Assembly: GCA_947164985.1 (NCBI GenBank)
Contig: CAMUYI010000005.1
Coordinates: forward strand, 1-64,000
DNA length: 64,000 nucleotides
From: an uncultured Bacteroidales bacterium
GTDB lineage: Bacteria; Bacteroidota; Bacteroidia; Bacteroidales; Paludibacteraceae
Direction of reading: 5' to 3'
The notes beneath the pieces are model-generated. The model made no database searches and had not been told where the DNA came from. It worked only from the letters and a program-made list of their open reading frames with translations. Position numbers and translations under genes: made by a program. Of this stretch, positions 1 to 64,000 are shown piece after piece (within the stretch, counting starts at the first letter, position 1; every line of letters begins with the position of its first letter).

Positions 1-113
1 TGGTCCTTTTTTGCCGTGTTCCTGTTATAGCCTGGTCCTTTTTTGCCGTGTTCCTGTTATAGCCTGGTCCTTTTTTGCCGTGTTCCTATTATAGCCTGGT
101 CCTTTTTTGATTT
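1..113. repeat. 32-bp tandem repeat (TGGTCCTTTTTTGCCGTGTTCCTGTTATAGCC), about 3.4 copies, running off the left edge
   Basis: Units at 1-32, 33-64 and 65-96 nearly identical; partial fourth unit from 97. Confidence 0.95.
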
Positions 114-202
114 CAAGTATCTCCTTAGTCTCTCCATCTTACACACACTCTCTTCATTCATCCAATCCTTTCCCTCCACCCCTTCACTATCTCGCGTTAT
201 AT

Positions 203-268
203 TATAGTATGCGATTAGTAGGATATTAGTAGGTGATTAGTAGGTTATTAGTAGGTGATTAGTAGGTG
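203..268. repeat. Degenerate 11-bp tandem repeat (GATTAGTAGGT)n
   Basis: gcgattagtaggatattagtaggtgattagtaggttattagtaggtgattagtaggtgata; similar array at 38064-38127. Confidence 0.9.
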
Positions 269-338
269 ATAACTGGTAGCATCTACAGACCAACCCACAA
301 CGTCTCTATACCGTCTAACTAAAAAAATACCATTTTCT

Positions 339-370
339 CTTGCGTATGTCATTTTTTTTTTGTACTTTTG
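339..370 (+). promoter_or_regulatory. Bacteroidetes-type promoter of typA
   Basis: TTGCG ... TACTTTTG (-7 at 363-370) followed by GCAGCCGATTTT. Confidence 0.6.
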
Positions 371-413
371 CAGCCGATTTTAATTTGGCACAATGTGGCC
401 ATATACAAAAAGT

Positions 414-2246
414 ATGCAAAACATTAGAAATATAGCAATTATTGCGCATGTGGATCACGGCAAAACGACCTTGGTCGATAAGATGCTATACACAGCAAAT
501 GTTATCAGCCGTCAGCAATCAGCATTCAGCGATCAGCCGAAAGAGTTGATCCTGGATAACAACGACCTGGAGCGCGAACGTGGTATCACGATCTTGGCCA
601 AGAACGTAGCCATCGACTACAAGGGCACGAAGATCAATATCATTGACACTCCGGGGCACGCGGACTTCGGTGGTGAGGTAGAGCGCGTACTGAACATGGC
701 AGACGGTGTGTTGCTGCTGGTCGATGCCTTCGAGGGCGCGATGCCGCAGACACGCTTCGTGCTGCAGAAAGCCCTGGAGTTGGGTCTGAAACCGATCGTG
801 GTGATCAATAAAGTGGACAAGCTGAACTGCCGTCCGGATGAGGTGCAGGAAGAGGTATTCGACCTGATGTGTAACCTGAACGCGACGGACGATCAGTTGG
901 ATTTCCAGACGTTGTACGGATCTGCCAAACAGGGTTGGATGAGTACCGACTGGCGCAAGCCGACCACCGACCTCACCGACCTCATGGACGCTATCATCGA
1001 GTACATCCCTGCGCCGGAAGAGAACCCGGGTACGCCGCAGATGCTGGTGACGAGTCTGGACTACAACAGTTACGTAGGACGAATCGCTATCGGACGTGTA
1101 CACCGCGGTGAGTTCAAGGACGGACAAGCCGTGACGCTATATAAAAAGCCGTCAGCCGACAGCCATCAGCCATCAGTTATCAAAACGAAGATCAAGGAGT
1201 TGCATACGTTCAGCGGCATGGGTCATGTGAAGACCGACGTGGTGAAGAACGGCGATATATGCGCGATGATCGGTATCGACGGTTTTGAGATCGGCGACAC
1301 GATATGCGACGCGGAGAATCCCGAACCGCTGAAGCCGATCGCGATTGACGAGCCGACGATGAGTATGACCTTCTGCATCAACGACAGTCCGTTCTTCGGA
1401 CAGGACGGTAAGTACGTGACGAGCCGTCATATCCAAGACCGACTCAACAAAGAGTTGGAGAAGAACCTGGCGCTGCGTGTCGAGAAAGGAGCGGAAGAGT
1501 CGTCCTGGCGCGTCTATGGCCGCGGTGTGCTGCATCTGAGTGTGCTCATCGAGACGATGCGTCGCGAGGGATACGAACTGCAGGTAGGTCAACCGCAGGT
1601 GATCATCAAAGAGATCGACGGCGTGAAGTGCGAACCGGTAGAGAGCCTGACGGTGAACACACCGGAAGAGTGCAGCGGCAAGATCATCGAGTTCGTCTCG
1701 ACACACAAAGGCGAGATGACGAAGATGGAGATGGTCAACGACCGCGTACACCTCGAGTTCACTATCCCGAGCCGCGGCATCATGGGTATGCGTACCTACG
1801 TGATGAACGTATCCGCCGGCGAAGCGATCATGGCGCACCGCTTCCTCGAGTACCAACCGTGGAAAGGTGAGATCGTGAAGCGCACCAACGGTTCGCTCAT
1901 CGCGATGGAAGCCGGTACGGCGTATGCCTACGCCCTCGATAAACTGCAGGACCGCGGTAAGTTCTTTATCGATCCGCAAGAAGAGGTGTATGCCGGTCAG
2001 GTGGTAGGCGAGAACGCCAAGGAAGGCGATATCGTGATCAACGTGACCAAGAGCAAGAAGTTGACCAATATGCGTTCGAAGTCCGCAGACGATAAGGCTG
2101 TATTACCGCCGCCGGTACGTATGAGCCTGGAGGAGGCGCTGGAGTATATCAAAGAGGACGAGTACGTAGAGGTAACGCCGCATGCGATGCGTATCCGCAA
2201 GATCATCCTTGACGAGCTGGAGCGGAAGCGCGCGGGAAGAGCGTAA
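414..2246 (+). CDS. typA: GTP-binding protein TypA/BipA
   Basis: [53 protein letters not shown]; start refined from 393 to 414. Confidence 0.96.
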
Positions 2247-2261
2247 GCGCGCAGGAAGAGC

Positions 2262-2402
2262 GTAAGCCCTTGAAGCCATTCGGATAGCGTATATATCCTC
2301 TGGAACCGCGGTGCCCCCCGCTCATGCTTTTGCGGACCCCAACCGCAAAAGAATGTTCCAACCGGATATATACTGTATCGCTCGCAGAGCGAAGGGCTTA
2401 CT
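2262..2402. repeat. Long imperfect inverted repeat between typA and tig
   Basis: Arms GTAAGCCCTT/AAGGGCTTAC, GGATAGCGTATATATCC/GGATATATACTGTATC, GGAAC/GTTCC; core hairpin CTTTTGCGG-ACCCCAA-CCGCAAAAG. Confidence 0.8.
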
Positions 2403-2437
2403 TATAAATGATAATAAATAAACAAAATCATACAACA

Positions 2438-3520
2438 ATGAAAATTGAACAAAGTGAATTGAAAGACCTGATGGCGGTGGTGACGATCGTGATCGAGCCG
2501 GCAGACTATCAGGAAGAGGTTGCAAAGCAACTGAAAGAGGTGCGCCACAAAGCACAGATGCCGGGCTTCCGTCCGGGTATGGTGCCGGCGGGCCTGGTAA
2601 AGAAAATGTACGGCAAGGGTATCCTGGCAGACGTACTGAACAAGAAAGTGGGCGAAGGTCTGAACAAGCACATCGAGGACAACAAACTGCAGATCCTTGG
2701 TGATCCGCTGCCGAATGCAGAGCAAGGTCATGTCGATCTCGACCACGAGGACACCTACACCTTCGCCTTCGATATCGCAGTAGCTCCGGAGTTCGATGCC
2801 AAGTTGAACGGTAAGAACAAGATCCCTGAGTACATCATCGAGGCAACCGACGAGATGGTCAACAAGCAGATCGAGGCGTACACCAACCGTTTCGGCGAGT
2901 ACATCGCGGAGGACAAAGAGAAAGGTACGCAGGCAGAGGTGAAGCCGTGCGCAGTAGATGCAGAGTTGTTCGCCAAGGTTTACGGAGCAGACGCTCCGAA
3001 GGATGAGGCCGGTTTCCGCGCCCGCATCAAAGAGGACATCGAGCGCAGCCTGGCTGAAGAGACCAAGTACCGCTTCGGTATCGACGTGAAGGCCGCCATC
3101 ATGAAGAAGATGGAGAAGGTGGAGTTCCCGGTTGACTTCCTCAAACGTTGGGTTCTCGAGACAAACGAGAAGATGACCCAAGAAGAGCTCGATAAGGACT
3201 TTGACAAGATGCTTGACGAACTCAAATGGCATTTGGCTAAGGACCAACTCATGAAAGAGTACAAGATCGAGATCGAGAAAGAGGACGTGGAAGGTTACGC
3301 TAAACGTATCGCGAAGATGCAGTTCATGCAGTACGGTCTGATGAACGTAGAAGACGCGATGCTGGCTAACTACGCACAGGAGATGCTCAAGAACGAGAAC
3401 CAACTGCGCGGCATCGTAGAGCGCCTCGTTGAGGACAAGATCTTCGAAGCAGTCAAGGCTATCGTTAAGGTTGAGACCAAGAAAGTGAGCCAGGAGGAGT
3501 TTGACAAGTTGTTTAAATAA
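2438..3520 (+). CDS. tig: Trigger factor-like peptidyl-prolyl isomerase/chaperone
   Basis: Start MKIEQSELKDLMAVVTIVIEPADYQEEVAKQLKEVRHKAQMPGFRPGMVP typical of trigger factor; start refined to 2438. Confidence 0.9.
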   Translation: MKIEQSELKDLMAVVTIVIEPADYQEEVAKQLKEVRHKAQMPGFRPGMVPAGLVKKMYGKGILADVLNKKVGEGLNKHIEDNKLQILGDPLPNAEQGHVDLDHEDTYTFAFDIAVAPEFDAKLNGKNKIPEYIIEATDEMVNKQIEAYTNRFGEYIAEDKEKGTQAEVKPCAVDAELFAKVYGADAPKDEAGFRARIKEDIERSLAEETKYRFGIDVKAAIMKKMEKVEFPVDFLKRWVLETNEKMTQEELDKDFDKMLDELKWHLAKDQLMKEYKIEIEKEDVEGYAKRIAKMQFMQYGLMNVEDAMLANYAQEMLKNENQLRGIVERLVEDKIFEAVKAIVKVETKKVSQEEFDKLFK

Positions 3521-3534
3521 ACCAAGATTGGTTT

Positions 3535-4872
3535 ATGACAAAAATTCATTTTATAGCTATTGGTGGTGCGGCGATGCATAACTTGGCATTGGCCGTTGCC
3601 TCCAAGGCTGGGTATCAAGTAACAGGCTCGGATGATGAGATCTTCGAGCCTGCTTTGTCTCATCTGCGTGATGCCGGTCTGCTGCCGGATGAGATCGGTT
3701 GGCACCCCGAGCGTATCACGCCGGATCTCGATGCGATCATTCTCGGTATGCATGCCCGCGAAGATAACCCCGAGTTGGTGCGCGCCCGCGAGTTAGGCAT
3801 CAAGATCTACTCCTTCCCCGAGTACCTCTACGAGCAGACGAAGGACAAGATCCGTATCGTGGTAGGCGGTTCGCACGGTAAGACGACCACTACGTCCATG
3901 ATCCTCTATGTGCTCAACCGTTTGGGCATCGAGGCAGACTACATGGTAGGCGCGCAGATCGAAGGGTTCGAACGCATGGTACGCCTGAGCGATACAGCCA
4001 AGTACGCGGTCTTTGAGGGCGATGAGTACCTCACTTCCCCACTCGACCTGCGGTCCAAGTTCCTCTGGTATCACCCGCATGTAGCCATCCTGACCGGCAT
4101 CGCATGGGATCATATCAATGTGTTCCCGACCTTCCCGGAGTACGTGGAGACCTTCCGCCAATTTACGCACACCATTTCCGACGCCTTCATTTACTATAAA
4201 GGCGATGAGAACCTATGCCTCCTGGCGGAGGAATTGAAAATGGAAAATGGAAAATGTAAAATTATTCCTTACGACGCATACGATGGGAATGTGGCGATGC
4301 AGGTGTTCGGAAAGCACAATATGCAGAACCTGCAGGCGGCGATGCTGGCCTGCCATTGTATCGGTGTGGCGCCGGATGATTTCTACCGCGAGATAGCATC
4401 CTTCACCGGAGCATCGAACCGTCTGGAGAAGATCGCTGAGACCGAGACCTGCGTGGCGTACAAAGATTTTGCACACAGTCCGTCCAAACTGAAAGCGACC
4501 ATTAATGCGGTTCGGGAGCGCTATCCGGACAAGCAGTTGGTAGCCTGCATGGAGTTGCATACCTTCTCCAGCCTGATGGCGGATTTCCTGCCGCAGTACC
4601 AAGGCTGCATGGCCGAAGCCGACAAGGCATTCGTCTATTTCAACCCCAAGGTAATCGAGCATAAAAAACTCACTCCGATCACAAAAGAGGCGGTTCGTGA
4701 CGCGTTTGGCACGAAAAATGTAGAGGTGTTTACCGAGAGTGCGGCGATGACGGAAGCTATCAGCCGTCAGTATTCAGCATTCAGCCATCAGGGCATAGCC
4801 TTGCTGATGATGTCCAGCGGCACGTTCGATGGCATTGACGTGAAAGAGTTCGCGCACGAACTCTTCAGTTGA
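3535..4872 (+). CDS. mpl: UDP-N-acetylmuramate:L-alanyl-gamma-D-glutamyl-meso-diaminopimelate ligase (Mur ligase family)
   Basis: MTKIHFIAIGGAAMHNLALA, GSHGKTTTTSMI, FEGDEYLTSPLD. Confidence 0.85.
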   Translation: MTKIHFIAIGGAAMHNLALAVASKAGYQVTGSDDEIFEPALSHLRDAGLLPDEIGWHPERITPDLDAIILGMHAREDNPELVRARELGIKIYSFPEYLYEQTKDKIRIVVGGSHGKTTTTSMILYVLNRLGIEADYMVGAQIEGFERMVRLSDTAKYAVFEGDEYLTSPLDLRSKFLWYHPHVAILTGIAWDHINVFPTFPEYVETFRQFTHTISDAFIYYKGDENLCLLAEELKMENGKCKIIPYDAYDGNVAMQVFGKHNMQNLQAAMLACHCIGVAPDDFYREIASFTGASNRLEKIAETETCVAYKDFAHSPSKLKATINAVRERYPDKQLVACMELHTFSSLMADFLPQYQGCMAEADKAFVYFNPKVIEHKKLTPITKEAVRDAFGTKNVEVFTESAAMTEAISRQYSAFSHQGIALLMMSSGTFDGIDVKEFAHELFS

Positions 4873-4898
4873 AAGTTGAAAGTTGAAAGTTGAAAGAT

Positions 4899-5327
4899 AT
4901 GGATAAGCAAACAAGACGCGATTATTTATATATGCGCATGGCGCGTACCTGGGCGGAGAACAGTTACTGCGTACGCCGTAAGGTAGGTGCGTTGCTGGTC
5001 AAGAACCAGATGATCATCTCCGACGGATACAACGGTACTCCTTCGGGCTTTGAGAACATATGCGAAGACGAGAACAACGTGAGCAAGCCCTATGTGCTGC
5101 ATGCGGAAGCGAATGCGCTGACCAAGGTAGCCCGCTCCAATAACAGTTCGGACGGCGCCACGCTCTACGTCACCGCATCGCCTTGCCTCGAGTGCTCCAA
5201 ACTGATCATCCAGTCCGGTATCAAGCGTGTCGTTTACGGCGAAGAGTACCGCATCATGGATGGTGTAGAACTGCTCAAACGCGCAGGTATTGAGGTCGTT
5301 TTCCTGAACGACCAGAAATCAGAATAA
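4899..5327 (+). CDS. dCMP deaminase family protein
   Basis: HAEANAL and SPCLECSKLIIQSG zinc-deaminase motifs; start refined to the second Met. Confidence 0.88.
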   Translation: MDKQTRRDYLYMRMARTWAENSYCVRRKVGALLVKNQMIISDGYNGTPSGFENICEDENNVSKPYVLHAEANALTKVARSNNSSDGATLYVTASPCLECSKLIIQSGIKRVVYGEEYRIMDGVELLKRAGIEVVFLNDQKSE

Positions 5328-5462
5328 TTAACAATTATCAATTCACAATTAACAAAGCGTCCTGGAAAGTTCTGTACAAAACTTGAAGAACCGTACGTAT
5401 TCTAAAAGTTCGTACAAAACTCCAAGAGCCCTTTATACATTATACATTGTAAATTGTACATT

Positions 5463-7073
5463 ATGAAAAAATATCTTCTTCCTACATTAACGGTTTTAGG
5501 CGTTGTGCTGGGACTCGTGTTGGGCATGACGATGAGTCAGAAAGCCAACGCCCAACGTATCGTATACCAGAACGGTCAGTTGCAACTGGAGTTGAGTAAG
5601 GTAGATCGTCTGCTGCAGTTAATGGAGACGGCCTATGTGGACGAACTGAACATCGACAGCATCACCGATGAGGCGATGACGGAGTTGGTGCAGAAACTCG
5701 ACCCGCATAGTGCTTACATCCCCAAAGAGGACCTCGAGATGGTGAACTCCGAGTTGGCAGGTTCGTTTTCCGGCATCGGTGTGCAGTTCACGATCCAACA
5801 GGATACCGTTCGTATCGTAGCGGTCATTGCAGGCGGTCCGAGTGAAGGTGTCGGTGTGTTAGCCGGCGATAAGCTCATCACGGTGGACGACTCGACGTTT
5901 GTAGGCAAGAAAATGAATAACGAGAAGGTGATGAAGACCCTCCGCGGTCCGAAAGATACGAAGGTGAAGTTAGGCATTCTCCGTGCCGGCGTCAAAGAAC
6001 CGCTTTCTTTCACCGTCACCCGTGGTGATATCCCGGTTAACTCCGTCGATGCGAAATTCATCATCGAGGAACAGGGTAAGAAACTCGGTTTTATCCGCGT
6101 TAATAAATTCAGCGAGACGACCTACAAAGAGTTCATCTCGGCGTTGGCCGAGTTGAGTAGCAAGGGTGCTGACCGCTTCATCATCGACCTGCGCGAGAAC
6201 AGCGGCGGATACATGGACCAGGCTATCCGTATGGCCAATGAGTTTCTGAACCGCGGTGACCTGATCGTCTATTCGGAAGGTCGCGCTTACCCGCGTTATG
6301 AGGCGAATGCCAACGGAACGGGTCGATTCAAAGAGACGCCTCTCGTTGTACTGATCGATAATTTCTCCGCTTCGGCTTCGGAGATCTTCGCCGGTGCGAT
6401 GCAGGATAACGACCGAGCTACCATCATCGGTCGCCGTTCGTTCGGTAAAGGTCTGGTGCAGCAACAGATGCCGTTTAGTGACGGCAGTGCCGTACGCCTC
6501 ACCGTAGCCCGTTATTACACGCCATCGGGCCGTTGCATTCAGAAACCCTACACCTTAGGCGACCAGGAGGACTACGAGAAAGACCTCATGGAGCGTTGGG
6601 AGCACGGTGAGTTCTATTCGGCAGACTCGATCCATTTTGCGGACACCACAGCGTATTACACCAAAGGCGGCCGTAAGATGTACGGCGGTGGTGGTATCAT
6701 GCCGGATGTGTTCGTCGGTCGTGACACGACGCTCAACACCCCGTGGTATAACCACTGCGTCAACCTCGCGTACACTTATCAGTTCGCGTATAAGTACACG
6801 GATGAGCACCGCAAAGAGTTGGATAAGTTCAAAGACTGGCAGAGTTTGGAGAAACATCTGCTTAAGCAAAACCTCATCCCGCAGTTTGTCGCTTTTGCCG
6901 AAGAGAAAGGCGTAGAACGCAACGAGGCAGAGATCCGGAAATCGCGCCCGTTGATGACACGACTTCTGATCGCTTATATCGTTCGTGACGTATTAGGCGA
7001 TGACGGTTTCTTCCCGCTCTTCGAGCGTGACGACGAGATCACCAAGAAAGCAATAGAGGTTCTCAGCAAATGA
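5463..7073 (+). CDS. S41 family C-terminal processing peptidase
   Basis: Signal peptide, PDZ-like region, FIIDLRENSGGYMDQAI, SASASEIFAGAMQDNDRATIIGRRSFGKGLVQQ. Confidence 0.92.
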   Translation: MKKYLLPTLTVLGVVLGLVLGMTMSQKANAQRIVYQNGQLQLELSKVDRLLQLMETAYVDELNIDSITDEAMTELVQKLDPHSAYIPKEDLEMVNSELAGSFSGIGVQFTIQQDTVRIVAVIAGGPSEGVGVLAGDKLITVDDSTFVGKKMNNEKVMKTLRGPKDTKVKLGILRAGVKEPLSFTVTRGDIPVNSVDAKFIIEEQGKKLGFIRVNKFSETTYKEFISALAELSSKGADRFIIDLRENSGGYMDQAIRMANEFLNRGDLIVYSEGRAYPRYEANANGTGRFKETPLVVLIDNFSASASEIFAGAMQDNDRATIIGRRSFGKGLVQQQMPFSDGSAVRLTVARYYTPSGRCIQKPYTLGDQEDYEKDLMERWEHGEFYSADSIHFADTTAYYTKGGRKMYGGGGIMPDVFVGRDTTLNTPWYNHCVNLAYTYQFAYKYTDEHRKELDKFKDWQSLEKHLLKQNLIPQFVAFAEEKGVERNEAEIRKSRPLMTRLLIAYIVRDVLGDDGFFPLFERDDEITKKAIEVLSK

Positions 7074-7090
7074 GAACCTCTATTTTTTTA
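7052..7090 (+). terminator. Rho-independent terminator overlapping the 3' end of the S41 peptidase ORF
   Basis: AATAGAGGTTCTC-AGCAAAT-GAGAACCTCTATT followed by T-run; the TGA stop lies at the loop/stem junction. Confidence 0.9.
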
Positions 7091-7103
7091 TGCCTTGGAT
7101 CGG

Positions 7104-8471
7104 TTATTGCATCTTCACCCCGATCACATTGTATTTGCTGCCGTCCGGCAGGATGAGGATCAGTTGTCCGTTCTCCAATACCTTTCGGCATCTGTTGTCC
7201 TGCGGATGCTGATCAGTCAAGCCGGCAGACACTCCTAAATTTATCTCTACGACATAAGGATCATGGTCCGAGTAAGACATATCCTGCGTGACGTAGGAGG
7301 TGCATCTGTACGTGCTCACGTGCTTCACATAGGCATTGACGATCTGCTCTGCCATTGACGCGTTCGCGAACACATGGTCGATCAATTCGCCGCCGCCGTA
7401 ACAATGCGAATAGGCATTCGGATCATACCGCAACAATTGCTCCTCATAGCCTGCATCTTCAATAGCGTTTAGCGGCGCTTCGCCTATTTCGCAGTTCAGG
7501 TCACCCAGAATGAGTTTGTCCGGATCGGAAGTGGTATTCATGAGCATAGTAATCAGATTATTCGCATTCGTCATGCGCGTTCCTTCTCCCGCGTCTAAGG
7601 AATTGTCCTTTGCTTTGAAGTGATTCATGCTCACCACCAGTTTTTCATTGTTGGATAGCTGCTTGAAAGTTTGTATCCGCATCGTGTGCGCATAGTAACC
7701 ATTTCCGGGCGTTCCGCCCATAGAACTGCCAACCGTCGCCACTTTGTCCGTCCGGTAGATGAAACCGGACTTGATGTTATAATCCGCGGTTTCGCTCCAC
7801 GCGACGCTGATATTATCGTTCACCGCCGCATAACGTCCTGCCACACCGGCATGCGCATTCATCGAGTCCGCCAATTGCTTCAACACGATCGGTTGAGCCT
7901 CCACCTCGCAGAACGCATAGATATCGGCATCTATAGCCAGCATATTCCGGACGATCTTGCGTGTCTTGGCCACAAACTCTTCCGGCGTGTAGTTGCCGCG
8001 ACCGGTATTGAGGTTGTAATAATAGTTCTGCAGGTTCTGTGCACACACGCGCAACGAGCCACGAACGGTGTCCGGTTCCGGTTCATCCCCTTGCGACTCC
8101 AGCCAGAAAACCGGCGCATTAACCGGATCGGTTTCTATCTTCTCATACCACTTCTTCAACTTCGCTTCCACCCGCACTTTATCACCCACTTGCAACTCTC
8201 TATCCGGTCTGCCACGCCACACTTGCAGCGCCCCTTGCGACGTACTGCTCGCCGTACCGCGTGTGTCTGCGATCCAGAAGGTCATGTTGTTGTAATCGGT
8301 GTTGTAACTATTGTCCGTAATCACATTCACATAGCCCTCGATGGTGTAACTATCGGTGGAGGTAGCTTTATTATCCAACTGCTGACCGATCGCGAGAGCT
8401 TCCGTCACCGTGATCGCTTGTGCGCCTGCGATACAAAGCAGCGCTACCAACAAAGATGTGATTTTTTTCAT
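7104..8471 (-). CDS. Secreted endonuclease/exonuclease/phosphatase family protein with short C-terminal sorting-like tail
   Basis: Signal peptide; N-terminal OB-like region; EEP-like LILGDLNCEIGEAPLNAI and SYSDHDPYVVEI; ends RKVLENGQLILILPDGSKYNVIGVKMQ. Confidence 0.85.
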   Translation of the reverse strand: MKKITSLLVALLCIAGAQAITVTEALAIGQQLDNKATSTDSYTIEGYVNVITDNSYNTDYNNMTFWIADTRGTASSTSQGALQVWRGRPDRELQVGDKVRVEAKLKKWYEKIETDPVNAPVFWLESQGDEPEPDTVRGSLRVCAQNLQNYYYNLNTGRGNYTPEEFVAKTRKIVRNMLAIDADIYAFCEVEAQPIVLKQLADSMNAHAGVAGRYAAVNDNISVAWSETADYNIKSGFIYRTDKVATVGSSMGGTPGNGYYAHTMRIQTFKQLSNNEKLVVSMNHFKAKDNSLDAGEGTRMTNANNLITMLMNTTSDPDKLILGDLNCEIGEAPLNAIEDAGYEEQLLRYDPNAYSHCYGGGELIDHVFANASMAEQIVNAYVKHVSTYRCTSYVTQDMSYSDHDPYVVEINLGVSAGLTDQHPQDNRCRKVLENGQLILILPDGSKYNVIGVKMQ

Positions 8472-8475
8472 ACAA

Positions 8476-9921
8476 TTAAATGGCTTTGAGGGCTGCCAGT
8501 ACGAAGCGGTAGAACTTCTGCACGGTAGCGATATTCACGCGCTCATCCGGGCTATGCGGATGCTCGATCGTCGGACCAAAGGAGATCATCTCCATATTCG
8601 GATAGTTAGCGCCGATGATGCCACACTCGAGTCCGGCATGGATGGTAACGATACGAGGCGAGTTACCAAACTCTTTCTCGTAGGTCTCTTTCATGACACG
8701 CAGCAAGTTGCTCTTGAAGTTCGGCTGCCAGCCCGGATATGCACCCGAGAACTTAACGTCTGCGCCTGCCAAAGCAAAAGCAGAATGGATGATCGAAGCC
8801 AACTCTTCCTTGCGGCTCTCTACGTTCGAACGAGTGAGGCAGAAGACCGTCACTTTGTTATCATCGGTCTTGATCATCGCCACATTATTGGAGGTCTCAA
8901 CGATGTCCGGCATCTCTGTGATGAAGCGGTATACACCGTGCGGGCAGAGGGTGATAGCGTGAATGAGGAAGTCCTGTACATCCTCCGGCATCTCCATCTT
9001 CGGGCATTCGACTTCGGTAGCCTTGAAGGTCAGGTCGGTCTCAACGCCGTCGAACTCCTTGAGCCAGAGGTCTTCGTAACGATCCACAAGGTCCTGCAGG
9101 TCCTGATAACTCTCCTCCGGAATGGTGATGACAGCCGATGCCTCACGCGGGATAGCATTGCGGAGCGAACCGCCCTCCACGCATGCCAGACGTGCCTCGA
9201 AATTAGCCACCGCATCTTTGAGGAAACGGAAGAGCAATTTGATCGCATTGGCGCGCTGCAGATGGATATCACAACCTGAGTGACCTCCCTTGCAACCCTT
9301 GAGTTCTACCTTGAGGGCGATATCGCCTTCTTCGGTCTCTACCGGTTGGTAGTCAAAAGTAGCCGTCGTGTCGATACCACCGGCACAACCTACATACAGT
9401 TCACCTTCGGTCTCCGAGTCGAGGTTGAGCAGGTATTTGCCTTGGAGCCAACCGCCCTTGAGGTCATTGGCGCCATACATACCGGTCTCTTCATCGATGG
9501 TAAAGAGCGCCTCCAACGGCGGATGCACCACACTCTTGTCGGCAAGGATCGCCATGGCCGTTGCCACACCGATACCATTGTCCGCACCCAGCGTCGTTCC
9601 GTTAGCCGTTACCCATTCGCCGTTATCCTCTACATATGCCTCGATCGGGTCTTTCTCAAAATCAAACACTTTGTCGCTGTTCTTCTGCGGCACCATGTCC
9701 ATGTGCCCCTGCAAGATCACCCCCGGATGGTTCTCCATACCCGGACTCGCGGGCTTGCGGATAAGGACGTTTCCGATCTCGTCCTGAAGGGTCTCCAGGC
9801 CAAGACTCTTACCGTAGTTCACTAAGAAATCCGCGATCTCTTTGCGCTTGCCGCTTGGACGCGGGATCTGGGTAAGGCTGTAGAAGCTGCTCCACAAACC
9901 TTTAGGTTCTAAGTTTTTCAT
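8476..9921 (-). CDS. pepD: Beta-Ala-His/aminoacyl-histidine dipeptidase (PepD, M20 family)
   Basis: GVILQGHMDMVPQKN, TTLGADNGIGVA, GCKGGHSGCDIH, HAGLECGII. Confidence 0.93.
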   Translation of the reverse strand: MKNLEPKGLWSSFYSLTQIPRPSGKRKEIADFLVNYGKSLGLETLQDEIGNVLIRKPASPGMENHPGVILQGHMDMVPQKNSDKVFDFEKDPIEAYVEDNGEWVTANGTTLGADNGIGVATAMAILADKSVVHPPLEALFTIDEETGMYGANDLKGGWLQGKYLLNLDSETEGELYVGCAGGIDTTATFDYQPVETEEGDIALKVELKGCKGGHSGCDIHLQRANAIKLLFRFLKDAVANFEARLACVEGGSLRNAIPREASAVITIPEESYQDLQDLVDRYEDLWLKEFDGVETDLTFKATEVECPKMEMPEDVQDFLIHAITLCPHGVYRFITEMPDIVETSNNVAMIKTDDNKVTVFCLTRSNVESRKEELASIIHSAFALAGADVKFSGAYPGWQPNFKSNLLRVMKETYEKEFGNSPRIVTIHAGLECGIIGANYPNMEMISFGPTIEHPHSPDERVNIATVQKFYRFVLAALKAI

Positions 9922-10028
9922 ATCATTTTAATTTACGATTTACATATTTACGATTTATTGACGATTTAATCGATTGTACAATTTTACTCAATAGAACAAT
10001 CAATCGTACCTCGTCAATCGTCCATTCG

Positions 10029-11051
10029 TCAATCAATGGTCATCTCGCCGCAGAGGTCTTGGGAAAGAAGTTCTTTGGCGTTTTCAGGTTGCTCGCCAAG
10101 GAGAAGCATCATCTTGGTCAGCAAGGCCTCGGTCGTGATATCATAACCGGAGAGCACACCGGCTTTCATCAGGTTGAGCGAGACGGCATAGAGCCCCATC
10201 TCCACCGATCCGGTGTTGCACTGCGTCTTATTGACGATGATGATCCCGCGATCCACCGCCGCTTTAAGTTCGCGGTAGAGCCATTTGTCAGTCGGCGCGT
10301 TTCCGGCACCGAAGGTCTCCAGTACCACACCTTTTAAACCACGCGTACGTAAGAGCGCGTGTACGACGGGTTGCTGAATACCCGGGAAGAGTTTGAGCAC
10401 CGCCACGTTCGTATCGAAGTCCTTATGCAGCCTGAGCGGTGCGTTCGGGTCCGAATAATGCACAAGATGCGGCTGGTAGATGATATGTACGCCGGCCTTT
10501 GCCAACGCGGGATAGTTATAACTGTTGAACGCCGAAAAATGCTCGGCATTGCGTTTGGTCGTGCGGTTGGCACGGAAGAGCCGGTCCTCAAAATAGATCG
10601 TCACTTCAGGCACGATGGCATTGCCTTCTTCATCCTGCGCCGCAGCTATCTCGATCGCCGTCAGCAGGTTCTCCTTCGCATCGCTCCGCAGTACACCTAC
10701 CGGCAGTTGAGAGCCCGTAAACACGACCGGTTTACTAAGGTTCTCCAACATGAACGACAGCGCCGAAGCCGAATAGCTCATCGTGTCCGTACCATGCAGA
10801 ACCACGAAGCCGTCGTACTCCTCGTAATGGTCATACACCATCTGCGCCATGCGCGCCCAACAGGCCGGATTGATATCCGACGAGTCGATCAGCGGCGAGA
10901 ACGCCTGTATATCCACCTCTACCTCACCGGCAAACAACTCCGGCATAAAGGCCTTAAACGTCTCCATGTCCGCCGGCACCAGGGCCTGCGTCGCGGCATC
11001 CCGCACCATGGTGATCGTTCCGCCTGTCGAAATCAAAAGTACCTTACTCAT
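10029..11051 (-). CDS. ansA: Type I L-asparaginase
   Basis: MSKVLLISTGGTITM and DGFVVLHGTDTMSYSASALSFML; start refined from 11180 to 11051. Confidence 0.92.
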   Translation of the reverse strand: MSKVLLISTGGTITMVRDAATQALVPADMETFKAFMPELFAGEVEVDIQAFSPLIDSSDINPACWARMAQMVYDHYEEYDGFVVLHGTDTMSYSASALSFMLENLSKPVVFTGSQLPVGVLRSDAKENLLTAIEIAAAQDEEGNAIVPEVTIYFEDRLFRANRTTKRNAEHFSAFNSYNYPALAKAGVHIIYQPHLVHYSDPNAPLRLHKDFDTNVAVLKLFPGIQQPVVHALLRTRGLKGVVLETFGAGNAPTDKWLYRELKAAVDRGIIIVNKTQCNTGSVEMGLYAVSLNLMKAGVLSGYDITTEALLTKMMLLLGEQPENAKELLSQDLCGEMTID

Positions 11052-11060
11052 AGTTCTCTT

Positions 11061-11082
11061 TGACCTTTGCGACTGCAAAGGT
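11061..11082. promoter_or_regulatory. ACCTTTGC-n-GCAAAGGT dyad between ansA and the divergent response regulator gene
   Basis: acctttgcgactgcaaaggt; minus strand reads GTACCTTTGCAG (-7 element). Confidence 0.6.
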
Positions 11083-11173
11083 ACGACAAAAAATCCACAT
11101 ACGCAAGAAAATACACAAAAAAAATGCAGGATATTTGCATATGTGCAAAAAATGTTGTAATTTTGCAGCGAAA

Positions 11174-11842
11174 ATGACACGTATTCTGATCATAGACGGC
11201 GACATCAGCCTTTCGACGGTGCTCAGCGACTACTTGAGTAGCCGCGGCTATCAGACTCATCTGGTTCATACAGGCAGAGCCGGTCTGGAGAGTCTGACGG
11301 AAAGTTCGTACGATCTGATATTAATGGAGTTGGAGGGCTTGAGTATGAACGGTTTTGAATTAATCAAGGATATCCGTCATCGGCTGCCTACCATACCGCT
11401 TATCGTCCTGACTAACCGCAGTGACCGCGAGGACCAAATGCGCGCTTTTCAGTTGGGCTGCGACGACTATCAGATGAAGCCTTTCACGATGGATATCCTT
11501 ATCTGCCGAATGGAGGCGATCTTACGCCGCGTACGGGCCTTTGAGGAGAGCAAACAGAAGGTGTTTGAATTGAACGGTAAGGTGTTTGACTCTGTGCATC
11601 AGACCTTCGACGGAAGTCATATGTCTTCGCGCGAAAGTGACCTACTGCTGATGCTTTGTCGGCAGGAAGGAGAAGTGGTGGACAAGCACCGCATTCTGAT
11701 GGCTTTATGGAAAGAAGACAATGCTTTCACAGCACGCTCTTTAGGCGTGTATATCAATCATTTACGGCAATTCCTGACGCCCGCAGAATACGAGATTATT
11801 GCCGTTCGTTTTAAAGGGTATAAATTGGTAAAAAAGATATGA
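11174..11842 (+). CDS. Response regulator transcription factor (receiver plus winged-helix DNA-binding)
   Basis: ILIIDGDISLSTVLSDYLSSRGY...YDLILMELEGLSMNGFELIKDIR...PLIVLTNRS...PFTMDILICRMEAILRR; C-terminal RSLGVYINHLRQFL. Confidence 0.9.
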   Translation: MTRILIIDGDISLSTVLSDYLSSRGYQTHLVHTGRAGLESLTESSYDLILMELEGLSMNGFELIKDIRHRLPTIPLIVLTNRSDREDQMRAFQLGCDDYQMKPFTMDILICRMEAILRRVRAFEESKQKVFELNGKVFDSVHQTFDGSHMSSRESDLLLMLCRQEGEVVDKHRILMALWKEDNAFTARSLGVYINHLRQFLTPAEYEIIAVRFKGYKLVKKI

Positions 11843-12483
11843 AAATTATAGCTCCGAGTGTATTATCTGCCGATTTCGGGCATTTGGCTCAAGATTTAGA
11901 GATGATCAACCGCAGCGATGCGGACTGGTTGCATATTGATGTCATGGACGGTACATTCGTACCGAATATATCGTTCGGATTTCCGTTAATGGTTCCGTTC
12001 AAGCAGTACTGCACCAAACCTTTGGATGTGCACCTGATGATTGTGCATCCGGAGAAATACGTGGAGCGGTTCTGCGATGCCGGTGCCTGGTCGGTGGGAT
12101 TTCACCTCGAAGCGGTGGAGGATCCACTTCCGATATTGGACATGATCAAAGCCAAAGGGGTGCGTACCTGTCTAACCATCAATCCGGATATCGACGTGAA
12201 GCGCCTCGTGCCTTATCTGGACAAGGTGGACATGGTGCTGCTGATGTCCGTTTTTGCAGGTTTCGGAGGTCAGAAATTCATCCCGGAGACGATGGATAAA
12301 ATTCGTTATATCAAAGCAGAGATAGACCGTCGAAACCTGCCTACGCTCATTGAGATAGACGGAGGTGTAAACACCGCCAATGCCGCTGAACTTTTTGCCG
12401 CCGGCGCCGATGCGTTGGTAGCCGGTAGTGCCGTCTTCGGTGCACCCGATCCGGAGGCTGCTATCCGTCAAATGAAGGGGTGA
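11839..12483 (+). CDS. rpe: Ribulose-phosphate 3-epimerase
   Basis: IIAPSVLSADFGHL, WLHIDVMDGTFVPNISFG, VHLMIVHPE, EIDGGVN; 4-bp overlap with the upstream gene. Confidence 0.96.
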   Translation: MKIIAPSVLSADFGHLAQDLEMINRSDADWLHIDVMDGTFVPNISFGFPLMVPFKQYCTKPLDVHLMIVHPEKYVERFCDAGAWSVGFHLEAVEDPLPILDMIKAKGVRTCLTINPDIDVKRLVPYLDKVDMVLLMSVFAGFGGQKFIPETMDKIRYIKAEIDRRNLPTLIEIDGGVNTANAAELFAAGADALVAGSAVFGAPDPEAAIRQMKG

Positions 12484-12510
12484 TTTTAAGGAAAACAAGC
12501 TCAAAATATA

Positions 12511-12545
12511 GAAAAATCGCCGATGAGAGCGATTTTTCTTCTTTT
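12511..12545 (+). terminator. Rho-independent terminator after rpe
   Basis: GAAAAATCGC-CGATGAGA-GCGATTTTTC then ttctttttatt. Confidence 0.85.
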
Positions 12546-12547
12546 TA

Positions 12548-12579
12548 TTTGCATAAATGCAAAAAAAGCAGTATCTTTG
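12548..12579 (+). promoter_or_regulatory. Bacteroidetes-type promoter of the giant surface-protein gene
   Basis: TTTG (12548) ... TATCTTTG (12572-12579), then CGCCCGATTTT. Confidence 0.7.
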
Positions 12580-12596
12580 CGCCCGATTTTGATTTC

Positions 12597-15500
12597 ATGA
12601 AAGAACTAAGACACATATGGGTACTGATCACACTGGCGTTGAGTTGGTGTCTTTCGGTTGTGGCGCAGGTGCCGGAGGAGCCCAAGAAGCTACCGGACGT
12701 AACATCCACGGAAGGACGCGATTTTTATGTAGCCTGGCTGCCGAACGGTGGTAGTGAACCAAGTTCAAGAGACTTAAAGCTACAGATGTTTGCTTCTTCG
12801 CGTCGCGACAACTCGATTACCGTCGAGTATGCGAATGGTGCCACCCAAAACTATACGATTGCAGCCGGACAGACCACGCTTATCACCGTTGATCCTAATT
12901 CGGTCTATTGGAATCCGGCCCTGGATGAAGAAGAAAAAATCCTTAGCAAAGGTATCCGCGTATATAGTGACGCAGACGAACTCTTCACCCTTTATTCCGT
13001 GAACCAGATGGGTGCACCCGGTTCATACAGTTTCGATGGTGCGCATATATTGCCGGTAGAGGCATTAGGTACAGAGTATATGGTGCAGACCGCTGACGGA
13101 GATGCCACTGCAACCGAGTTTGTAGTTATGTCCACCAAGCCCGGTGAGACCCATGTCACTATGAGTCTTAAGGTAAATAGCCGTCGTGGCAACACGACCG
13201 ACTTGAGTGTCACGCTCAATGGCCCAAAACAGATTTATATCGTTCGTTCCAAAGCGCCGGATCCTGAAAACCCGAGTGATATCATTGATCTATCGGGTTC
13301 TACTATCTGTGCCGATCAGCCAATCGCTGTTTGGAGCGGTAACCAATACGCTATCGTGCCATATCAACAGGGTCTGAGTAACGACCATGCCTACGACCAG
13401 CTGCTGCCGGTCACGAAATGGGGAAAGACTTTCTTGGTGCCTATGACGGCCGTCAATACCCAGCTGAACATCATGCGTATTGTGGCGCTACAAAATGGTA
13501 CGGATGTTTCAATCAAACGCGGTAACAATGCGCCTACCATGGTGTCGCTCGATCAAGGCGGGACCCATATGCAGCGTATGACGCAGAATGTCAACAACGC
13601 CAATCCGCAGAATGCCACCCATTATATAACGGCAACCAAACCGATACAGGTCTATCTCTACTCCACCAGTGCGGGTGTAAACAACTGGTACGACGACGAC
13701 GGTAACAACTACTTGCCCAGCAACCCGTCCATGACGATTATTCCGCCCTTGGAGTATTTGACCGACACCACGATCTTCAGAACCTACAACGGCGGTGACG
13801 GTGCGCTGACGCATATGATCAACCTCTTGGCGCCTACGTCCAAGATCGGTAGCATCCAACTGGACGGAGCACCGACTTCGGGCTGGAAAACCATTCCGTC
13901 CAATAATGCCTATTCGCAATTAACCTGCGAGGTGGCGGATAACACGCACATCATCACCGCACCCGAGAAAGCCTTCACAGGATACGCTTTCGGTATCGGC
14001 GAAGGAGAGGCGTATCTTTATCCTGTAGGCTATGATTTTACGCCCCAAAAAGACTCGCTTTTCCTTCTAGATAACGTTCAGGGTGAGACAGTTCGTCCTT
14101 CGGAATGGAAACGGGACTACATAAGCCCCACCGAAGGAGGATGGTATCTGGATCGTATTCTCAAAGATGACGGCACTTATGATCTTGACACCACCTTCAT
14201 CTGCGACAGCACCAGCCTCACCTTCCCCATTAAGACCTATGCACCATGGGAGTTAGTGCGTTGGGAGATAGAGGGCTCGATTCAGGGAAAGAATTATTTC
14301 ACGCCCTATGAGCAGCAAGTCGATACCACACCGAGACCCGAACTGGAGCACCTCTTCCATCTGTTGCCTATTGAGAAAAATAATAAGCCCTACGAAGACT
14401 TTGAGGTGCGCGGTATCCTGATCCATAAGCCGCTTATCTGCGAAGAGATCATCCCCGAAGACAAATGGGAGCGCGACACGTTCAACACGGTTGTACGCGT
14501 TATGCGGCAGTATAACGACACCACTTGGAAAGCGATCTGCGTAGGCGACACCATACATTTCTTCCGCGACACCGTATGGAATGTGAATCCCGCTACCATC
14601 ACCGGAGAACCCGAAGAGGGCATCCATTACGAGATGCGCACCACCATCTTCAATGATACCACCCATGATGAATCCCGCGGATTGTATCAGTACCAAGTCG
14701 GAACGAACAGTATCCAACGCGAATATATCTCCAGCCGTGGTTGTGACTCTTTGAGCACCCTGATGATCTACGTCTGCGAACCAAGTTATAAGCGGGTCGA
14801 TACAGTAGTGTGCCAAGATAGTTTGAAGCACCTCAACTTCGGTAAGTTCTTCGAGCGATTCTCCAAAAACAATAGCTGGCCGAAAGCCGATACGACGCTG
14901 TATGATACACTGCGTGCGAAAGATTGTATGAGGGGTCCCGAATGGCGCAAGTTCCGTCCGCATTGCCGCGATTTCAACGGTTGTGACAGCGTAATGGAGT
15001 TGCATCTGAAGGTGATGAAGGTGGTTAATAACACCTATCCGGAAAATATCTGTATGACCCGACTGGCAGAGATGGGTGGCGTCTATAAATGGATAGAGAA
15101 GAAGAGTAATCCGGAGCGCGTGATTCATATCTTCAACCCCGACACAATGCGCAAGGACTCAATCTACACCTTCCGCGATACCGTCAAATACAAGAACTGC
15201 CCGGACTGCACCGATGGAGGATGTGACAGTGTACGAAATCACCTATCCCTTCAGTTCATCAGCGATGACGGTCAGGAGCACGTTATCCATGTGTGTCAGA
15301 ATAAAGACACCACTTACAACAATATGGGCACACGTCAGTATTTCTCCGGCGTCGGTAAGAAATGCAACACGCCTTATCCCTATAATTTGGAGATCATCGT
15401 ACGAGACGTACAAGGCACAGAGCTATGCCGGTTCAACGATAGCGTAACTTTCTATGTAGATACCGTCTATCGGGATCAGATGACCTATGACACTGTTTGT

Positions 15501-18500
15501 ATCGACACCGCAGCGGTGGCCGCCGGTACACAGACCTATACTTGGAAAAATCACCCGAAGTTTGCGGCGATCAAGATTACACGACCGGGTCTATTCACCT
15601 ATCGTGATACGATACCTACGTATGACTGTCATTGCGACTCGATATGCGTACTTAAGTTGCGGGTAGGTAAACCGGAAGAGAAAAAGACCATTGATACCAT
15701 TTGCGATGATGGTTCGTTCATGTGGCAAGACACTTTGTTCTACGGTATCAAATACGAAGGGACAATCCCCCCCTCGCAAAAGAGCAAGAAAGTGACCGGT
15801 TCGATTTATACTTCGCGTAAAGATACGGTTACGCAATATGGCTGTGACTCGATACTAACACTGCATCTGAAGATCTGGCCGACCTATGTGGCGGAACGCA
15901 AAGATACATTCGTATGTGCCGATGAGCCATATAATTTTGACGGAACGTGGTACAATACACCGGGTAACAGATGGACTCCTGGAACCATTGTTCCTCTCTC
16001 CAAACATGTCAATTCCATACATGGTTGCGATAGCGCTGTCTTGCACTACATAGCCGTTCATCCGATCTATCTGAATGAACAAGAAGAGAACGATACTGTA
16101 TGTCAAGTGCTGCAAGGAAAAGCGTATTACGAGTGGGAAGGGGAAGACCATGCACTTTGGAACACAACGCATAAGGTATCCCTCAACACCGCCACCACCA
16201 AGTATTTAGTGGATTCATTAACCACTATTGACGGTTGTGACTCGATCATCCATCGTACTTTGGTCATCATGCCGACGTACGACGACACCATTCCGCATCT
16301 GATGAACAGCGAGGACACAGTACATTGGGAGGGACGTATCTATGCCGGTATTGATGCAGTGTTTGATAACGACAAAGGCTGGCCTGTGGTACGCAGTACC
16401 GGTCTCAAATACTACACCGACTCTCTCTCTACGACGAAGATCGGTACCCATTTTTGCGACTCGGTACGCACGCTCAAGTTGGCGATCGGAAAAGTATTCC
16501 GTGACACCATGTATGATGCTACTTGCGTCAACTGCGGTACGTATTATTGGACTATCACAAGTCCCAAGACCGGCGTCGACACCGTCATTCCGATCACCGA
16601 TCTGCCGGAGGCTTATCAGGAGCGCATCTATTACGACAGTCTATTGACCGAGTTGGATTTTGACTCGATCTACGTGCTCCGTCTGACCGGCTATCCGCAT
16701 TATGACTATGATGAACCGGATGAGATCTGTCAGGGTGAGGCATATAACTGGCCGGGACATATGCCGACTGACAATGCGGTGGTTCACCGCCTCTTTGTGG
16801 CTGGAAAACCCATCACCGAGATCCCGACCGATTCATTCGGTTTGATACAGGTGGTAGACAGTATGCTGACGGATACGATCTTCAGAAATCCGAAGACCGG
16901 CGAAGTGAAGCAGATGCATTGCGATAGTGTCTGGACGCTCAACCTCACCATCCATGAGACCTATAACGACCGTTATGTCTTGCGGAGCGACACTTTCCCG
17001 ATGAGTTCGAACGACACCTTATCGTATTTCAACCAACCGCATGTGCTCTTCGTCGGATATGACTTCGACTTTGAGGCAGCAGGTGTGACGAAAGAAGATT
17101 TCAAGCAACAGTTCGATACCGTGGTCTATATCCAACCTACCGGTGATGAGACTTGGCGGGACTCGGTAATTAACCGTTCGCAATACAACTGCGATAGTGT
17201 GCATTATATCGTGATCCATATATGCGAGATTACGTTCACGCAGCTACGCGACACGATTGCCGATAACGATACGACTTGGTTCTTTGGCGGTGAGACCGAA
17301 TATGGCAAACATACTTTACCGCTCGTCACAGGACATAAGTTCCATTACTACGATGATGCATGTACCATACCGGTGGACTACACCGTAGATCACGATCGCG
17401 CGATACGCGAGTACCTCTTTATTGATACGCTGCGCACCACCAATGGTTGCGACTCGATCGTGCATGACTCGGTCATCGTCTTCCCGTCGTACCGATTCCA
17501 GTTCGACACCACGATATGCTCCAATGCACGATGGGACTGGCGGAAATATGATTACGTCAACCGATACAAGAGCGGTTTTGTTTATGACTCCGTGAACTAC
17601 AAAGTCGGTACCCATACCTTCGACTCCGTCTATGTGCTGAACTTGCATGTTGTGCCTTCCGGTTTCTACCAGTTCGACACCATCCTATGCATGAACGATA
17701 CGCTCTATTGGCAGGACCAGAAGATCTACTACCGTCAGGGAGGCATGAAATACGTAGAGGCAATATACAAAGATGAGGAATCCTTGTGCGGCGATATCTA
17801 CCACATGGATCTGACCTTTGTTCCGTATTACAGCACCGCGCTTATCGAGTACGACACAATCTGCCAATTGGATGACTACCATTGGATTACAGAGGGAGAA
17901 GTAAACGAACACCTGGAGAATCTGCGGGACGGCAAGGGACATAAGTTGACGAAGATCCCGACGGATGTGGCCGGTGATTTCATGTACTACGACAGCCTGA
18001 AGACCACAGGTTGCGGTTGTGACTCCGTCTATACGCTCCAACTGCATATCAAGCCGTCCTATCATCTGTATGACACGGATTACGTCTATTGTTCGGCAGA
18101 CACCTTAGACTGGCACGACTCGCTCTATACCTATCAGGGTGAACCGGAGGTATACGACACCATCTTCGGTACCGCCTCCAACGGATGCGACTCGATCTTC
18201 TATCTGCATGTGCATTTTAACCTGTCGTATGACACCACCGACTCCGTCTTCCTCTGCTCGGATGTAGAGCATTATACATGGGAAGATATCGTCTTTGACG
18301 ATACGCTGCGCAAGGCACGTACCTGGTTGGAGCCGAAGTCGTACTCGTTCGTTCGCAATTATCCGACCACGATCGGTCAATGCGACTCTATCTTGCGGTT
18401 GGAGATCACGATAGCGCCGAACTTCGATTCGATATGGACGGATACGATCTGTCACGGCGAGACCTATGACCTCTTCGGTCAGAAGTTGACTACGGCCGGT

Positions 18501-19445
18501 AACTATACGGCGGAGCAACCGAATAAATGGGGTTGCAAGACCTTCTATTATCTCACTTTGGTTGAGGTGCCGACGCCGAAATTCGAACTCAAGGTCGATC
18601 CGGTATGTGTGGACAAAGAGGGTGTAGCCAATATCTACCAACTGCATTATACGCACGATAGCGAGTTTGCACCGATCTCCTACTCCATCCGCTATGACTC
18701 TGTCGCTCAGGCTATGGGCTTTGAGGATGAAGAGGACATACCGATTGCGCCGAACCAGACCACTTTGGATCTGACGGTACCGACCTTCAGTGAACCGACC
18801 GCTTATCCGCGTCCGGGTTATTACAATGCCGTCATCGCCTTTAACAACGGTGTATGTCTGTCCGACAGTCTGATGACCTATCCGTTCACGATGACGATGC
18901 AGTACCCGTCCTGGCTCGTAGAACAACATTTCAATGATGTGATGGCTTTGCTGGATGCACCGTACAACGGCGGTTATACATGGACAGCCTTCCAATGGTA
19001 CGAGAACGACACACCGATCGTCGGTCAGACCAAGCCCTACCTGCATATACCGACCGGACTGAATGCCGGATCCGCTTACAGTGTGGAACTGACCCGCACA
19101 GACGACAGTGTTACAGTACGTACATGTCCTACCCTAGCTGTCACCATCTATGATGGTTATGCACCTAAAATGGGCTATTTGGGTGTCACCCCGACCTGCG
19201 TCGTATCGGCTCATCCTGTGATCCATATCTTGTCACGTAAGAGCGGCACCTATCGTATCACCACCACCGAAGGAAATCTGGCCGGTGAAGGCGTCTTCCA
19301 TCCGGATGTAACCGCCGTAAACGTACCGGCAACATCGGGTATGTATATTGTGCAGTTATGGTCCAATGATACCCCGGAAGAACCGTATAGAGCTATAAAA
19401 ATAGTTGTAAGAGATATATGTCCAAATTGCGATACATCCTTCTGA
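12597..19445 (+). CDS. Giant secreted surface protein (about 2282 aa): IgGFc-binding-like N-terminal region, about 18 'xCDSI/Vxx(L)xLxV' repeats, T9SS/adhesin-like C-terminal region
   Basis: Signal peptide MKELRHIWVLITLALSWCLSVVAQ; TEGRDFYVAWLPNGG...; recurrent RGCDSLSTLMIYV, NGCDSVMELHLKV, YGCDSILTLHLKI, NGCDSIVHDSVIV, CGCDSVYTLQLHI; start refined from 12480 to 12597. Confidence 0.85.
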   Translation: MKELRHIWVLITLALSWCLSVVAQVPEEPKKLPDVTSTEGRDFYVAWLPNGGSEPSSRDLKLQMFASSRRDNSITVEYANGATQNYTIAAGQTTLITVDPNSVYWNPALDEEEKILSKGIRVYSDADELFTLYSVNQMGAPGSYSFDGAHILPVEALGTEYMVQTADGDATATEFVVMSTKPGETHVTMSLKVNSRRGNTTDLSVTLNGPKQIYIVRSKAPDPENPSDIIDLSGSTICADQPIAVWSGNQYAIVPYQQGLSNDHAYDQLLPVTKWGKTFLVPMTAVNTQLNIMRIVALQNGTDVSIKRGNNAPTMVSLDQGGTHMQRMTQNVNNANPQNATHYITATKPIQVYLYSTSAGVNNWYDDDGNNYLPSNPSMTIIPPLEYLTDTTIFRTYNGGDGALTHMINLLAPTSKIGSIQLDGAPTSGWKTIPSNNAYSQLTCEVADNTHIITAPEKAFTGYAFGIGEGEAYLYPVGYDFTPQKDSLFLLDNVQGETVRPSEWKRDYISPTEGGWYLDRILKDDGTYDLDTTFICDSTSLTFPIKTYAPWELVRWEIEGSIQGKNYFTPYEQQVDTTPRPELEHLFHLLPIEKNNKPYEDFEVRGILIHKPLICEEIIPEDKWERDTFNTVVRVMRQYNDTTWKAICVGDTIHFFRDTVWNVNPATITGEPEEGIHYEMRTTIFNDTTHDESRGLYQYQVGTNSIQREYISSRGCDSLSTLMIYVCEPSYKRVDTVVCQDSLKHLNFGKFFERFSKNNSWPKADTTLYDTLRAKDCMRGPEWRKFRPHCRDFNGCDSVMELHLKVMKVVNNTYPENICMTRLAEMGGVYKWIEKKSNPERVIHIFNPDTMRKDSIYTFRDTVKYKNCPDCTDGGCDSVRNHLSLQFISDDGQEHVIHVCQNKDTTYNNMGTRQYFSGVGKKCNTPYPYNLEIIVRDVQGTELCRFNDSVTFYVDTVYRDQMTYDTVCIDTAAVAAGTQTYTWKNHPKFAAIKITRPGLFTYRDTIPTYDCHCDSICVLKLRVGKPEEKKTIDTICDDGSFMWQDTLFYGIKYEGTIPPSQKSKKVTGSIYTSRKDTVTQYGCDSILTLHLKIWPTYVAERKDTFVCADEPYNFDGTWYNTPGNRWTPGTIVPLSKHVNSIHGCDSAVLHYIAVHPIYLNEQEENDTVCQVLQGKAYYEWEGEDHALWNTTHKVSLNTATTKYLVDSLTTIDGCDSIIHRTLVIMPTYDDTIPHLMNSEDTVHWEGRIYAGIDAVFDNDKGWPVVRSTGLKYYTDSLSTTKIGTHFCDSVRTLKLAIGKVFRDTMYDATCVNCGTYYWTITSPKTGVDTVIPITDLPEAYQERIYYDSLLTELDFDSIYVLRLTGYPHYDYDEPDEICQGEAYNWPGHMPTDNAVVHRLFVAGKPITEIPTDSFGLIQVVDSMLTDTIFRNPKTGEVKQMHCDSVWTLNLTIHETYNDRYVLRSDTFPMSSNDTLSYFNQPHVLFVGYDFDFEAAGVTKEDFKQQFDTVVYIQPTGDETWRDSVINRSQYNCDSVHYIVIHICEITFTQLRDTIADNDTTWFFGGETEYGKHTLPLVTGHKFHYYDDACTIPVDYTVDHDRAIREYLFIDTLRTTNGCDSIVHDSVIVFPSYRFQFDTTICSNARWDWRKYDYVNRYKSGFVYDSVNYKVGTHTFDSVYVLNLHVVPSGFYQFDTILCMNDTLYWQDQKIYYRQGGMKYVEAIYKDEESLCGDIYHMDLTFVPYYSTALIEYDTICQLDDYHWITEGEVNEHLENLRDGKGHKLTKIPTDVAGDFMYYDSLKTTGCGCDSVYTLQLHIKPSYHLYDTDYVYCSADTLDWHDSLYTYQGEPEVYDTIFGTASNGCDSIFYLHVHFNLSYDTTDSVFLCSDVEHYTWEDIVFDDTLRKARTWLEPKSYSFVRNYPTTIGQCDSILRLEITIAPNFDSIWTDTICHGETYDLFGQKLTTAGNYTAEQPNKWGCKTFYYLTLVEVPTPKFELKVDPVCVDKEGVANIYQLHYTHDSEFAPISYSIRYDSVAQAMGFEDEEDIPIAPNQTTLDLTVPTFSEPTAYPRPGYYNAVIAFNNGVCLSDSLMTYPFTMTMQYPSWLVEQHFNDVMALLDAPYNGGYTWTAFQWYENDTPIVGQTKPYLHIPTGLNAGSAYSVELTRTDDSVTVRTCPTLAVTIYDGYAPKMGYLGVTPTCVVSAHPVIHILSRKSGTYRITTTEGNLAGEGVFHPDVTAVNVPATSGMYIVQLWSNDTPEEPYRAIKIVVRDICPNCDTSF

Positions 19446-20482
19446 TCCTCTGTCTGCTCCCTGCGCTCACATGGGCACAGCGGCGCTACTCCGTTTCCGA
19501 GAAGCGCGAGTATGAGTTGGCAGGCAAGAGCGGGTTCTCCTCCAAAGATGTGGAGAACAAGACCGATGTGCTCTTTGGTCTTCACTCTTCCGAATACGGT
19601 GGTACGCACCACCTGATCGGTATTTCTCTCGAAGGTGCATGGTCATCCTTCGTGTCGAATATGCCGGCGGCTAAAATAACACCGGGCGGAGGAAGCGCCG
19701 GACTGCATCTGTTGTATGAGTTCCAGCATAACGGTCTCCTTGTACAGACAGGCGTCGGTGTTGCTTTCCAGCAGGTATATAACGACATCGCCGACACGGC
19801 TATCTACCATCCTAACATGCTGGATACCTGGAGCGGCACCACACCCCGCCCCTTCACCCTCAAGCATCATTTCACGAACCGTCAGGACATGGCGCAGATG
19901 GCATACGGACAGGTGCCCTTGTATCTCGGCCATTATTTCTTCGGTTCACGAGGAATCGGTTATTTCTTAGCTGGTCTGCATGCCAATTATGCGTTCTGGG
20001 GTACAACCAAACAAACCCTGAGCGGCTCTACTTACGGTAACTACGAGCAGTACGTCGGATATATGGAAGAGATGGATAATCATGGTTTCCGAAAAGATGT
20101 ACCTATCGAGCGAACGGGTAAGCAACTAGAACTCAAGATAGATATCATGGCGCATGCCGAATTGGGCTATGAATACAACACCCGTCAGAGTTCGAAAAGT
20201 TACCGCGTTCGTCCCAGCGACCGTTTGGACGGACGTATCCGTATAGCCGGTTTTGTCGATTTCGGCATGCTCAATATCTGTCCGAACACCAAAGGTGTTT
20301 TCTATGAGATGCCGACGGAGACGATTTTTGATTTCTCCACCTATCAGATGGACCATGTGTTTGCGACCCAAGATGCCTCGAAATTCTGGGTACGTAATCT
20401 CTTTGCCGGCATACGTGTCACTTTCCTCTTCGGTTTCCAACCGAAAGAGCGATGCATCCTCTGCGATACATGGCGTCATTAA
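19418..20482 (+). CDS. Outer-membrane beta-barrel-like protein, 28-nt overlap with the giant gene
   Basis: Signal peptide MSKLRYILLILCLLPALTWAQ; alternating aromatic/Gly pattern; overlap 19418-19445. Confidence 0.7.
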   Translation: MSKLRYILLILCLLPALTWAQRRYSVSEKREYELAGKSGFSSKDVENKTDVLFGLHSSEYGGTHHLIGISLEGAWSSFVSNMPAAKITPGGGSAGLHLLYEFQHNGLLVQTGVGVAFQQVYNDIADTAIYHPNMLDTWSGTTPRPFTLKHHFTNRQDMAQMAYGQVPLYLGHYFFGSRGIGYFLAGLHANYAFWGTTKQTLSGSTYGNYEQYVGYMEEMDNHGFRKDVPIERTGKQLELKIDIMAHAELGYEYNTRQSSKSYRVRPSDRLDGRIRIAGFVDFGMLNICPNTKGVFYEMPTETIFDFSTYQMDHVFATQDASKFWVRNLFAGIRVTFLFGFQPKERCILCDTWRH

Positions 20483-21525
20483 CTCTCACTGAACTATGTG
20501 CCCTTATCGGCGAAACGCTGGACGAGAGTCTGGCCGGTTCGTTTTGGGTCAAAGCCGAGATCAGCAGCCTCAGCGAACGAGGCGGCCATATGTATCTGGA
20601 TCTCATTGACGGCAAGACCGCTAAGATGCGTGCTACGTGTTGGGCCGGCACCAAAGAGATGCTGACGGCTTATTTTGAGTCTGAGACCGGTCAACGGCTG
20701 CAACCCGGACTCAACGTACTCATAGAAGCGGAGATTCAATACCATCCGGTCTATGGGTTGAGTCTGTCTATCATCGGTATTGATCCTTCTTACACGTTGG
20801 GTGACATTGCCCGCCAGCGCCAACAGACGATCAATCAATTGCAGAAAGACGGCCTTTTGGATGCCCAACAACTCCTCCCGCTCCCTACCCTCATCCGCCG
20901 TATAGCTGTTATCTCATCGCCGAATGCGGCCGGGTATGAGGACTTCAAGCACCAATTGGATAATAGCGGCTATCATTTTGAAACACAACTGTTTGGTGCA
21001 ACCATGCAAGGGGAACAAGCCCCGAAATCCATCATAGCCGCATTGGAAGAAATCTCAGGTTTTGATGCGGTGGCTATCATCCGAGGCGGCGGTGCGACGA
21101 CGGACTTGAGTTGTTTTGACAACTACGAACTATGTGCCGTCTGCGCGCAGTACGAAATACCTATTATAAGCGGTATCGGGCACACGCGCGATATATCGGT
21201 CTTGGACCTGGTGGCGCATCAAGCGCTCAAGACCCCTACTGCAGTAGCCGAATGGCTCATCCATCGGATGGACGAACAGGCGGAACGTATTCGTCTACTC
21301 CTCACCCGTCTGCAACGCACCGCCGAAAGGCAGATCCTCATTCGCCAGCACCGCATTGACTTGCTCCAACAACGCCTCGCCGCCTGCAATCCCGAACGGA
21401 TCTATCGAATGGGATATAGTCTGCTGACTAAGAACGGCAAGGTAGTTCGAAGTGTGAGTGAGTTACAGGAAGGCGATACCGTCACCACCCATCTCGCAGA
21501 CGGTTCACGTGATTTGACAGTATGA
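20470..21525 (+). CDS. xseA: Exodeoxyribonuclease VII large subunit
   Basis: SLTLTELCALIGETLDESLAGSFWVKAEISSLSERGGHMYLDLID; RRIAVISSPNAAGYEDF; IIRGGGATTDLSCFDNYELC; GHTRDISVLDLVAH. Confidence 0.96.
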   Translation: MASLTLTELCALIGETLDESLAGSFWVKAEISSLSERGGHMYLDLIDGKTAKMRATCWAGTKEMLTAYFESETGQRLQPGLNVLIEAEIQYHPVYGLSLSIIGIDPSYTLGDIARQRQQTINQLQKDGLLDAQQLLPLPTLIRRIAVISSPNAAGYEDFKHQLDNSGYHFETQLFGATMQGEQAPKSIIAALEEISGFDAVAIIRGGGATTDLSCFDNYELCAVCAQYEIPIISGIGHTRDISVLDLVAHQALKTPTAVAEWLIHRMDEQAERIRLLLTRLQRTAERQILIRQHRIDLLQQRLAACNPERIYRMGYSLLTKNGKVVRSVSELQEGDTVTTHLADGSRDLTV

Positions 21526-22280
21526 TTCTCGCTAAAGAACAACGCATCGGAGCAGCGATACTCATTGGTATAGCATTGGTAGGATGGATCGTGGTCGCGG
21601 TATGGCCATCCCGTCAACCGGTACCTGCTCCTGAACCCGCTCAACAAAAGAAGTACCGCACATGGGAAGAGCGGCGGGACTCGATGGATAGGGCGGACTC
21701 GATGCGATATGCTCGATACGCAGCCGAACGCGAACAGCGGTATGACTCTTTTCGCGTAGCCGACTCCATGCGGCGGGCGGAACTCAAAGCCCAACTCAAA
21801 TACTTCCGTGACTCAGCACGGGTAGCCGACTCACTTTGGCGCGACTCCATGGGCATTCACTTCACGAAGCGCATCAAGAAAGATACTATCATTGACCTCA
21901 ATCACTGCGACACCACCGACCTGCTTTATCTGCGAGGCATCGGACAATATACGGCGATACAGATTCTGCATTATCGCGAACAATTAGGTGGTTTTTATTC
22001 ACCTACTCAACTAACCGATGCTCCCTTCGCCAAATGCCATTTGGATACCCTGTTGGCGCATTTCACCGCTGATAGTGCAGCGATACAGCAGATAGATGTC
22101 AACTCCTGCTCCATCGACCGACTTCAGCGGCATCCGTATCTGCGTTACCATCAAGCGAAAGCAATCTACACCCTTCGCCGAAAAAAAGTCAGACTGCACA
22201 ATCTTCAAGAACTGCGGACCTTACCGGAACTCGCCGAAGAAGACCTTCAACGAATCGCTCCGTATCTTAGCTTTGAATAA
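21522..22280 (+). CDS. Helix-hairpin-helix (ComEA-like) domain protein
   Basis: IDLNHCDTTDLLYLRGIGQYTAIQILHYREQLGGF; second IDVNSCSIDRLQRHPYLRYHQAKAIYTLR; ATGA overlap with xseA. Confidence 0.8.
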   Translation: MILAKEQRIGAAILIGIALVGWIVVAVWPSRQPVPAPEPAQQKKYRTWEERRDSMDRADSMRYARYAAEREQRYDSFRVADSMRRAELKAQLKYFRDSARVADSLWRDSMGIHFTKRIKKDTIIDLNHCDTTDLLYLRGIGQYTAIQILHYREQLGGFYSPTQLTDAPFAKCHLDTLLAHFTADSAAIQQIDVNSCSIDRLQRHPYLRYHQAKAIYTLRRKKVRLHNLQELRTLPELAEEDLQRIAPYLSFE

Positions 22281-22362
22281 AAAATCAAGAAAAATGGCAT
22301 ACACTATTGTGTATGTCATATTTTTTTTGTAATTTTGTGCCCGAATTTGGTTTTTAGTGAAA

Positions 22363-23412
22363 ATGAAACGAAAGATAGCTATTATAGCGGGAGGAGACAG
22401 CAGCGAACATGAGGTATCGCTCCGGTCGGCTGCAGGTCTGTACTCCTTCATGGATAAGGAGCGTTACGACGTGACGATCGTCGTCTTTGACGGGAAGAAC
22501 TGGTATGCCGTTCCGGCATTGGAAAATGGAGAATGGAAATTGGAGAATGATTCTTATCCCATCGACAAGAATGATTTTTCTTTTACGCGCGCAGGCGTAA
22601 AACATACCTTTGATTTTGCGTATATCACTATTCATGGCACACCGGGTGAGAACGGAATATTGCAGGGATACCTCGATATGATCGGTATGCCGTACAGTTG
22701 TTGCGGAGTGTTGGCCGCAGCATTGACGTTCAATAAGTACGCCTGCAACCATTACCTCTCTTATTTTGGTTTCCATATCGCGAACAGTATGATGCTGCGT
22801 GCCGGTCAGAAACTGCCGAACGCGCCGAAGATCGCGGAGACTTTAGGCCTGCCTTGTTTCATCAAATCGAACGTAGGCGGCAGCTCTTTCGGTTGCACGA
22901 AAGTGAAGACGGTGGAGGATATCTATCCGGCGATTGAACGGGCTTTCCAAGAGGGCGATGAGGTCATCTGCGAGTCGTTCATGCAAGGAACGGAAGTGAC
23001 CTGCGGTGTGTATAAGACGAAAGACAAAGCCGTTGCTTTCCCGATCACCGAGGTGGTGACGCATAATGAGTTCTTCGATTACGACGCCAAATACAAAGGT
23101 GAGGTGGACGAGATCACTCCGGCCCGCATCCCGGATGCGCTTCGCGATAAGATCCAGGCAGAAACCCTGCGTCTGTACGACATCATCGGTGCCAACGGTA
23201 TCATCCGTGTAGATTGGATCATTACTCCGAATGGAGAATGGAAAATGGAAAATGGAAAATGGACGGGTGATATGCCTCACATCAACCTCTTGGAGGTGAA
23301 CACGACTCCGGGTATGACGCCGACGAGTTTCATCCCGCAGCAGGTTCGTGCCGCAGGACTTGACATTAAAGATGTACTGACAGATATTATTGAGAACAAG
23401 TTTAACAATTAA
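22363..23412 (+). CDS. ddl: D-alanine--D-alanine ligase
   Basis: KIAIIAGGDSSEHEVSLRSA, IHGTPGENGILQGYLDMIGMPYSCCG, LLEVNTTPGMTPTSFIPQQ. Confidence 0.95.
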   Translation: MKRKIAIIAGGDSSEHEVSLRSAAGLYSFMDKERYDVTIVVFDGKNWYAVPALENGEWKLENDSYPIDKNDFSFTRAGVKHTFDFAYITIHGTPGENGILQGYLDMIGMPYSCCGVLAAALTFNKYACNHYLSYFGFHIANSMMLRAGQKLPNAPKIAETLGLPCFIKSNVGGSSFGCTKVKTVEDIYPAIERAFQEGDEVICESFMQGTEVTCGVYKTKDKAVAFPITEVVTHNEFFDYDAKYKGEVDEITPARIPDALRDKIQAETLRLYDIIGANGIIRVDWIITPNGEWKMENGKWTGDMPHINLLEVNTTPGMTPTSFIPQQVRAAGLDIKDVLTDIIENKFNN

Positions 23413-23552
23413 CAATGAATAATTAACAATTAACAAAGCGTCCTAGAGGCTTTGGTACTAACTCAATAGAAAGTACGGATCTTCTAAACTTTGTACCAAG
23501 CGCCAAGAGCCCTTTGTAAATTGTACATTGTACATTGTAAATTACGAATAGC

Positions 23553-24521
23553 ATGATCGATATTAACAAAGCGATCGCATCGCTGAACTGGAACAAAGAG
23601 CCGCGAGGACTGTACGAACCGATTGAGTACGCACTATCAGCAGGAGGTAAACGTATCCGCCCCACCCTGGCGCTTATTGCCGCAGACACCATTGTCAACG
23701 GAGGTCTGATTAACGGCGATGCTATCGAGCAGACTTTACCGGCAGCACTGGCGTTGGAGGTGTTTCATAATTTCACCCTGCTGCACGACGATGTGATGGA
23801 CAAAGCGCCCATCCGTCGCGGTCAACCTACCGTACATGTCAAATGGAATGAGAATACCGCTATTCTTTCCGGAGACCAGATGCTCATTGAAGCCTACAAG
23901 CTGCTGAGCGGTGTCCCGGATGACAAGTTGCCGCAGGTGCTCAAATGGTTCAACGAGATGGCTACAGGTATCTGTGAGGGTCAACAACTCGATGTAGATT
24001 TCGAGCATATGAGTCATGTGTCTATCGAGGACTACATGCATATGATCGAACTCAAGACCTCAGTGCTCCTGGCTAACGCCATGCGTATCGGTGGATACAT
24101 CGCCGGTGCTACCCCGGTTCAACAAGAGGCGTTGTACCAGTATGGTCTGCATATTGGTCTGGCGTTCCAGATTCAAGATGACATTCTGGATGTCTACGGC
24201 GATCCCAAGACCTTTGGTAAAGCGATCGGAGGCGATATATGCGCCAACAAGAAGACCTTCCTGCTCCTCACCGCGCTGGAGACAGCCGATGCGGAGAGCA
24301 AAGCAGAGTTGTTAGGATGGCTCATGGCCAATGACCGGAACGAAGAGAAGATAGCAGCCGTTACCGCCATCTATAATCGCTTGGGCGTACGCCAAGCGGC
24401 AGAAGTGACGATGGAGGAACATACTGCGCTTGCTCTGGCACAATTGGACAAACTGCCGCAGAACGCAGCCACCGAGTCCCTTCGCCTGCTGGCCGAACAA
24501 CTCGCAAATCGTAAATCGTAA
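23553..24521 (+). CDS. Polyprenyl synthetase family protein
   Basis: LSAGGKRIRPTLAL, LLHDDVMDKAPIRRGQPTVH, FQIQDDILDVYGD. Confidence 0.95.
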   Translation: MIDINKAIASLNWNKEPRGLYEPIEYALSAGGKRIRPTLALIAADTIVNGGLINGDAIEQTLPAALALEVFHNFTLLHDDVMDKAPIRRGQPTVHVKWNENTAILSGDQMLIEAYKLLSGVPDDKLPQVLKWFNEMATGICEGQQLDVDFEHMSHVSIEDYMHMIELKTSVLLANAMRIGGYIAGATPVQQEALYQYGLHIGLAFQIQDDILDVYGDPKTFGKAIGGDICANKKTFLLLTALETADAESKAELLGWLMANDRNEEKIAAVTAIYNRLGVRQAAEVTMEEHTALALAQLDKLPQNAATESLRLLAEQLANRKS

Positions 24522-24544
24522 ATCGTTAAATCGTAAATAATAAG

Positions 24545-25312
24545 ATGCCTTACCGTCGACTACCTAACACAGACCTCGCCCGTCTTCACGCGCTGCAGAA
24601 CGCTATCCAACGTGCGCAGACCGCGGACTATACCGAGCAGGTCATCCCGTACAAGACGCTCAGCGAAGCACAGCGTTTTCTTGTGCAGTTCGAGAATGTG
24701 GTGATGCAGTCCAAGGATAACTACAAGTCCTCTGTCACTGCCAACAAACAGTACCGCCACATCGTGCAGAACGCACGTATGTACATCTCGCATTTCATCC
24801 AAGTGCTCAACCTTGCCGTTATTCGCGGAGAGATCAAGAGAGAGCAGAAACTGCTTTATGGCTTGGATCCGCATCAGCATATTGTGCCGGATTTATCGAC
24901 GGAAGAGTACCTGCTGGAATGGGGTAAGAATATTATCGAGGGTGAGCAAAAACGCATGGCCAACGGTGGTTTTCCGATCTACAACCCGGCGATCAACAAA
25001 GTGAAGGTGCATTATGACATCTTCTGTGAGCACCAACGCCAACATGCGTTCCATGTGCAAAACAACGAACGAGTACATGGTGATTTGGAGCCCTTACGCG
25101 CACAGGCAGACGAGATTATTCTGAACTTATGGAACATGATTGAGAAGTTCTATGAGAACGAGTTGCCTTATGCCAAGATGATGAAATGCCAGTATTACGG
25201 CGTCATCTATTATTACCGTAAGGGCGAAAGAAAACTTTCGGCCGAGACCGACCGAAAGTTACAACAAATACGGGATAGCCAACCGACTATCCAATGGTCT
25301 GCTGGGGAGTAA
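24545..25312 (+). CDS. Conserved hypothetical protein
   Basis: 255-aa ORF in a collinear housekeeping context; no motif recognised. Confidence 0.7.
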   Translation: MPYRRLPNTDLARLHALQNAIQRAQTADYTEQVIPYKTLSEAQRFLVQFENVVMQSKDNYKSSVTANKQYRHIVQNARMYISHFIQVLNLAVIRGEIKREQKLLYGLDPHQHIVPDLSTEEYLLEWGKNIIEGEQKRMANGGFPIYNPAINKVKVHYDIFCEHQRQHAFHVQNNERVHGDLEPLRAQADEIILNLWNMIEKFYENELPYAKMMKCQYYGVIYYYRKGERKLSAETDRKLQQIRDSQPTIQWSAGE

Positions 25313-25889
25313 TGATTCGATCCAGCTTCTGATCACGCCAGGAATGCGGAATCGTGTGTTTCTTCAACTGGAACGTATAGCACACGCCTACTTTCTTTGC
25401 TGTGAGTTGCTTACGCAAGAAGCGATCGTAATAACCTCCTCCACGACCGATACGGTGACGATGCTGGTCAAAGACCACACCCGGAACAATAATCAAATCG
25501 ATATGCCCGCGATACGTAGATGTCTGAGGTTCCGGAACGCCCAAACGACCGCGACGCATCATATCCTCTCCGTCATACGGACGAACCTCCATCGAGTGGC
25601 GATGGGTAACAGGTAACAAGAATATTTTTTGACCCTTGTACTTAGAGAGCAACGGACGCAGGTCCACCTCATTATGTATCGGGTAATATAGAAGCACGGT
25701 CTTGGCTTCCCGAAAAGCAGACATCTGCTCCAGCTGAGCCATGATAAGAGCGGATTGCTCTGCCACCTGCTCCTTGGTCATGATACGACGCTTCTGCTCC
25801 ACAATAGCACGCAAAGCACGCTGCTCCCTACGGGTACGAATCCAAGGCAGGATGGACCAGAAGTCATGTACTTGTGATTCAAATAACAT
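25287..25889 (-). CDS. 5-formyltetrahydrofolate cyclo-ligase
   Basis: LIIVPGVVFDQHRHRIGRGGGYYDRFL motif; 3' end overlaps the convergent gene by 26 bp. Confidence 0.9.
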   Translation of the reverse strand: MLFESQVHDFWSILPWIRTRREQRALRAIVEQKRRIMTKEQVAEQSALIMAQLEQMSAFREAKTVLLYYPIHNEVDLRPLLSKYKGQKIFLLPVTHRHSMEVRPYDGEDMMRRGRLGVPEPQTSTYRGHIDLIIVPGVVFDQHRHRIGRGGGYYDRFLRKQLTAKKVGVCYTFQLKKHTIPHSWRDQKLDRIITPQQTIG

Positions 25890-25928
25890 AGTATAGATAG
25901 ATTTTAAAAGTAGTTAATTATCTCATTT

Positions 25929-25952
25929 ACCTTTGCGGGCTGCAAAGGTACG
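25929..25952. promoter_or_regulatory. Overlapping face-to-face -7 elements in a 22-bp dyad
   Basis: ttACCTTTGCgggctGCAAAGGTAcg reads TACCTTTG on both strands between divergent genes. Confidence 0.6.
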
Positions 25953-25965
25953 AAAAAAAAATAAC

Positions 25966-27294
25966 ATGCGCAAATATTTCAGCATATTTCTGCTCTTTTG
26001 TCTCATTTTTCTAACGAATTGTGAGCAAAAGACCACAACAACCCCTTCTTCCGTGGCTCAATTGTCCGCTTTCTCGTTTGCGGCAGTGGACTCGATACCG
26101 GGACTTGCAGCGGCTTCTTTCAAAGTGGAGGAACGACTCGATACCGGCTTGGTTTGGAATAAAGATTCTATGTTGTACGGCACCAAGCTGGACCGCGTAG
26201 TACCGCGTTTCACGTTTGCAACCACACCGGGTGCAGCCACACTCTTTTTCCCTGATACTACCGTTCAGTTGACCGGATACGACACGCTGGATTTCACCAA
26301 GACGCCGATCTATCTGACCATCCGTTCCCAGGATAATAAGAATACCAAGACCTATGAGATACGCGCTACGGTGCATCAGATGGATCCCGATCTATACACT
26401 TGGGAGCAACTGAACGCCGGCATCTATCCGCTGGATGACAGTGAACAACGGGTGGTAGAGTTAGGTTCGGACTTTGTCATGTTGACTTCGAACGGCTTTG
26501 AGATATATGCTATCCTTTCTGCGGATGGTGCTAACTGGTCCACACCGGCTATCACAACCGGTCTACCTGCCGGCACCAATGTACGTCAGATCATCTCGGA
26601 CGGCACCACCCTCTATTACGGTCAAGGCAATGCGGTATACACCTCCACCGATGCCATCCACTGGACGCAGAACAACGTCTCGGAAAATGTGGTCACGATG
26701 CTGATGCATTGGAATGACTTGGTATGGGTGCTCATACAGAATACCGGCTATCAGATAGCCACCTATGCCGGCGGCATACTGACGCCGACGGATCTTAAGC
26801 CGACCGACAACTTCCCCATCAGCGATTTTGCAGCGGTCACCTTCCGTAGTGCCAGTATGCGTGAGCGCGCGATGATAATAGGTGGTTTTGCCGAGAACGG
26901 TCAGAGCCTCAATACGCGCTGGAACATCGAATATGTGAAATACTCAGATAAGAGCGCCGGTGAATATCGCTTGGAAGAGTTCTCGATAGACCGACCGGCT
27001 TTTCAGAGCCTCACCGGCATCTCCGTCATCGACTATAATGACCAATTGTTGCTCTTCGGCGGCGTAGATGAGAACATGACTTATCTCGGACGGGATATCT
27101 TCATCTCCGAGAACGAAGGACTGAGTTGGATAGCAGCCGACACGGCTAAGAACCAACTGCCCGAGACGTATGGTGCACGGCAAAAACAGAGCGCTATCGT
27201 GCGCGATAACTATATCTATGTCTTCGGCGGACAAGACGGACAGCAGACCTACAGCGACGTCTATCGCGGCCGACTCAACTCGATTGATTGGTAA
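25966..27294 (+). CDS. Lipoprotein with kelch-like repeats (DUF6242-like)
   Basis: Lipobox FLTNC; GGVDENMTYLGRDIFIS and YVFGGQDGQQTYSDVYRG; start refined to 25966. Confidence 0.75.
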   Translation: MRKYFSIFLLFCLIFLTNCEQKTTTTPSSVAQLSAFSFAAVDSIPGLAAASFKVEERLDTGLVWNKDSMLYGTKLDRVVPRFTFATTPGAATLFFPDTTVQLTGYDTLDFTKTPIYLTIRSQDNKNTKTYEIRATVHQMDPDLYTWEQLNAGIYPLDDSEQRVVELGSDFVMLTSNGFEIYAILSADGANWSTPAITTGLPAGTNVRQIISDGTTLYYGQGNAVYTSTDAIHWTQNNVSENVVTMLMHWNDLVWVLIQNTGYQIATYAGGILTPTDLKPTDNFPISDFAAVTFRSASMRERAMIIGGFAENGQSLNTRWNIEYVKYSDKSAGEYRLEEFSIDRPAFQSLTGISVIDYNDQLLLFGGVDENMTYLGRDIFISENEGLSWIAADTAKNQLPETYGARQKQSAIVRDNYIYVFGGQDGQQTYSDVYRGRLNSIDW

Positions 27295-27322
27295 ACTAAC
27301 AACAAACTAAATATATAACATT

Positions 27323-28573
27323 ATGACTATCAAAGATTACAAATTCGCCGGCAAGAAGGCGATCGTACGTGTAGATTTCAACGTACCTCTGGATGAGAAT
27401 GGTAAGATCACAGACGACACCCGTATTCGCGGTGCTCTGCCTACCCTCAAGCACATCTTAGACGAAGGTGGTGCGCTCATCATCATGAGCCACATGGGTA
27501 AGCCGAAAGGTAAAGTAGATGCCAAATACAGCCTCAGCCAGATCGTTGACGCTGTAGCTGCTGCGCTGGGTCGTCCGGTACAGTTCGCAGAGGACTGCGC
27601 AAAGGCTGCAGACAAGGCTGCTGCCCTCAAGCCGGGTGAGGTACTGATGCTGGAGAACCTCCGTTTCTATCCGGAAGAGGAAGGCAAACCCGTAGGTATC
27701 GAGAAAGAAGATCCCGCTTACGAACCCGCTAAGAAAGAGATGAAGGCTCGTCAGAAAGAGTTCGCTAAGACGCTGGCAAGTTATGCTGACTGCTATGTCA
27801 TGGACGCATTCGGTACCGCACACCGCAAACATGCATCGACGGCTGTCATCGCTGACTATTTCGATGCAGACAACAAGATGCTGGGCTTCCTGATGGAGAA
27901 AGAGGTGGCAGCTGTAGATGCTATCCTCAAAGACATCAAACGTCCGTTCGTTGCCATCATGGGTGGTTCCAAAGTATCCTCCAAGATCGGTATCATCGAG
28001 AACCTGCTCGGCAAAGTAGATAAACTGATTCTCTGCGGCGGTATGACCTATACGTTCGCTAAGGCGCACGGCGGCGAGATCGGCGGTTCTATCGTAGAGC
28101 TCGACAAGCTGGATGTAGCATTAGGCGTAGAGGAGTTGGCTAAGAAGAACGGCGTAGAGCTCGTTCTCGCTCCGGATGCTATCTGCGCAGACAGTTTCAG
28201 CAACGACGCCAACCAGAAAGTATTCCCGTCCAACGCTATTCCTGAGGGTTGGGAAGGTCTGGATGCAGGTCCTGAGGCACAGAAGAACTTCGCTGCCGCT
28301 ATCAAGGGCGCCAAGACCATCCTCTGGAACGGTCCTGCCGGCGTATTCGAGTTCGATAATTTCTGCGACGGAAGCCGCGCTATCGGTAATGCGATTGCAG
28401 AGGCAACGGCAGAAGGCGCATTCTCGCTCATCGGCGGTGGTGACTCTGTCGCTTGCGTAAACAAGTTCGGTCTGGCAGATAAGGTTTCGTACATCTCTAC
28501 CGGTGGCGGTGCCCTCCTCGAAGCAATCGAGGGTAAGGTTCTCCCGGGTGTAGCAGCTATTAAAGGAGAATAA
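27323..28573 (+). CDS. pgk: Phosphoglycerate kinase
   Basis: [71 protein letters not shown]. Confidence 0.98.
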
Positions 28574-28576
28574 GGT

Positions 28577-28999
28577 ATGGAAGTAGTAGGAAAAATCATA
28601 CAAGTACTGCCTATGCAAGAAGGCGTAGGCCGTAACGGTAATCCCTGGAAACTGCAGGGCTACGTACTCGAGACCATCGAGAACTATCCGCGCAAGGTGC
28701 ATTTCGAGGTATTCGGCGAGGATCGCATTAAGAACAACCCTTGCGAGATCGATCAGATCGTAACGGTTAGTTTCGATATCGAGAGCCGCGAGTTCAACGG
28801 CCGTTGGTACACTTCTATCCGCGCATGGAAGATCCAGCAGGGTGATATGACCCAACAAGCTGCTGCAGCTCCTGCTGCCGCACCGGTAGCCGCTCCTGTA
28901 GCGCAGGCTGCTCCGGCCGCTCCGGCAGAGGTTGCGCCGACGAATGTGGATCCGTTTGATGCAACAGCCGGTGACGGCACCAGCGATCTGCCCTTCTAA
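28577..28999 (+). CDS. DUF3127-type OB-fold-like protein with Ala/Pro-rich linker and acidic tail ending DLPF
   Basis: MEVVGKIIQVLPMQEGVGRNGNPWKLQGYVLE...; AAAAPAAAPVAAPVAQAAPAAPAE; SSB-like tip DGTSDLPF. Confidence 0.8.
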   Translation: MEVVGKIIQVLPMQEGVGRNGNPWKLQGYVLETIENYPRKVHFEVFGEDRIKNNPCEIDQIVTVSFDIESREFNGRWYTSIRAWKIQQGDMTQQAAAAPAAAPVAAPVAQAAPAAPAEVAPTNVDPFDATAGDGTSDLPF

Positions 29000-29922
29000 T
29001 GCGTAGATGGCTTAAAATAACGATACCAAGTCTCTTGTTAGCGGGTGGTGCAGTGATCTGCGCCATCCGCTGGCAGGCCTGGTTCGGAATGCCTGCCGAA
29101 CCCAAATGGAATGGTGAGACGGTAGATTATATTTTCCAATATCCAATATCCAATGCCCCATCACCGAGCACTTTTATTGTACTCGGCGACATCCACAGCC
29201 GTCTTAGCCGTGCGGACTATGACACGTTGGCGGCGCGCGTACCCCAAGCGGATGGTGTGATTCAGATTGGCGACTGGATGGATCGGGGGCAGAATTATTA
29301 CTACCAACTCTTGGTGCGCGAATGGACGAACAGCGATCTGAAGGATCTGCCTGTCATCGCCTGTCCGGGAAACCATGAGTACACCAAAGGGTTCAACAAA
29401 CAGCTCTCTCCCGTATGGGAGCATGCTTTTGCCCATCCGGACAACGGACCTGTGGGCGTTCCCGGTGCCAGTTATTACCTCGACCTGCCTTCGGTGCGGT
29501 TCATCGTCATTGATACCAACCCGCTGGTGCGCATGGTGCATCTCACCCGTACCCTCACTTGGTTGGAGGAAGCACTCAAGACGGCTGATGGACGTTTCAC
29601 CGTCGTGCTGATGCACCATCCGGTCCTGTCAGTAGGTAAAGGGCGAGCCAACGTATTGGTCTATAGCACATTCCGTTATACACTCAGCAAGGCCGACCTG
29701 GTGCTGGCCGGTCATGACCATAGTTACATGCGCCGCGCACCCTTCGTGGTGCTCAACACCGCCGGTAAGACAAAAAAACAGAAATACCACTACACCCCTG
29801 AAGTGACCGACACCGTCGCTGTGTATGGCATTCTTCAATCTTCAATCTCCAATCTTCAATTCAAGGTTTATCGTCTGAACGATAACACCTTGATCGATTC
29901 TCTCTATGTTAACCACGACTGA
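28999..29922 (+). CDS. Calcineurin-like metallophosphoesterase
   Basis: LGDIHSRLSR, IGDWMDRGQNYYYQ, CPGNHEYT, VLAGHDHSYMRR. Confidence 0.92.
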   Translation: MRRWLKITIPSLLLAGGAVICAIRWQAWFGMPAEPKWNGETVDYIFQYPISNAPSPSTFIVLGDIHSRLSRADYDTLAARVPQADGVIQIGDWMDRGQNYYYQLLVREWTNSDLKDLPVIACPGNHEYTKGFNKQLSPVWEHAFAHPDNGPVGVPGASYYLDLPSVRFIVIDTNPLVRMVHLTRTLTWLEEALKTADGRFTVVLMHHPVLSVGKGRANVLVYSTFRYTLSKADLVLAGHDHSYMRRAPFVVLNTAGKTKKQKYHYTPEVTDTVAVYGILQSSISNLQFKVYRLNDNTLIDSLYVNHD

Positions 29923-30466
29923 TGCGATAGTATTGTCGCTTCAGCCGCATTCGGATAAAGCGCATATGCTCCACGCCTATACGCGCGCGGGTGGACGCGT
30001 TAATTATATGGTGTATGGCGTCGGAAAGAAGAACTCCGCCGAGAAATACAGTCCGTTGTCCGTGGTACAGTTAACGACTGATGATCGTTCGGTTCGTACT
30101 GCCCAATTGCTTTTTGTGCCATCAACCACCAATTCCGATCCTTACAAACGAACGATCGCTCTGTTTTTAGCCGAAGTGCTGTATCATGTGCTTCGCCATC
30201 CGATGCCCGATGAACCTATGTACGAATTTATCCGGCTATCGGTACAAGCATTGGATCAATCGGAAGAACCGCAGAATTTTCATCTGGCGTTTTTGGTCGG
30301 ATTAGCGGCAAAACTGGGTTTTGAGATGGAGAAAGAGATCGCTCTACCCCACTCCCGAAAGGAACGTCAGGAGGCACTTCAGACCTTATGCGAATATTTC
30401 GAAGAACATGTTGAAACATGGCAAACACCTCGTTCTTTGGACGTATTAATGGAGGTTTTTGATTAA
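29906..30466 (+). CDS. recO: DNA repair protein RecO
   Basis: TTDAIVLSLQPHSDKAHMLHAYTRAGGRVNYMVYGVGKK; overlaps the upstream gene by 17 nt. Confidence 0.85.
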   Translation: MLTTTDAIVLSLQPHSDKAHMLHAYTRAGGRVNYMVYGVGKKNSAEKYSPLSVVQLTTDDRSVRTAQLLFVPSTTNSDPYKRTIALFLAEVLYHVLRHPMPDEPMYEFIRLSVQALDQSEEPQNFHLAFLVGLAAKLGFEMEKEIALPHSRKERQEALQTLCEYFEEHVETWQTPRSLDVLMEVFD

Positions 30467-30501
30467 AAAAAGCACATAAAAGCAAAAAAAGTGCGAAAAA
30501 A

Positions 30502-30533
30502 TTTGGTCATGTCAGATTTTTGTTGTAATTTTG
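30502..30533 (+). promoter_or_regulatory. Bacteroidetes-type promoter of rpmH
   Basis: TTTG (30502-30505) ... TAATTTTG (30526-30533). Confidence 0.65.
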
Positions 30534-30591
30534 CACGCTTTTTTGACGTATAAACCCGTTCTCGTGAGAGAACCTAAATAATAATAAGACA

Positions 30592-30750
30592 ATGAAACGT
30601 ACATTTCAACCTTCCCAACGCAAGCGTCGTAACAAACACGGCTTCTTGGAGAGAATGACTACCGCTAATGGTCGTCGCGTATTGGCTGCACGCCGCGCTA
30701 AAGGTCGTAAGAAACTGACCGTTGCCGACGAGGGTCGCCACAAATTTTAA
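30592..30750 (+). CDS. rpmH: 50S ribosomal protein L34 (below the ORF-track length cutoff)
   Basis: [52 protein letters not shown]. Confidence 0.98.
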
Positions 30751-31085
30751 TGGAGTCAACTAGACAACACAAGATCGCTCGTCTGATTCAAAAAGACATG
30801 AGCGACATTCTACTGCGTTACGCGCGCACACTACATGGAACATTGATTTCCGTAAGTGAAGTGCGCGTAACGCCTGATTTGTCTCTTGCCCACATTTATC
30901 TCTCCATCTTCCCGCAAGACAAAGTAGCGGCGACGATGAATGAGATTACTGAGAACACCCACCGTTTTCGCGGTGAGTTAGGGTCATTGGAGCGCCATCA
31001 ACTGCGTATAATTCCGGAAATAGTCTTCCATTTGGACGAGACCATCGATCGGATGGAACGCATTGATGAGTTGCTGCATGGCTAA
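30750..31085 (+). CDS. rbfA: Ribosome-binding factor A
   Basis: STRQHKIARLIQKDMSDILLRYAR...SVSEVRVTPDLSLAHIYLSIFP; TAATG overlap with rpmH. Confidence 0.92.
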   Translation: MESTRQHKIARLIQKDMSDILLRYARTLHGTLISVSEVRVTPDLSLAHIYLSIFPQDKVAATMNEITENTHRFRGELGSLERHQLRIIPEIVFHLDETIDRMERIDELLHG

Positions 31086-32298
31086 ATTAGAACCCCATAT
31101 CGCTTTACGTTACCTTTTCTCGAAAAAAGGACACAATGCCATTAATATCGTATCCGGTATTAGTGCAGTTGCTGTTGCGGTCGTCACGGCTGCAATGATC
31201 TGCGTGCTGAGTGTGATGAACGGTTTCGGTACCATCGTCGAACATATGTTCTCGGAGTTCGATCCGGTGCTGTTGGTCGTACCTGCCGAAGGGCAGACGC
31301 TGCGCACCGATGCCGAACCGGTTCTTTCTTTATACGCGCGCGAGGACATCGAAGCCATCTCCATGCAACTGGAGCAAACGGCGCTTGTTCGGTATAAAGA
31401 GCATCAAATGCCGGCACGCGTCATGGGAGTCGATAGCCTTTTCACGGCTACCGCGCATATCGATTCGATCATCACCGATGGATTCTATTCCGTTTGGGAT
31501 GGAGCGTTTGAACGGGCGGTTTTAGGACGTGGTTTGGCGGCACAATTAGGGATGAATGCCCATTTCACAGGCGCGCTGCACCTGTACGCACCGGAAAGAA
31601 TCGGTCGCATCAACATGCTTCGTCCGGATAAGTCGCTCCGCCATGAGCATGCTTTCATCGCCGGCACGTTTGCTGTCAACCAGATCGAGTATGACGATCA
31701 ACTGATGCTCGTCTCCTTGCCGATGGCCCAACGCCTCTTCGGATACGACGAATATACGGCAAGTGCATTGAGAATCCAGCCGAAAGACAAATCACAAATC
31801 ACAAATCACAAATCTGAAATCTCCAAAACTTTAGGCTCTGCCTACAAAGTTTTGGATAGATACGAGCAACAGGCGGATTTTTTCCGCATCTTGCGTATTG
31901 AGAAATGGTTAACGGTGCTGCTGTTGGTCTTCATCCTCATCATCGCCAGCTTCAACGTTATCGGTTCGCTCTCCATGCTCATCATCGATAAGCGCGAAGA
32001 CATCCGTATCCTCTCGCATATGGGCGCAGACGAAGCGATGATACGTCGGATCTTCCTGTTCGAAGGATGGTTCATCTCTTCGCTCGGCACGCTCTCCGGC
32101 CTTATCCTCGGCGTACTCATCTGCCTTGGGCAACAACACTACGGTTGGCTCAAACTCGGTACAGGATCGGAATATATCATCTCCGCTTACCCTGTGCAGG
32201 TACAGCTTCCGGATATCGCCCTCGTGGCCGCTATCGTCCTGATTCTCGGTTTTGTAGCCGCATGGTATCCCGCACATAAAATACAAATAGACAAATGA
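31078..32298 (+). CDS. ABC transporter permease (FtsX/LolE-type)
   Basis: IALRYLFSKKGHNAINIVSGISAVAVAVVTAAMICVLSVMNGF; SFNVIGSLSMLIIDKREDIRILSHMGA; start refined to 31078. Confidence 0.9.
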   Translation: MAKLEPHIALRYLFSKKGHNAINIVSGISAVAVAVVTAAMICVLSVMNGFGTIVEHMFSEFDPVLLVVPAEGQTLRTDAEPVLSLYAREDIEAISMQLEQTALVRYKEHQMPARVMGVDSLFTATAHIDSIITDGFYSVWDGAFERAVLGRGLAAQLGMNAHFTGALHLYAPERIGRINMLRPDKSLRHEHAFIAGTFAVNQIEYDDQLMLVSLPMAQRLFGYDEYTASALRIQPKDKSQITNHKSEISKTLGSAYKVLDRYEQQADFFRILRIEKWLTVLLLVFILIIASFNVIGSLSMLIIDKREDIRILSHMGADEAMIRRIFLFEGWFISSLGTLSGLILGVLICLGQQHYGWLKLGTGSEYIISAYPVQVQLPDIALVAAIVLILGFVAAWYPAHKIQIDK

Positions 32299-32837
32299 AA
32301 AAGATTGCCTTATTTCTTGTAATAGCGCTCTGCGCAATGTCTTGCAATCAAACGACGCCTCTGCCGAAACAGGTTTATCCGGAGAGCTATACCACGGCCT
32401 ATCAGCAGATATTCGGTCATTGCTATGACTCGTTGCCGGACTTGGCGGTGGTAGCGCTGGATCTCTATTCCAAAGGACTTGATCTGGATAAAGATTCGCT
32501 CATTCGTGGAACGGGATACAATCTCTACCTCTCCGATATCTTCGTACCGGACTCTCTGCTCGAAGAAGGCGAATATATATCAATCACCAATAACCAATTA
32601 CCAATTACCGCTTTCACTTTCCTTCCCGGAAAGGACTACGGAGGTACGCCACACGGCATCTATCTGCTGACGATCGAGAATAGTAGCATCACTAAGATAC
32701 AGATCTTCGACTCGGGTTCGTTCGTCTATCGCAACGACAGCCTGCTATTCACGCTCTATTATACGAATGCCGAAGGCTATCCTGCCACCTATAACTGCAA
32801 TTTCTCGGGAACCCTCATCCCATGGGTAAAAAAATAA
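32295..32837 (+). CDS. Putative lipoprotein
   Basis: Signal peptide MKKIALFLVIALCAMSC. Confidence 0.7.
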   Translation: MKKIALFLVIALCAMSCNQTTPLPKQVYPESYTTAYQQIFGHCYDSLPDLAVVALDLYSKGLDLDKDSLIRGTGYNLYLSDIFVPDSLLEEGEYISITNNQLPITAFTFLPGKDYGGTPHGIYLLTIENSSITKIQIFDSGSFVYRNDSLLFTLYYTNAEGYPATYNCNFSGTLIPWVKK

Positions 32838-33733
32838 CATCCGATGAGCATCTCCGCCGCGAATACCATACCTGGTTGCGGTTGGAACGGGGCTACTCGC
32901 CCAATACCATCGAGGGATACGAGATGGATCTGGATAAACTGCGTACGTACGCGCAGGACAATGGTCTCGACATCGTTCATATGGATTTTGACCAGTTGCA
33001 AGCGTGCATCTATGCGCTCTGCAAGGATATGAAGTCGGAAGCCACACAGGCGCGCTTGTTGGCGGGTATCCATGCGTGGTTTCGTTTTCTGCTGTACAAA
33101 GATTATATCGAGCAGGACCCGTCCGAACTGCTGGAAGGGGCGAAGAAATCCAAACATCTGCCTACCGTGCTGACGCTGGATGAAGTGAATGCGATGATGG
33201 CGGCTATTGACCTCAGTTCGAATGAAGGGCATCGCAACCGCGCGATGCTGGAGATGCTATACGGGAGTGGACTGCGGGTAAGTGAGTTAGTCAACCTGCA
33301 ACTTAGTAAGATTTACCTTCACGAACATTACATGCTCATCGAAGGGAAGGGCTCCAAGCAACGCCTGGTGCCTATCTCGCCGGTAGCGGAGGAGTGGTTC
33401 GGTTACTGGATGCAGGAACGCGCCACCTGGCCGCTTAAGCCCGAATCGAAAGATATCGCGTTTGTCAACCGGTACGGTCGTCCTATGACTCGCGCGATGG
33501 TGTTTACTATCGTCAAACGTCTCTGCGCCGAAGCCGGCATCACCAAGACCGTTTCGCCGCATACACTCCGCCATTCGTTTGCAACCCATCTGCTGCAGAA
33601 CGGCGCGGACCTGCGTATCATCCAGCAGTTACTCGGTCATGAAGACCTCGCTACCACCGAGATCTACACCCACCTCAATGTGCAAGACCTCCGAAAAGCC
33701 ATCTTAGAATGTCATCCCGCGAATAAAGGTTAA
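32822..33733 (+). CDS. xerD: Site-specific tyrosine recombinase XerD-like
   Basis: LYGSGLRVSELVNLQL, PHTLRHSFATHLLQNGADLRIIQQLLGHEDLATTEIYTHL. Confidence 0.92.
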   Translation: MGKKITSDEHLRREYHTWLRLERGYSPNTIEGYEMDLDKLRTYAQDNGLDIVHMDFDQLQACIYALCKDMKSEATQARLLAGIHAWFRFLLYKDYIEQDPSELLEGAKKSKHLPTVLTLDEVNAMMAAIDLSSNEGHRNRAMLEMLYGSGLRVSELVNLQLSKIYLHEHYMLIEGKGSKQRLVPISPVAEEWFGYWMQERATWPLKPESKDIAFVNRYGRPMTRAMVFTIVKRLCAEAGITKTVSPHTLRHSFATHLLQNGADLRIIQQLLGHEDLATTEIYTHLNVQDLRKAILECHPANKG

Positions 33734-33742
33734 AGGTGAAAG

Positions 33743-36235
33743 ATGAAAGGTGAAAGGACATATAAGGTGAAAGGTGAAAGGTTAAAGGGGAAAGGGATTC
33801 TCATTCTCTCCTTCCTTTCAATTTTCAATTTTCAATTTTCAATTCTCCACGCTGTCGAGACCATCATTATTGGCGAAATTGTCAATGAGACAACGGGTGA
33901 GGCGATACCGAATGTCAATGTGCATTTCCGGGGTACGAAGATCGGTACGACCTCCGATGAGAACGGTTCGTATGTCTTGCGGGTGGACATGACCGGCAAG
34001 GCACAACTGGTCTTCTCGGCCGTGGGTTATTATCCGCAGCGTTTTGAAGTCGAACCGGGTACGATGGCGGGTCTGCAGGTGGCGATGCGCGAACGCGTGG
34101 CGACACTCACCGAAGTGGTCGTAGCGCCTAATGAGAACCCTGCTTTGGAACTTTTACGCCAAGTGCGGGCACATCGGCAGGACAATGACCGGACACTGCA
34201 TCCGGAAATCGGTGCCACACTGAAACGCGAACAGACGCTTTACGTCTCGCACATCAATAAGCGGCATCTGCGCCGCGCGTTATGGAAGAGCCTGCAATCG
34301 GGCATGTTAGAACAAGAGGACTCAACCTATATCCTACCGCTCTACCGCGAGACGCAGTCCTTCCGAATGGCAGGAACGGAAGCCATACCCGCCAATGACC
34401 AACAGCATCAGGCGCTGATCCTCAGCGAGACGGACTACTCTTCCCTGCTGGGCGGCGAAGGCAATCTCAATTTCTACGCCAATTCCGTCCCGCTCATGGG
34501 CCATGCCTTCCTCTCACCTTTGGCTACCGGCGGAAACCTCTATTATAAGTATTATCTTTCAGACGAAGTCGGTCTTACAGAGAACGAAAGTGAACGGTCT
34601 TACAGTGAAACGGTCTTACAGCAAAGCGGTCTCGTTCGGATTCACTTCCGAACGAGAAACCCTTTCTACGCCACGTTTAACGGCGAGATGGTAATCGATA
34701 CCGCGACCTATGCGTTGCGGTCCATTACCGCCTACGTGCCGGCAGAGGTAGCGGTGAACTATGTCAATAACCTGCATGTCTCGCAGACGCTGGCGCCGGA
34801 CGGATCTATCGCCGAAGAACATGTGTCTGCGCTATTGGACATCTCCATCAAAACAGAGAAAGCCGGCACAGTCTTCCCGACGCTCTTGCTAACGACTTCG
34901 CTGAAGAACCCTACAGCGAACAAAGTGAGCGGTCTTACAGCGAAGCGGTCCTACAGCGTCAGCGGTCTTACAGCCGAAGGCGGTCCATCAAAGGCAGACA
35001 GTGCCTTCACGGCGCTGGATTCTCTGCCTTTGATAAAAACCGCCAAGTGGTTTGCGACGATCGCAACGACGGGATATATTCCTACCGGCACGTTCCTCGA
35101 TATCGGTCACATAGAAGAGATCTTGCAAGTGAATCATCACGAAGGCGTGCATTTCGGTCTGCCCTTCCGCACGAACGAGAAACTATCCAAGGTCGTGAGT
35201 CTCGAGGCCTCGGTAGGCTATGGTATCAAGGACCGCAGCCCAAAGGGCATGGGACGCATATCGGTGAACCTGCCTACGGCGCGCAAGCAAACGATGCAAC
35301 TGGAGTACAACGATCATTATGTATGGTCGGAGGTCGATGATTTCGATCGGATGCTCCGCGAGAACTCGATGGGTTGGGGTAACTTTGACTTCACGGCATA
35401 TGCGTTTGAGGCCCTGCATCGCGACAGCCTATGCGTCAATACCGCCATGCGGCAGAGACAATTTCAATTGCATTGGTTTGCAGATTGGCATAAGAATGTA
35501 GAGACCCATACCTTCATTCGCGCAGGATGGCAAGACGGCTATGCATATCAATCGTTGTCCGCCATCGTGCGTCTCAGTTGGGGCGAACGCAAGTACGACG
35601 GTTATTTCATGCGCCGCTATGCCTACTCACCCAAGTATCCGGTGCTCTATGCCGGCTTCGAAACCGGACATTGGAGTCTTACAGCCGAAGGCGGTCTTTA
35701 TTGCCATTTGCGCCTTATGCTGACGCAACACGCTAACTTAGGTATGGGCGGTATGCTCACCTATGCCCTGCAGGCGGGTGCTATCTTCGGGCACGTGCCT
35801 ACGTCCCTACTCTGGCAGGCAAGTGCGAACCAAGGTTATGCGTATGATCCGTACCGTTTCACGATGCTGCATGGCGGACAACTGCTGGCAGATAAGTACG
35901 TAGCGCTGCATGCCGAATGGAACGGCGAGGGAATCCTCTTCAACCTCATCCCGGGTATCCGATGGCTCCATCTCCGCGAACTCGTCGAAGCCAAGATCGC
36001 TTATGGATATTTATCTTACAGCGTAAGCGGTCTTACAGCGAAGCGGTCTTACAGTGCTAACGGTCTTACAGGCGAAGCCGGTCTCTACACGGAGGTAGGC
36101 CTCGGATTAGGTAACATCCTCCGCGTCTGTGACCTCTATTCCGTCTGGGGCTTCATGCCAAATGACCAAATGGTAAATGACAAAATGGTAAATGTCATGT
36201 GGGGTATGCGTTTCCGCATTCATTTAGGCCTCTAA
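33743..36235 (+). CDS. DUF5686/carboxypeptidase-like regulatory domain outer-membrane protein
   Basis: IIIGEIVNETTGEAIPNVNVHFRGTKIGTTSDENGSYVLRV; embedded SYSVSGLTAKRS repeats. Confidence 0.8.
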   Translation: MKGERTYKVKGERLKGKGILILSFLSIFNFQFSILHAVETIIIGEIVNETTGEAIPNVNVHFRGTKIGTTSDENGSYVLRVDMTGKAQLVFSAVGYYPQRFEVEPGTMAGLQVAMRERVATLTEVVVAPNENPALELLRQVRAHRQDNDRTLHPEIGATLKREQTLYVSHINKRHLRRALWKSLQSGMLEQEDSTYILPLYRETQSFRMAGTEAIPANDQQHQALILSETDYSSLLGGEGNLNFYANSVPLMGHAFLSPLATGGNLYYKYYLSDEVGLTENESERSYSETVLQQSGLVRIHFRTRNPFYATFNGEMVIDTATYALRSITAYVPAEVAVNYVNNLHVSQTLAPDGSIAEEHVSALLDISIKTEKAGTVFPTLLLTTSLKNPTANKVSGLTAKRSYSVSGLTAEGGPSKADSAFTALDSLPLIKTAKWFATIATTGYIPTGTFLDIGHIEEILQVNHHEGVHFGLPFRTNEKLSKVVSLEASVGYGIKDRSPKGMGRISVNLPTARKQTMQLEYNDHYVWSEVDDFDRMLRENSMGWGNFDFTAYAFEALHRDSLCVNTAMRQRQFQLHWFADWHKNVETHTFIRAGWQDGYAYQSLSAIVRLSWGERKYDGYFMRRYAYSPKYPVLYAGFETGHWSLTAEGGLYCHLRLMLTQHANLGMGGMLTYALQAGAIFGHVPTSLLWQASANQGYAYDPYRFTMLHGGQLLADKYVALHAEWNGEGILFNLIPGIRWLHLRELVEAKIAYGYLSYSVSGLTAKRSYSANGLTGEAGLYTEVGLGLGNILRVCDLYSVWGFMPNDQMVNDKMVNVMWGMRFRIHLGL

Positions 36236-36312
36236 CGGCATGATTTTTGTAGGATTCCTTATAGCGTCGTCATGACGTCATAACGTAATATCGTCATAAA
36301 AATTATAGCTCT

Positions 36313-36591
36313 ATGGAAAAGAAACAACTAACGCGCAGTACCAACAAGATGTTGGCAGGCGTATGTAGCGGAATTGCAGAGTATTTTGATTTGGATATCA
36401 CGCTGGTGCGTGTCTGCTATGCAGCGTTAACGATCTTCACTACCTGCTTCCCGGGAGTGCTTTTGTATCTGCTGCTGATTCTCATTATGCCGGCAGCGCC
36501 GCAGGCATCAGCACCTTCTTCCAATTCACAGAAGGGTCGCAAACCCGAACCGGAAGATGTCGAGTACACCAACGTAAAAAAAGAGGACTAA
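36313..36591 (+). CDS. PspC domain protein
   Basis: KKQLTRSTNKMLAGVCSGIAEYFDLDITLVRVCYAALTIFT. Confidence 0.92.
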   Translation: MEKKQLTRSTNKMLAGVCSGIAEYFDLDITLVRVCYAALTIFTTCFPGVLLYLLLILIMPAAPQASAPSSNSQKGRKPEPEDVEYTNVKKED

Positions 36592-36609
36592 CAAATCCTC
36601 TTTTTTTTT
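36576..36609. terminator. Bidirectional terminator between convergent genes
   Basis: AAAAAAAGAGGA-ctaacaaa-TCCTCTTTTTTTTT. Confidence 0.85.
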
Positions 36610-36629
36610 GTGTTGTTTACTGTTGGTCT

Positions 36630-36896
36630 TCAAGCATCGTGGTTATATTGAGCATAGTTGCCCAAAATCTGCTCAATGTGAATTACCTCCGGACATTCGT
36701 CCCATGTAAAACCACCGCCCATCAAGTACCAGTTCTTACGCTTACGTACCGGCACTTTCTTTATAGACGGGAACGCCGAAATGGGCATTGTTATCTGCCT
36801 ACCATCTTTCAGCACTACTTGGAACTTTCCTCTCGCCGGAAACACCAACTTGCTAATCGTGGGCTTAATATCCCAATATCCTTCTACCTGTGCCAT
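36630..36896 (-). CDS. DUF2442-type small protein
   Basis: GKFQVVLKDGRQITMPISAFPSI...WDECPEVIHIEQIL. Confidence 0.7.
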   Translation of the reverse strand: MAQVEGYWDIKPTISKLVFPARGKFQVVLKDGRQITMPISAFPSIKKVPVRKRKNWYLMGGGFTWDECPEVIHIEQILGNYAQYNHDA

Positions 36897-36897
36897 A

Positions 36898-37188
36898 TTA
36901 TTTAGTGATTTTAATTAATTTCACATTTCCACCTTTCTTAAAAATCTGCCATTGTTTAAGCAATAACTCTTTGTTTTCTTCAATTATTTGCTCCAATTCC
37001 TTTAATTGCGCATCTGTCAAATCTCCTTCTTTAGACAACTCCACCTTCGGTTCTAACCAAAATTTGGCAAAATGCTCTGTATCTTTCTTACCGACATGGA
37101 CATGTGCTCTATTCTCATTTACGTCTCTTCCGAAAAACAAGAACGTCCACACGATCTTTGCCGTCATGTATAATAGTACTTTAGGCAT
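36898..37188 (-). CDS. DUF4160-type small protein paired with DUF2442
   Basis: MPKVLLYMTAKIVWTFLFFGRDVNENRAHVHVGK...FWLEPKVEL; start refined to 37188. Confidence 0.7.
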   Translation of the reverse strand: MPKVLLYMTAKIVWTFLFFGRDVNENRAHVHVGKKDTEHFAKFWLEPKVELSKEGDLTDAQLKELEQIIEENKELLLKQWQIFKKGGNVKLIKITK

Positions 37189-37203
37189 ATGCTTCCTTTC
37201 CTT

Positions 37204-37300
37204 CAATTTTGCGCCGCAAAATTACAATAAATAATTGATATATGCAAATTTTTGAGGGAAAATTCTTCGTTTTGGGAACATTTTGAAGCATTTTGGACAT
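37204..37300. repeat. About 95-bp promoter-containing direct repeat, copy 1
   Basis: caattttgcgccgcaaaattacaataaataattgatatatgcaaatttttgagggaaaattcttcgttttgggaacattttg; matches 37928-38020. Confidence 0.9.
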
Positions 37301-37308
37301 ATATACAC

Positions 37309-37339
37309 ATCAAAGGCAGCCGGGAAAGCTGCCTTTGAT
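37309..37339. terminator. Perfect 12-bp hairpin (terminator-like)
   Basis: ATCAAAGGCAGC-cgggaaa-GCTGCCTTTGAT. Confidence 0.65.
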
Positions 37340-37426
37340 TGTTGAATGCCTTAGCAGAGACTCTCGCGACCATTTCGCGACCATTACGGACGTCACTGTA
37401 GGGTGCCTTTTCCCCCCATAACTAAA

Positions 37427-37450
37427 CAACCCCGCCAAATTGGCAGGGCT
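37427..37450. terminator. Terminator-like hairpin
   Basis: aacaaccccGCCAAaTTGGCagggct; same family as 38201-38229. Confidence 0.55.
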
Positions 37451-37456
37451 ATCAAA

Positions 37457-37666
37457 TTATCGTTGCAAGAACCCATCAAAACATAGGTCCTCATCTATCA
37501 GAGGCCAATGAATACCATAGGGCGAACATTCGTAGTTGGCTCTCTCTTTCTCGCTTGCATGCAGTAACCTAGGGTAGCGTGCGAATGGCTCACATGCCTC
37601 ACGACCATCAGCAGTACGTATCCATACTCCTGTGTCGGTCAACCATATTTTAGAAACATTAAGCAT
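37457..37666 (-). CDS. DUF2442-like small protein (second pair)
   Basis: MLNVSKIWLTDTGVWIRTADGREACEPFARYPRLLHASEKERANYECSPYGIHWPLIDEDLCFDGFL. Confidence 0.65.
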   Translation of the reverse strand: MLNVSKIWLTDTGVWIRTADGREACEPFARYPRLLHASEKERANYECSPYGIHWPLIDEDLCFDGFLQR

Positions 37667-37671
37667 AGCTA

Positions 37672-37911
37672 TTAGTTTTTGAAATATTCATTCCAACGAT
37701 TTACAATAATTTCCTTATTTTCCTCTATGACGGATTCTGCCAATCTCAGTTCTGATGCCTTTAATCCATTATTCTCAATGAGTTTAACCTCTGGCTCTAC
37801 GCTGAATTTAGCTTCGTGCTTTTGGTCCTTAATAACATGCACATGTACCGGCTCGTGGTCGTTCGAATAAAACATAAAGCGGAACCCAAATAAGTTAAAT
37901 AATGTTGGCAT
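37672..37911 (-). CDS. DUF4160-type small protein (second pair)
   Basis: FGFRFMFYSNDHEPVHVHVIKDQKHEAKFSVEPEVKL. Confidence 0.75.
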   Translation of the reverse strand: MPTLFNLFGFRFMFYSNDHEPVHVHVIKDQKHEAKFSVEPEVKLIENNGLKASELRLAESVIEENKEIIVNRWNEYFKN

Positions 37912-37927
37912 AATAGTTTTGTATTTT

Positions 37928-38020
37928 CAATTTTGCGCTGCAAAATTACAATAAAAAATTGATATATGCAAATTTTTGAGGGAAAATTCTTCGTTTTGGG
38001 AACATTTTGGGTTATTTTGG
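37928..38020. repeat. About 95-bp promoter-containing direct repeat, copy 2
   Basis: caattttgcgctgcaaaattacaataaaaaattgatatatgcaaatttttgagggaaaattcttcgttttgggaacattttg. Confidence 0.9.
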
Positions 38021-38063
38021 ACTAAGTTTCCATTTTTTCTCGTAATTGGCGTATACTTATTAT

Positions 38064-38127
38064 AGTATGTTATTAGTAGGTGATTAGTAGGTGATTAGTA
38101 GGTGATTAGTAGGTTATTAGTATATTA
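38064..38127. repeat. Degenerate 11-bp tandem repeat (GATTAGTAGGT)n, second locus
   Basis: gttattagtaggtgattagtaggtgattagtaggtgattagtaggttattagta. Confidence 0.9.
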
Positions 38128-38200
38128 TAATCGGTATCATCTCACGAACATCACGACCATCTCGCGACCATTACGGAACGTCACCGATAGATAATAACCA

Positions 38201-38229
38201 AACAACCCCGCCAAATTGGCAGGGTTGTT
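38201..38229. terminator. Terminator-like hairpin
   Basis: AACAACCCcGCCAAaTTGGCaGGGTTGTT. Confidence 0.7.
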
Positions 38230-38257
38230 ACGTTCATTCGTCTAATGGCGAGAGGGG

Positions 38258-38404
38258 TTAATTACCGGTGATTTCTTCACCGCCTCCAAGGCCTCCTGTT
38301 CCAGAACCACTATTAATGAGTGATCCGGGGCTTCCTGCCTGCATCAAAGACGTAGCAAAAACTTCTGCTACCTCTACAATTGGTTGATTATAATTCTTTT
38401 TCAT
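38258..38404 (-). CDS. Small peptide of MKKxYxxPxxEV...Gly-rich type (48 aa)
   Basis: MKKNYNQPIVEVAEVFATSLMQAGSPGSLINSGSGTGGLGGGEEITGN; own TACCTTTG promoter upstream (minus strand, near 38424). Confidence 0.65.
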   Translation of the reverse strand: MKKNYNQPIVEVAEVFATSLMQAGSPGSLINSGSGTGGLGGGEEITGN

Positions 38405-38490
38405 AATTCTCAATTTTACAAATCGGCTGCAAAGGTACGGCAAATTTTTGACATATGCAAATTTTTGCCGTACTTTTTGCCGAATTTAGT

Positions 38491-41400
38491 TTATTTTACC
38501 AGACGACCAGTAGCGTCATACATCTTCTCACCGCGGAGGATGAAGATCTGACCGTTGATCATTACCTTAACCGGAGCCTCAGCAGCGTTGATAGCATCAA
38601 TACCGGTAGCAACTTGCTCTCCATGAACGGTCATAACTACGCGACGACGCGGAGCATTGCCTTGTTGCGGCTCGTTACTATAAGCCGGAACTCCTGTCAT
38701 ATCCAAGTATGCACGGTTTGCGCCAACATATACATTATCCGAGTTAACATAGTACAATGCGTTATTGTAGATAATGTAGTTAGTAGCGACCTGTGCAATC
38801 GATGCTTGCTCGAACGCGCCGACCAGACCATTGTTGCCTTCGGTTACAGGAGCTAATACTGCATCACCGGTGTAAGCAACCTCAAGCGTGCTTGCTGCTG
38901 CACGGAAGATATACGGACGACCTGCATCGAGTGTACCGGTAACTTCTTCAAGGATGATATCTTTGTTGTTTGCAGCCTTGCTGAGTACTCTCCAAATAGA
39001 GCCAGCTTTAACAGCGGTAACTGCCTTGTCAAGACACATGGTGTAGTACCAACCTTCGGTCAAACCATTACGAACTTCGGTGTAATTCACTACCGGCGGT
39101 TCCGGAGTATCCTCTTCGAGCATGTAAAGAGCCACCAAAGTTCCTGTCGTCGAATTCGTAGCATAGCAAGAGAAGATAGGATTACCATTATTAGGATTAT
39201 AACGCATCAGTTTGCGAGTATTCTCACCTTGAGCGGTAATAGTTGCTTTAGCATCTGTATCAATGCTAATACTCCACTGACCTTCAGCATCATTAGTCTC
39301 TTGAGATTTTAGATAGTTGCTACCAGAAGAAGCAGCACAGAGATATTTATTATCTGTTCCCTGGAATGCCCATATGCCTTCACTTACTGCAACCAAAGTA
39401 AACACTTTCGTCCCTTCTTCAGGAGTAAGTGATGCGCCAGCAACAGCACTTTCGATTGCTCCACGGTTATTACTACGTTGCTCTGCCATCGTGTTGATAG
39501 TACCATCTGCATTTATATATTGAGCAATAATAATCTTCTTACCAGCAGCAAGTGTGGAAGCATCAGTTACAAGCGTCCAAGTACCGGTAACATCATCCTC
39601 AGCAACAGGCTCGGTAACGGTCAGAGAGAGGCTGATTTCTTTTGCGGTTGCCTGACCAGCGTTATCGCTAATGGTCAGCGTTGCTGCAAATGTACCTACG
39701 TTAGCGGAGCTTGCCGAAACGATAATAGTTCCACTTGCGGAGAGAGCCATCGGGTCAGCGCTAAATGCAGCAGCGCCTTCACCAGTAATCGCCACCGTAG
39801 CAGCTGCCACATTCTGCAGCGTTACCTGAAGATTCTTTGCATTGATAGTAGCACCTTGCTCTACAGAGCCAAAGTTCAGATAAGTTGTCGGATTAGTAAT
39901 GATTTCCGGGGTCGGATCATTTACAATAATCGTGTACGAAATTGTAGCCGGCTTATAGTCATCATTTCCAGCAAAAGTAGCGGTAATGTGTGCCGTACCG
40001 GTTGCATTATCAACAAGCGAAACAACACCTGCGTTAACTTCTGCCAAGTACTCATTATCACTTTCAATTGTGATTGCACTTGCGTCAATGCCGTTCGGGT
40101 TCTGCAATGTCGCAGCAGTAAATTCATCACCAAGCGTGATTTCTATTTCATCAGTACTCCATGCTAAACCAGAAGCAGCACGAGTATCTTCAACATAATA
40201 AACTTTCAGCAGCGTCATACGAACCTGCTCATTCGAAGCTGTTAGCGATACAGAATTAGCATCACCCGTCCATTGGTTGTTGTCCTTATCAAGAGCTGGA
40301 TCATCTGCAAAACCATCAATCGGTTTATCAGTTGTGCACGTAAATTCGATCTTCTTGATCTTATAATCCGTAGAAGACAATGTCATCGTTTGATTCTTGT
40401 ACAAACGATAATTTTCGCCATTACCCATTGCTCCGTTTGTGAACTCTAATGTAAAGCCGCCTTTGGTAATGGACAACTCATTTGTACCTGCAATATCTAC
40501 AGTAGCATCAAACGTTATATTATCCAAACCTGCTTCATTAACCGTAATGGTGTAAGAAACAATTGCGGGTTTATAGTCATCATTACCATTGAAGGTAGCA
40601 GTAATAGTAGCCGTACCAGTTGCATCAGCTACGAGCGAAACAACACCTGCGTTAACTTCTGCCAAGTTCTCATTATCACTTTCAATTGTGATCTCAGCAG
40701 CATCAATGCTATTCGGGTTCTGCAATGTCGGAGCAGTAAACTCATCACCAACGGTCAACTCAATAGCGTCAGTACTCCAAGCTAAACCAGCAGCAGAACG
40801 GTTGTCAGGAATGTACGAAACAATGATCTTGCTCATACGAACTTGGTGTCCGGAAGCCGTCAAAACAACCTCACTTGCATTACCTGTCCATTTGTCATTT
40901 GATACGCCTGCAAAACCATCAGATGTATAACTACCGCCAGTTGTTACGAATTCTATCTTCTTAATATTACCAACTGTAGAAGTTACTGTAAGATTTGCAT
41001 TTTTGAAGCATTGATAATAAGAGATAAGATTACTTTGATCATTTACACCATCCGTGTGTGAAGTTTTGATATTGATACCGCTCTTGGTAACACCTTCATC
41101 ATTATCTTCCGCGATATCTGAAGCCAAAGTAGCATCAAAGGTTACTTTTGTGAGCGAAGGATTAACAATGGTAAGGGTGTATGTTGCTGTACCTGCTAAG
41201 TGAGTAGCGTCTCCCGTTGTGGAAGCAGTGATTGTCACTACACCATCTTCATTACCAACAGTTACTTCACCATTCTCATCAACAGTTGCCAAATTCTCAT
41301 CACTGCTGGTATACGTTACCGTTAAACTATTAGGATTCGAAAGATCATTGGTAAATGCAGCTGCATTGATTTCTTTCTCAATAGCCTTTATTGCATAGTT

Positions 41401-43203
41401 CAAACCTGCTTCCGCTTTGTTTCTATTAAGGCTAATCAAATAGTTACCAGCAGCAAACTCATAGATATCATCATGTTTCGTGAGAGTTCCGTAGATTACT
41501 ACTTCATCTTCCACCAAAATATCCGTAACGGAAGTGATATCCTCGTCCTCTAAATATCTTCCACGGAATGCCTCTAATTGGTTTGCAGTAGTTCCATCAT
41601 CCGAAATCCAATAACTTGCATTGTGGTATTGATCAATGTTATCTTGATTCAAATTAGCCGTGCTAACTATACCAGTTGCATATACATTTTCTTTTCCTCC
41701 TAATGCATCTATAACAGCTTTTGCATCTGCAACACTATAAGGATCAGTCAAAGTACCCTCATGCTCTACAACACCAATAGTGTATTTCGCAGAACCAGCT
41801 TTGTAGTCATCATTACCTGCGAACGAAGCCGTGATTTCTGCAAAACCAACAGCCTTGATAGTAACTGCACCATTTGCTGCGACTTCTGCTACAGCAGTAT
41901 TGTTACTTTCATAACTTACAGAAAGACCATTCGGATTAGTTAATGTCGGAGCAGTAAATGCTTCGTCCAACTTTGTCAATTTCTTTTGATCTACCTCATT
42001 ATATGCCAAATCAGCCGGTTGCTTTTGATCGGGGGTATAGGAAACAACTACAGATTTAACATAAATTGCCTTTGACTTGCTTGATCCACGATCAACGCGT
42101 ACTACAATTTCACCACTGCCTGTACCGGTAAAGACATAATCCGCAGAGGTATTCGTTGCTGTTGCGCTTGCACAAGTAAATTCTGTTCCGCCAACTGTTA
42201 CAGAAATAGTTGCCGTGGCTTGTGCATCGCGAGCATTTACGACAACTTTAGCAACTTCTCCCGTGATATCCGAAGTAGCAAGTTGTACATACGTAACATT
42301 CGCGTTATTAGTACCATAGTGGATACCCGACGTTCCATCATATACTGATTCTGTTCCATCAGAAGTTACCGACCATTCTGCACCATCGTTAGCAGTACCT
42401 GAACCGCCACATGCTGCCGTGAAGATCAATTTGGATTTCTCATATGGAGAATTCACATGCACATCACAAGTTGCGGACTTAGAATTATCTGCAACAGATG
42501 TACAAGTAATAATCGCATCGCCTTTGCCTACTGCGGTCACAACTCCATCAACAACAGTTGCAACATCTTCATCATCGGAAGTCCATGTTACATTCTTATT
42601 ACTTGCATTAGCAGGCAGAACAGTTGCATTTAACTCCTGCGTCTCATCTTCATTCAAAGTAATTGCACTTTCATCAAGAGTTACACTTGCTACAGGAATC
42701 GTCTGTTGTTGTTGTGCCGCAAGCGTATAACTCATCGATTGAATACCAACTTGGTTACTTGTCGAACTGAATGTTATTTTAACAGCATTTGTACCTGTCG
42801 GGAGAGAAGAGGACGAAATAGAGAAGTTTGTTGATGTAATCTCCGTAGAAGTATATGTGCTTCCACTATTTGTCGAGTAATGTAACGTAATAGTTTGGGC
42901 TCTTGAACTCCATTGACGACATGTGAAAGAAACAGAGCTCAAACTCTTCGTATTATCACTCAACACAAATGTAACTGGGTTTCCCTTAGTAACAGGATAA
43001 TCTGTGATAGTTCCTGTTTGTTTACTTGCAGACACAAAAGTAATAGTTCCATCAGTACACGTTGTACTATGCTGAGCGTAACCACTAGTCCAGCCAGTAG
43101 AACCCATTGTGGAAAATTTGAAACTTACATCTGTCGCCCACACATTACCCACGCTGAGGAGCATGACCATCAGCAGGGAGAGAAATAGTTTTAGTTTTCT
43201 CAT
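38491..43203 (-). CDS. Giant secreted protein (1570 aa) with Ig-like/BIG2-type and MBG-like repeats and a short C-terminal sorting-like tail
   Basis: Signal peptide MRKLKLFLSLLMVMLLSVGNVWA; BIG2-like VTLDESAITLNEDETQELNATVLPANASNKNVTWTSDDEDVATV; C-terminus KVMINGQIFILRGEKMYDATGRLVK. Confidence 0.85.
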   Translation of the reverse strand: MRKLKLFLSLLMVMLLSVGNVWATDVSFKFSTMGSTGWTSGYAQHSTTCTDGTITFVSASKQTGTITDYPVTKGNPVTFVLSDNTKSLSSVSFTCRQWSSRAQTITLHYSTNSGSTYTSTEITSTNFSISSSSLPTGTNAVKITFSSTSNQVGIQSMSYTLAAQQQQTIPVASVTLDESAITLNEDETQELNATVLPANASNKNVTWTSDDEDVATVVDGVVTAVGKGDAIITCTSVADNSKSATCDVHVNSPYEKSKLIFTAACGGSGTANDGAEWSVTSDGTESVYDGTSGIHYGTNNANVTYVQLATSDITGEVAKVVVNARDAQATATISVTVGGTEFTCASATATNTSADYVFTGTGSGEIVVRVDRGSSKSKAIYVKSVVVSYTPDQKQPADLAYNEVDQKKLTKLDEAFTAPTLTNPNGLSVSYESNNTAVAEVAANGAVTIKAVGFAEITASFAGNDDYKAGSAKYTIGVVEHEGTLTDPYSVADAKAVIDALGGKENVYATGIVSTANLNQDNIDQYHNASYWISDDGTTANQLEAFRGRYLEDEDITSVTDILVEDEVVIYGTLTKHDDIYEFAAGNYLISLNRNKAEAGLNYAIKAIEKEINAAAFTNDLSNPNSLTVTYTSSDENLATVDENGEVTVGNEDGVVTITASTTGDATHLAGTATYTLTIVNPSLTKVTFDATLASDIAEDNDEGVTKSGINIKTSHTDGVNDQSNLISYYQCFKNANLTVTSTVGNIKKIEFVTTGGSYTSDGFAGVSNDKWTGNASEVVLTASGHQVRMSKIIVSYIPDNRSAAGLAWSTDAIELTVGDEFTAPTLQNPNSIDAAEITIESDNENLAEVNAGVVSLVADATGTATITATFNGNDDYKPAIVSYTITVNEAGLDNITFDATVDIAGTNELSITKGGFTLEFTNGAMGNGENYRLYKNQTMTLSSTDYKIKKIEFTCTTDKPIDGFADDPALDKDNNQWTGDANSVSLTASNEQVRMTLLKVYYVEDTRAASGLAWSTDEIEITLGDEFTAATLQNPNGIDASAITIESDNEYLAEVNAGVVSLVDNATGTAHITATFAGNDDYKPATISYTIIVNDPTPEIITNPTTYLNFGSVEQGATINAKNLQVTLQNVAAATVAITGEGAAAFSADPMALSASGTIIVSASSANVGTFAATLTISDNAGQATAKEISLSLTVTEPVAEDDVTGTWTLVTDASTLAAGKKIIIAQYINADGTINTMAEQRSNNRGAIESAVAGASLTPEEGTKVFTLVAVSEGIWAFQGTDNKYLCAASSGSNYLKSQETNDAEGQWSISIDTDAKATITAQGENTRKLMRYNPNNGNPIFSCYATNSTTGTLVALYMLEEDTPEPPVVNYTEVRNGLTEGWYYTMCLDKAVTAVKAGSIWRVLSKAANNKDIILEEVTGTLDAGRPYIFRAAASTLEVAYTGDAVLAPVTEGNNGLVGAFEQASIAQVATNYIIYNNALYYVNSDNVYVGANRAYLDMTGVPAYSNEPQQGNAPRRRVVMTVHGEQVATGIDAINAAEAPVKVMINGQIFILRGEKMYDATGRLVK
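39950..40800 (-). repeat. Intragenic repeat, two near-identical modules about 615 bp apart
   Basis: AWSTD(E/A)IE(I/L)T(L/V)GDEFTA(A/P)TLQNPN(G/S)IDA..ITIESDNE.LAEVNAGVVSLV matched in DNA at about 39960-40190 and 40580-40800. Confidence 0.85.
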
Positions 43204-43267
43204 AATGTTAAAATTTTAAGTTAAACAAAAAGTTAATTAATATTGTTAGTTTTGATTTGTTGCTTAA

Positions 43268-43558
43268 TCATGCTACTGCCAAATGGCGACGCTTAAGAGC
43301 GGCAAGCACACATGCCGAAGCCATAGGATTTAGTCCACGAAAAGTAGTACGGCGTTTCAATTCCTCAAGAGGCATTTCCAATAACACCTTAGCGATGCAC
43401 TCATCAGCAAAAGAATTACTTACTACATTTACTCCCGTAAAATCCAATACCACGCGCTCATCTTGTTGCAAAAGCGGCAATAATCTTTCTCGTACGACTG
43501 CCCCTAATTGGCGCGTACCCAAATCCTCTCCATATTCTCTAAAAGCAAATGTTACCAT
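43268..43558 (-). CDS. STAS-like (DUF4325-type) protein
   Basis: DLGTRQLGAVVRERLLPLLQQDERVVLDFTGVNVVSNSFADECIAKVL. Confidence 0.75.
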   Translation of the reverse strand: MVTFAFREYGEDLGTRQLGAVVRERLLPLLQQDERVVLDFTGVNVVSNSFADECIAKVLLEMPLEELKRRTTFRGLNPMASACVLAALKRRHLAVA

Positions 43559-44205
43559 AGCTGCTCTAATTCGTTGTCGTTTAAAAATAATGTATCAAAT
43601 TCATCAGTCACATCGGTACGATAAGCAACCACTTCTTGCGGATCTATTTCCTTATCGGTTTGAAGTTGCATATAAACGATTGTACCCTGCCAAAAATCAC
43701 TTTCTTTTGTTGATATGACCCCATCGATTACTTGCATTGCGTGGTTTCCGGAACGAACCTCAAACTTCAGGCCTACTTTTTGATCAAGCAATGAGGTGGC
43801 ATATAAACCAAAGCCCATCCCCGCGCCATCTGTTACGTTGTCTTCAATGCAAAGTTTTAATGCTTCTGCTTCTGATAAAGTACGATATTTCTCATTTTTT
43901 GCCAAGGATGCCTGTACCCCTATTCCATCGTCTGCAATCAGAATACTCAGTGTATGAGCCTTTTGATTATAATGCGTTAACACCGTGCCCAGTTGTTTGT
44001 CTGTGTGTATAATAACATTATCTAACATCTCATAGAAGCAATAACTAAATGCATCCAATACCGTTTTCTCAATATCCATATGTCGCATCAGGATTTGCAC
44101 CACATGTCTATAGACAGCATCAATGGTCTTCTCATCGAACACATCTATCGTCACGTCCTCCTCTGCTGCAGGAAAGTATTGTTTTATGAGACTTGATAGG
44201 TTCAT
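43552..44205 (-). CDS. GHKL/HATPase-domain protein
   Basis: YEMLDNVIIHTD (N box), ILIADDGIGVQASL (G1), GAGMGFGLYATSLL (G2); 7-bp overlap with the STAS-like gene. Confidence 0.8.
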   Translation of the reverse strand: MNLSSLIKQYFPAAEEDVTIDVFDEKTIDAVYRHVVQILMRHMDIEKTVLDAFSYCFYEMLDNVIIHTDKQLGTVLTHYNQKAHTLSILIADDGIGVQASLAKNEKYRTLSEAEALKLCIEDNVTDGAGMGFGLYATSLLDQKVGLKFEVRSGNHAMQVIDGVISTKESDFWQGTIVYMQLQTDKEIDPQEVVAYRTDVTDEFDTLFLNDNELEQLW

Positions 44206-44225
44206 TACTTCTTATTTCATTAATT

Positions 44226-44431
44226 CGCGGCAAAGTTACAAAATATCTTTGATATTTGCAAATTCTTTTGCAGTTATTTTCATTTTGTCACCAAAATCGC
44301 TGGTTTTATGAGATTCAAACCATCTTCTCTATCCGATGCTGAGGAGCATGACCATCAGCAGGGAGAGAAATAGTTTTAATTTTCTCATAATGTTTGAGAT
44401 TTTTAGTTAAACAAAAAGTTAATTAATATTG
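44226..44431. repeat. About 205-bp direct repeat copy 1 (promoter, truncated signal-peptide ORF and leader)
   Basis: cgcggcaaagttacaaaatatctttgatatttgcaaattctttt...gttaaacaaaaagttaattaatatt; second copy 44918-45122. Confidence 0.95.
44329..44388 (-). pseudogene. Orphan signal-peptide ORF (19 aa), truncated copy of the 1570-aa protein N-terminus
   Basis: MRKLKLFLSLLMVMLLSIG* versus MRKLKLFLSLLMVMLLSVGNVWA. Confidence 0.85.
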
Positions 44432-44455
44432 TTTGTTATTTTGATTGCTTATAGT

Positions 44456-44785
44456 CTATAGTCTCGGAAGAAGAATATTCCAATTGTTTGTTATACGATT
44501 GACAACAAATCCTCCTTCACATTTATCATAGAACGCATACCAATTGGTTCTATTTCTTGTGTAGGTATATACAAACTCACCGTAACTTTCCAAACCTGCA
44601 AATGTATTCGTGCGATGAAACACTTGCTGATCTATAGTGTTTATATGATCCGCAATGTCATCAAAAATGAGATTAGCATGCTCTTCTGTTAATGCCGGAT
44701 CAATAGCATCCCCTATGCGGAATGATATCAGTCCTGCAAGGATGCGTGCTAAGTCTTCGGCCGATTGTTGTGTATATCTCAACAT
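44456..44785 (-). CDS. Small RelE/ParE-like protein (toxin-like)
   Basis: Tail YGEFVYTYTRNRTNWYAFYDKCEGGFVVNRITNNW; 7-nt overlap with an upstream mini-ORF. Confidence 0.55.
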   Translation of the reverse strand: MLRYTQQSAEDLARILAGLISFRIGDAIDPALTEEHANLIFDDIADHINTIDQQVFHRTNTFAGLESYGEFVYTYTRNRTNWYAFYDKCEGGFVVNRITNNWNILLPRL

Positions 44786-44895
44786 GCTACTCTTGATTGA
44801 ATCAGTTGAGACATACGATAGTGCCCCAGTTCCTTAAACTCTTCCAAGGTCAAGAGTTCCTTGCTCTCTAACTCTTCTATTCTTGTTGTTTCCAT
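44779..44895 (-). CDS. 38-aa putative antitoxin-like ORF (not in the track)
   Basis: METTRIEELESKELLTLEEFKELGHYRMSQLIQSRVAC; GCATGTTGA overlap with the next gene. Confidence 0.5.
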   Translation of the reverse strand: METTRIEELESKELLTLEEFKELGHYRMSQLIQSRVAC

Positions 44896-44917
44896 ATGAT
44901 TTTTAGATTTTCAATTC

Positions 44918-45122
44918 CGCGGCAAAGTTACAAAATATCTTTGATATTTGCAAATTCTTTTGCAGTTATTTTCATTTTGTCACTAAAATCGCTGTTTTTA
45001 TGAGTTTCTAAACCATCTTCTCTATCCCACGCTGAGGACGGCCATCAGCTGGGAGAGAAATAGTTTTAGTTTTCTCATAATGTTAAAATTTTTAAAGTTA
45101 AACAAAAAGTTAATTAATATTG
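44918..45122. repeat. About 205-bp direct repeat copy 2
   Basis: Same order of blocks as 44226-44431, offset about 692 bp. Confidence 0.95.
45022..45078 (-). pseudogene. Orphan signal-peptide ORF (18 aa)
   Basis: MRKLKLFLSQLMAVLSVG*. Confidence 0.8.
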
Positions 45123-45134
45123 ATTGTTTTAATA

Positions 45135-45680
45135 TTATTTCTTACTTTTTTTGACTTTATGCTTGATCTTAACAACAGCCAAATTCAATTCAATCTCTGT
45201 TTCTGTCTCCGTTGTATCCAATTGCGTCCCAAGCACCTCACCAATTAGTTCTCCGCTACGATGCAGAAGGTTCTTCTTCTGAGTTTCATCTTCTGCTACG
45301 GCAACTGCCTGCATCGTGCGAGCCAATTCACGCAACTGAACAAAAGTATCAATAATGGCTATTGTCGTTTGAGTAGCACGCTCGCTCTTCAATATAGTTG
45401 CCAACATGTACAAACCACTCTCCGTAAAGGCTGTTGGCGCATTTCGTCTTCCACCCCAACTTGAGATCAAAATTTTTGATTTCAAGTCCGCAATCTCTTG
45501 ATTATCAAGCCTTATCAGATATTCATTAGGAAACTTATCCGGGTTATTCTTCACAGCCTGATTTACGACACGGGTCTCAACACCATACAACAGGGCGACA
45601 TCGGAATCCAGAATAACCTGCTTTCCGCGAAGGAGTATTATCTTGTCCTTGACTTGTTCGTATTTAACAATCTGCGCCAT
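45135..45680 (-). CDS. ORF6N domain protein
   Basis: VKDKIILLRGKQVILDSDVALLYGVETRVVNQAVKNNPDKFPNEYLIRL...RNAPTAFTESGLYMLATILKSERA. Confidence 0.9.
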   Translation of the reverse strand: MAQIVKYEQVKDKIILLRGKQVILDSDVALLYGVETRVVNQAVKNNPDKFPNEYLIRLDNQEIADLKSKILISSWGGRRNAPTAFTESGLYMLATILKSERATQTTIAIIDTFVQLRELARTMQAVAVAEDETQKKNLLHRSGELIGEVLGTQLDTTETETEIELNLAVVKIKHKVKKSKK

Positions 45681-45719
45681 GTTATAGTTGTTCGTTTATT
45701 ATGAGTTTCTATACCATCT

Positions 45720-45862
45720 CCCCTATCCGATACTGAGGACGGCCATCAGCAGACAGGCGAAAAATAGTTTTAATTGTCTTAGCCCCTACGAGGCACGATT
45801 ATTACTCATAATGTTTGAGATTTTTAGTTAAACAAAAAGTTAATTAATATTGATTGTTTTGT
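45720..45862. repeat. Leader/signal-peptide repeat copy 3 (degraded, with an insertion after the first codons)
   Basis: Minus strand ATG AGT AAT AAT CGT GCC TCG TAG ... RQLKLFFACLLMAVLSIG*; leader AATATTAATTAACTTTTTGTTTAAC. Confidence 0.85.
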
Positions 45863-45864
45863 TA

Positions 45865-46021
45865 TTACAATAAATCGGAATGTGTCCCTGTACGCATAAA
45901 TAACAGAGTCAGTTGTGTATCATTTTGCTGCCAAATCATTAACCAATTTGGTTCTATATGACACTCCCAACAATTAGCATAATCCTCGGATAGTGTACAT
46001 CTCAACCTAAGATTTGACGAA
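45865..46021 (-). pseudogene. C-terminal remnant of a YafQ-family toxin
   Basis: LRCTLSEDYANCWECHIEPNWLMIWQQNDTQLTLLFMRTGTHSDLL*, no start codon, directly behind an antitoxin-like ORF. Confidence 0.65.
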
Positions 46022-46205
46022 ACATATCATCTACACTATCAGCCTTGTAAATACGTCCCATGCGCACATCTTCCAAAGCAGCATCGATACCTTTGCGACG
46101 ACGCGGTTTCAATCGCTCTGTTATCACACCAAGCGAACTTAAATACAGAAACAGACTCTGTCCCGCTTGCGTTCTCTCATTAATATGTACTGCGTATGTT
46201 GCCAT
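46002..46205 (-). CDS. Antitoxin-like protein (67 aa)
   Basis: MATYAVHINERTQAGQSLFLYLSSLGVITERLKPRRRKG...; related start to 46597-46827. Confidence 0.6.
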   Translation of the reverse strand: MATYAVHINERTQAGQSLFLYLSSLGVITERLKPRRRKGIDAALEDVRMGRIYKADSVDDMFRQILG

Positions 46206-46258
46206 AATATGTTTGAGATTTTTAGTTAAACAAAAATGTTAATTAATATTGATTGTTA
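46204..46258. repeat. Leader repeat copy 4 (leader only) directly abutting the antitoxin start codon
   Basis: ataatatgtttgagatttttagttaaacaaaaatgttaattaatattgattgttag. Confidence 0.9.
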
Positions 46259-46606
46259 GCTTTGTTGCTTTTTTCTTCTAAGCGGTCGAACAATACTTCT
46301 CCGTTTTCTCGGATTCATACTGCAATCCCATATAGCTTGTATTGAACAAATGTCATTTTCGTATAAATAGTAAATTCTATATGTGCGTTTGCTCCAACGG
46401 ATAATTAGATAATAGTACTGCGTGTCCGGTGTTGAGAACTCATTATCTTTAATTCCCATCGTTGGAAAATTTCCCAATCGCTCAACATCATCCATTATCA
46501 AATCCCGAAGCCCCAAGGCAACGACTTCAGAAGCATTGTCTCGATAATAGTCGAACAGACTCTTTAAGTGCCGCTTGGCAAGTGTTTGCCACCTTATCAA
46601 AGCCAT
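46256..46606 (-). CDS. RelE/ParE family toxin
   Basis: MALIRWQTLAKRHLKSLFDYYRDNASEVVALGLRDLIMDDVERLGNFPTMG...YYYLIIRWSKRTYRIYYLYENDICSIQAIWDCSMNP. Confidence 0.8.
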   Translation of the reverse strand: MALIRWQTLAKRHLKSLFDYYRDNASEVVALGLRDLIMDDVERLGNFPTMGIKDNEFSTPDTQYYYLIIRWSKRTYRIYYLYENDICSIQAIWDCSMNPRKRRSIVRPLRRKKQQS

Positions 46607-46827
46607 GATGCCATCTCCCGCTTAAAGTCCTCATGAGATGTACCCAAACCTTTGCGAGCCTCAGCCGCTGATTCTGCCAACATTGCTTTCATCTCCTCTT
46701 TCGAAAATTGGCACGGAGCGACACCACGGGTTAGCGGTTGCAACTTAATATTCAGCGTCCCTAAATACGTCAACAAGGCTCTTCCTTGTGTAGAACGCTC
46801 ATCAATTGTCATTGCGTATGTTGCCAT
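46597..46827 (-). CDS. Cognate antitoxin-like protein (76 aa)
   Basis: MATYAMTIDERSTQGRALLTYLGTLNIKLQPL...; 10-nt overlap with the toxin gene. Confidence 0.7.
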   Translation of the reverse strand: MATYAMTIDERSTQGRALLTYLGTLNIKLQPLTRGVAPCQFSKEEMKAMLAESAAEARKGLGTSHEDFKREMASWL

Positions 46828-46922
46828 AATATTATATTGTTATTCAGTTTTTTACAGATATGTGGTCAAAAATTTTGACCGGATTTCTTTTTAGTCAAAA
46901 ATCACCAACAATGATCCAAAAA

Positions 46923-47786
46923 TTAATTATTTTCATCCTCTCCTTCAAACGGTAACTCATCTGGCGGCAATGTAAAATTAACGGCACGCTGATTAGAAAT
47001 AACCGTGTCTCCCAATTCTTGCTCTAATTGTTCACGAGCCACATGCGCCACATTACCTCCGCGTCGAGCCACATCGGCATTCTCAGCAAATCCCTGTGGG
47101 TTCTCGCGTCGGCTCAACTCGGTTGCTGCAGCCTCGGCCAAACCATTGAGCATCAACTCCACGTTTGTCATATTATCTCGCAAGTTCTCCTTACGAAGAC
47201 CTTTATATTCCTTGTACGCACGAGTGGACATCCCGCTCCAGGCCATCGAGATGATATCCGTCAATAGAGCGAAATCTCTACTCTCTTCCATTCCGCCCCT
47301 CTGCCATTCGTCTGTCAGTTCTTTACGAATCTCTATGGTCTTTATACGTTGATTGATCCACTCCTCCGAGTATCCCAGACGACGATAGTCCTTAATAGCC
47401 TGATCTATGCTCTGCTCCGGATCCTGCAACTGATCCAACCTTTGCCGTCCCACAGCAGCCAGCCATAACTTGAACGGCTCCGCTTTCTTGCTTGGAACAG
47501 ACTGTATCAAACGGAAAACCTGTTCTGTATCAGCTACATCAGTAAGACGTAGCTTGCCATCCGGAGCGGGTAATTTCAACTGTACGATTTTTTCGTACAC
47601 TTCACTTCCTTCCGCTTCCAACTTGCGTTTAAGGTCGCTCCAATAGCGGCGAGGATTCTCGCTATCCGTCAGGACCTTAATCACATCAACTACCGAGAAG
47701 AAGTATTTCTCCTTCTCTGCATCCCAGACATAGCGAACTTGCTTCCCTTCGAATAATTGTATTTTATTATTCTCTTCCATTCTCAA
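46923..47786 (-). CDS. BRO-N/antirepressor-like (DinD-like) protein
   Basis: VRYVWDAEKEKYFFSVVDVIKVLTDSENPRRYWSDLKRKLEAEGSEVYEKIVQLKLPAPDGKLRLTDVADTEQVFRLIQSVPSKKAEPFKLWLA. Confidence 0.85.
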   Translation of the reverse strand: MRMEENNKIQLFEGKQVRYVWDAEKEKYFFSVVDVIKVLTDSENPRRYWSDLKRKLEAEGSEVYEKIVQLKLPAPDGKLRLTDVADTEQVFRLIQSVPSKKAEPFKLWLAAVGRQRLDQLQDPEQSIDQAIKDYRRLGYSEEWINQRIKTIEIRKELTDEWQRGGMEESRDFALLTDIISMAWSGMSTRAYKEYKGLRKENLRDNMTNVELMLNGLAEAAATELSRRENPQGFAENADVARRGGNVAHVAREQLEQELGDTVISNQRAVNFTLPPDELPFEGEDENN

Positions 47787-48054
47787 TCATAAACGAAAAA
47801 GAAACAAAACCGTATAGTGGTTCTGTTTCTTTATAGCGTATCAAGCCTATCTGCGGTCGTGAGGCCGGAGGTAAAATACTGATATGCTGTCGTTTGATTC
47901 ATCATAAAGTAGTGTCTTAACCGTTGGTACTTATGGTGTATTCAAAAATCCGGTGCAAAGATACAACAAAAAATTGATATATGCAAGCGTTTTCGTAAAA
48001 TAATTTTTTTTGCTATTATTGTTTTACAAAAAGTCGATTTGTGAGGTCAAAAAC

Positions 48055-48083
48055 ACAACCCCGCCTCGGGGAGGCAGGGTTGT
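48055..48083. terminator. Terminator-like hairpin
   Basis: ACAACCCcGCCTCggGGAGGCaGGGTTGT. Confidence 0.75.
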
Positions 48084-48110
48084 TGTTTAGGATGTCATAC
48101 GCGGGAGAGA

Positions 48111-48458
48111 TTATTTAAACTCCTTGTGGAATTTCTCAATATGCACTTTAAAATGCGGTATGTCTTGTGTGATAGTTACCCAAAGCATATCTTGACTAAT
48201 GTGGATATAATCATGCACAAGCACATTACGCATAGCCACAATTGGTCTCCAATCTACCTCGGTATGCTCATCTCGGAACTCGCGCGTTAGCATGTTGGCT
48301 GCCTCGCCAATGATCTCGATCTGCTTTACAAGGCCGTAATACAGCAAACGATTATTGAGCAACTCTTCTTTTGAGTAAGTTGCCAAGCCGTTCTCAATAA
48401 CGCTAATAGCATCCAGAATATGCTCTAAACGCTCCTTGTCTCTGCTATGCTCTCTCAT
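48111..48458 (-). CDS. hepT: HepT-like (DUF86) toxin
   Basis: RNVLVHDYIHIS (RxxxxHxY motif). Confidence 0.88.
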   Translation of the reverse strand: MREHSRDKERLEHILDAISVIENGLATYSKEELLNNRLLYYGLVKQIEIIGEAANMLTREFRDEHTEVDWRPIVAMRNVLVHDYIHISQDMLWVTITQDIPHFKVHIEKFHKEFK

Positions 48459-48750
48459 AGATTAAGAATTTATCTCTGTTTGCGGATTCCTGTGCAAAAG
48501 GAAGCAATTCATCACTTTCTACTAGATCTACCTCGCGATGAAGCAGTTCTTGCAGATCCAACTTCATGGTCACGTACTGAAACAAGCCCATTGGTCTGGA
48601 CTTATCCAAATCGACTAATATATCCACATCGCTTTCAGGCGTCTCCTCTCCACGCGAACAAGAGCCAAACAAATAGGCTCTATTCACCGGTCTTGACGCA
48701 AAAAAACGCTGCATCCGCGGAATCATATTTGCTACTTCTGCACTTGGCAT
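48445..48750 (-). CDS. mntA: MntA-like nucleotidyltransferase antitoxin
   Basis: YLFGSCSRGEETPESDVDILVDLD; 14-nt overlap with hepT. Confidence 0.88.
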   Translation of the reverse strand: MPSAEVANMIPRMQRFFASRPVNRAYLFGSCSRGEETPESDVDILVDLDKSRPMGLFQYVTMKLDLQELLHREVDLVESDELLPFAQESANRDKFLIYERA

Positions 48751-49333
48751 CTCGTTTTCCTTTTACCTTTGACGCTGCAAAGGTACAACAAAAAAATGAT
48801 ATATGCAAATAATTCACAGAAAAAGTTATGCAATTAGGGAGTTTAAGTCCCGATTTGCATAGTTTTCCACACATTCTTTTAGATGTTTTTTTGTCAATAA
48901 TCTCCAAAATGGCCCAAAAATGAGCCCAATAAAAGATAGCAGTTGTCGCTATGACGCTATTAATGAGATGGAACTTTGAGACTATGAGACTTTGATGAGA
49001 CTTTGTATGTACTTGATATATAGATGGTTAATAGCAAAAGTGTCAAAGTGTCAAAAGTGTCATGCAAATTTTTAAAAGCGACAAAGCGACAAGGTAAAAA
49101 TTCGATTAGTGGATTAGAGGATTAGTGGGTTAGAGGTTAGGAGTTGGGAAGGGTAACAACCAAGCAATAACCAAGTAATATCTAAGTAATAACTAACTGT
49201 TGATAGCTAAAAAGATCGGGAAAGGTACAGGAAAGGTACGGGAAAAGTCTAGGATTACCAGGTAACGCTAAGGTAGTTGATAGGAGATGAGTCCCAAAAG
49301 AGAGCCCACAGATGAAACGGATAGCACAAAAAC

Positions 49334-49362
49334 ACAACCCCACCTCGAGGAGGCAGGGTTGT
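49334..49362. terminator. Terminator-like hairpin
   Basis: ACAACCCcaCCTCgaGGAGGCaGGGTTGT. Confidence 0.75.
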
Positions 49363-49408
49363 TGTTTCATCTTACGCGCGATATATAGTTCGCACGTGTG
49401 TACGCGTG

Positions 49409-49558
49409 TTAGTCGATGATGTCACCGCGTTTCGGCGCGTTTACAGGAGGCGGAGTGTTGGGATCTGCTCCAGAGCCCGTAGATACCGTTATGCCTACCA
49501 TCAGACTTGCCGTCTTGAGGTCCATAACCTCTGTCATTGGTTTCTTATACATTTTCAT
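49409..49558 (-). CDS. Small peptide of MKxYKKPxxEV type (49 aa; not in the track)
   Basis: MKMYKKPMTEVMDLKTASLMVGITVSTGSGADPNTPPPVNAPKRGDIID. Confidence 0.6.
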   Translation of the reverse strand: MKMYKKPMTEVMDLKTASLMVGITVSTGSGADPNTPPPVNAPKRGDIID

Positions 49559-49619
49559 TTTGCTATAATAGATTTTTATTATACATTAGAGGGTTGTGCG
49601 CGACGCACACGGGTGCGCC

Positions 49620-52600
49620 TTATTTTACAAGGCGACCCGTTGCGTCGAACAATTTTTCACCGCGGAGAATGAAGATCTGACCGTTGATGAGGAGTTTAAC
49701 CGGTTGCTCAGAAGCATTGAGGTTCTCAACGCCTGTAACAACTTGCTCACCTTGAACGCCCATCGTAACGCGACGACGACCAGGAGCAGGAGCTGCAGGA
49801 GCCGGTTGATCAGCCAATACAGCCGGATAGTCAACGTAGCAGTAGTATGCCGGAACAGCAATATTAACTACGAAGTCCTTAACTGCCCAGATGTGGTTGG
49901 ACGAGAAGTAGTACATATTATCATCTACACCCGGAACCAAGGTCTTACCGGTGATCGTACCGTACATGTGGTTAACCGGCTCTTGATCCTCTGTCAAAGC
50001 AGCCTCGTTATCGGTGTTGTACAGCTTAATCTCCGTATTACCGTTCTCCGGCATAAAGATGTACGGTTTACCTGCCTCCAGACGATTCTCAGCGACCTCG
50101 TCGAAGACAAGTTTGTTGTACTCATCCTTACCTGCGAATTCATACAGCGTTGCACCGCCAAGAACAGCATTGTTCGTCCAGCAGAGCGTTCCGAGGAACG
50201 ACGGATTAACCGTACGGTGGTAATTATCCTCAGCCTTGAACTCGATCTTCGAGATACGAACGTAACCTTGTACATCCTCAATCTCAACAGAACCCGGCTC
50301 AACTGCTACATCGTATTTAATGTACGTACCATCGTTCGTTGTACGGGAACATTGCTTACCATTAATTAGGATAGTACGTTGAGCACTACCGTTGCTTGCG
50401 AAGGTAACGCTTACCATACCAGGAACAGTTACATTGAACTGTACATATTGTCCCGAAACATACTTAACGTTATTCTCCGTACGACCAATTCGCTGACCTT
50501 CGAACATCAGTGCTTGGCTGTTGAAGCTTGCGTTGTTGTTTACGCCTTCGATATTAGCCAACAACAGAAGAACATTTTGCTTGCTCGGAGTCATACTTGC
50601 CAAGTTGATTTCACTTGCCGATACATTGTTCATATCCCAAACAGTAGATTCGGTTACATCTACTTGCTCTAACTGATCCCAACCTTCTACCTTGAAGACA
50701 TGCGACAGCGTTGTTGCATCGCAGTCGTGCGAGATAACAACCTTGTAGTAGTGTACGCCTTCTAAGATTGAAGCAATCGCCAATTCAGCCTCGGTCTCTG
50801 CCGGATCAATAGCTACTGCATCGTCACCTGCTGCATTGCTGCAAGTGTACCATACATAAGCTACGTTCTTACCGGTTGCAACAACACTCAAGGTTGCAGC
50901 TGTACCCATATGCTGGAATACATCATCCGAGTGAGATACTAAGGTGAGAGCGTCAAAGTGAGCCACACTCAGGTTAGCCGATTGAGCCGTACGTGTGATA
51001 TGACCTGCCTTTGCGTGAGTAACTACTACATAGTAGGTTCCCTCTGCGGTCGGAGTGAACTCTGCAGTGGTAGCCACCGGAGTCTCTGTATCAGCAGTGC
51101 TGAACCACTTGTAAGAAACGGTTCCTTCGCAAGCCGCAGCATTTGTAATCGTTGCGTCGAAGGCCTCATAAGCGGCACCTGCACACAACTCTTGATTAGC
51201 CAATGTCGGCAGAACCGGCATAGCCAATGCCTCCGAGTAACAGATCTTGAAGGCGGAAACAGTACCACTGAATTGCAGCCAATATTTCTTGCCTGCTTCC
51301 AGCAACATATTATTTGCTTCCAGAACGAAGCGATACGGACTGCTGCTGTCTTTCTTACCTAACTTCTCAGCACTTGCAGTGAACGTTACATCAGAATAAC
51401 TCGGAGTTCCGGTAGTTACATCATCAGTTGTCACCTTAATGCTGCTGATAGCTCTGTCACTACTGCTTGAAGTAGCATAGATAGTCAGAGACTCAACATC
51501 CTTTGCAAATGTCATACCTACACGACCATAAGTAATCGCATTAACGGTATTACCATCAAAGTCTTCTGCATCATCGTCAAATCGACTTGTACCATCCAAC
51601 TTACCACCAGATGTAACAGCATACAGCGTCCACTCACCGTTATCGTAGATATACGGAGCTGCACTCGGGATAGTACCATCAAGTACATTACATCCTTCCG
51701 GTTCCAGTTTAACCGAAACGACATTCGATTCGATGTCCGTACCGCAAGCGTTTCCAACTACGCAGTAGTAGAACGCATTAGCCGAGCAGTTGAATACATA
51801 ATTTGCTGCGTCAGCACCGCTGATTGCAGAAGCGTTAGCCTTCTCTGCATCGTCGCAGATGTACCATTGATAACCCGTAGCGTTCGTTGCTTCTACAGAC
51901 AGTGTAACGGAAGCACCGGAAACGATGTCGCGCTTGTTGGTCGGCTGCTTTGTGATAGCCGCAGCTACATTCAGCGTTACAACAGCATTCTCCGAAGTTA
52001 CACTCTTGTCAAGCTTACCATCTACATGGTTGGTAACGATTACATAGTACGTACCTGCAGCCTCTACCGTATACGAAGCTAGATCAGTACCAACAGCCTC
52101 GTCGGTCTCACCTGCCTCCTTGAACCATGCATAGTGCAACTCGTCACCTGTAGCCTCAACCGTCAATGTCGGCTCGCTACCTGCGCAGTATGCTACGCCT
52201 GCCGGCTGAGTTGCAATAACCGGAGCCGGAGCCTCGCCTTGCAGCGTGATTGTGATGGTATAATCGGTGTAGTCACCGTCCTTATCCATTACGCGGTAAG
52301 TATTCTCACCTTCTGCCCAAGTACCGCCAACGACTGCCTCAGGAGTGGTAGCGTGAGCGGCATTACGGATGATAGTCGGGACAACATCCAGTGCATTAAG
52401 GTTTGTTCCAGCCTCCGGAAGAGTAATAGTAAATGTATTACCTTCGCCCTTTGTTGCTACTACATCGTTTATCGTGATAGCCGTCAAAGTCGGATAAATA
52501 ATACGATAAACAGCAACATATGCTACAAACGGGTTGAAGTTCTCATAATCGCCACCCTCTGCACTACGGCGCAGATAGATAGATTTAGTAGAAGTAGTCG

Positions 52601-55600
52601 GCAACTCCAGACGATTAATTCCCAGAACCATCTCGTCTGTGCTTTCTTTCAATACTTTATCATCTGAATTTGCGCTCATAACACGCATCTTATCATTGTT
52701 ACCGGATATATTAGCAACAGATGTTACGAATACCTCAACAACGTCGCCGGCTTGGAATGTCTCATCGCCATCAAGTGTAATTCCTAAATAAGCAGGACGA
52801 GATTGGAACTTCCAACCTGTCTTTTCAGCATAAGTAGAACTATTCTCTCTAACATTTTTCTTATCGGCTGTTCCGCTCAGCAATGAAGCATCTGTATCAA
52901 TGGTAAAACTATCATTGCCCACATTTGCCTTAATCAAGCATATGCCTGTCTTTGGTTCTACCGAGTATACACCTGCACTAATCGTTGCCGGAACATAGTT
53001 CTCAGCACAATACAGGTTCTCAACCGGAGCATCGAACGTACCGGCAGAAATAGCAGCATTGACATTTGCCTCAGGAATATTGGTATGATCAATCGAGAAG
53101 TTCTCGAACTCACCACCGGTAACAATCAGTTGGCAATTCTCTTCTACATTCTGCTTGCCGTTGCTCATGCTCATCTCAATCTTACCATCGATGGAAGCAC
53201 CTTCCTGAACGGTCACGCTGACTGACGGATAGCTTGCATAGTAGCAAACGTCAAATGCAATACCACCCTCTTTTGCAATAACCTCTGTTCCGTTGCCAAT
53301 AACTACAGCACCGTTGTTATTCGACAGAGTATATGCGCTGGAAGCTGCGATGTTCAAGTTCTCACCTTCCAGACGAATATTCTTCAATGTCAAGTTGCTG
53401 TAGTTCTGAATCAACATCTTCACATTGCTACCAGCCTTACAAGCAATCGCACCATTCTTCAAGGTGATGTTGTTGTCTTTCAGCAACTGGAACGCCTGAG
53501 TCTCCGTGCCGGTAGAACCTACAGCAGGATCACCGGCAATGTATTTCATTCCGTTGAAGTCGATAGTAATCGTCTTGTTAGCTGTGGGGATCTTCACGCC
53601 GGAACCTTCGATCACGCCGCCGTCTTTCGCCAACAACTGAATATCGATGCTTGTCTCTTCCGATGCGATAGCCGCAGCTACAGCCAGAGGCAGACTCTCG
53701 TAATAATCATCACCGATACGAGCTACCAAGAGATCATTTGCCCATTGAGCTGTGAGGGTTACATTACCTTTCGGCATTACAAATGCAGAACCGGCTGCAA
53801 TCTCCGAAATAGCATCTACTCCTGCGACCGTCCATTTTACGAACGAGTGATTCTCTTTCGCAAAGCCACAAGCAAGAGCGGCATAATCATCGCCCCATGC
53901 TACTTGTACCGGATCCATCGAACCAGTAGCACCTTCGCCACCTAAATAAGTAACGGTATACGGCTTGTTAGCATAATGAGCTTGCAGCGTCACGTTCTTT
54001 GTCGGAACATAGCCGCTTGCATCAATCTGATCATCACCGTCGAACCAACCTACAAATACATGATATTCATCCGCCGGATTAGCGTCACCGATTACCAAAG
54101 CAGTACCCGTGTACTTAACCGATGCATCAGTGTACGTACCGCCATTTGCGTCTAATGTCACAATTGCCGGCAGAATAACATTCTGAATTTCTTCATCAAT
54201 CATGATCTGCTTGAAGACACAAGTACTAGTTCCTGTAGTTTGGAACTTAACGATTACATCCTCCGTAGCCGTGTATGTATACTTCTTATCACCGGGAGCA
54301 TCATTTGCATATGCTGCACTTGTCAACTCCACCGGCTCTGCAGAGCCTATTACTACATTCAGCGGGGTTCCTATATGACCAAAACGAACATTGAGGGTAG
54401 AACCAGTCTTCAACAAGAAGCTAATCTCAGAATCGGTCTTATTTACCTTTTGTCCCAAATATGCATAGTTGCGATAAGGCTTGCTCGGATCATCATTCAG
54501 AGAATCCAGATTATTCAAACTTGTATATTGGTAATTACGTGCAGTTAATTCTGCGCGGAAAGGAGTGTTGTTAACTCCATTATCCAATACCCATTGCTCG
54601 ATATTGATAGAACTTGCGTATGCCGGAGTCCATTTACCATATACATTCGTAGCCTCATCAACTACCAACTCGGCGATGTTTGCAATCTTATGCTCCTCTG
54701 CCAAATCGCTATTATTATACCATGCAACGAAAGTTGCAAAATCCTTGCTCTGCTTTGCTGCATACTCAGCAGGATGACCACCGATACCGACAGTCTCTTC
54801 ACCTAGCTTAGTTGCACCATCATAGTAAGCCAACTTAACCGAACTTTGTTTCGGAGCTTTTACGGTATAAGTATTACCATCTATCTCTTGTTGTGCTTGC
54901 CAATTACCATCTACCAGAGTAGCCGTTACCGTGTAAACCTTATCAGTTTCTTTGGTTGCCGGAAGTAATTCATCTGCATAAGTAATCACTTTATGCTCAT
55001 TGAACTTAATTTCCGGAGCAGTAACAAACTCATCACCCAACATCAAAGTATAAGCAGGAGCTGTAGTCAGGATAGCCAACGAGTCAGAAGAAATCGAATG
55101 GTTATTTACCTTCAAATCACTCAAAGTAATCTCCGTCGTAGCAATATCTCTTTGTGCCGGACGAATAACTTTGATTGATTTGCAGTACATAGTTTTACTA
55201 TTATGGCGGAAGACACGAAGTTTTGCACCTGCCTGCGCTTCACCCAAGACTACCTTGCAGATACCGTTTACGCTTCCGTTTAATAAGTTAGTCACAACAG
55301 CATTAGTTGTAGGATTATCTGATGAAGAAGGTGTCACAGCGAAACCTCGTTCTCCATCTCCTCCTCCTTTTGCAGTAATAATAACTGTGTCACCTTCTTG
55401 GAAATCAGAGGTTCCTGCAATCTCAATACATACATCATTATTACCAAGTTTGTAACCAGCATTATTTTTAGCTATCGTATTAGAACCCAGCAAACGACCA
55501 GCAACAGATGTTCCGGTTGTTAATGTTCCATAAGTAGCATTGCTCAAATCCGTATTATCTGCCTCAATATTATTTGTAGTTGCTGCAGTCCAATCAAAAA

Positions 55601-57251
55601 TTGTTTGCGCAGCAGCTTTCCATTGAGCCACAAACTGTACGGCAGCATCACCCATCGTATATTCCGCATTGGCAGCAAGTTTATCACCTGTGCCGTTTGC
55701 TTTCCAACCGTCAAAAGCCTTGCCGCTCGGAGCAACCATAGAACCTTGTCCCGGTAAATTAAACATTGCGCCATCCCATTTCTGGAAAGCAGCCGGAACG
55801 GTTCCACTTCCTGCACCTGCACTAAAGGTCACATTATGTGCTGCAACCCAAGTAGCGGCCATCTGTACATCAGTCGTTACATCTGTACCAATAGAAGCCG
55901 GACTCCAACCATTGAAGTGATAGTCTGTCACATCAGCTAAGGCGGGGAAATCCGAAGCCGCTTTACCGACACCTTCTGTAAACTCTGTCGGATAGCCACT
56001 TACGCTCTGTCCCTTCAAACTTTCCGAATTATAAGAGATACTATGAGTCTCAGCCGAAGAAGCAGAAACCGCAATAGTTTTACCCGTCTCATTGTGAGAT
56101 TTGCAAGTTTCGTTTGCAGCCTCGCACCAATACGTTGCACCGTCATCTGTCAGAGCCGCAGTCTTGGTAAAAGTATAACCTGCGGCGCCGGTAGCAGCTG
56201 CCTGAACAACGGAAGCCGTCGCGAAAGTTCCACCTTTATACCATGCATAAGTCGTTGTGGCAGTATGATTTGTTCCATCATGCGAAGCGGTAAGAGTGAT
56301 TGTTTCACCTTCCGTATAATCAGTCTCTCCGCTAATCGTCGGTGCCGCCGGTGCAGTACATGCCGAAGCGGCACTAAGAGAATAAATATTGATTGAACTT
56401 AATACAAACTCATGTTTCTTTGTAGAACTACCATTACTTCCAATGTATAAGTTTTGCATCGTAGTACCAGACACGCCATTTGTTGCTTTATCCACTGCAT
56501 CACAAAAGAGAACCTTATCTACCCAAATATCGAAACATCCTGCTGCTAACTCATGGCTCGTTCCATTAGGGTCTGTATATGAAATTTTCGAAGCGGAGTT
56601 ATTTATATACCAATCTAACGTAAATTCAGTATTATTAGAAAACTCCTTGCTCCCACTTATAGATGTTCCATAAGCGTTGTATTTATTAATTTTCGTATTG
56701 CCACCATTAAATGAGAAACCAGCAACTACATTAGTTGCAGCAGGATAAGCTTGCGTTCCGTCTTCAAATCCATTTCCTACTGCAATACACATTGTATTTC
56801 CGGCACTACCAGCAAGTGTCTTATCGAAAAGCATCACTGCTTTTATGTGAAGTACTTCTGGCGCAGTGGTAGCGAGATTAGAAGACCGCACCCAAGACCA
56901 CTTCTTTGATGTATTGTTTAGATAAGCTTGTAATTTCCCCGATACTTTCCTACTTCCACCACCGGTTGCAGAATTTACAGCCACATCGCAGTTGGAACTC
57001 TTATACATGTACAACTCAGTAAATGGAGCAGGACAGGCTTCGCCCGTTATTGCACAAGCAACATTTCCAACATATGCCCGTTCTGTTGCCGTAGCGAAAT
57101 TGGAAGATACTAAACTAGTTTCTTCTAAATCCGCCGCCCACACATTTCCGATGGCAAATGTGAATAATAGGAATAATGCGCCTAAATAGCGCCAAATAGT
57201 TCGTGTTCCTCGCGGAACAGCCTTACTTTGAAATTGTTTTTTCATAAGCAT
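49620..57251 (-). CDS. Giant secreted protein (2543 aa) with Ig-like and Listeria-Bacteroides (Flg_new)-like repeats and a short C-terminal sorting-like tail
   Basis: Signal region MLMKKQFQSKAVPRGTRTIWRYLGALFLLFTFAIGNVWA; VTYLGGEGATGSMDPVQVAWGDDYAAL...VTLTAQW; C-terminus KLLINGQIFILRGEKLFDATGRLVK. Confidence 0.85.
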   Translation of the reverse strand: MLMKKQFQSKAVPRGTRTIWRYLGALFLLFTFAIGNVWAADLEETSLVSSNFATATERAYVGNVACAITGEACPAPFTELYMYKSSNCDVAVNSATGGGSRKVSGKLQAYLNNTSKKWSWVRSSNLATTAPEVLHIKAVMLFDKTLAGSAGNTMCIAVGNGFEDGTQAYPAATNVVAGFSFNGGNTKINKYNAYGTSISGSKEFSNNTEFTLDWYINNSASKISYTDPNGTSHELAAGCFDIWVDKVLFCDAVDKATNGVSGTTMQNLYIGSNGSSTKKHEFVLSSINIYSLSAASACTAPAAPTISGETDYTEGETITLTASHDGTNHTATTTYAWYKGGTFATASVVQAAATGAAGYTFTKTAALTDDGATYWCEAANETCKSHNETGKTIAVSASSAETHSISYNSESLKGQSVSGYPTEFTEGVGKAASDFPALADVTDYHFNGWSPASIGTDVTTDVQMAATWVAAHNVTFSAGAGSGTVPAAFQKWDGAMFNLPGQGSMVAPSGKAFDGWKANGTGDKLAANAEYTMGDAAVQFVAQWKAAAQTIFDWTAATTNNIEADNTDLSNATYGTLTTGTSVAGRLLGSNTIAKNNAGYKLGNNDVCIEIAGTSDFQEGDTVIITAKGGGDGERGFAVTPSSSDNPTTNAVVTNLLNGSVNGICKVVLGEAQAGAKLRVFRHNSKTMYCKSIKVIRPAQRDIATTEITLSDLKVNNHSISSDSLAILTTAPAYTLMLGDEFVTAPEIKFNEHKVITYADELLPATKETDKVYTVTATLVDGNWQAQQEIDGNTYTVKAPKQSSVKLAYYDGATKLGEETVGIGGHPAEYAAKQSKDFATFVAWYNNSDLAEEHKIANIAELVVDEATNVYGKWTPAYASSINIEQWVLDNGVNNTPFRAELTARNYQYTSLNNLDSLNDDPSKPYRNYAYLGQKVNKTDSEISFLLKTGSTLNVRFGHIGTPLNVVIGSAEPVELTSAAYANDAPGDKKYTYTATEDVIVKFQTTGTSTCVFKQIMIDEEIQNVILPAIVTLDANGGTYTDASVKYTGTALVIGDANPADEYHVFVGWFDGDDQIDASGYVPTKNVTLQAHYANKPYTVTYLGGEGATGSMDPVQVAWGDDYAALACGFAKENHSFVKWTVAGVDAISEIAAGSAFVMPKGNVTLTAQWANDLLVARIGDDYYESLPLAVAAAIASEETSIDIQLLAKDGGVIEGSGVKIPTANKTITIDFNGMKYIAGDPAVGSTGTETQAFQLLKDNNITLKNGAIACKAGSNVKMLIQNYSNLTLKNIRLEGENLNIAASSAYTLSNNNGAVVIGNGTEVIAKEGGIAFDVCYYASYPSVSVTVQEGASIDGKIEMSMSNGKQNVEENCQLIVTGGEFENFSIDHTNIPEANVNAAISAGTFDAPVENLYCAENYVPATISAGVYSVEPKTGICLIKANVGNDSFTIDTDASLLSGTADKKNVRENSSTYAEKTGWKFQSRPAYLGITLDGDETFQAGDVVEVFVTSVANISGNNDKMRVMSANSDDKVLKESTDEMVLGINRLELPTTSTKSIYLRRSAEGGDYENFNPFVAYVAVYRIIYPTLTAITINDVVATKGEGNTFTITLPEAGTNLNALDVVPTIIRNAAHATTPEAVVGGTWAEGENTYRVMDKDGDYTDYTITITLQGEAPAPVIATQPAGVAYCAGSEPTLTVEATGDELHYAWFKEAGETDEAVGTDLASYTVEAAGTYYVIVTNHVDGKLDKSVTSENAVVTLNVAAAITKQPTNKRDIVSGASVTLSVEATNATGYQWYICDDAEKANASAISGADAANYVFNCSANAFYYCVVGNACGTDIESNVVSVKLEPEGCNVLDGTIPSAAPYIYDNGEWTLYAVTSGGKLDGTSRFDDDAEDFDGNTVNAITYGRVGMTFAKDVESLTIYATSSSSDRAISSIKVTTDDVTTGTPSYSDVTFTASAEKLGKKDSSSPYRFVLEANNMLLEAGKKYWLQFSGTVSAFKICYSEALAMPVLPTLANQELCAGAAYEAFDATITNAAACEGTVSYKWFSTADTETPVATTAEFTPTAEGTYYVVVTHAKAGHITRTAQSANLSVAHFDALTLVSHSDDVFQHMGTAATLSVVATGKNVAYVWYTCSNAAGDDAVAIDPAETEAELAIASILEGVHYYKVVISHDCDATTLSHVFKVEGWDQLEQVDVTESTVWDMNNVSASEINLASMTPSKQNVLLLLANIEGVNNNASFNSQALMFEGQRIGRTENNVKYVSGQYVQFNVTVPGMVSVTFASNGSAQRTILINGKQCSRTTNDGTYIKYDVAVEPGSVEIEDVQGYVRISKIEFKAEDNYHRTVNPSFLGTLCWTNNAVLGGATLYEFAGKDEYNKLVFDEVAENRLEAGKPYIFMPENGNTEIKLYNTDNEAALTEDQEPVNHMYGTITGKTLVPGVDDNMYYFSSNHIWAVKDFVVNIAVPAYYCYVDYPAVLADQPAPAAPAPGRRRVTMGVQGEQVVTGVENLNASEQPVKLLINGQIFILRGEKLFDATGRLVK

Positions 57252-57372
57252 TTAAATTTAATTTAGTTAAACAAAAAAATTGGTTTTTATAATATTTTTA
57301 GTCAAATATTTTTGCGATTTTTTCTTTTCGTCCAAAATGGCCAAAAATGGGTCAAAATCAAATTATTTATTA

Positions 57373-57408
57373 TTAAAACAGAATATGAGTATCCAAGAGA
57401 TATCGCAT
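57373..57408 (-). pseudogene. N-terminal remnant of a PIN-domain (VapC-like) toxin
   Basis: MRYLLDTHILF* overlapping TAATG with the upstream mini-ORF. Confidence 0.6.
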
Positions 57409-57518
57409 TATGCTAAAGCCGGATCGTTAATAACTATACTTCCTTGTGTTTTAAGCGACTCCAACCATCCTTTAGAGATCTTCTTGGCTTTTTCTACTAT
57501 GTTTTCTTTCTTTTCCAT
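57408..57518 (-). CDS. 36-aa putative antitoxin-like ORF preceding the VapC remnant
   Basis: MEKKENIVEKAKKISKGWLESLKTQGSIVINDPALA. Confidence 0.45.
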   Translation of the reverse strand: MEKKENIVEKAKKISKGWLESLKTQGSIVINDPALA

Positions 57519-57532
57519 ATTAATTGGTGTTT

Positions 57533-57667
57533 TTATTTATTGCTATTTTTGCGTTCTCTTTCAGCAAAGCGCTGTTTTATATTCTTCACTAAATGCTCAT
57601 GCATCTCCTCCAATGTAACAAAATGCTCTGCAATCTCTGCTTTCGTTATTGTAGGATTTGCTTTCAT
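57533..57667 (-). CDS. 44-aa small charged ORF
   Basis: MKANPTITKAEIAEHFVTLEEMHEHLVKNIKQRFAERERKNSNK; preceded by TATCTTTG promoter near 57730 (minus). Confidence 0.4.
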   Translation of the reverse strand: MKANPTITKAEIAEHFVTLEEMHEHLVKNIKQRFAERERKNSNK

Positions 57668-58039
57668 AAGGATTAATTTTTATTGTTATTGATGCGTTTT
57701 GCTATGTTGAGTTTACAAAATCGGGCGCAAAGATACAAAATTATTTTTAAATACGCAAGGGCGCGGGAGTATATACGCGAATTTTATACAAAATGTGTCA
57801 ATTTTTCTACATTGGAGAAAGGGGCGAAAAGAAATTCTGAATAGCTAATGAGTAGCTAAAAAGTAGGCAATGACCTGCACAAAAGTTCGTTTGGGAAAAA
57901 TTGTACAACAAAAATTTGTAGTACATTCGACCACTACCCTAAAAGGGAACCCTTCGAAGCTACAGTCGCACGTTTGTGCGAATAGCAAGCCTTTTACACA
58001 AAAAATCTTCAAATAAATTTGAATTTTTCTTTAAAAGCC

Positions 58040-58070
58040 TTGTGTATTCCAAATTTTTGTTGTACCTTTG
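58040..58070 (+). promoter_or_regulatory. Bacteroidetes-type promoter of mfd
   Basis: TTGTG ... TACCTTTG (58063-58070), then CACCCGATTTT. Confidence 0.65.
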
Positions 58071-58100
58071 CACCCGATTTTATATTGGCTGAATGTGCGC

Positions 58101-61100
58101 ATGCAAATCAAAGATTTGAATATACTGTTCGGAGAGCACCCAGAAATAAAGGCGATCGGTGAGCGGTTAGGGGTTAGAGGAGATAAACACCTCCTATTGA
58201 GCGGGTTGCACGCGAGTGCACGCGCGCTGGCGTTGGCGCATGTAACTCAGCCGATGTTTGTGATCTTTGACAATGCAGAAGCAGCACAATACGCGTATAG
58301 CGACCTGAAGGCGCTGGGCACAAATGTCGGATTTTTTCCTGCCGCAAAACGCAGACGAACCATTGACGATGCAGCTGTCATACAGCGAACGGAAACGCTC
58401 ACAACGATGCCGCATATCATTGTGACGTATCCCGAGGCGGTGGCAGAGAGCGTGCCGGCGAAAGAGGAGCTGAAGGCGGTGAGTTTTCAGTTGTCAGTTG
58501 GGCAGGAGATACAGCTGTCAGCACTCAGTAGTCAGCTTTCAGAGTTGGGATTTGAGCGGGTGGATTTTGTGTTTCAGCCGGGACAGTATGCGGTGAGAGG
58601 ATCGATCGTGGATATTTACAGTTATAGCCATGATACACCCTACCGGTTGGACTTCTTCGGAGATGAGATAGACTCGATACGGGAGTTTGATATAGAGGAC
58701 CAGCTTTCGAAGAACCGAGTGGATTCTGCCGAAATCGTCGGTTCTTCGAAACAATGTACAATGGACAATGTACAATGTACAATTGTGGACTATCTGACGG
58801 AGGAGTATGTGTGGGTGAGCAATGATTTCTCCATCGTGCGGTTTAAACTAGAAGGGTTACAGGTTACGGGTTACGGGTTACAGGAAAGAAAGACGATAGA
58901 GATTGCGGAAAAAAGTACTTTCCCGGAGTATACGAAGATAGAATTTGAGACGGTACCGCAGCCGGTCTTCCATAAGCAATTCGACATCCTGACAGACGAT
59001 CTGAAGCGGCATATAGACGAGGGATACAAAATCTATATCTTAGCGGAGCAGCAGAAGCAGCTCGATCGCTTGGCGGCGATTTTTGATAGTTTAGAGGACG
59101 GCTCTGCGAGCCTACAGGACGCTAACGCTACAGGTGTTCGGTTTATTCCGATTCAGGCGACGTTGCATGAGGGGTTTGTGGATAAGGGATTGAAGATTTG
59201 TTGCTACACCGATCATCAGATCTTTGAGCGGTACCACCGCGTGACGATGACGAGTGAGAACGCGCGAAGAGGTAAGGCTATTATCACCTTAAGGGAGATT
59301 AACCAGTTGCAGATCGGCGATTATGTGGTGCATAGCGATCATGGTATTGCTAAGTTCGGCGGGTTGGTGACAACACCGGTGAACGGTAAACCGCAAGAGA
59401 TGATCAAATTGATTTACCGCGACGGCGCGAATGTGTTTGTGAGCATCCATAACCTGCACCGCATCAGTAAATACAAGGGTCGTGAGGGTTCAGAACCGAC
59501 GATCGCGCGGTTGGGTAGCGGTGCATGGGAACGGTTGAAAGAGCGGACGAAGGACAAGGTGAAGGACATCGCGCGGGACTTGATTCGTCTCTACGCGACG
59601 CGCAAGCAGCAGAAAGGGTACGCTTATTCGCCGGACGGGTATATGCAGCATGAGTTGGAGGCGTCGTTCTTATACGAAGATACGCCGGATCAGGCAAAGG
59701 CGACGGCAGACGTGAAGCATGACTTGGAGAGTCCGATGCCGATGGATCGGTTGGTTTGCGGCGATGTGGGATTCGGCAAGACAGAAGTGGCGATGCGTGC
59801 AGCGTTTAAGGTCGCGACCGATGGTAAGCAAGTGGCGGTACTGGTGCCGACAACCGTTTTGGCTTTGCAGCACTATAACACCTTCCGCGAGCGAATGAAG
59901 AATATGCCGGTGCGGATCGAGTACCTCAGCCGATTGAAGAGCGCGAAGGAGATGAAAGAGATCCTGGCGGACTTGGAGGCGGGCAAGATAGACATCCTGA
60001 TCGGTACGCATAAGATCATCGGTAAGGGCGTCAAATGGCACGACTTGGGACTGCTGATTATCGATGAGGAACAGAAGTTCGGTGTGGCCGCGAAAGAGAA
60101 GCTGAAGAGTATGCGCGCCAATATCGATGTGCTGACGCTGACGGCAACGCCTATCCCGCGTACCTTGCAGTTTAGTTTGCTGGGCGCAAGGGATCTGAGT
60201 ATCATGACGACTCCGCCGCCGAACAGGTATCCGGTGCAGACGGAGTTGATCACGATCGACGACGAAGATATCATCAAAGAGGCGATCGAGTTGGAGATGG
60301 GTCGAAACGGACAGATTTTTGTGGTGAACAACCGTATTGAGATGCTACCGCGTATTGAGCATCGGTTGCAAAAACTTTGTCCGGAGGCGCGTATCGTGAC
60401 GGCGCATGGTCAACTGCCGGCGGGCGAGATGGAAGAGCGGTTGGAAGCGTTTATCAACTACGACTATGATATCCTGCTGGCGACGACGATCATCGAGTCC
60501 GGCGTGGATATACCGAACGTGAATACGATACTCATCTTCAGTGCGGACAAGTACGGTCTGGCGGACTTGCACCAGTTGCGAGGGCGCGTAGGACGAAGTA
60601 ACCGAAAGGCGTACTGCTACCTGATCGCGCCGGAGAAGGAGCTATTGACGGAAGATGCGAGAAGGCGGTTGGAGGCCTTGAGCACGTTTGCCGAGTTGGG
60701 TTCGGGCTTTAACTTAGCGATGCAGGACCTCGATATCCGCGGGGCAGGAAATATGTTAGGGGCAGAGCAGTCGGGATTTATTGCGGATCTGGGCTATGAG
60801 ACGTATCAGCGGATACTGAATGAGGCGGTGGAAGAGTTGCGCGAGGAACTCGCGCTTAATGATGAAAATGGTGACGCTTCGCTTAATGATGCGAATGGTG
60901 CGAATGATGGAAAGCACCTCTGGTGTGGGGATAGTCAGTTGGAGACGGATATCGCGGTATGCTTCCCGACGGATTATATTGAGAACGTGAGTGAGCGTAT
61001 CACGCTGTACCGGGAGTTGGACGGGATCCGCAGTGAGGAACAGATGCTGGACTTCAAGAAGAAGTTGATCGACCGCTTTGGCGTACTACCGGAACCGGCA

Positions 61101-61421
61101 GAGGAGTTATTGGAAGTAGTGCGGTTACGATGGATCTGCTGCCGGTTAGGCGTGGAGAAGATCTTGTTGAAAGGCGAGCGGATGACGCTTTATCTGGTGC
61201 AACATCGCGATGCGTACTGGCAATCGGAGCAGTTCGGGAATATTGTACAGTATGCGGTGAAACGACCGGAGCGATGCTTGCTGCATGAAGAGAAAGATAA
61301 GAAAGGATTGCCGACAGGACGTAGGATGGTGACGATCGCGAATGTGAAGACGATTGCAGGAGCGATCACATTGCTCTCGAAAATCGAACGCAATGAAATA
61401 ATCGTGCCCATTGAGGGCTAA
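58101..61421 (+). CDS. mfd: Transcription-repair coupling factor
   Basis: RLVCGDVGFGKTEVAMRAAFKVATDGKQVAVLVPTTVLALQHYNTF, DEEQKFGVAAKEKLK, LRGRVGRSNRKAYCYL; start refined to 58101. Confidence 0.97.
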   Translation: MQIKDLNILFGEHPEIKAIGERLGVRGDKHLLLSGLHASARALALAHVTQPMFVIFDNAEAAQYAYSDLKALGTNVGFFPAAKRRRTIDDAAVIQRTETLTTMPHIIVTYPEAVAESVPAKEELKAVSFQLSVGQEIQLSALSSQLSELGFERVDFVFQPGQYAVRGSIVDIYSYSHDTPYRLDFFGDEIDSIREFDIEDQLSKNRVDSAEIVGSSKQCTMDNVQCTIVDYLTEEYVWVSNDFSIVRFKLEGLQVTGYGLQERKTIEIAEKSTFPEYTKIEFETVPQPVFHKQFDILTDDLKRHIDEGYKIYILAEQQKQLDRLAAIFDSLEDGSASLQDANATGVRFIPIQATLHEGFVDKGLKICCYTDHQIFERYHRVTMTSENARRGKAIITLREINQLQIGDYVVHSDHGIAKFGGLVTTPVNGKPQEMIKLIYRDGANVFVSIHNLHRISKYKGREGSEPTIARLGSGAWERLKERTKDKVKDIARDLIRLYATRKQQKGYAYSPDGYMQHELEASFLYEDTPDQAKATADVKHDLESPMPMDRLVCGDVGFGKTEVAMRAAFKVATDGKQVAVLVPTTVLALQHYNTFRERMKNMPVRIEYLSRLKSAKEMKEILADLEAGKIDILIGTHKIIGKGVKWHDLGLLIIDEEQKFGVAAKEKLKSMRANIDVLTLTATPIPRTLQFSLLGARDLSIMTTPPPNRYPVQTELITIDDEDIIKEAIELEMGRNGQIFVVNNRIEMLPRIEHRLQKLCPEARIVTAHGQLPAGEMEERLEAFINYDYDILLATTIIESGVDIPNVNTILIFSADKYGLADLHQLRGRVGRSNRKAYCYLIAPEKELLTEDARRRLEALSTFAELGSGFNLAMQDLDIRGAGNMLGAEQSGFIADLGYETYQRILNEAVEELREELALNDENGDASLNDANGANDGKHLWCGDSQLETDIAVCFPTDYIENVSERITLYRELDGIRSEEQMLDFKKKLIDRFGVLPEPAEELLEVVRLRWICCRLGVEKILLKGERMTLYLVQHRDAYWQSEQFGNIVQYAVKRPERCLLHEEKDKKGLPTGRRMVTIANVKTIAGAITLLSKIERNEIIVPIEG

Positions 61422-61457
61422 GAATTGTAGATTGTAAATTGTACATTGTAAATTGAT

Positions 61458-62207
61458 ATGAAATTTATTGGAATAATACCGGCGCGGTATGGATCGACGC
61501 GTTTTCCGGGTAAACCGCTGGCGGATATTTGCGGTAAGACCGTCATCCGTCGAGTGTATGAACAGGCGAGTATGGCCTTGGACACGGTAGTTGTAGCTAC
61601 CGACGATGAGCGTATCTACGATGCGGTAGAGGCGTTTGGCGGTAAGGTGGTGATGACTCGACCGGACCATAAATGCGGTACAGATCGATGCCTGGAGGCA
61701 TACGAAGCGATCACTACCCCATCCTGGCGCGCTCAGAACGATAAAGAGACGGTGGTAATCAATATTCAGGGCGATGAACCGTTCATTCAGCCGGAACAGA
61801 TCGAGGCGCTGATGGCTTGTTTTGATGAGCCGGATACCGATATCGCGACGCTGGTACGGCCGTACACGGACAAGGACAGTAAGGAAGCGCTGGAGAATGT
61901 GAATACGCCGAAAGTGAAATGGGACAAGAAGACCTGCGTGGCAGAGATGTTCAGCCGGAAGGTGATCGCTTGCGCCGACGGAAGTCATTACCGTCATATC
62001 GGTATCTATGCGTATCGCGCAGACGTGCTGGCGAAGATCACGCAGTTACCGCAGAGTCCGCTGGAGATCGCGGAGCGGTTGGAACAGTTGCGATGGTTGG
62101 AAAACGGGTATAAGATCCGCGTGGGCGTGACTGAGACGCAGACGATCGGTATTGATACACCGGAGGATTTAACTTGTGCCATAGAATGGTACAAGTATAA
62201 TGGTTGA
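61458..62207 (+). CDS. kdsB: 3-deoxy-manno-octulosonate cytidylyltransferase
   Basis: MKFIGIIPARYGSTRFPGKPLADICGKTVIRRVYEQA; NIQGDEPFIQPEQI; HIGIYAYR. Confidence 0.97.
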   Translation: MKFIGIIPARYGSTRFPGKPLADICGKTVIRRVYEQASMALDTVVVATDDERIYDAVEAFGGKVVMTRPDHKCGTDRCLEAYEAITTPSWRAQNDKETVVINIQGDEPFIQPEQIEALMACFDEPDTDIATLVRPYTDKDSKEALENVNTPKVKWDKKTCVAEMFSRKVIACADGSHYRHIGIYAYRADVLAKITQLPQSPLEIAERLEQLRWLENGYKIRVGVTETQTIGIDTPEDLTCAIEWYKYNG

Positions 62208-62263
62208 AAGTTGAAAGTTTAAAGTTGAAAGAATATAATAACCTTTTAAAAAACACACAAATT

Positions 62264-62986
62264 ATGAGTAAAGAACAATGTCCGACTCCGCATATTGGTG
62301 CGCAGTATGGAGAGATTGCAAAGACAATGATCATGGCGGGAGATCCGCTACGTGCTAAACTGATGGCAGATCGTTATTTGGAGAATCCTGTTCAGGTGAA
62401 TAATGTACGTGGCATGTTAGCCTTCACGGGTACGTACAAAGGTAAAAAAGTGACTGTAATGGGTCATGGTATGGGTATCCCGTCGATCGGTATCTACACG
62501 TATGAGTTGTTCAATTTCTACGATGTAGAAACGATCATTCGTGTGGGTTCGTGCGGTGCGCGTCAGATGTACGTGAACCTCGGTGACCTCGTGATTGCAC
62601 AAGGAAGCTGCACCGACAGCAACTGGGATGCACAGTATAACCTGCCGGGTCGTTACTGTCCGATCGCTAACTTCGACCTCTGCCGTAAGGCCGTAGATGC
62701 AGCGGAGAAACGCGGATACAAATACCATGTAGGTAATGTATTCAGCGCCGACATCTTCTACTGCGAGGACGAGCGTAAGAAGAACTGGACGAAGATGGGT
62801 GTGCTGGCCGACGAGATGGAAGCTCCGTCGCTGTACATGAACGCGGCACGCGCAGGCAAGAAAGCACTGGTGATCTGCACGGTAAGCGATCATATCCTGA
62901 CCGGCGAAGCGACCACCGCAGAGCAACGTCAGAACTCGTTCACGAATATGATGGACGTTGCGTTTGATATTATTGCACAAGAATGA
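62264..62986 (+). CDS. deoD: Purine-nucleoside phosphorylase (DeoD type)
   Basis: TPHIGAQYGEIAKTMIMAGDPLRAK; GHGMGIPSIGIYTYEL; RVGSCGARQMYV; VSDHILTGE. Confidence 0.95.
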   Translation: MSKEQCPTPHIGAQYGEIAKTMIMAGDPLRAKLMADRYLENPVQVNNVRGMLAFTGTYKGKKVTVMGHGMGIPSIGIYTYELFNFYDVETIIRVGSCGARQMYVNLGDLVIAQGSCTDSNWDAQYNLPGRYCPIANFDLCRKAVDAAEKRGYKYHVGNVFSADIFYCEDERKKNWTKMGVLADEMEAPSLYMNAARAGKKALVICTVSDHILTGEATTAEQRQNSFTNMMDVAFDIIAQE

Positions 62987-63738
62987 AAAAACAATTTTTG
63001 ATTTTGGTATTAGCCCTTCTGCCCCTGAGTCTGATGGCTCGGGAGCAGGAGGATGCTGGTACATGGTCGGAAAAGGAGACGAAGCACTCGTCCGGTGTTT
63101 TCACCGGGTTTAGTGGCGGAATGATGCTGCATGGCGGGTACTTGTTTGCCAGCGATCCGACGAAAGTATTCAGTAATAACGGTCTGGGTAGTATTGACTA
63201 TGTCAAAGGTCTGCCGAAAGACGGAGTTTGTTACGGTTTAGGTGGCTCACTTCGCGCGCATCTGCTCAACTTTATCCATGTAGGCGCCGAAGGTTTTGTG
63301 AGCACGATGCCGCTGATGAAGACGGGTTCGAATGTTCGTACCGGTTGGGGCGGCGCATTCTGCGACGTGTACTGCAATTGGAAAAAAGTACGTCCGATGG
63401 TAGGTCTGACGATCGGCGGCGGCGCGATGAAGCGTCTGTATGTACCGGAGAATGATCCGACCACCGTACCCACAGCCACCGACACCATAACGACCACGGT
63501 GTATAACTCGTCTTATGTGCAGACGCCGTTCTTCTTCCTGGACCCGTATGTAGGCGTGGAGATCACCCTCACCAGACATATGGCCTTACTCATTCGCATT
63601 GATTATATGTTACCGTTTAATATCAACAATCAGGGTCTTTCAGAGGCCGGTAAGATTGTTAAATGGGATAATTTTGTCACCCCTTCCGGACCGCGATTGT
63701 ATGTGGGTGTGATGTTCGGAAAGTTTAAGAAAGATTAA
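62983..63738 (+). CDS. Putative outer-membrane beta-barrel protein
   Basis: Signal peptide MKKQFLILVLALLPLSLMA; ATGA overlap with deoD. Confidence 0.7.
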   Translation: MKKQFLILVLALLPLSLMAREQEDAGTWSEKETKHSSGVFTGFSGGMMLHGGYLFASDPTKVFSNNGLGSIDYVKGLPKDGVCYGLGGSLRAHLLNFIHVGAEGFVSTMPLMKTGSNVRTGWGGAFCDVYCNWKKVRPMVGLTIGGGAMKRLYVPENDPTTVPTATDTITTTVYNSSYVQTPFFFLDPYVGVEITLTRHMALLIRIDYMLPFNINNQGLSEAGKIVKWDNFVTPSGPRLYVGVMFGKFKKD

Positions 63739-63793
63739 AGATTAAAGATTGAAGATTGAAGATTGTAGATTGAAGATTTAAAATAAATAGATA

Positions 63794-64000
63794 ATGGATA
63801 AAAACACTTGGATCGGCTTTTTATTGATAGCCGCAATTATCGTTGGATTCACGATGCTGAACCGTCCGTCGAAGGAGGAGTTAGCAGAGCGCCAACGTGT
63901 ACATGATTCGATTGCCCTGGTTCGTATGGCCGAGGCGGAGGCACAACGTATCTCTGACTCGCTGCAGTTCGTAGCGGGTGGAGAGGCAGCCGTTGTTGAA
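63794..64000 (+). CDS. yidC: Membrane protein insertase YidC, N-terminus (cut by window edge)
   Basis: MDKNTWIGFLLIAAIIVGFTMLNRPSKEELAERQRVHDSIA. Confidence 0.85.
   Translation, partial: MDKNTWIGFLLIAAIIVGFTMLNRPSKEELAERQRVHDSIALVRMAEAEAQRISDSLQFVAGGEAAVVE

Follow-up and report, generated by a model that had tools for sequence, protein, structure and literature searches.

The locus described here is probably a cassette array of an integron-like kind that has no integron integrase, and whose cassettes are exchanged by homologous recombination between copies of a leader/signal-peptide segment. It lies on the minus strand of a 64-kb stretch of DNA (the window), which is a piece of contig C5 of a Bacteroidales metagenome-assembled genome (MAG; G000, 2.6 Mb in 57 contigs). 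All genomes compared with it are incomplete MAGs, and all evidence is comparative. The repeated unit is the leader at the 5' end of a giant secreted-protein gene, often together with the beginning of its signal peptide, and each small gene or gene pair sits between two copies of this leader. According to the mechanism that we propose, recombination between leader/signal-peptide copies would delete cassettes, insert them from incoming DNA or reorder them, and every exchange would regenerate a leader ahead of the next gene.

The most complete repeats are two linkers in direct orientation, which an earlier note on this DNA had already placed correctly and described in the right order. Positions 44226-44437 and 44918-45135 are 91% identical over ~212 bp, with an E-value (1e-79, when 44918-45135 was searched against G000) that excludes a chance match. 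On the minus strand, both consist of the leader, a truncated signal peptide of 18-19 codons, a tail and a promoter. The truncated signal peptides read MRKLKLFLSLLMVMLLSIG and MRKLKLFLSQLMAVLSVG, each followed by a stop, and the promoter is of the Bacteroidota type (TTTG-20-TAACTTTG). The offset between the two starts, estimated earlier as about 692 bp, is 692 bp on the promoter side and 690-691 bp on the leader side. Solely the overlapping ORFs of 38 aa (44895-44779) and 109 aa (44785-44456) are enclosed, as the note had claimed.

These two linkers belong to a series of five copies, since three partial ones occur at 43256-43148, 45860-45696 and 46257-46209; each repeats the 5' leader of the giant gene, usually with part of its signal peptide. 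Along the direction of transcription, the array starts with cassette 5, a 76-aa ParD-like partner (46597-46827) and a ParE-family toxin gene (46256-46606), followed by R4, which is a leader only (46209-46257). Cassette 4 contains a 67-aa antitoxin-like gene (46002-46205), translated straight from R4, and a C-terminal fragment of a YafQ toxin (45865-46005). It is separated by R3 (45696-45860; leader, truncated signal peptide and short tail, with a 28-nt insert and no promoter) from cassette 3, an ORF6N-domain gene (45135-45680). The R2 linker (44918-45135), the 38-aa antitoxin-like and the 109-aa toxin-like ORF of cassette 2 (44779-44895 and 44456-44785), and the R1 linker (44226-44437) come next, and cassette 1 comprises a HATPase (anti-sigma-like) gene (43552-44205) and a STAS-like (DUF4325) gene (43268-43558). 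The 3' end of the array is formed by the giant gene itself (38491-43203; 1570 aa, with Big_2 domains), the source of the repeated leader and signal peptide, of which R0 (43148-43256), an intact leader with signal-peptide start, is the functional 5' end. Upstream of the ParD-like gene lie a BRO-N gene (46923-47780), absent from the matching place in G030, and a pair of genes for 115 and 101 aa (48111-48750) with its own promoter (48773-48814), which we read as HEPN/MNT-like. The ORF6N, BRO and 101-aa MNT-like proteins have phage-defence matches in PADLOC (PDC-S05, PDC-S13 and PDC-S09, respectively); we use these labels as candidate functions, and any benefit, be it addiction or phage defence, is likewise presumptive.

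From stop codon to next ATG, the distance is 35-67 nt (17 junctions in eight genomes), a gap that the leader fills. This spacing suggests that the leaders probably act as ready-made translation starts, and that the cassettes and the giant gene are probably read as one operon from upstream promoters.

The pair between the full repeats was called toxin-antitoxin (TA)-like in the earlier note, a description that gains support from its conservation and from the predicted fold of the larger protein. The two ORFs overlap by 7 bp. Homologues of 109-111 aa are present in nine other genomes (with remnants in G015 and G190), and in the complete homologues examined a 38-52-aa ORF precedes and overlaps them. 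An AlphaFold2 model of the 109-aa protein (pLDDT 79, pTM 0.72) was compared with the PDB by Foldseek, and the top 15 matches were all TA toxins of the ParE/RelE type, with TM-scores of ~0.55-0.65 for the better ones and E-values from 1e-3 to 0.15. Neither protein had a match in Pfam, NCBIfam or PADLOC, and a sequence profile of the 109-aa protein retrieved nothing meaningful from the PDB. Given a ParE/RelE-like predicted fold and no curated family match by sequence, a TA function is likely as a prediction; the pair probably constitutes a type II TA module with the ParE/RelE fold, toxin activity being presumed from the model. With the ParDE and RelBE systems it would share the fold of the toxin behind a small overlapping partner gene, but it differs from them in the missing family matches and in an antitoxin of just 38-52 aa.

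A search of 178 same-genus genomes, together with annotation maps, revealed similar arrays in ~20 rumen MAGs of the genus (Paludibacteraceae), in which cassettes are present, absent or reordered. Giant signal-peptide genes are preceded by such arrays in G030, G015, G006, G035, G142, G200, G113, G190, G169, G143, G191, G032, G093 and G195. In a second set, with other leader types (L124-L128 and L131), the 38/110 pair is accompanied by small genes of PIN-like, MNT-like, RelE-like and other kinds, as labelled from our reading of the sequences. In G030, for example, one leader joins the YafQ cassette to the giant gene; ORF6N, 38/109 and HATPase/STAS are absent there, and an extra 46/105 pair is found between ParE and YafQ. 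Similarly, a single leader links ORF6N with the giant gene of G015, a genome that lacks two cassettes at this place and has a 38/109 remnant elsewhere in the array, upstream of YafQ. The earlier note had regarded the 38/109 pair as a discrete excisable unit and had looked to relatives with a single repeat copy and no pair. The pair does behave as one cassette among several, but it is embedded in a genus-wide array and does not stand alone; G030 and G015 do possess one leader copy and no pair at this place, but among the relatives compared no allele was found that lacks exactly and solely the 38/109 pair, three cassettes being absent in G030 and two in G015.

Cassettes also move between species, as judged from cassettes that are nearly identical despite divergent mfd genes. 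The 3' 413 bp of HATPase/STAS have 99.8% identity between G000 and either G142 or G200, and 100% between G142 and G200, with mfd identities to G000 of 72% in G142 and 75-82% in G200. For the YafQ pair of G000 and G015, identity is 99.4%, against 81% in mfd. Between the array regions of G032 and G093, the sole match of at least 60 bp is a DUF1016 cassette with its flanking repeats (97% over 1293 bp). Mis-binning of whole contigs was ruled out as an explanation, because the identity is confined to islands inside long contigs. Tail and promoter, too, are 97-100% identical between species, and one tail-promoter type precedes unrelated genes (38-aa, HATPase and 46/105) in different species. These observations bear on the idea that the repeats are scars, i.e. 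that giant genes were duplicated and then lost again, so that their 5' stumps now stand between TA genes that are ordinary and immobile. Such a history would account for linkers that hold real signal-peptide starts with premature stops, and giant genes are indeed often neighbours. It appears quite improbable, however, as neither the bodies nor the 3' ends of giant genes have left visible remnants in the linkers, the same tail and promoter stand ahead of unrelated genes across species, and the cassettes are near-identical in distant genomes and reordered. As a separate observation, two species share the same internal HATPase deletion between short AAGTAAT repeats (L087 7491-7372 and L088 7615-7734), which leaves a 39-aa remnant within a cassette of 100% identity.

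Some leaders were evidently borrowed from the local giant gene. In G075 and G152, the 48 nt with which the 38/110 pair begins (36 nt before the gene and its first 12 nt) are 98% identical to the giant gene downstream, while the starts of the 38-aa-type gene elsewhere are mostly different (32-96% identical). Two leaders from one genome resemble each other more than leaders from different genomes do (0.72 vs 0.63; permutation p 0.0006, in a comparison that ignores phylogeny). The locus could be conceived instead as an ordinary TA/defence island, in which functional constraint keeps one Bacteroidota 5' UTR and promoter in front of all the genes; the leader is indeed also found before signal-peptide genes that are unrelated and have a promoter of their own (e.g. 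at ~100787 of contig C5 in G000). We consider this very improbable: coding remnants of signal peptides with stops are no 5' UTR, and their presence at each linker largely refutes such a reading; the TA-gene start that matches the local giant gene in G075 and G152 speaks against it too.

Crossover positions, inferred from shared variants, are variable. They fall to the right of TTTTTG at the ParE-YafQ junction of G000 and to its left at the 38-YafQ junction of G015; ahead of the 38-aa gene they lie near CTCATAA, at the foot of the tail, and in HATPase/STAS directly past the stop. Scattered crossovers of this kind are more in line with homologous recombination than with one fixed site. Against homologous recombination stand the shortness of the leader homology (~50 bp, AT-rich) and the fact that, among these MAGs, no deletion junction was observed inside a single population.

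A further feature that counts against plain homologous recombination, which does not need it, is a hairpin in the linkers. When those with a truncated signal peptide are folded, be it as RNA or as single-stranded DNA, they give a single imperfect hairpin between TTATGAG and CTCATAA (in R1 as in others), with z-scores from -2.4 to -5.5 (R1-R3 of G000, G030, G142, G200 and G015). The hairpin results from a partial complementarity between tail and signal-peptide start. That the tail might be a full inverted copy of leader and signal peptide was rejected, as local alignments were within those of shuffled sequences for most linkers; the hairpin itself is beyond the shuffles. The linkers might be att-like sites, perhaps recognised as folded single-stranded DNA, of some recombinase, and the array a true integron analogue. 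This we regard as rather unlikely. In its favour are the hairpin, which does not occur in this shape at the giant genes' own starts, the near-identity of tail and promoter across species, and the leader core GTTTAAC, which presumably fits the integron R-box consensus. Against it, crossovers lie at several positions, the searches for an integron integrase and for a XerC/D-like gene near other arrays were negative (see below), some giant starts fold well in other ways and with low z-scores too, and in many arrays (G143, G191 and G035) the linkers are reduced to the leader or have lost one arm and do not form the hairpin, which is therefore dispensable in places. Paired bases show a double change in 1 of 21 pairs (covariation term 0.04), and with covariation near nil we make no claim of a selected structure. 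It is unlikely as well that the palindromic linkers are the folded recombination sites of an independent, non-IntI, integron-like system of Bacteroidales, in which TA and phage-defence genes would be stored before giant surface-protein genes. The hairpin could be a by-product of palindrome-prone mutation, an element that stabilises the transcript, or a folded recombination site; an Rfam search of 43000-49000 gave no match. Separately, an insert with a small hairpin, ATCGTGCCTCGTAGGGGCTAAGAC, was observed right behind the start codon of some truncated signal peptides (R3, at 45782-45808; L050, L085 and L091), and a related insert in G169 is in frame and reads MRDYRTPCGLRKLKLF.

None of the candidate recombinases examined accompanies the arrays consistently. 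Among 23 same-genus genomes, all of them incomplete MAGs and including G000, G006, G015 and G022, no integron integrase (TIGR02249) scored over the cut-off, the best scores being at XerC/D level. The XerC/D-like gene of the window (32822-33733) was rejected, as no such gene lies near the other arrays examined, and Y1/REP-type transposases (PF01797) are weak or absent, and missing from some array genomes. By eye, no paired R boxes were seen in the linkers, which have the GTTTAAC core and the hairpin.

Among known arrangements, the locus comes closest to chromosomal integrons and superintegrons (as defined in PMC3856429) and to orphan Rhs/CDI modules. Like the integron arrays, it is a string of mostly promoterless genes or TA pairs, apparently read from upstream promoters, with a repeat after each, and the exchangeability expected of gene cassettes is seen here as presence or absence, reordering and cross-species identity. 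By contrast, an integrase was not found here, crossovers vary, the array is ended by the giant gene itself, and what is repeated is the beginning of that gene (5' leader/signal peptide), not a demonstrated attC. Orphan Rhs-CT/immunity and CDI modules can recombine via a repeated piece of a giant gene, 522 bp at 95% identity (PMC3967940). In the present array, too, the small modules come with recurring pieces of the giant surface-protein gene beside them. In those systems, however, the repeat is the conserved core with modules downstream, and here it is the 5' leader/signal peptide with modules upstream. Their cargo, a displaced C-terminal toxin domain with its immunity gene, is also different: the giant proteins here have Ig/Big_2-type domains only, and the cassettes encode intracellular proteins (ParDE, YafQ, ORF6N, BRO, STAS/HATPase etc.). 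By analogy, the array may be viewed as a 5'-end mirror image of orphan Rhs/CDI modules, with TA/defence cargo. In the open-access papers searched, we found no description of such arrays. If our reading is correct, a repeated 5' leader could turn any giant gene that is strongly expressed into a cassette platform without an integrase. This would explain the spread of TA/defence-like genes among rumen Bacteroidales, tie these genes physically to variable surface-protein genes, and provide a natural system in which homology-driven cassette exchange can be compared with that of integrons.

Several further elements were noticed. Directly downstream of giant genes, ORFs of ~42-61 aa starting with MK(K)xYxxPxxE (e.g. 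MKMYKKPMTEVMDLKTASLMVG...) occur in several genomes (window 49558-49409 and 38443-38258; L049 6109-5960; L050 12863-12711; L052 10657-10511; L091 6780-6625; L093 10067-9939) and may form a conserved peptide family. Downstream of the giant gene in the window, tandem pairs of small genes, DUF4160/DUF2442-like by our reading, are located at 36630-37206 and 37457-37911. Both lie behind one promoter repeat (37202-37298 and 37926-38022; 94% over 97 bp), a second cassette-like duplication. An element of 58 bp recurs with 97-98% identity in different places among related genomes (window 48049-48106, L049 5870-5927 and L050 12620-12677), and shorter copies of it lie on both sides of an additional MNT/HEPN-like pair in G030 (L049 3768-3805 and 4655-4691). 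Finally, arrays of an 11-bp repeat, GATTAGTAGGT, lie in an 85-bp block that is found twice in the window, 38 kb apart (200-284 and 38058-38142), with 86% identity.
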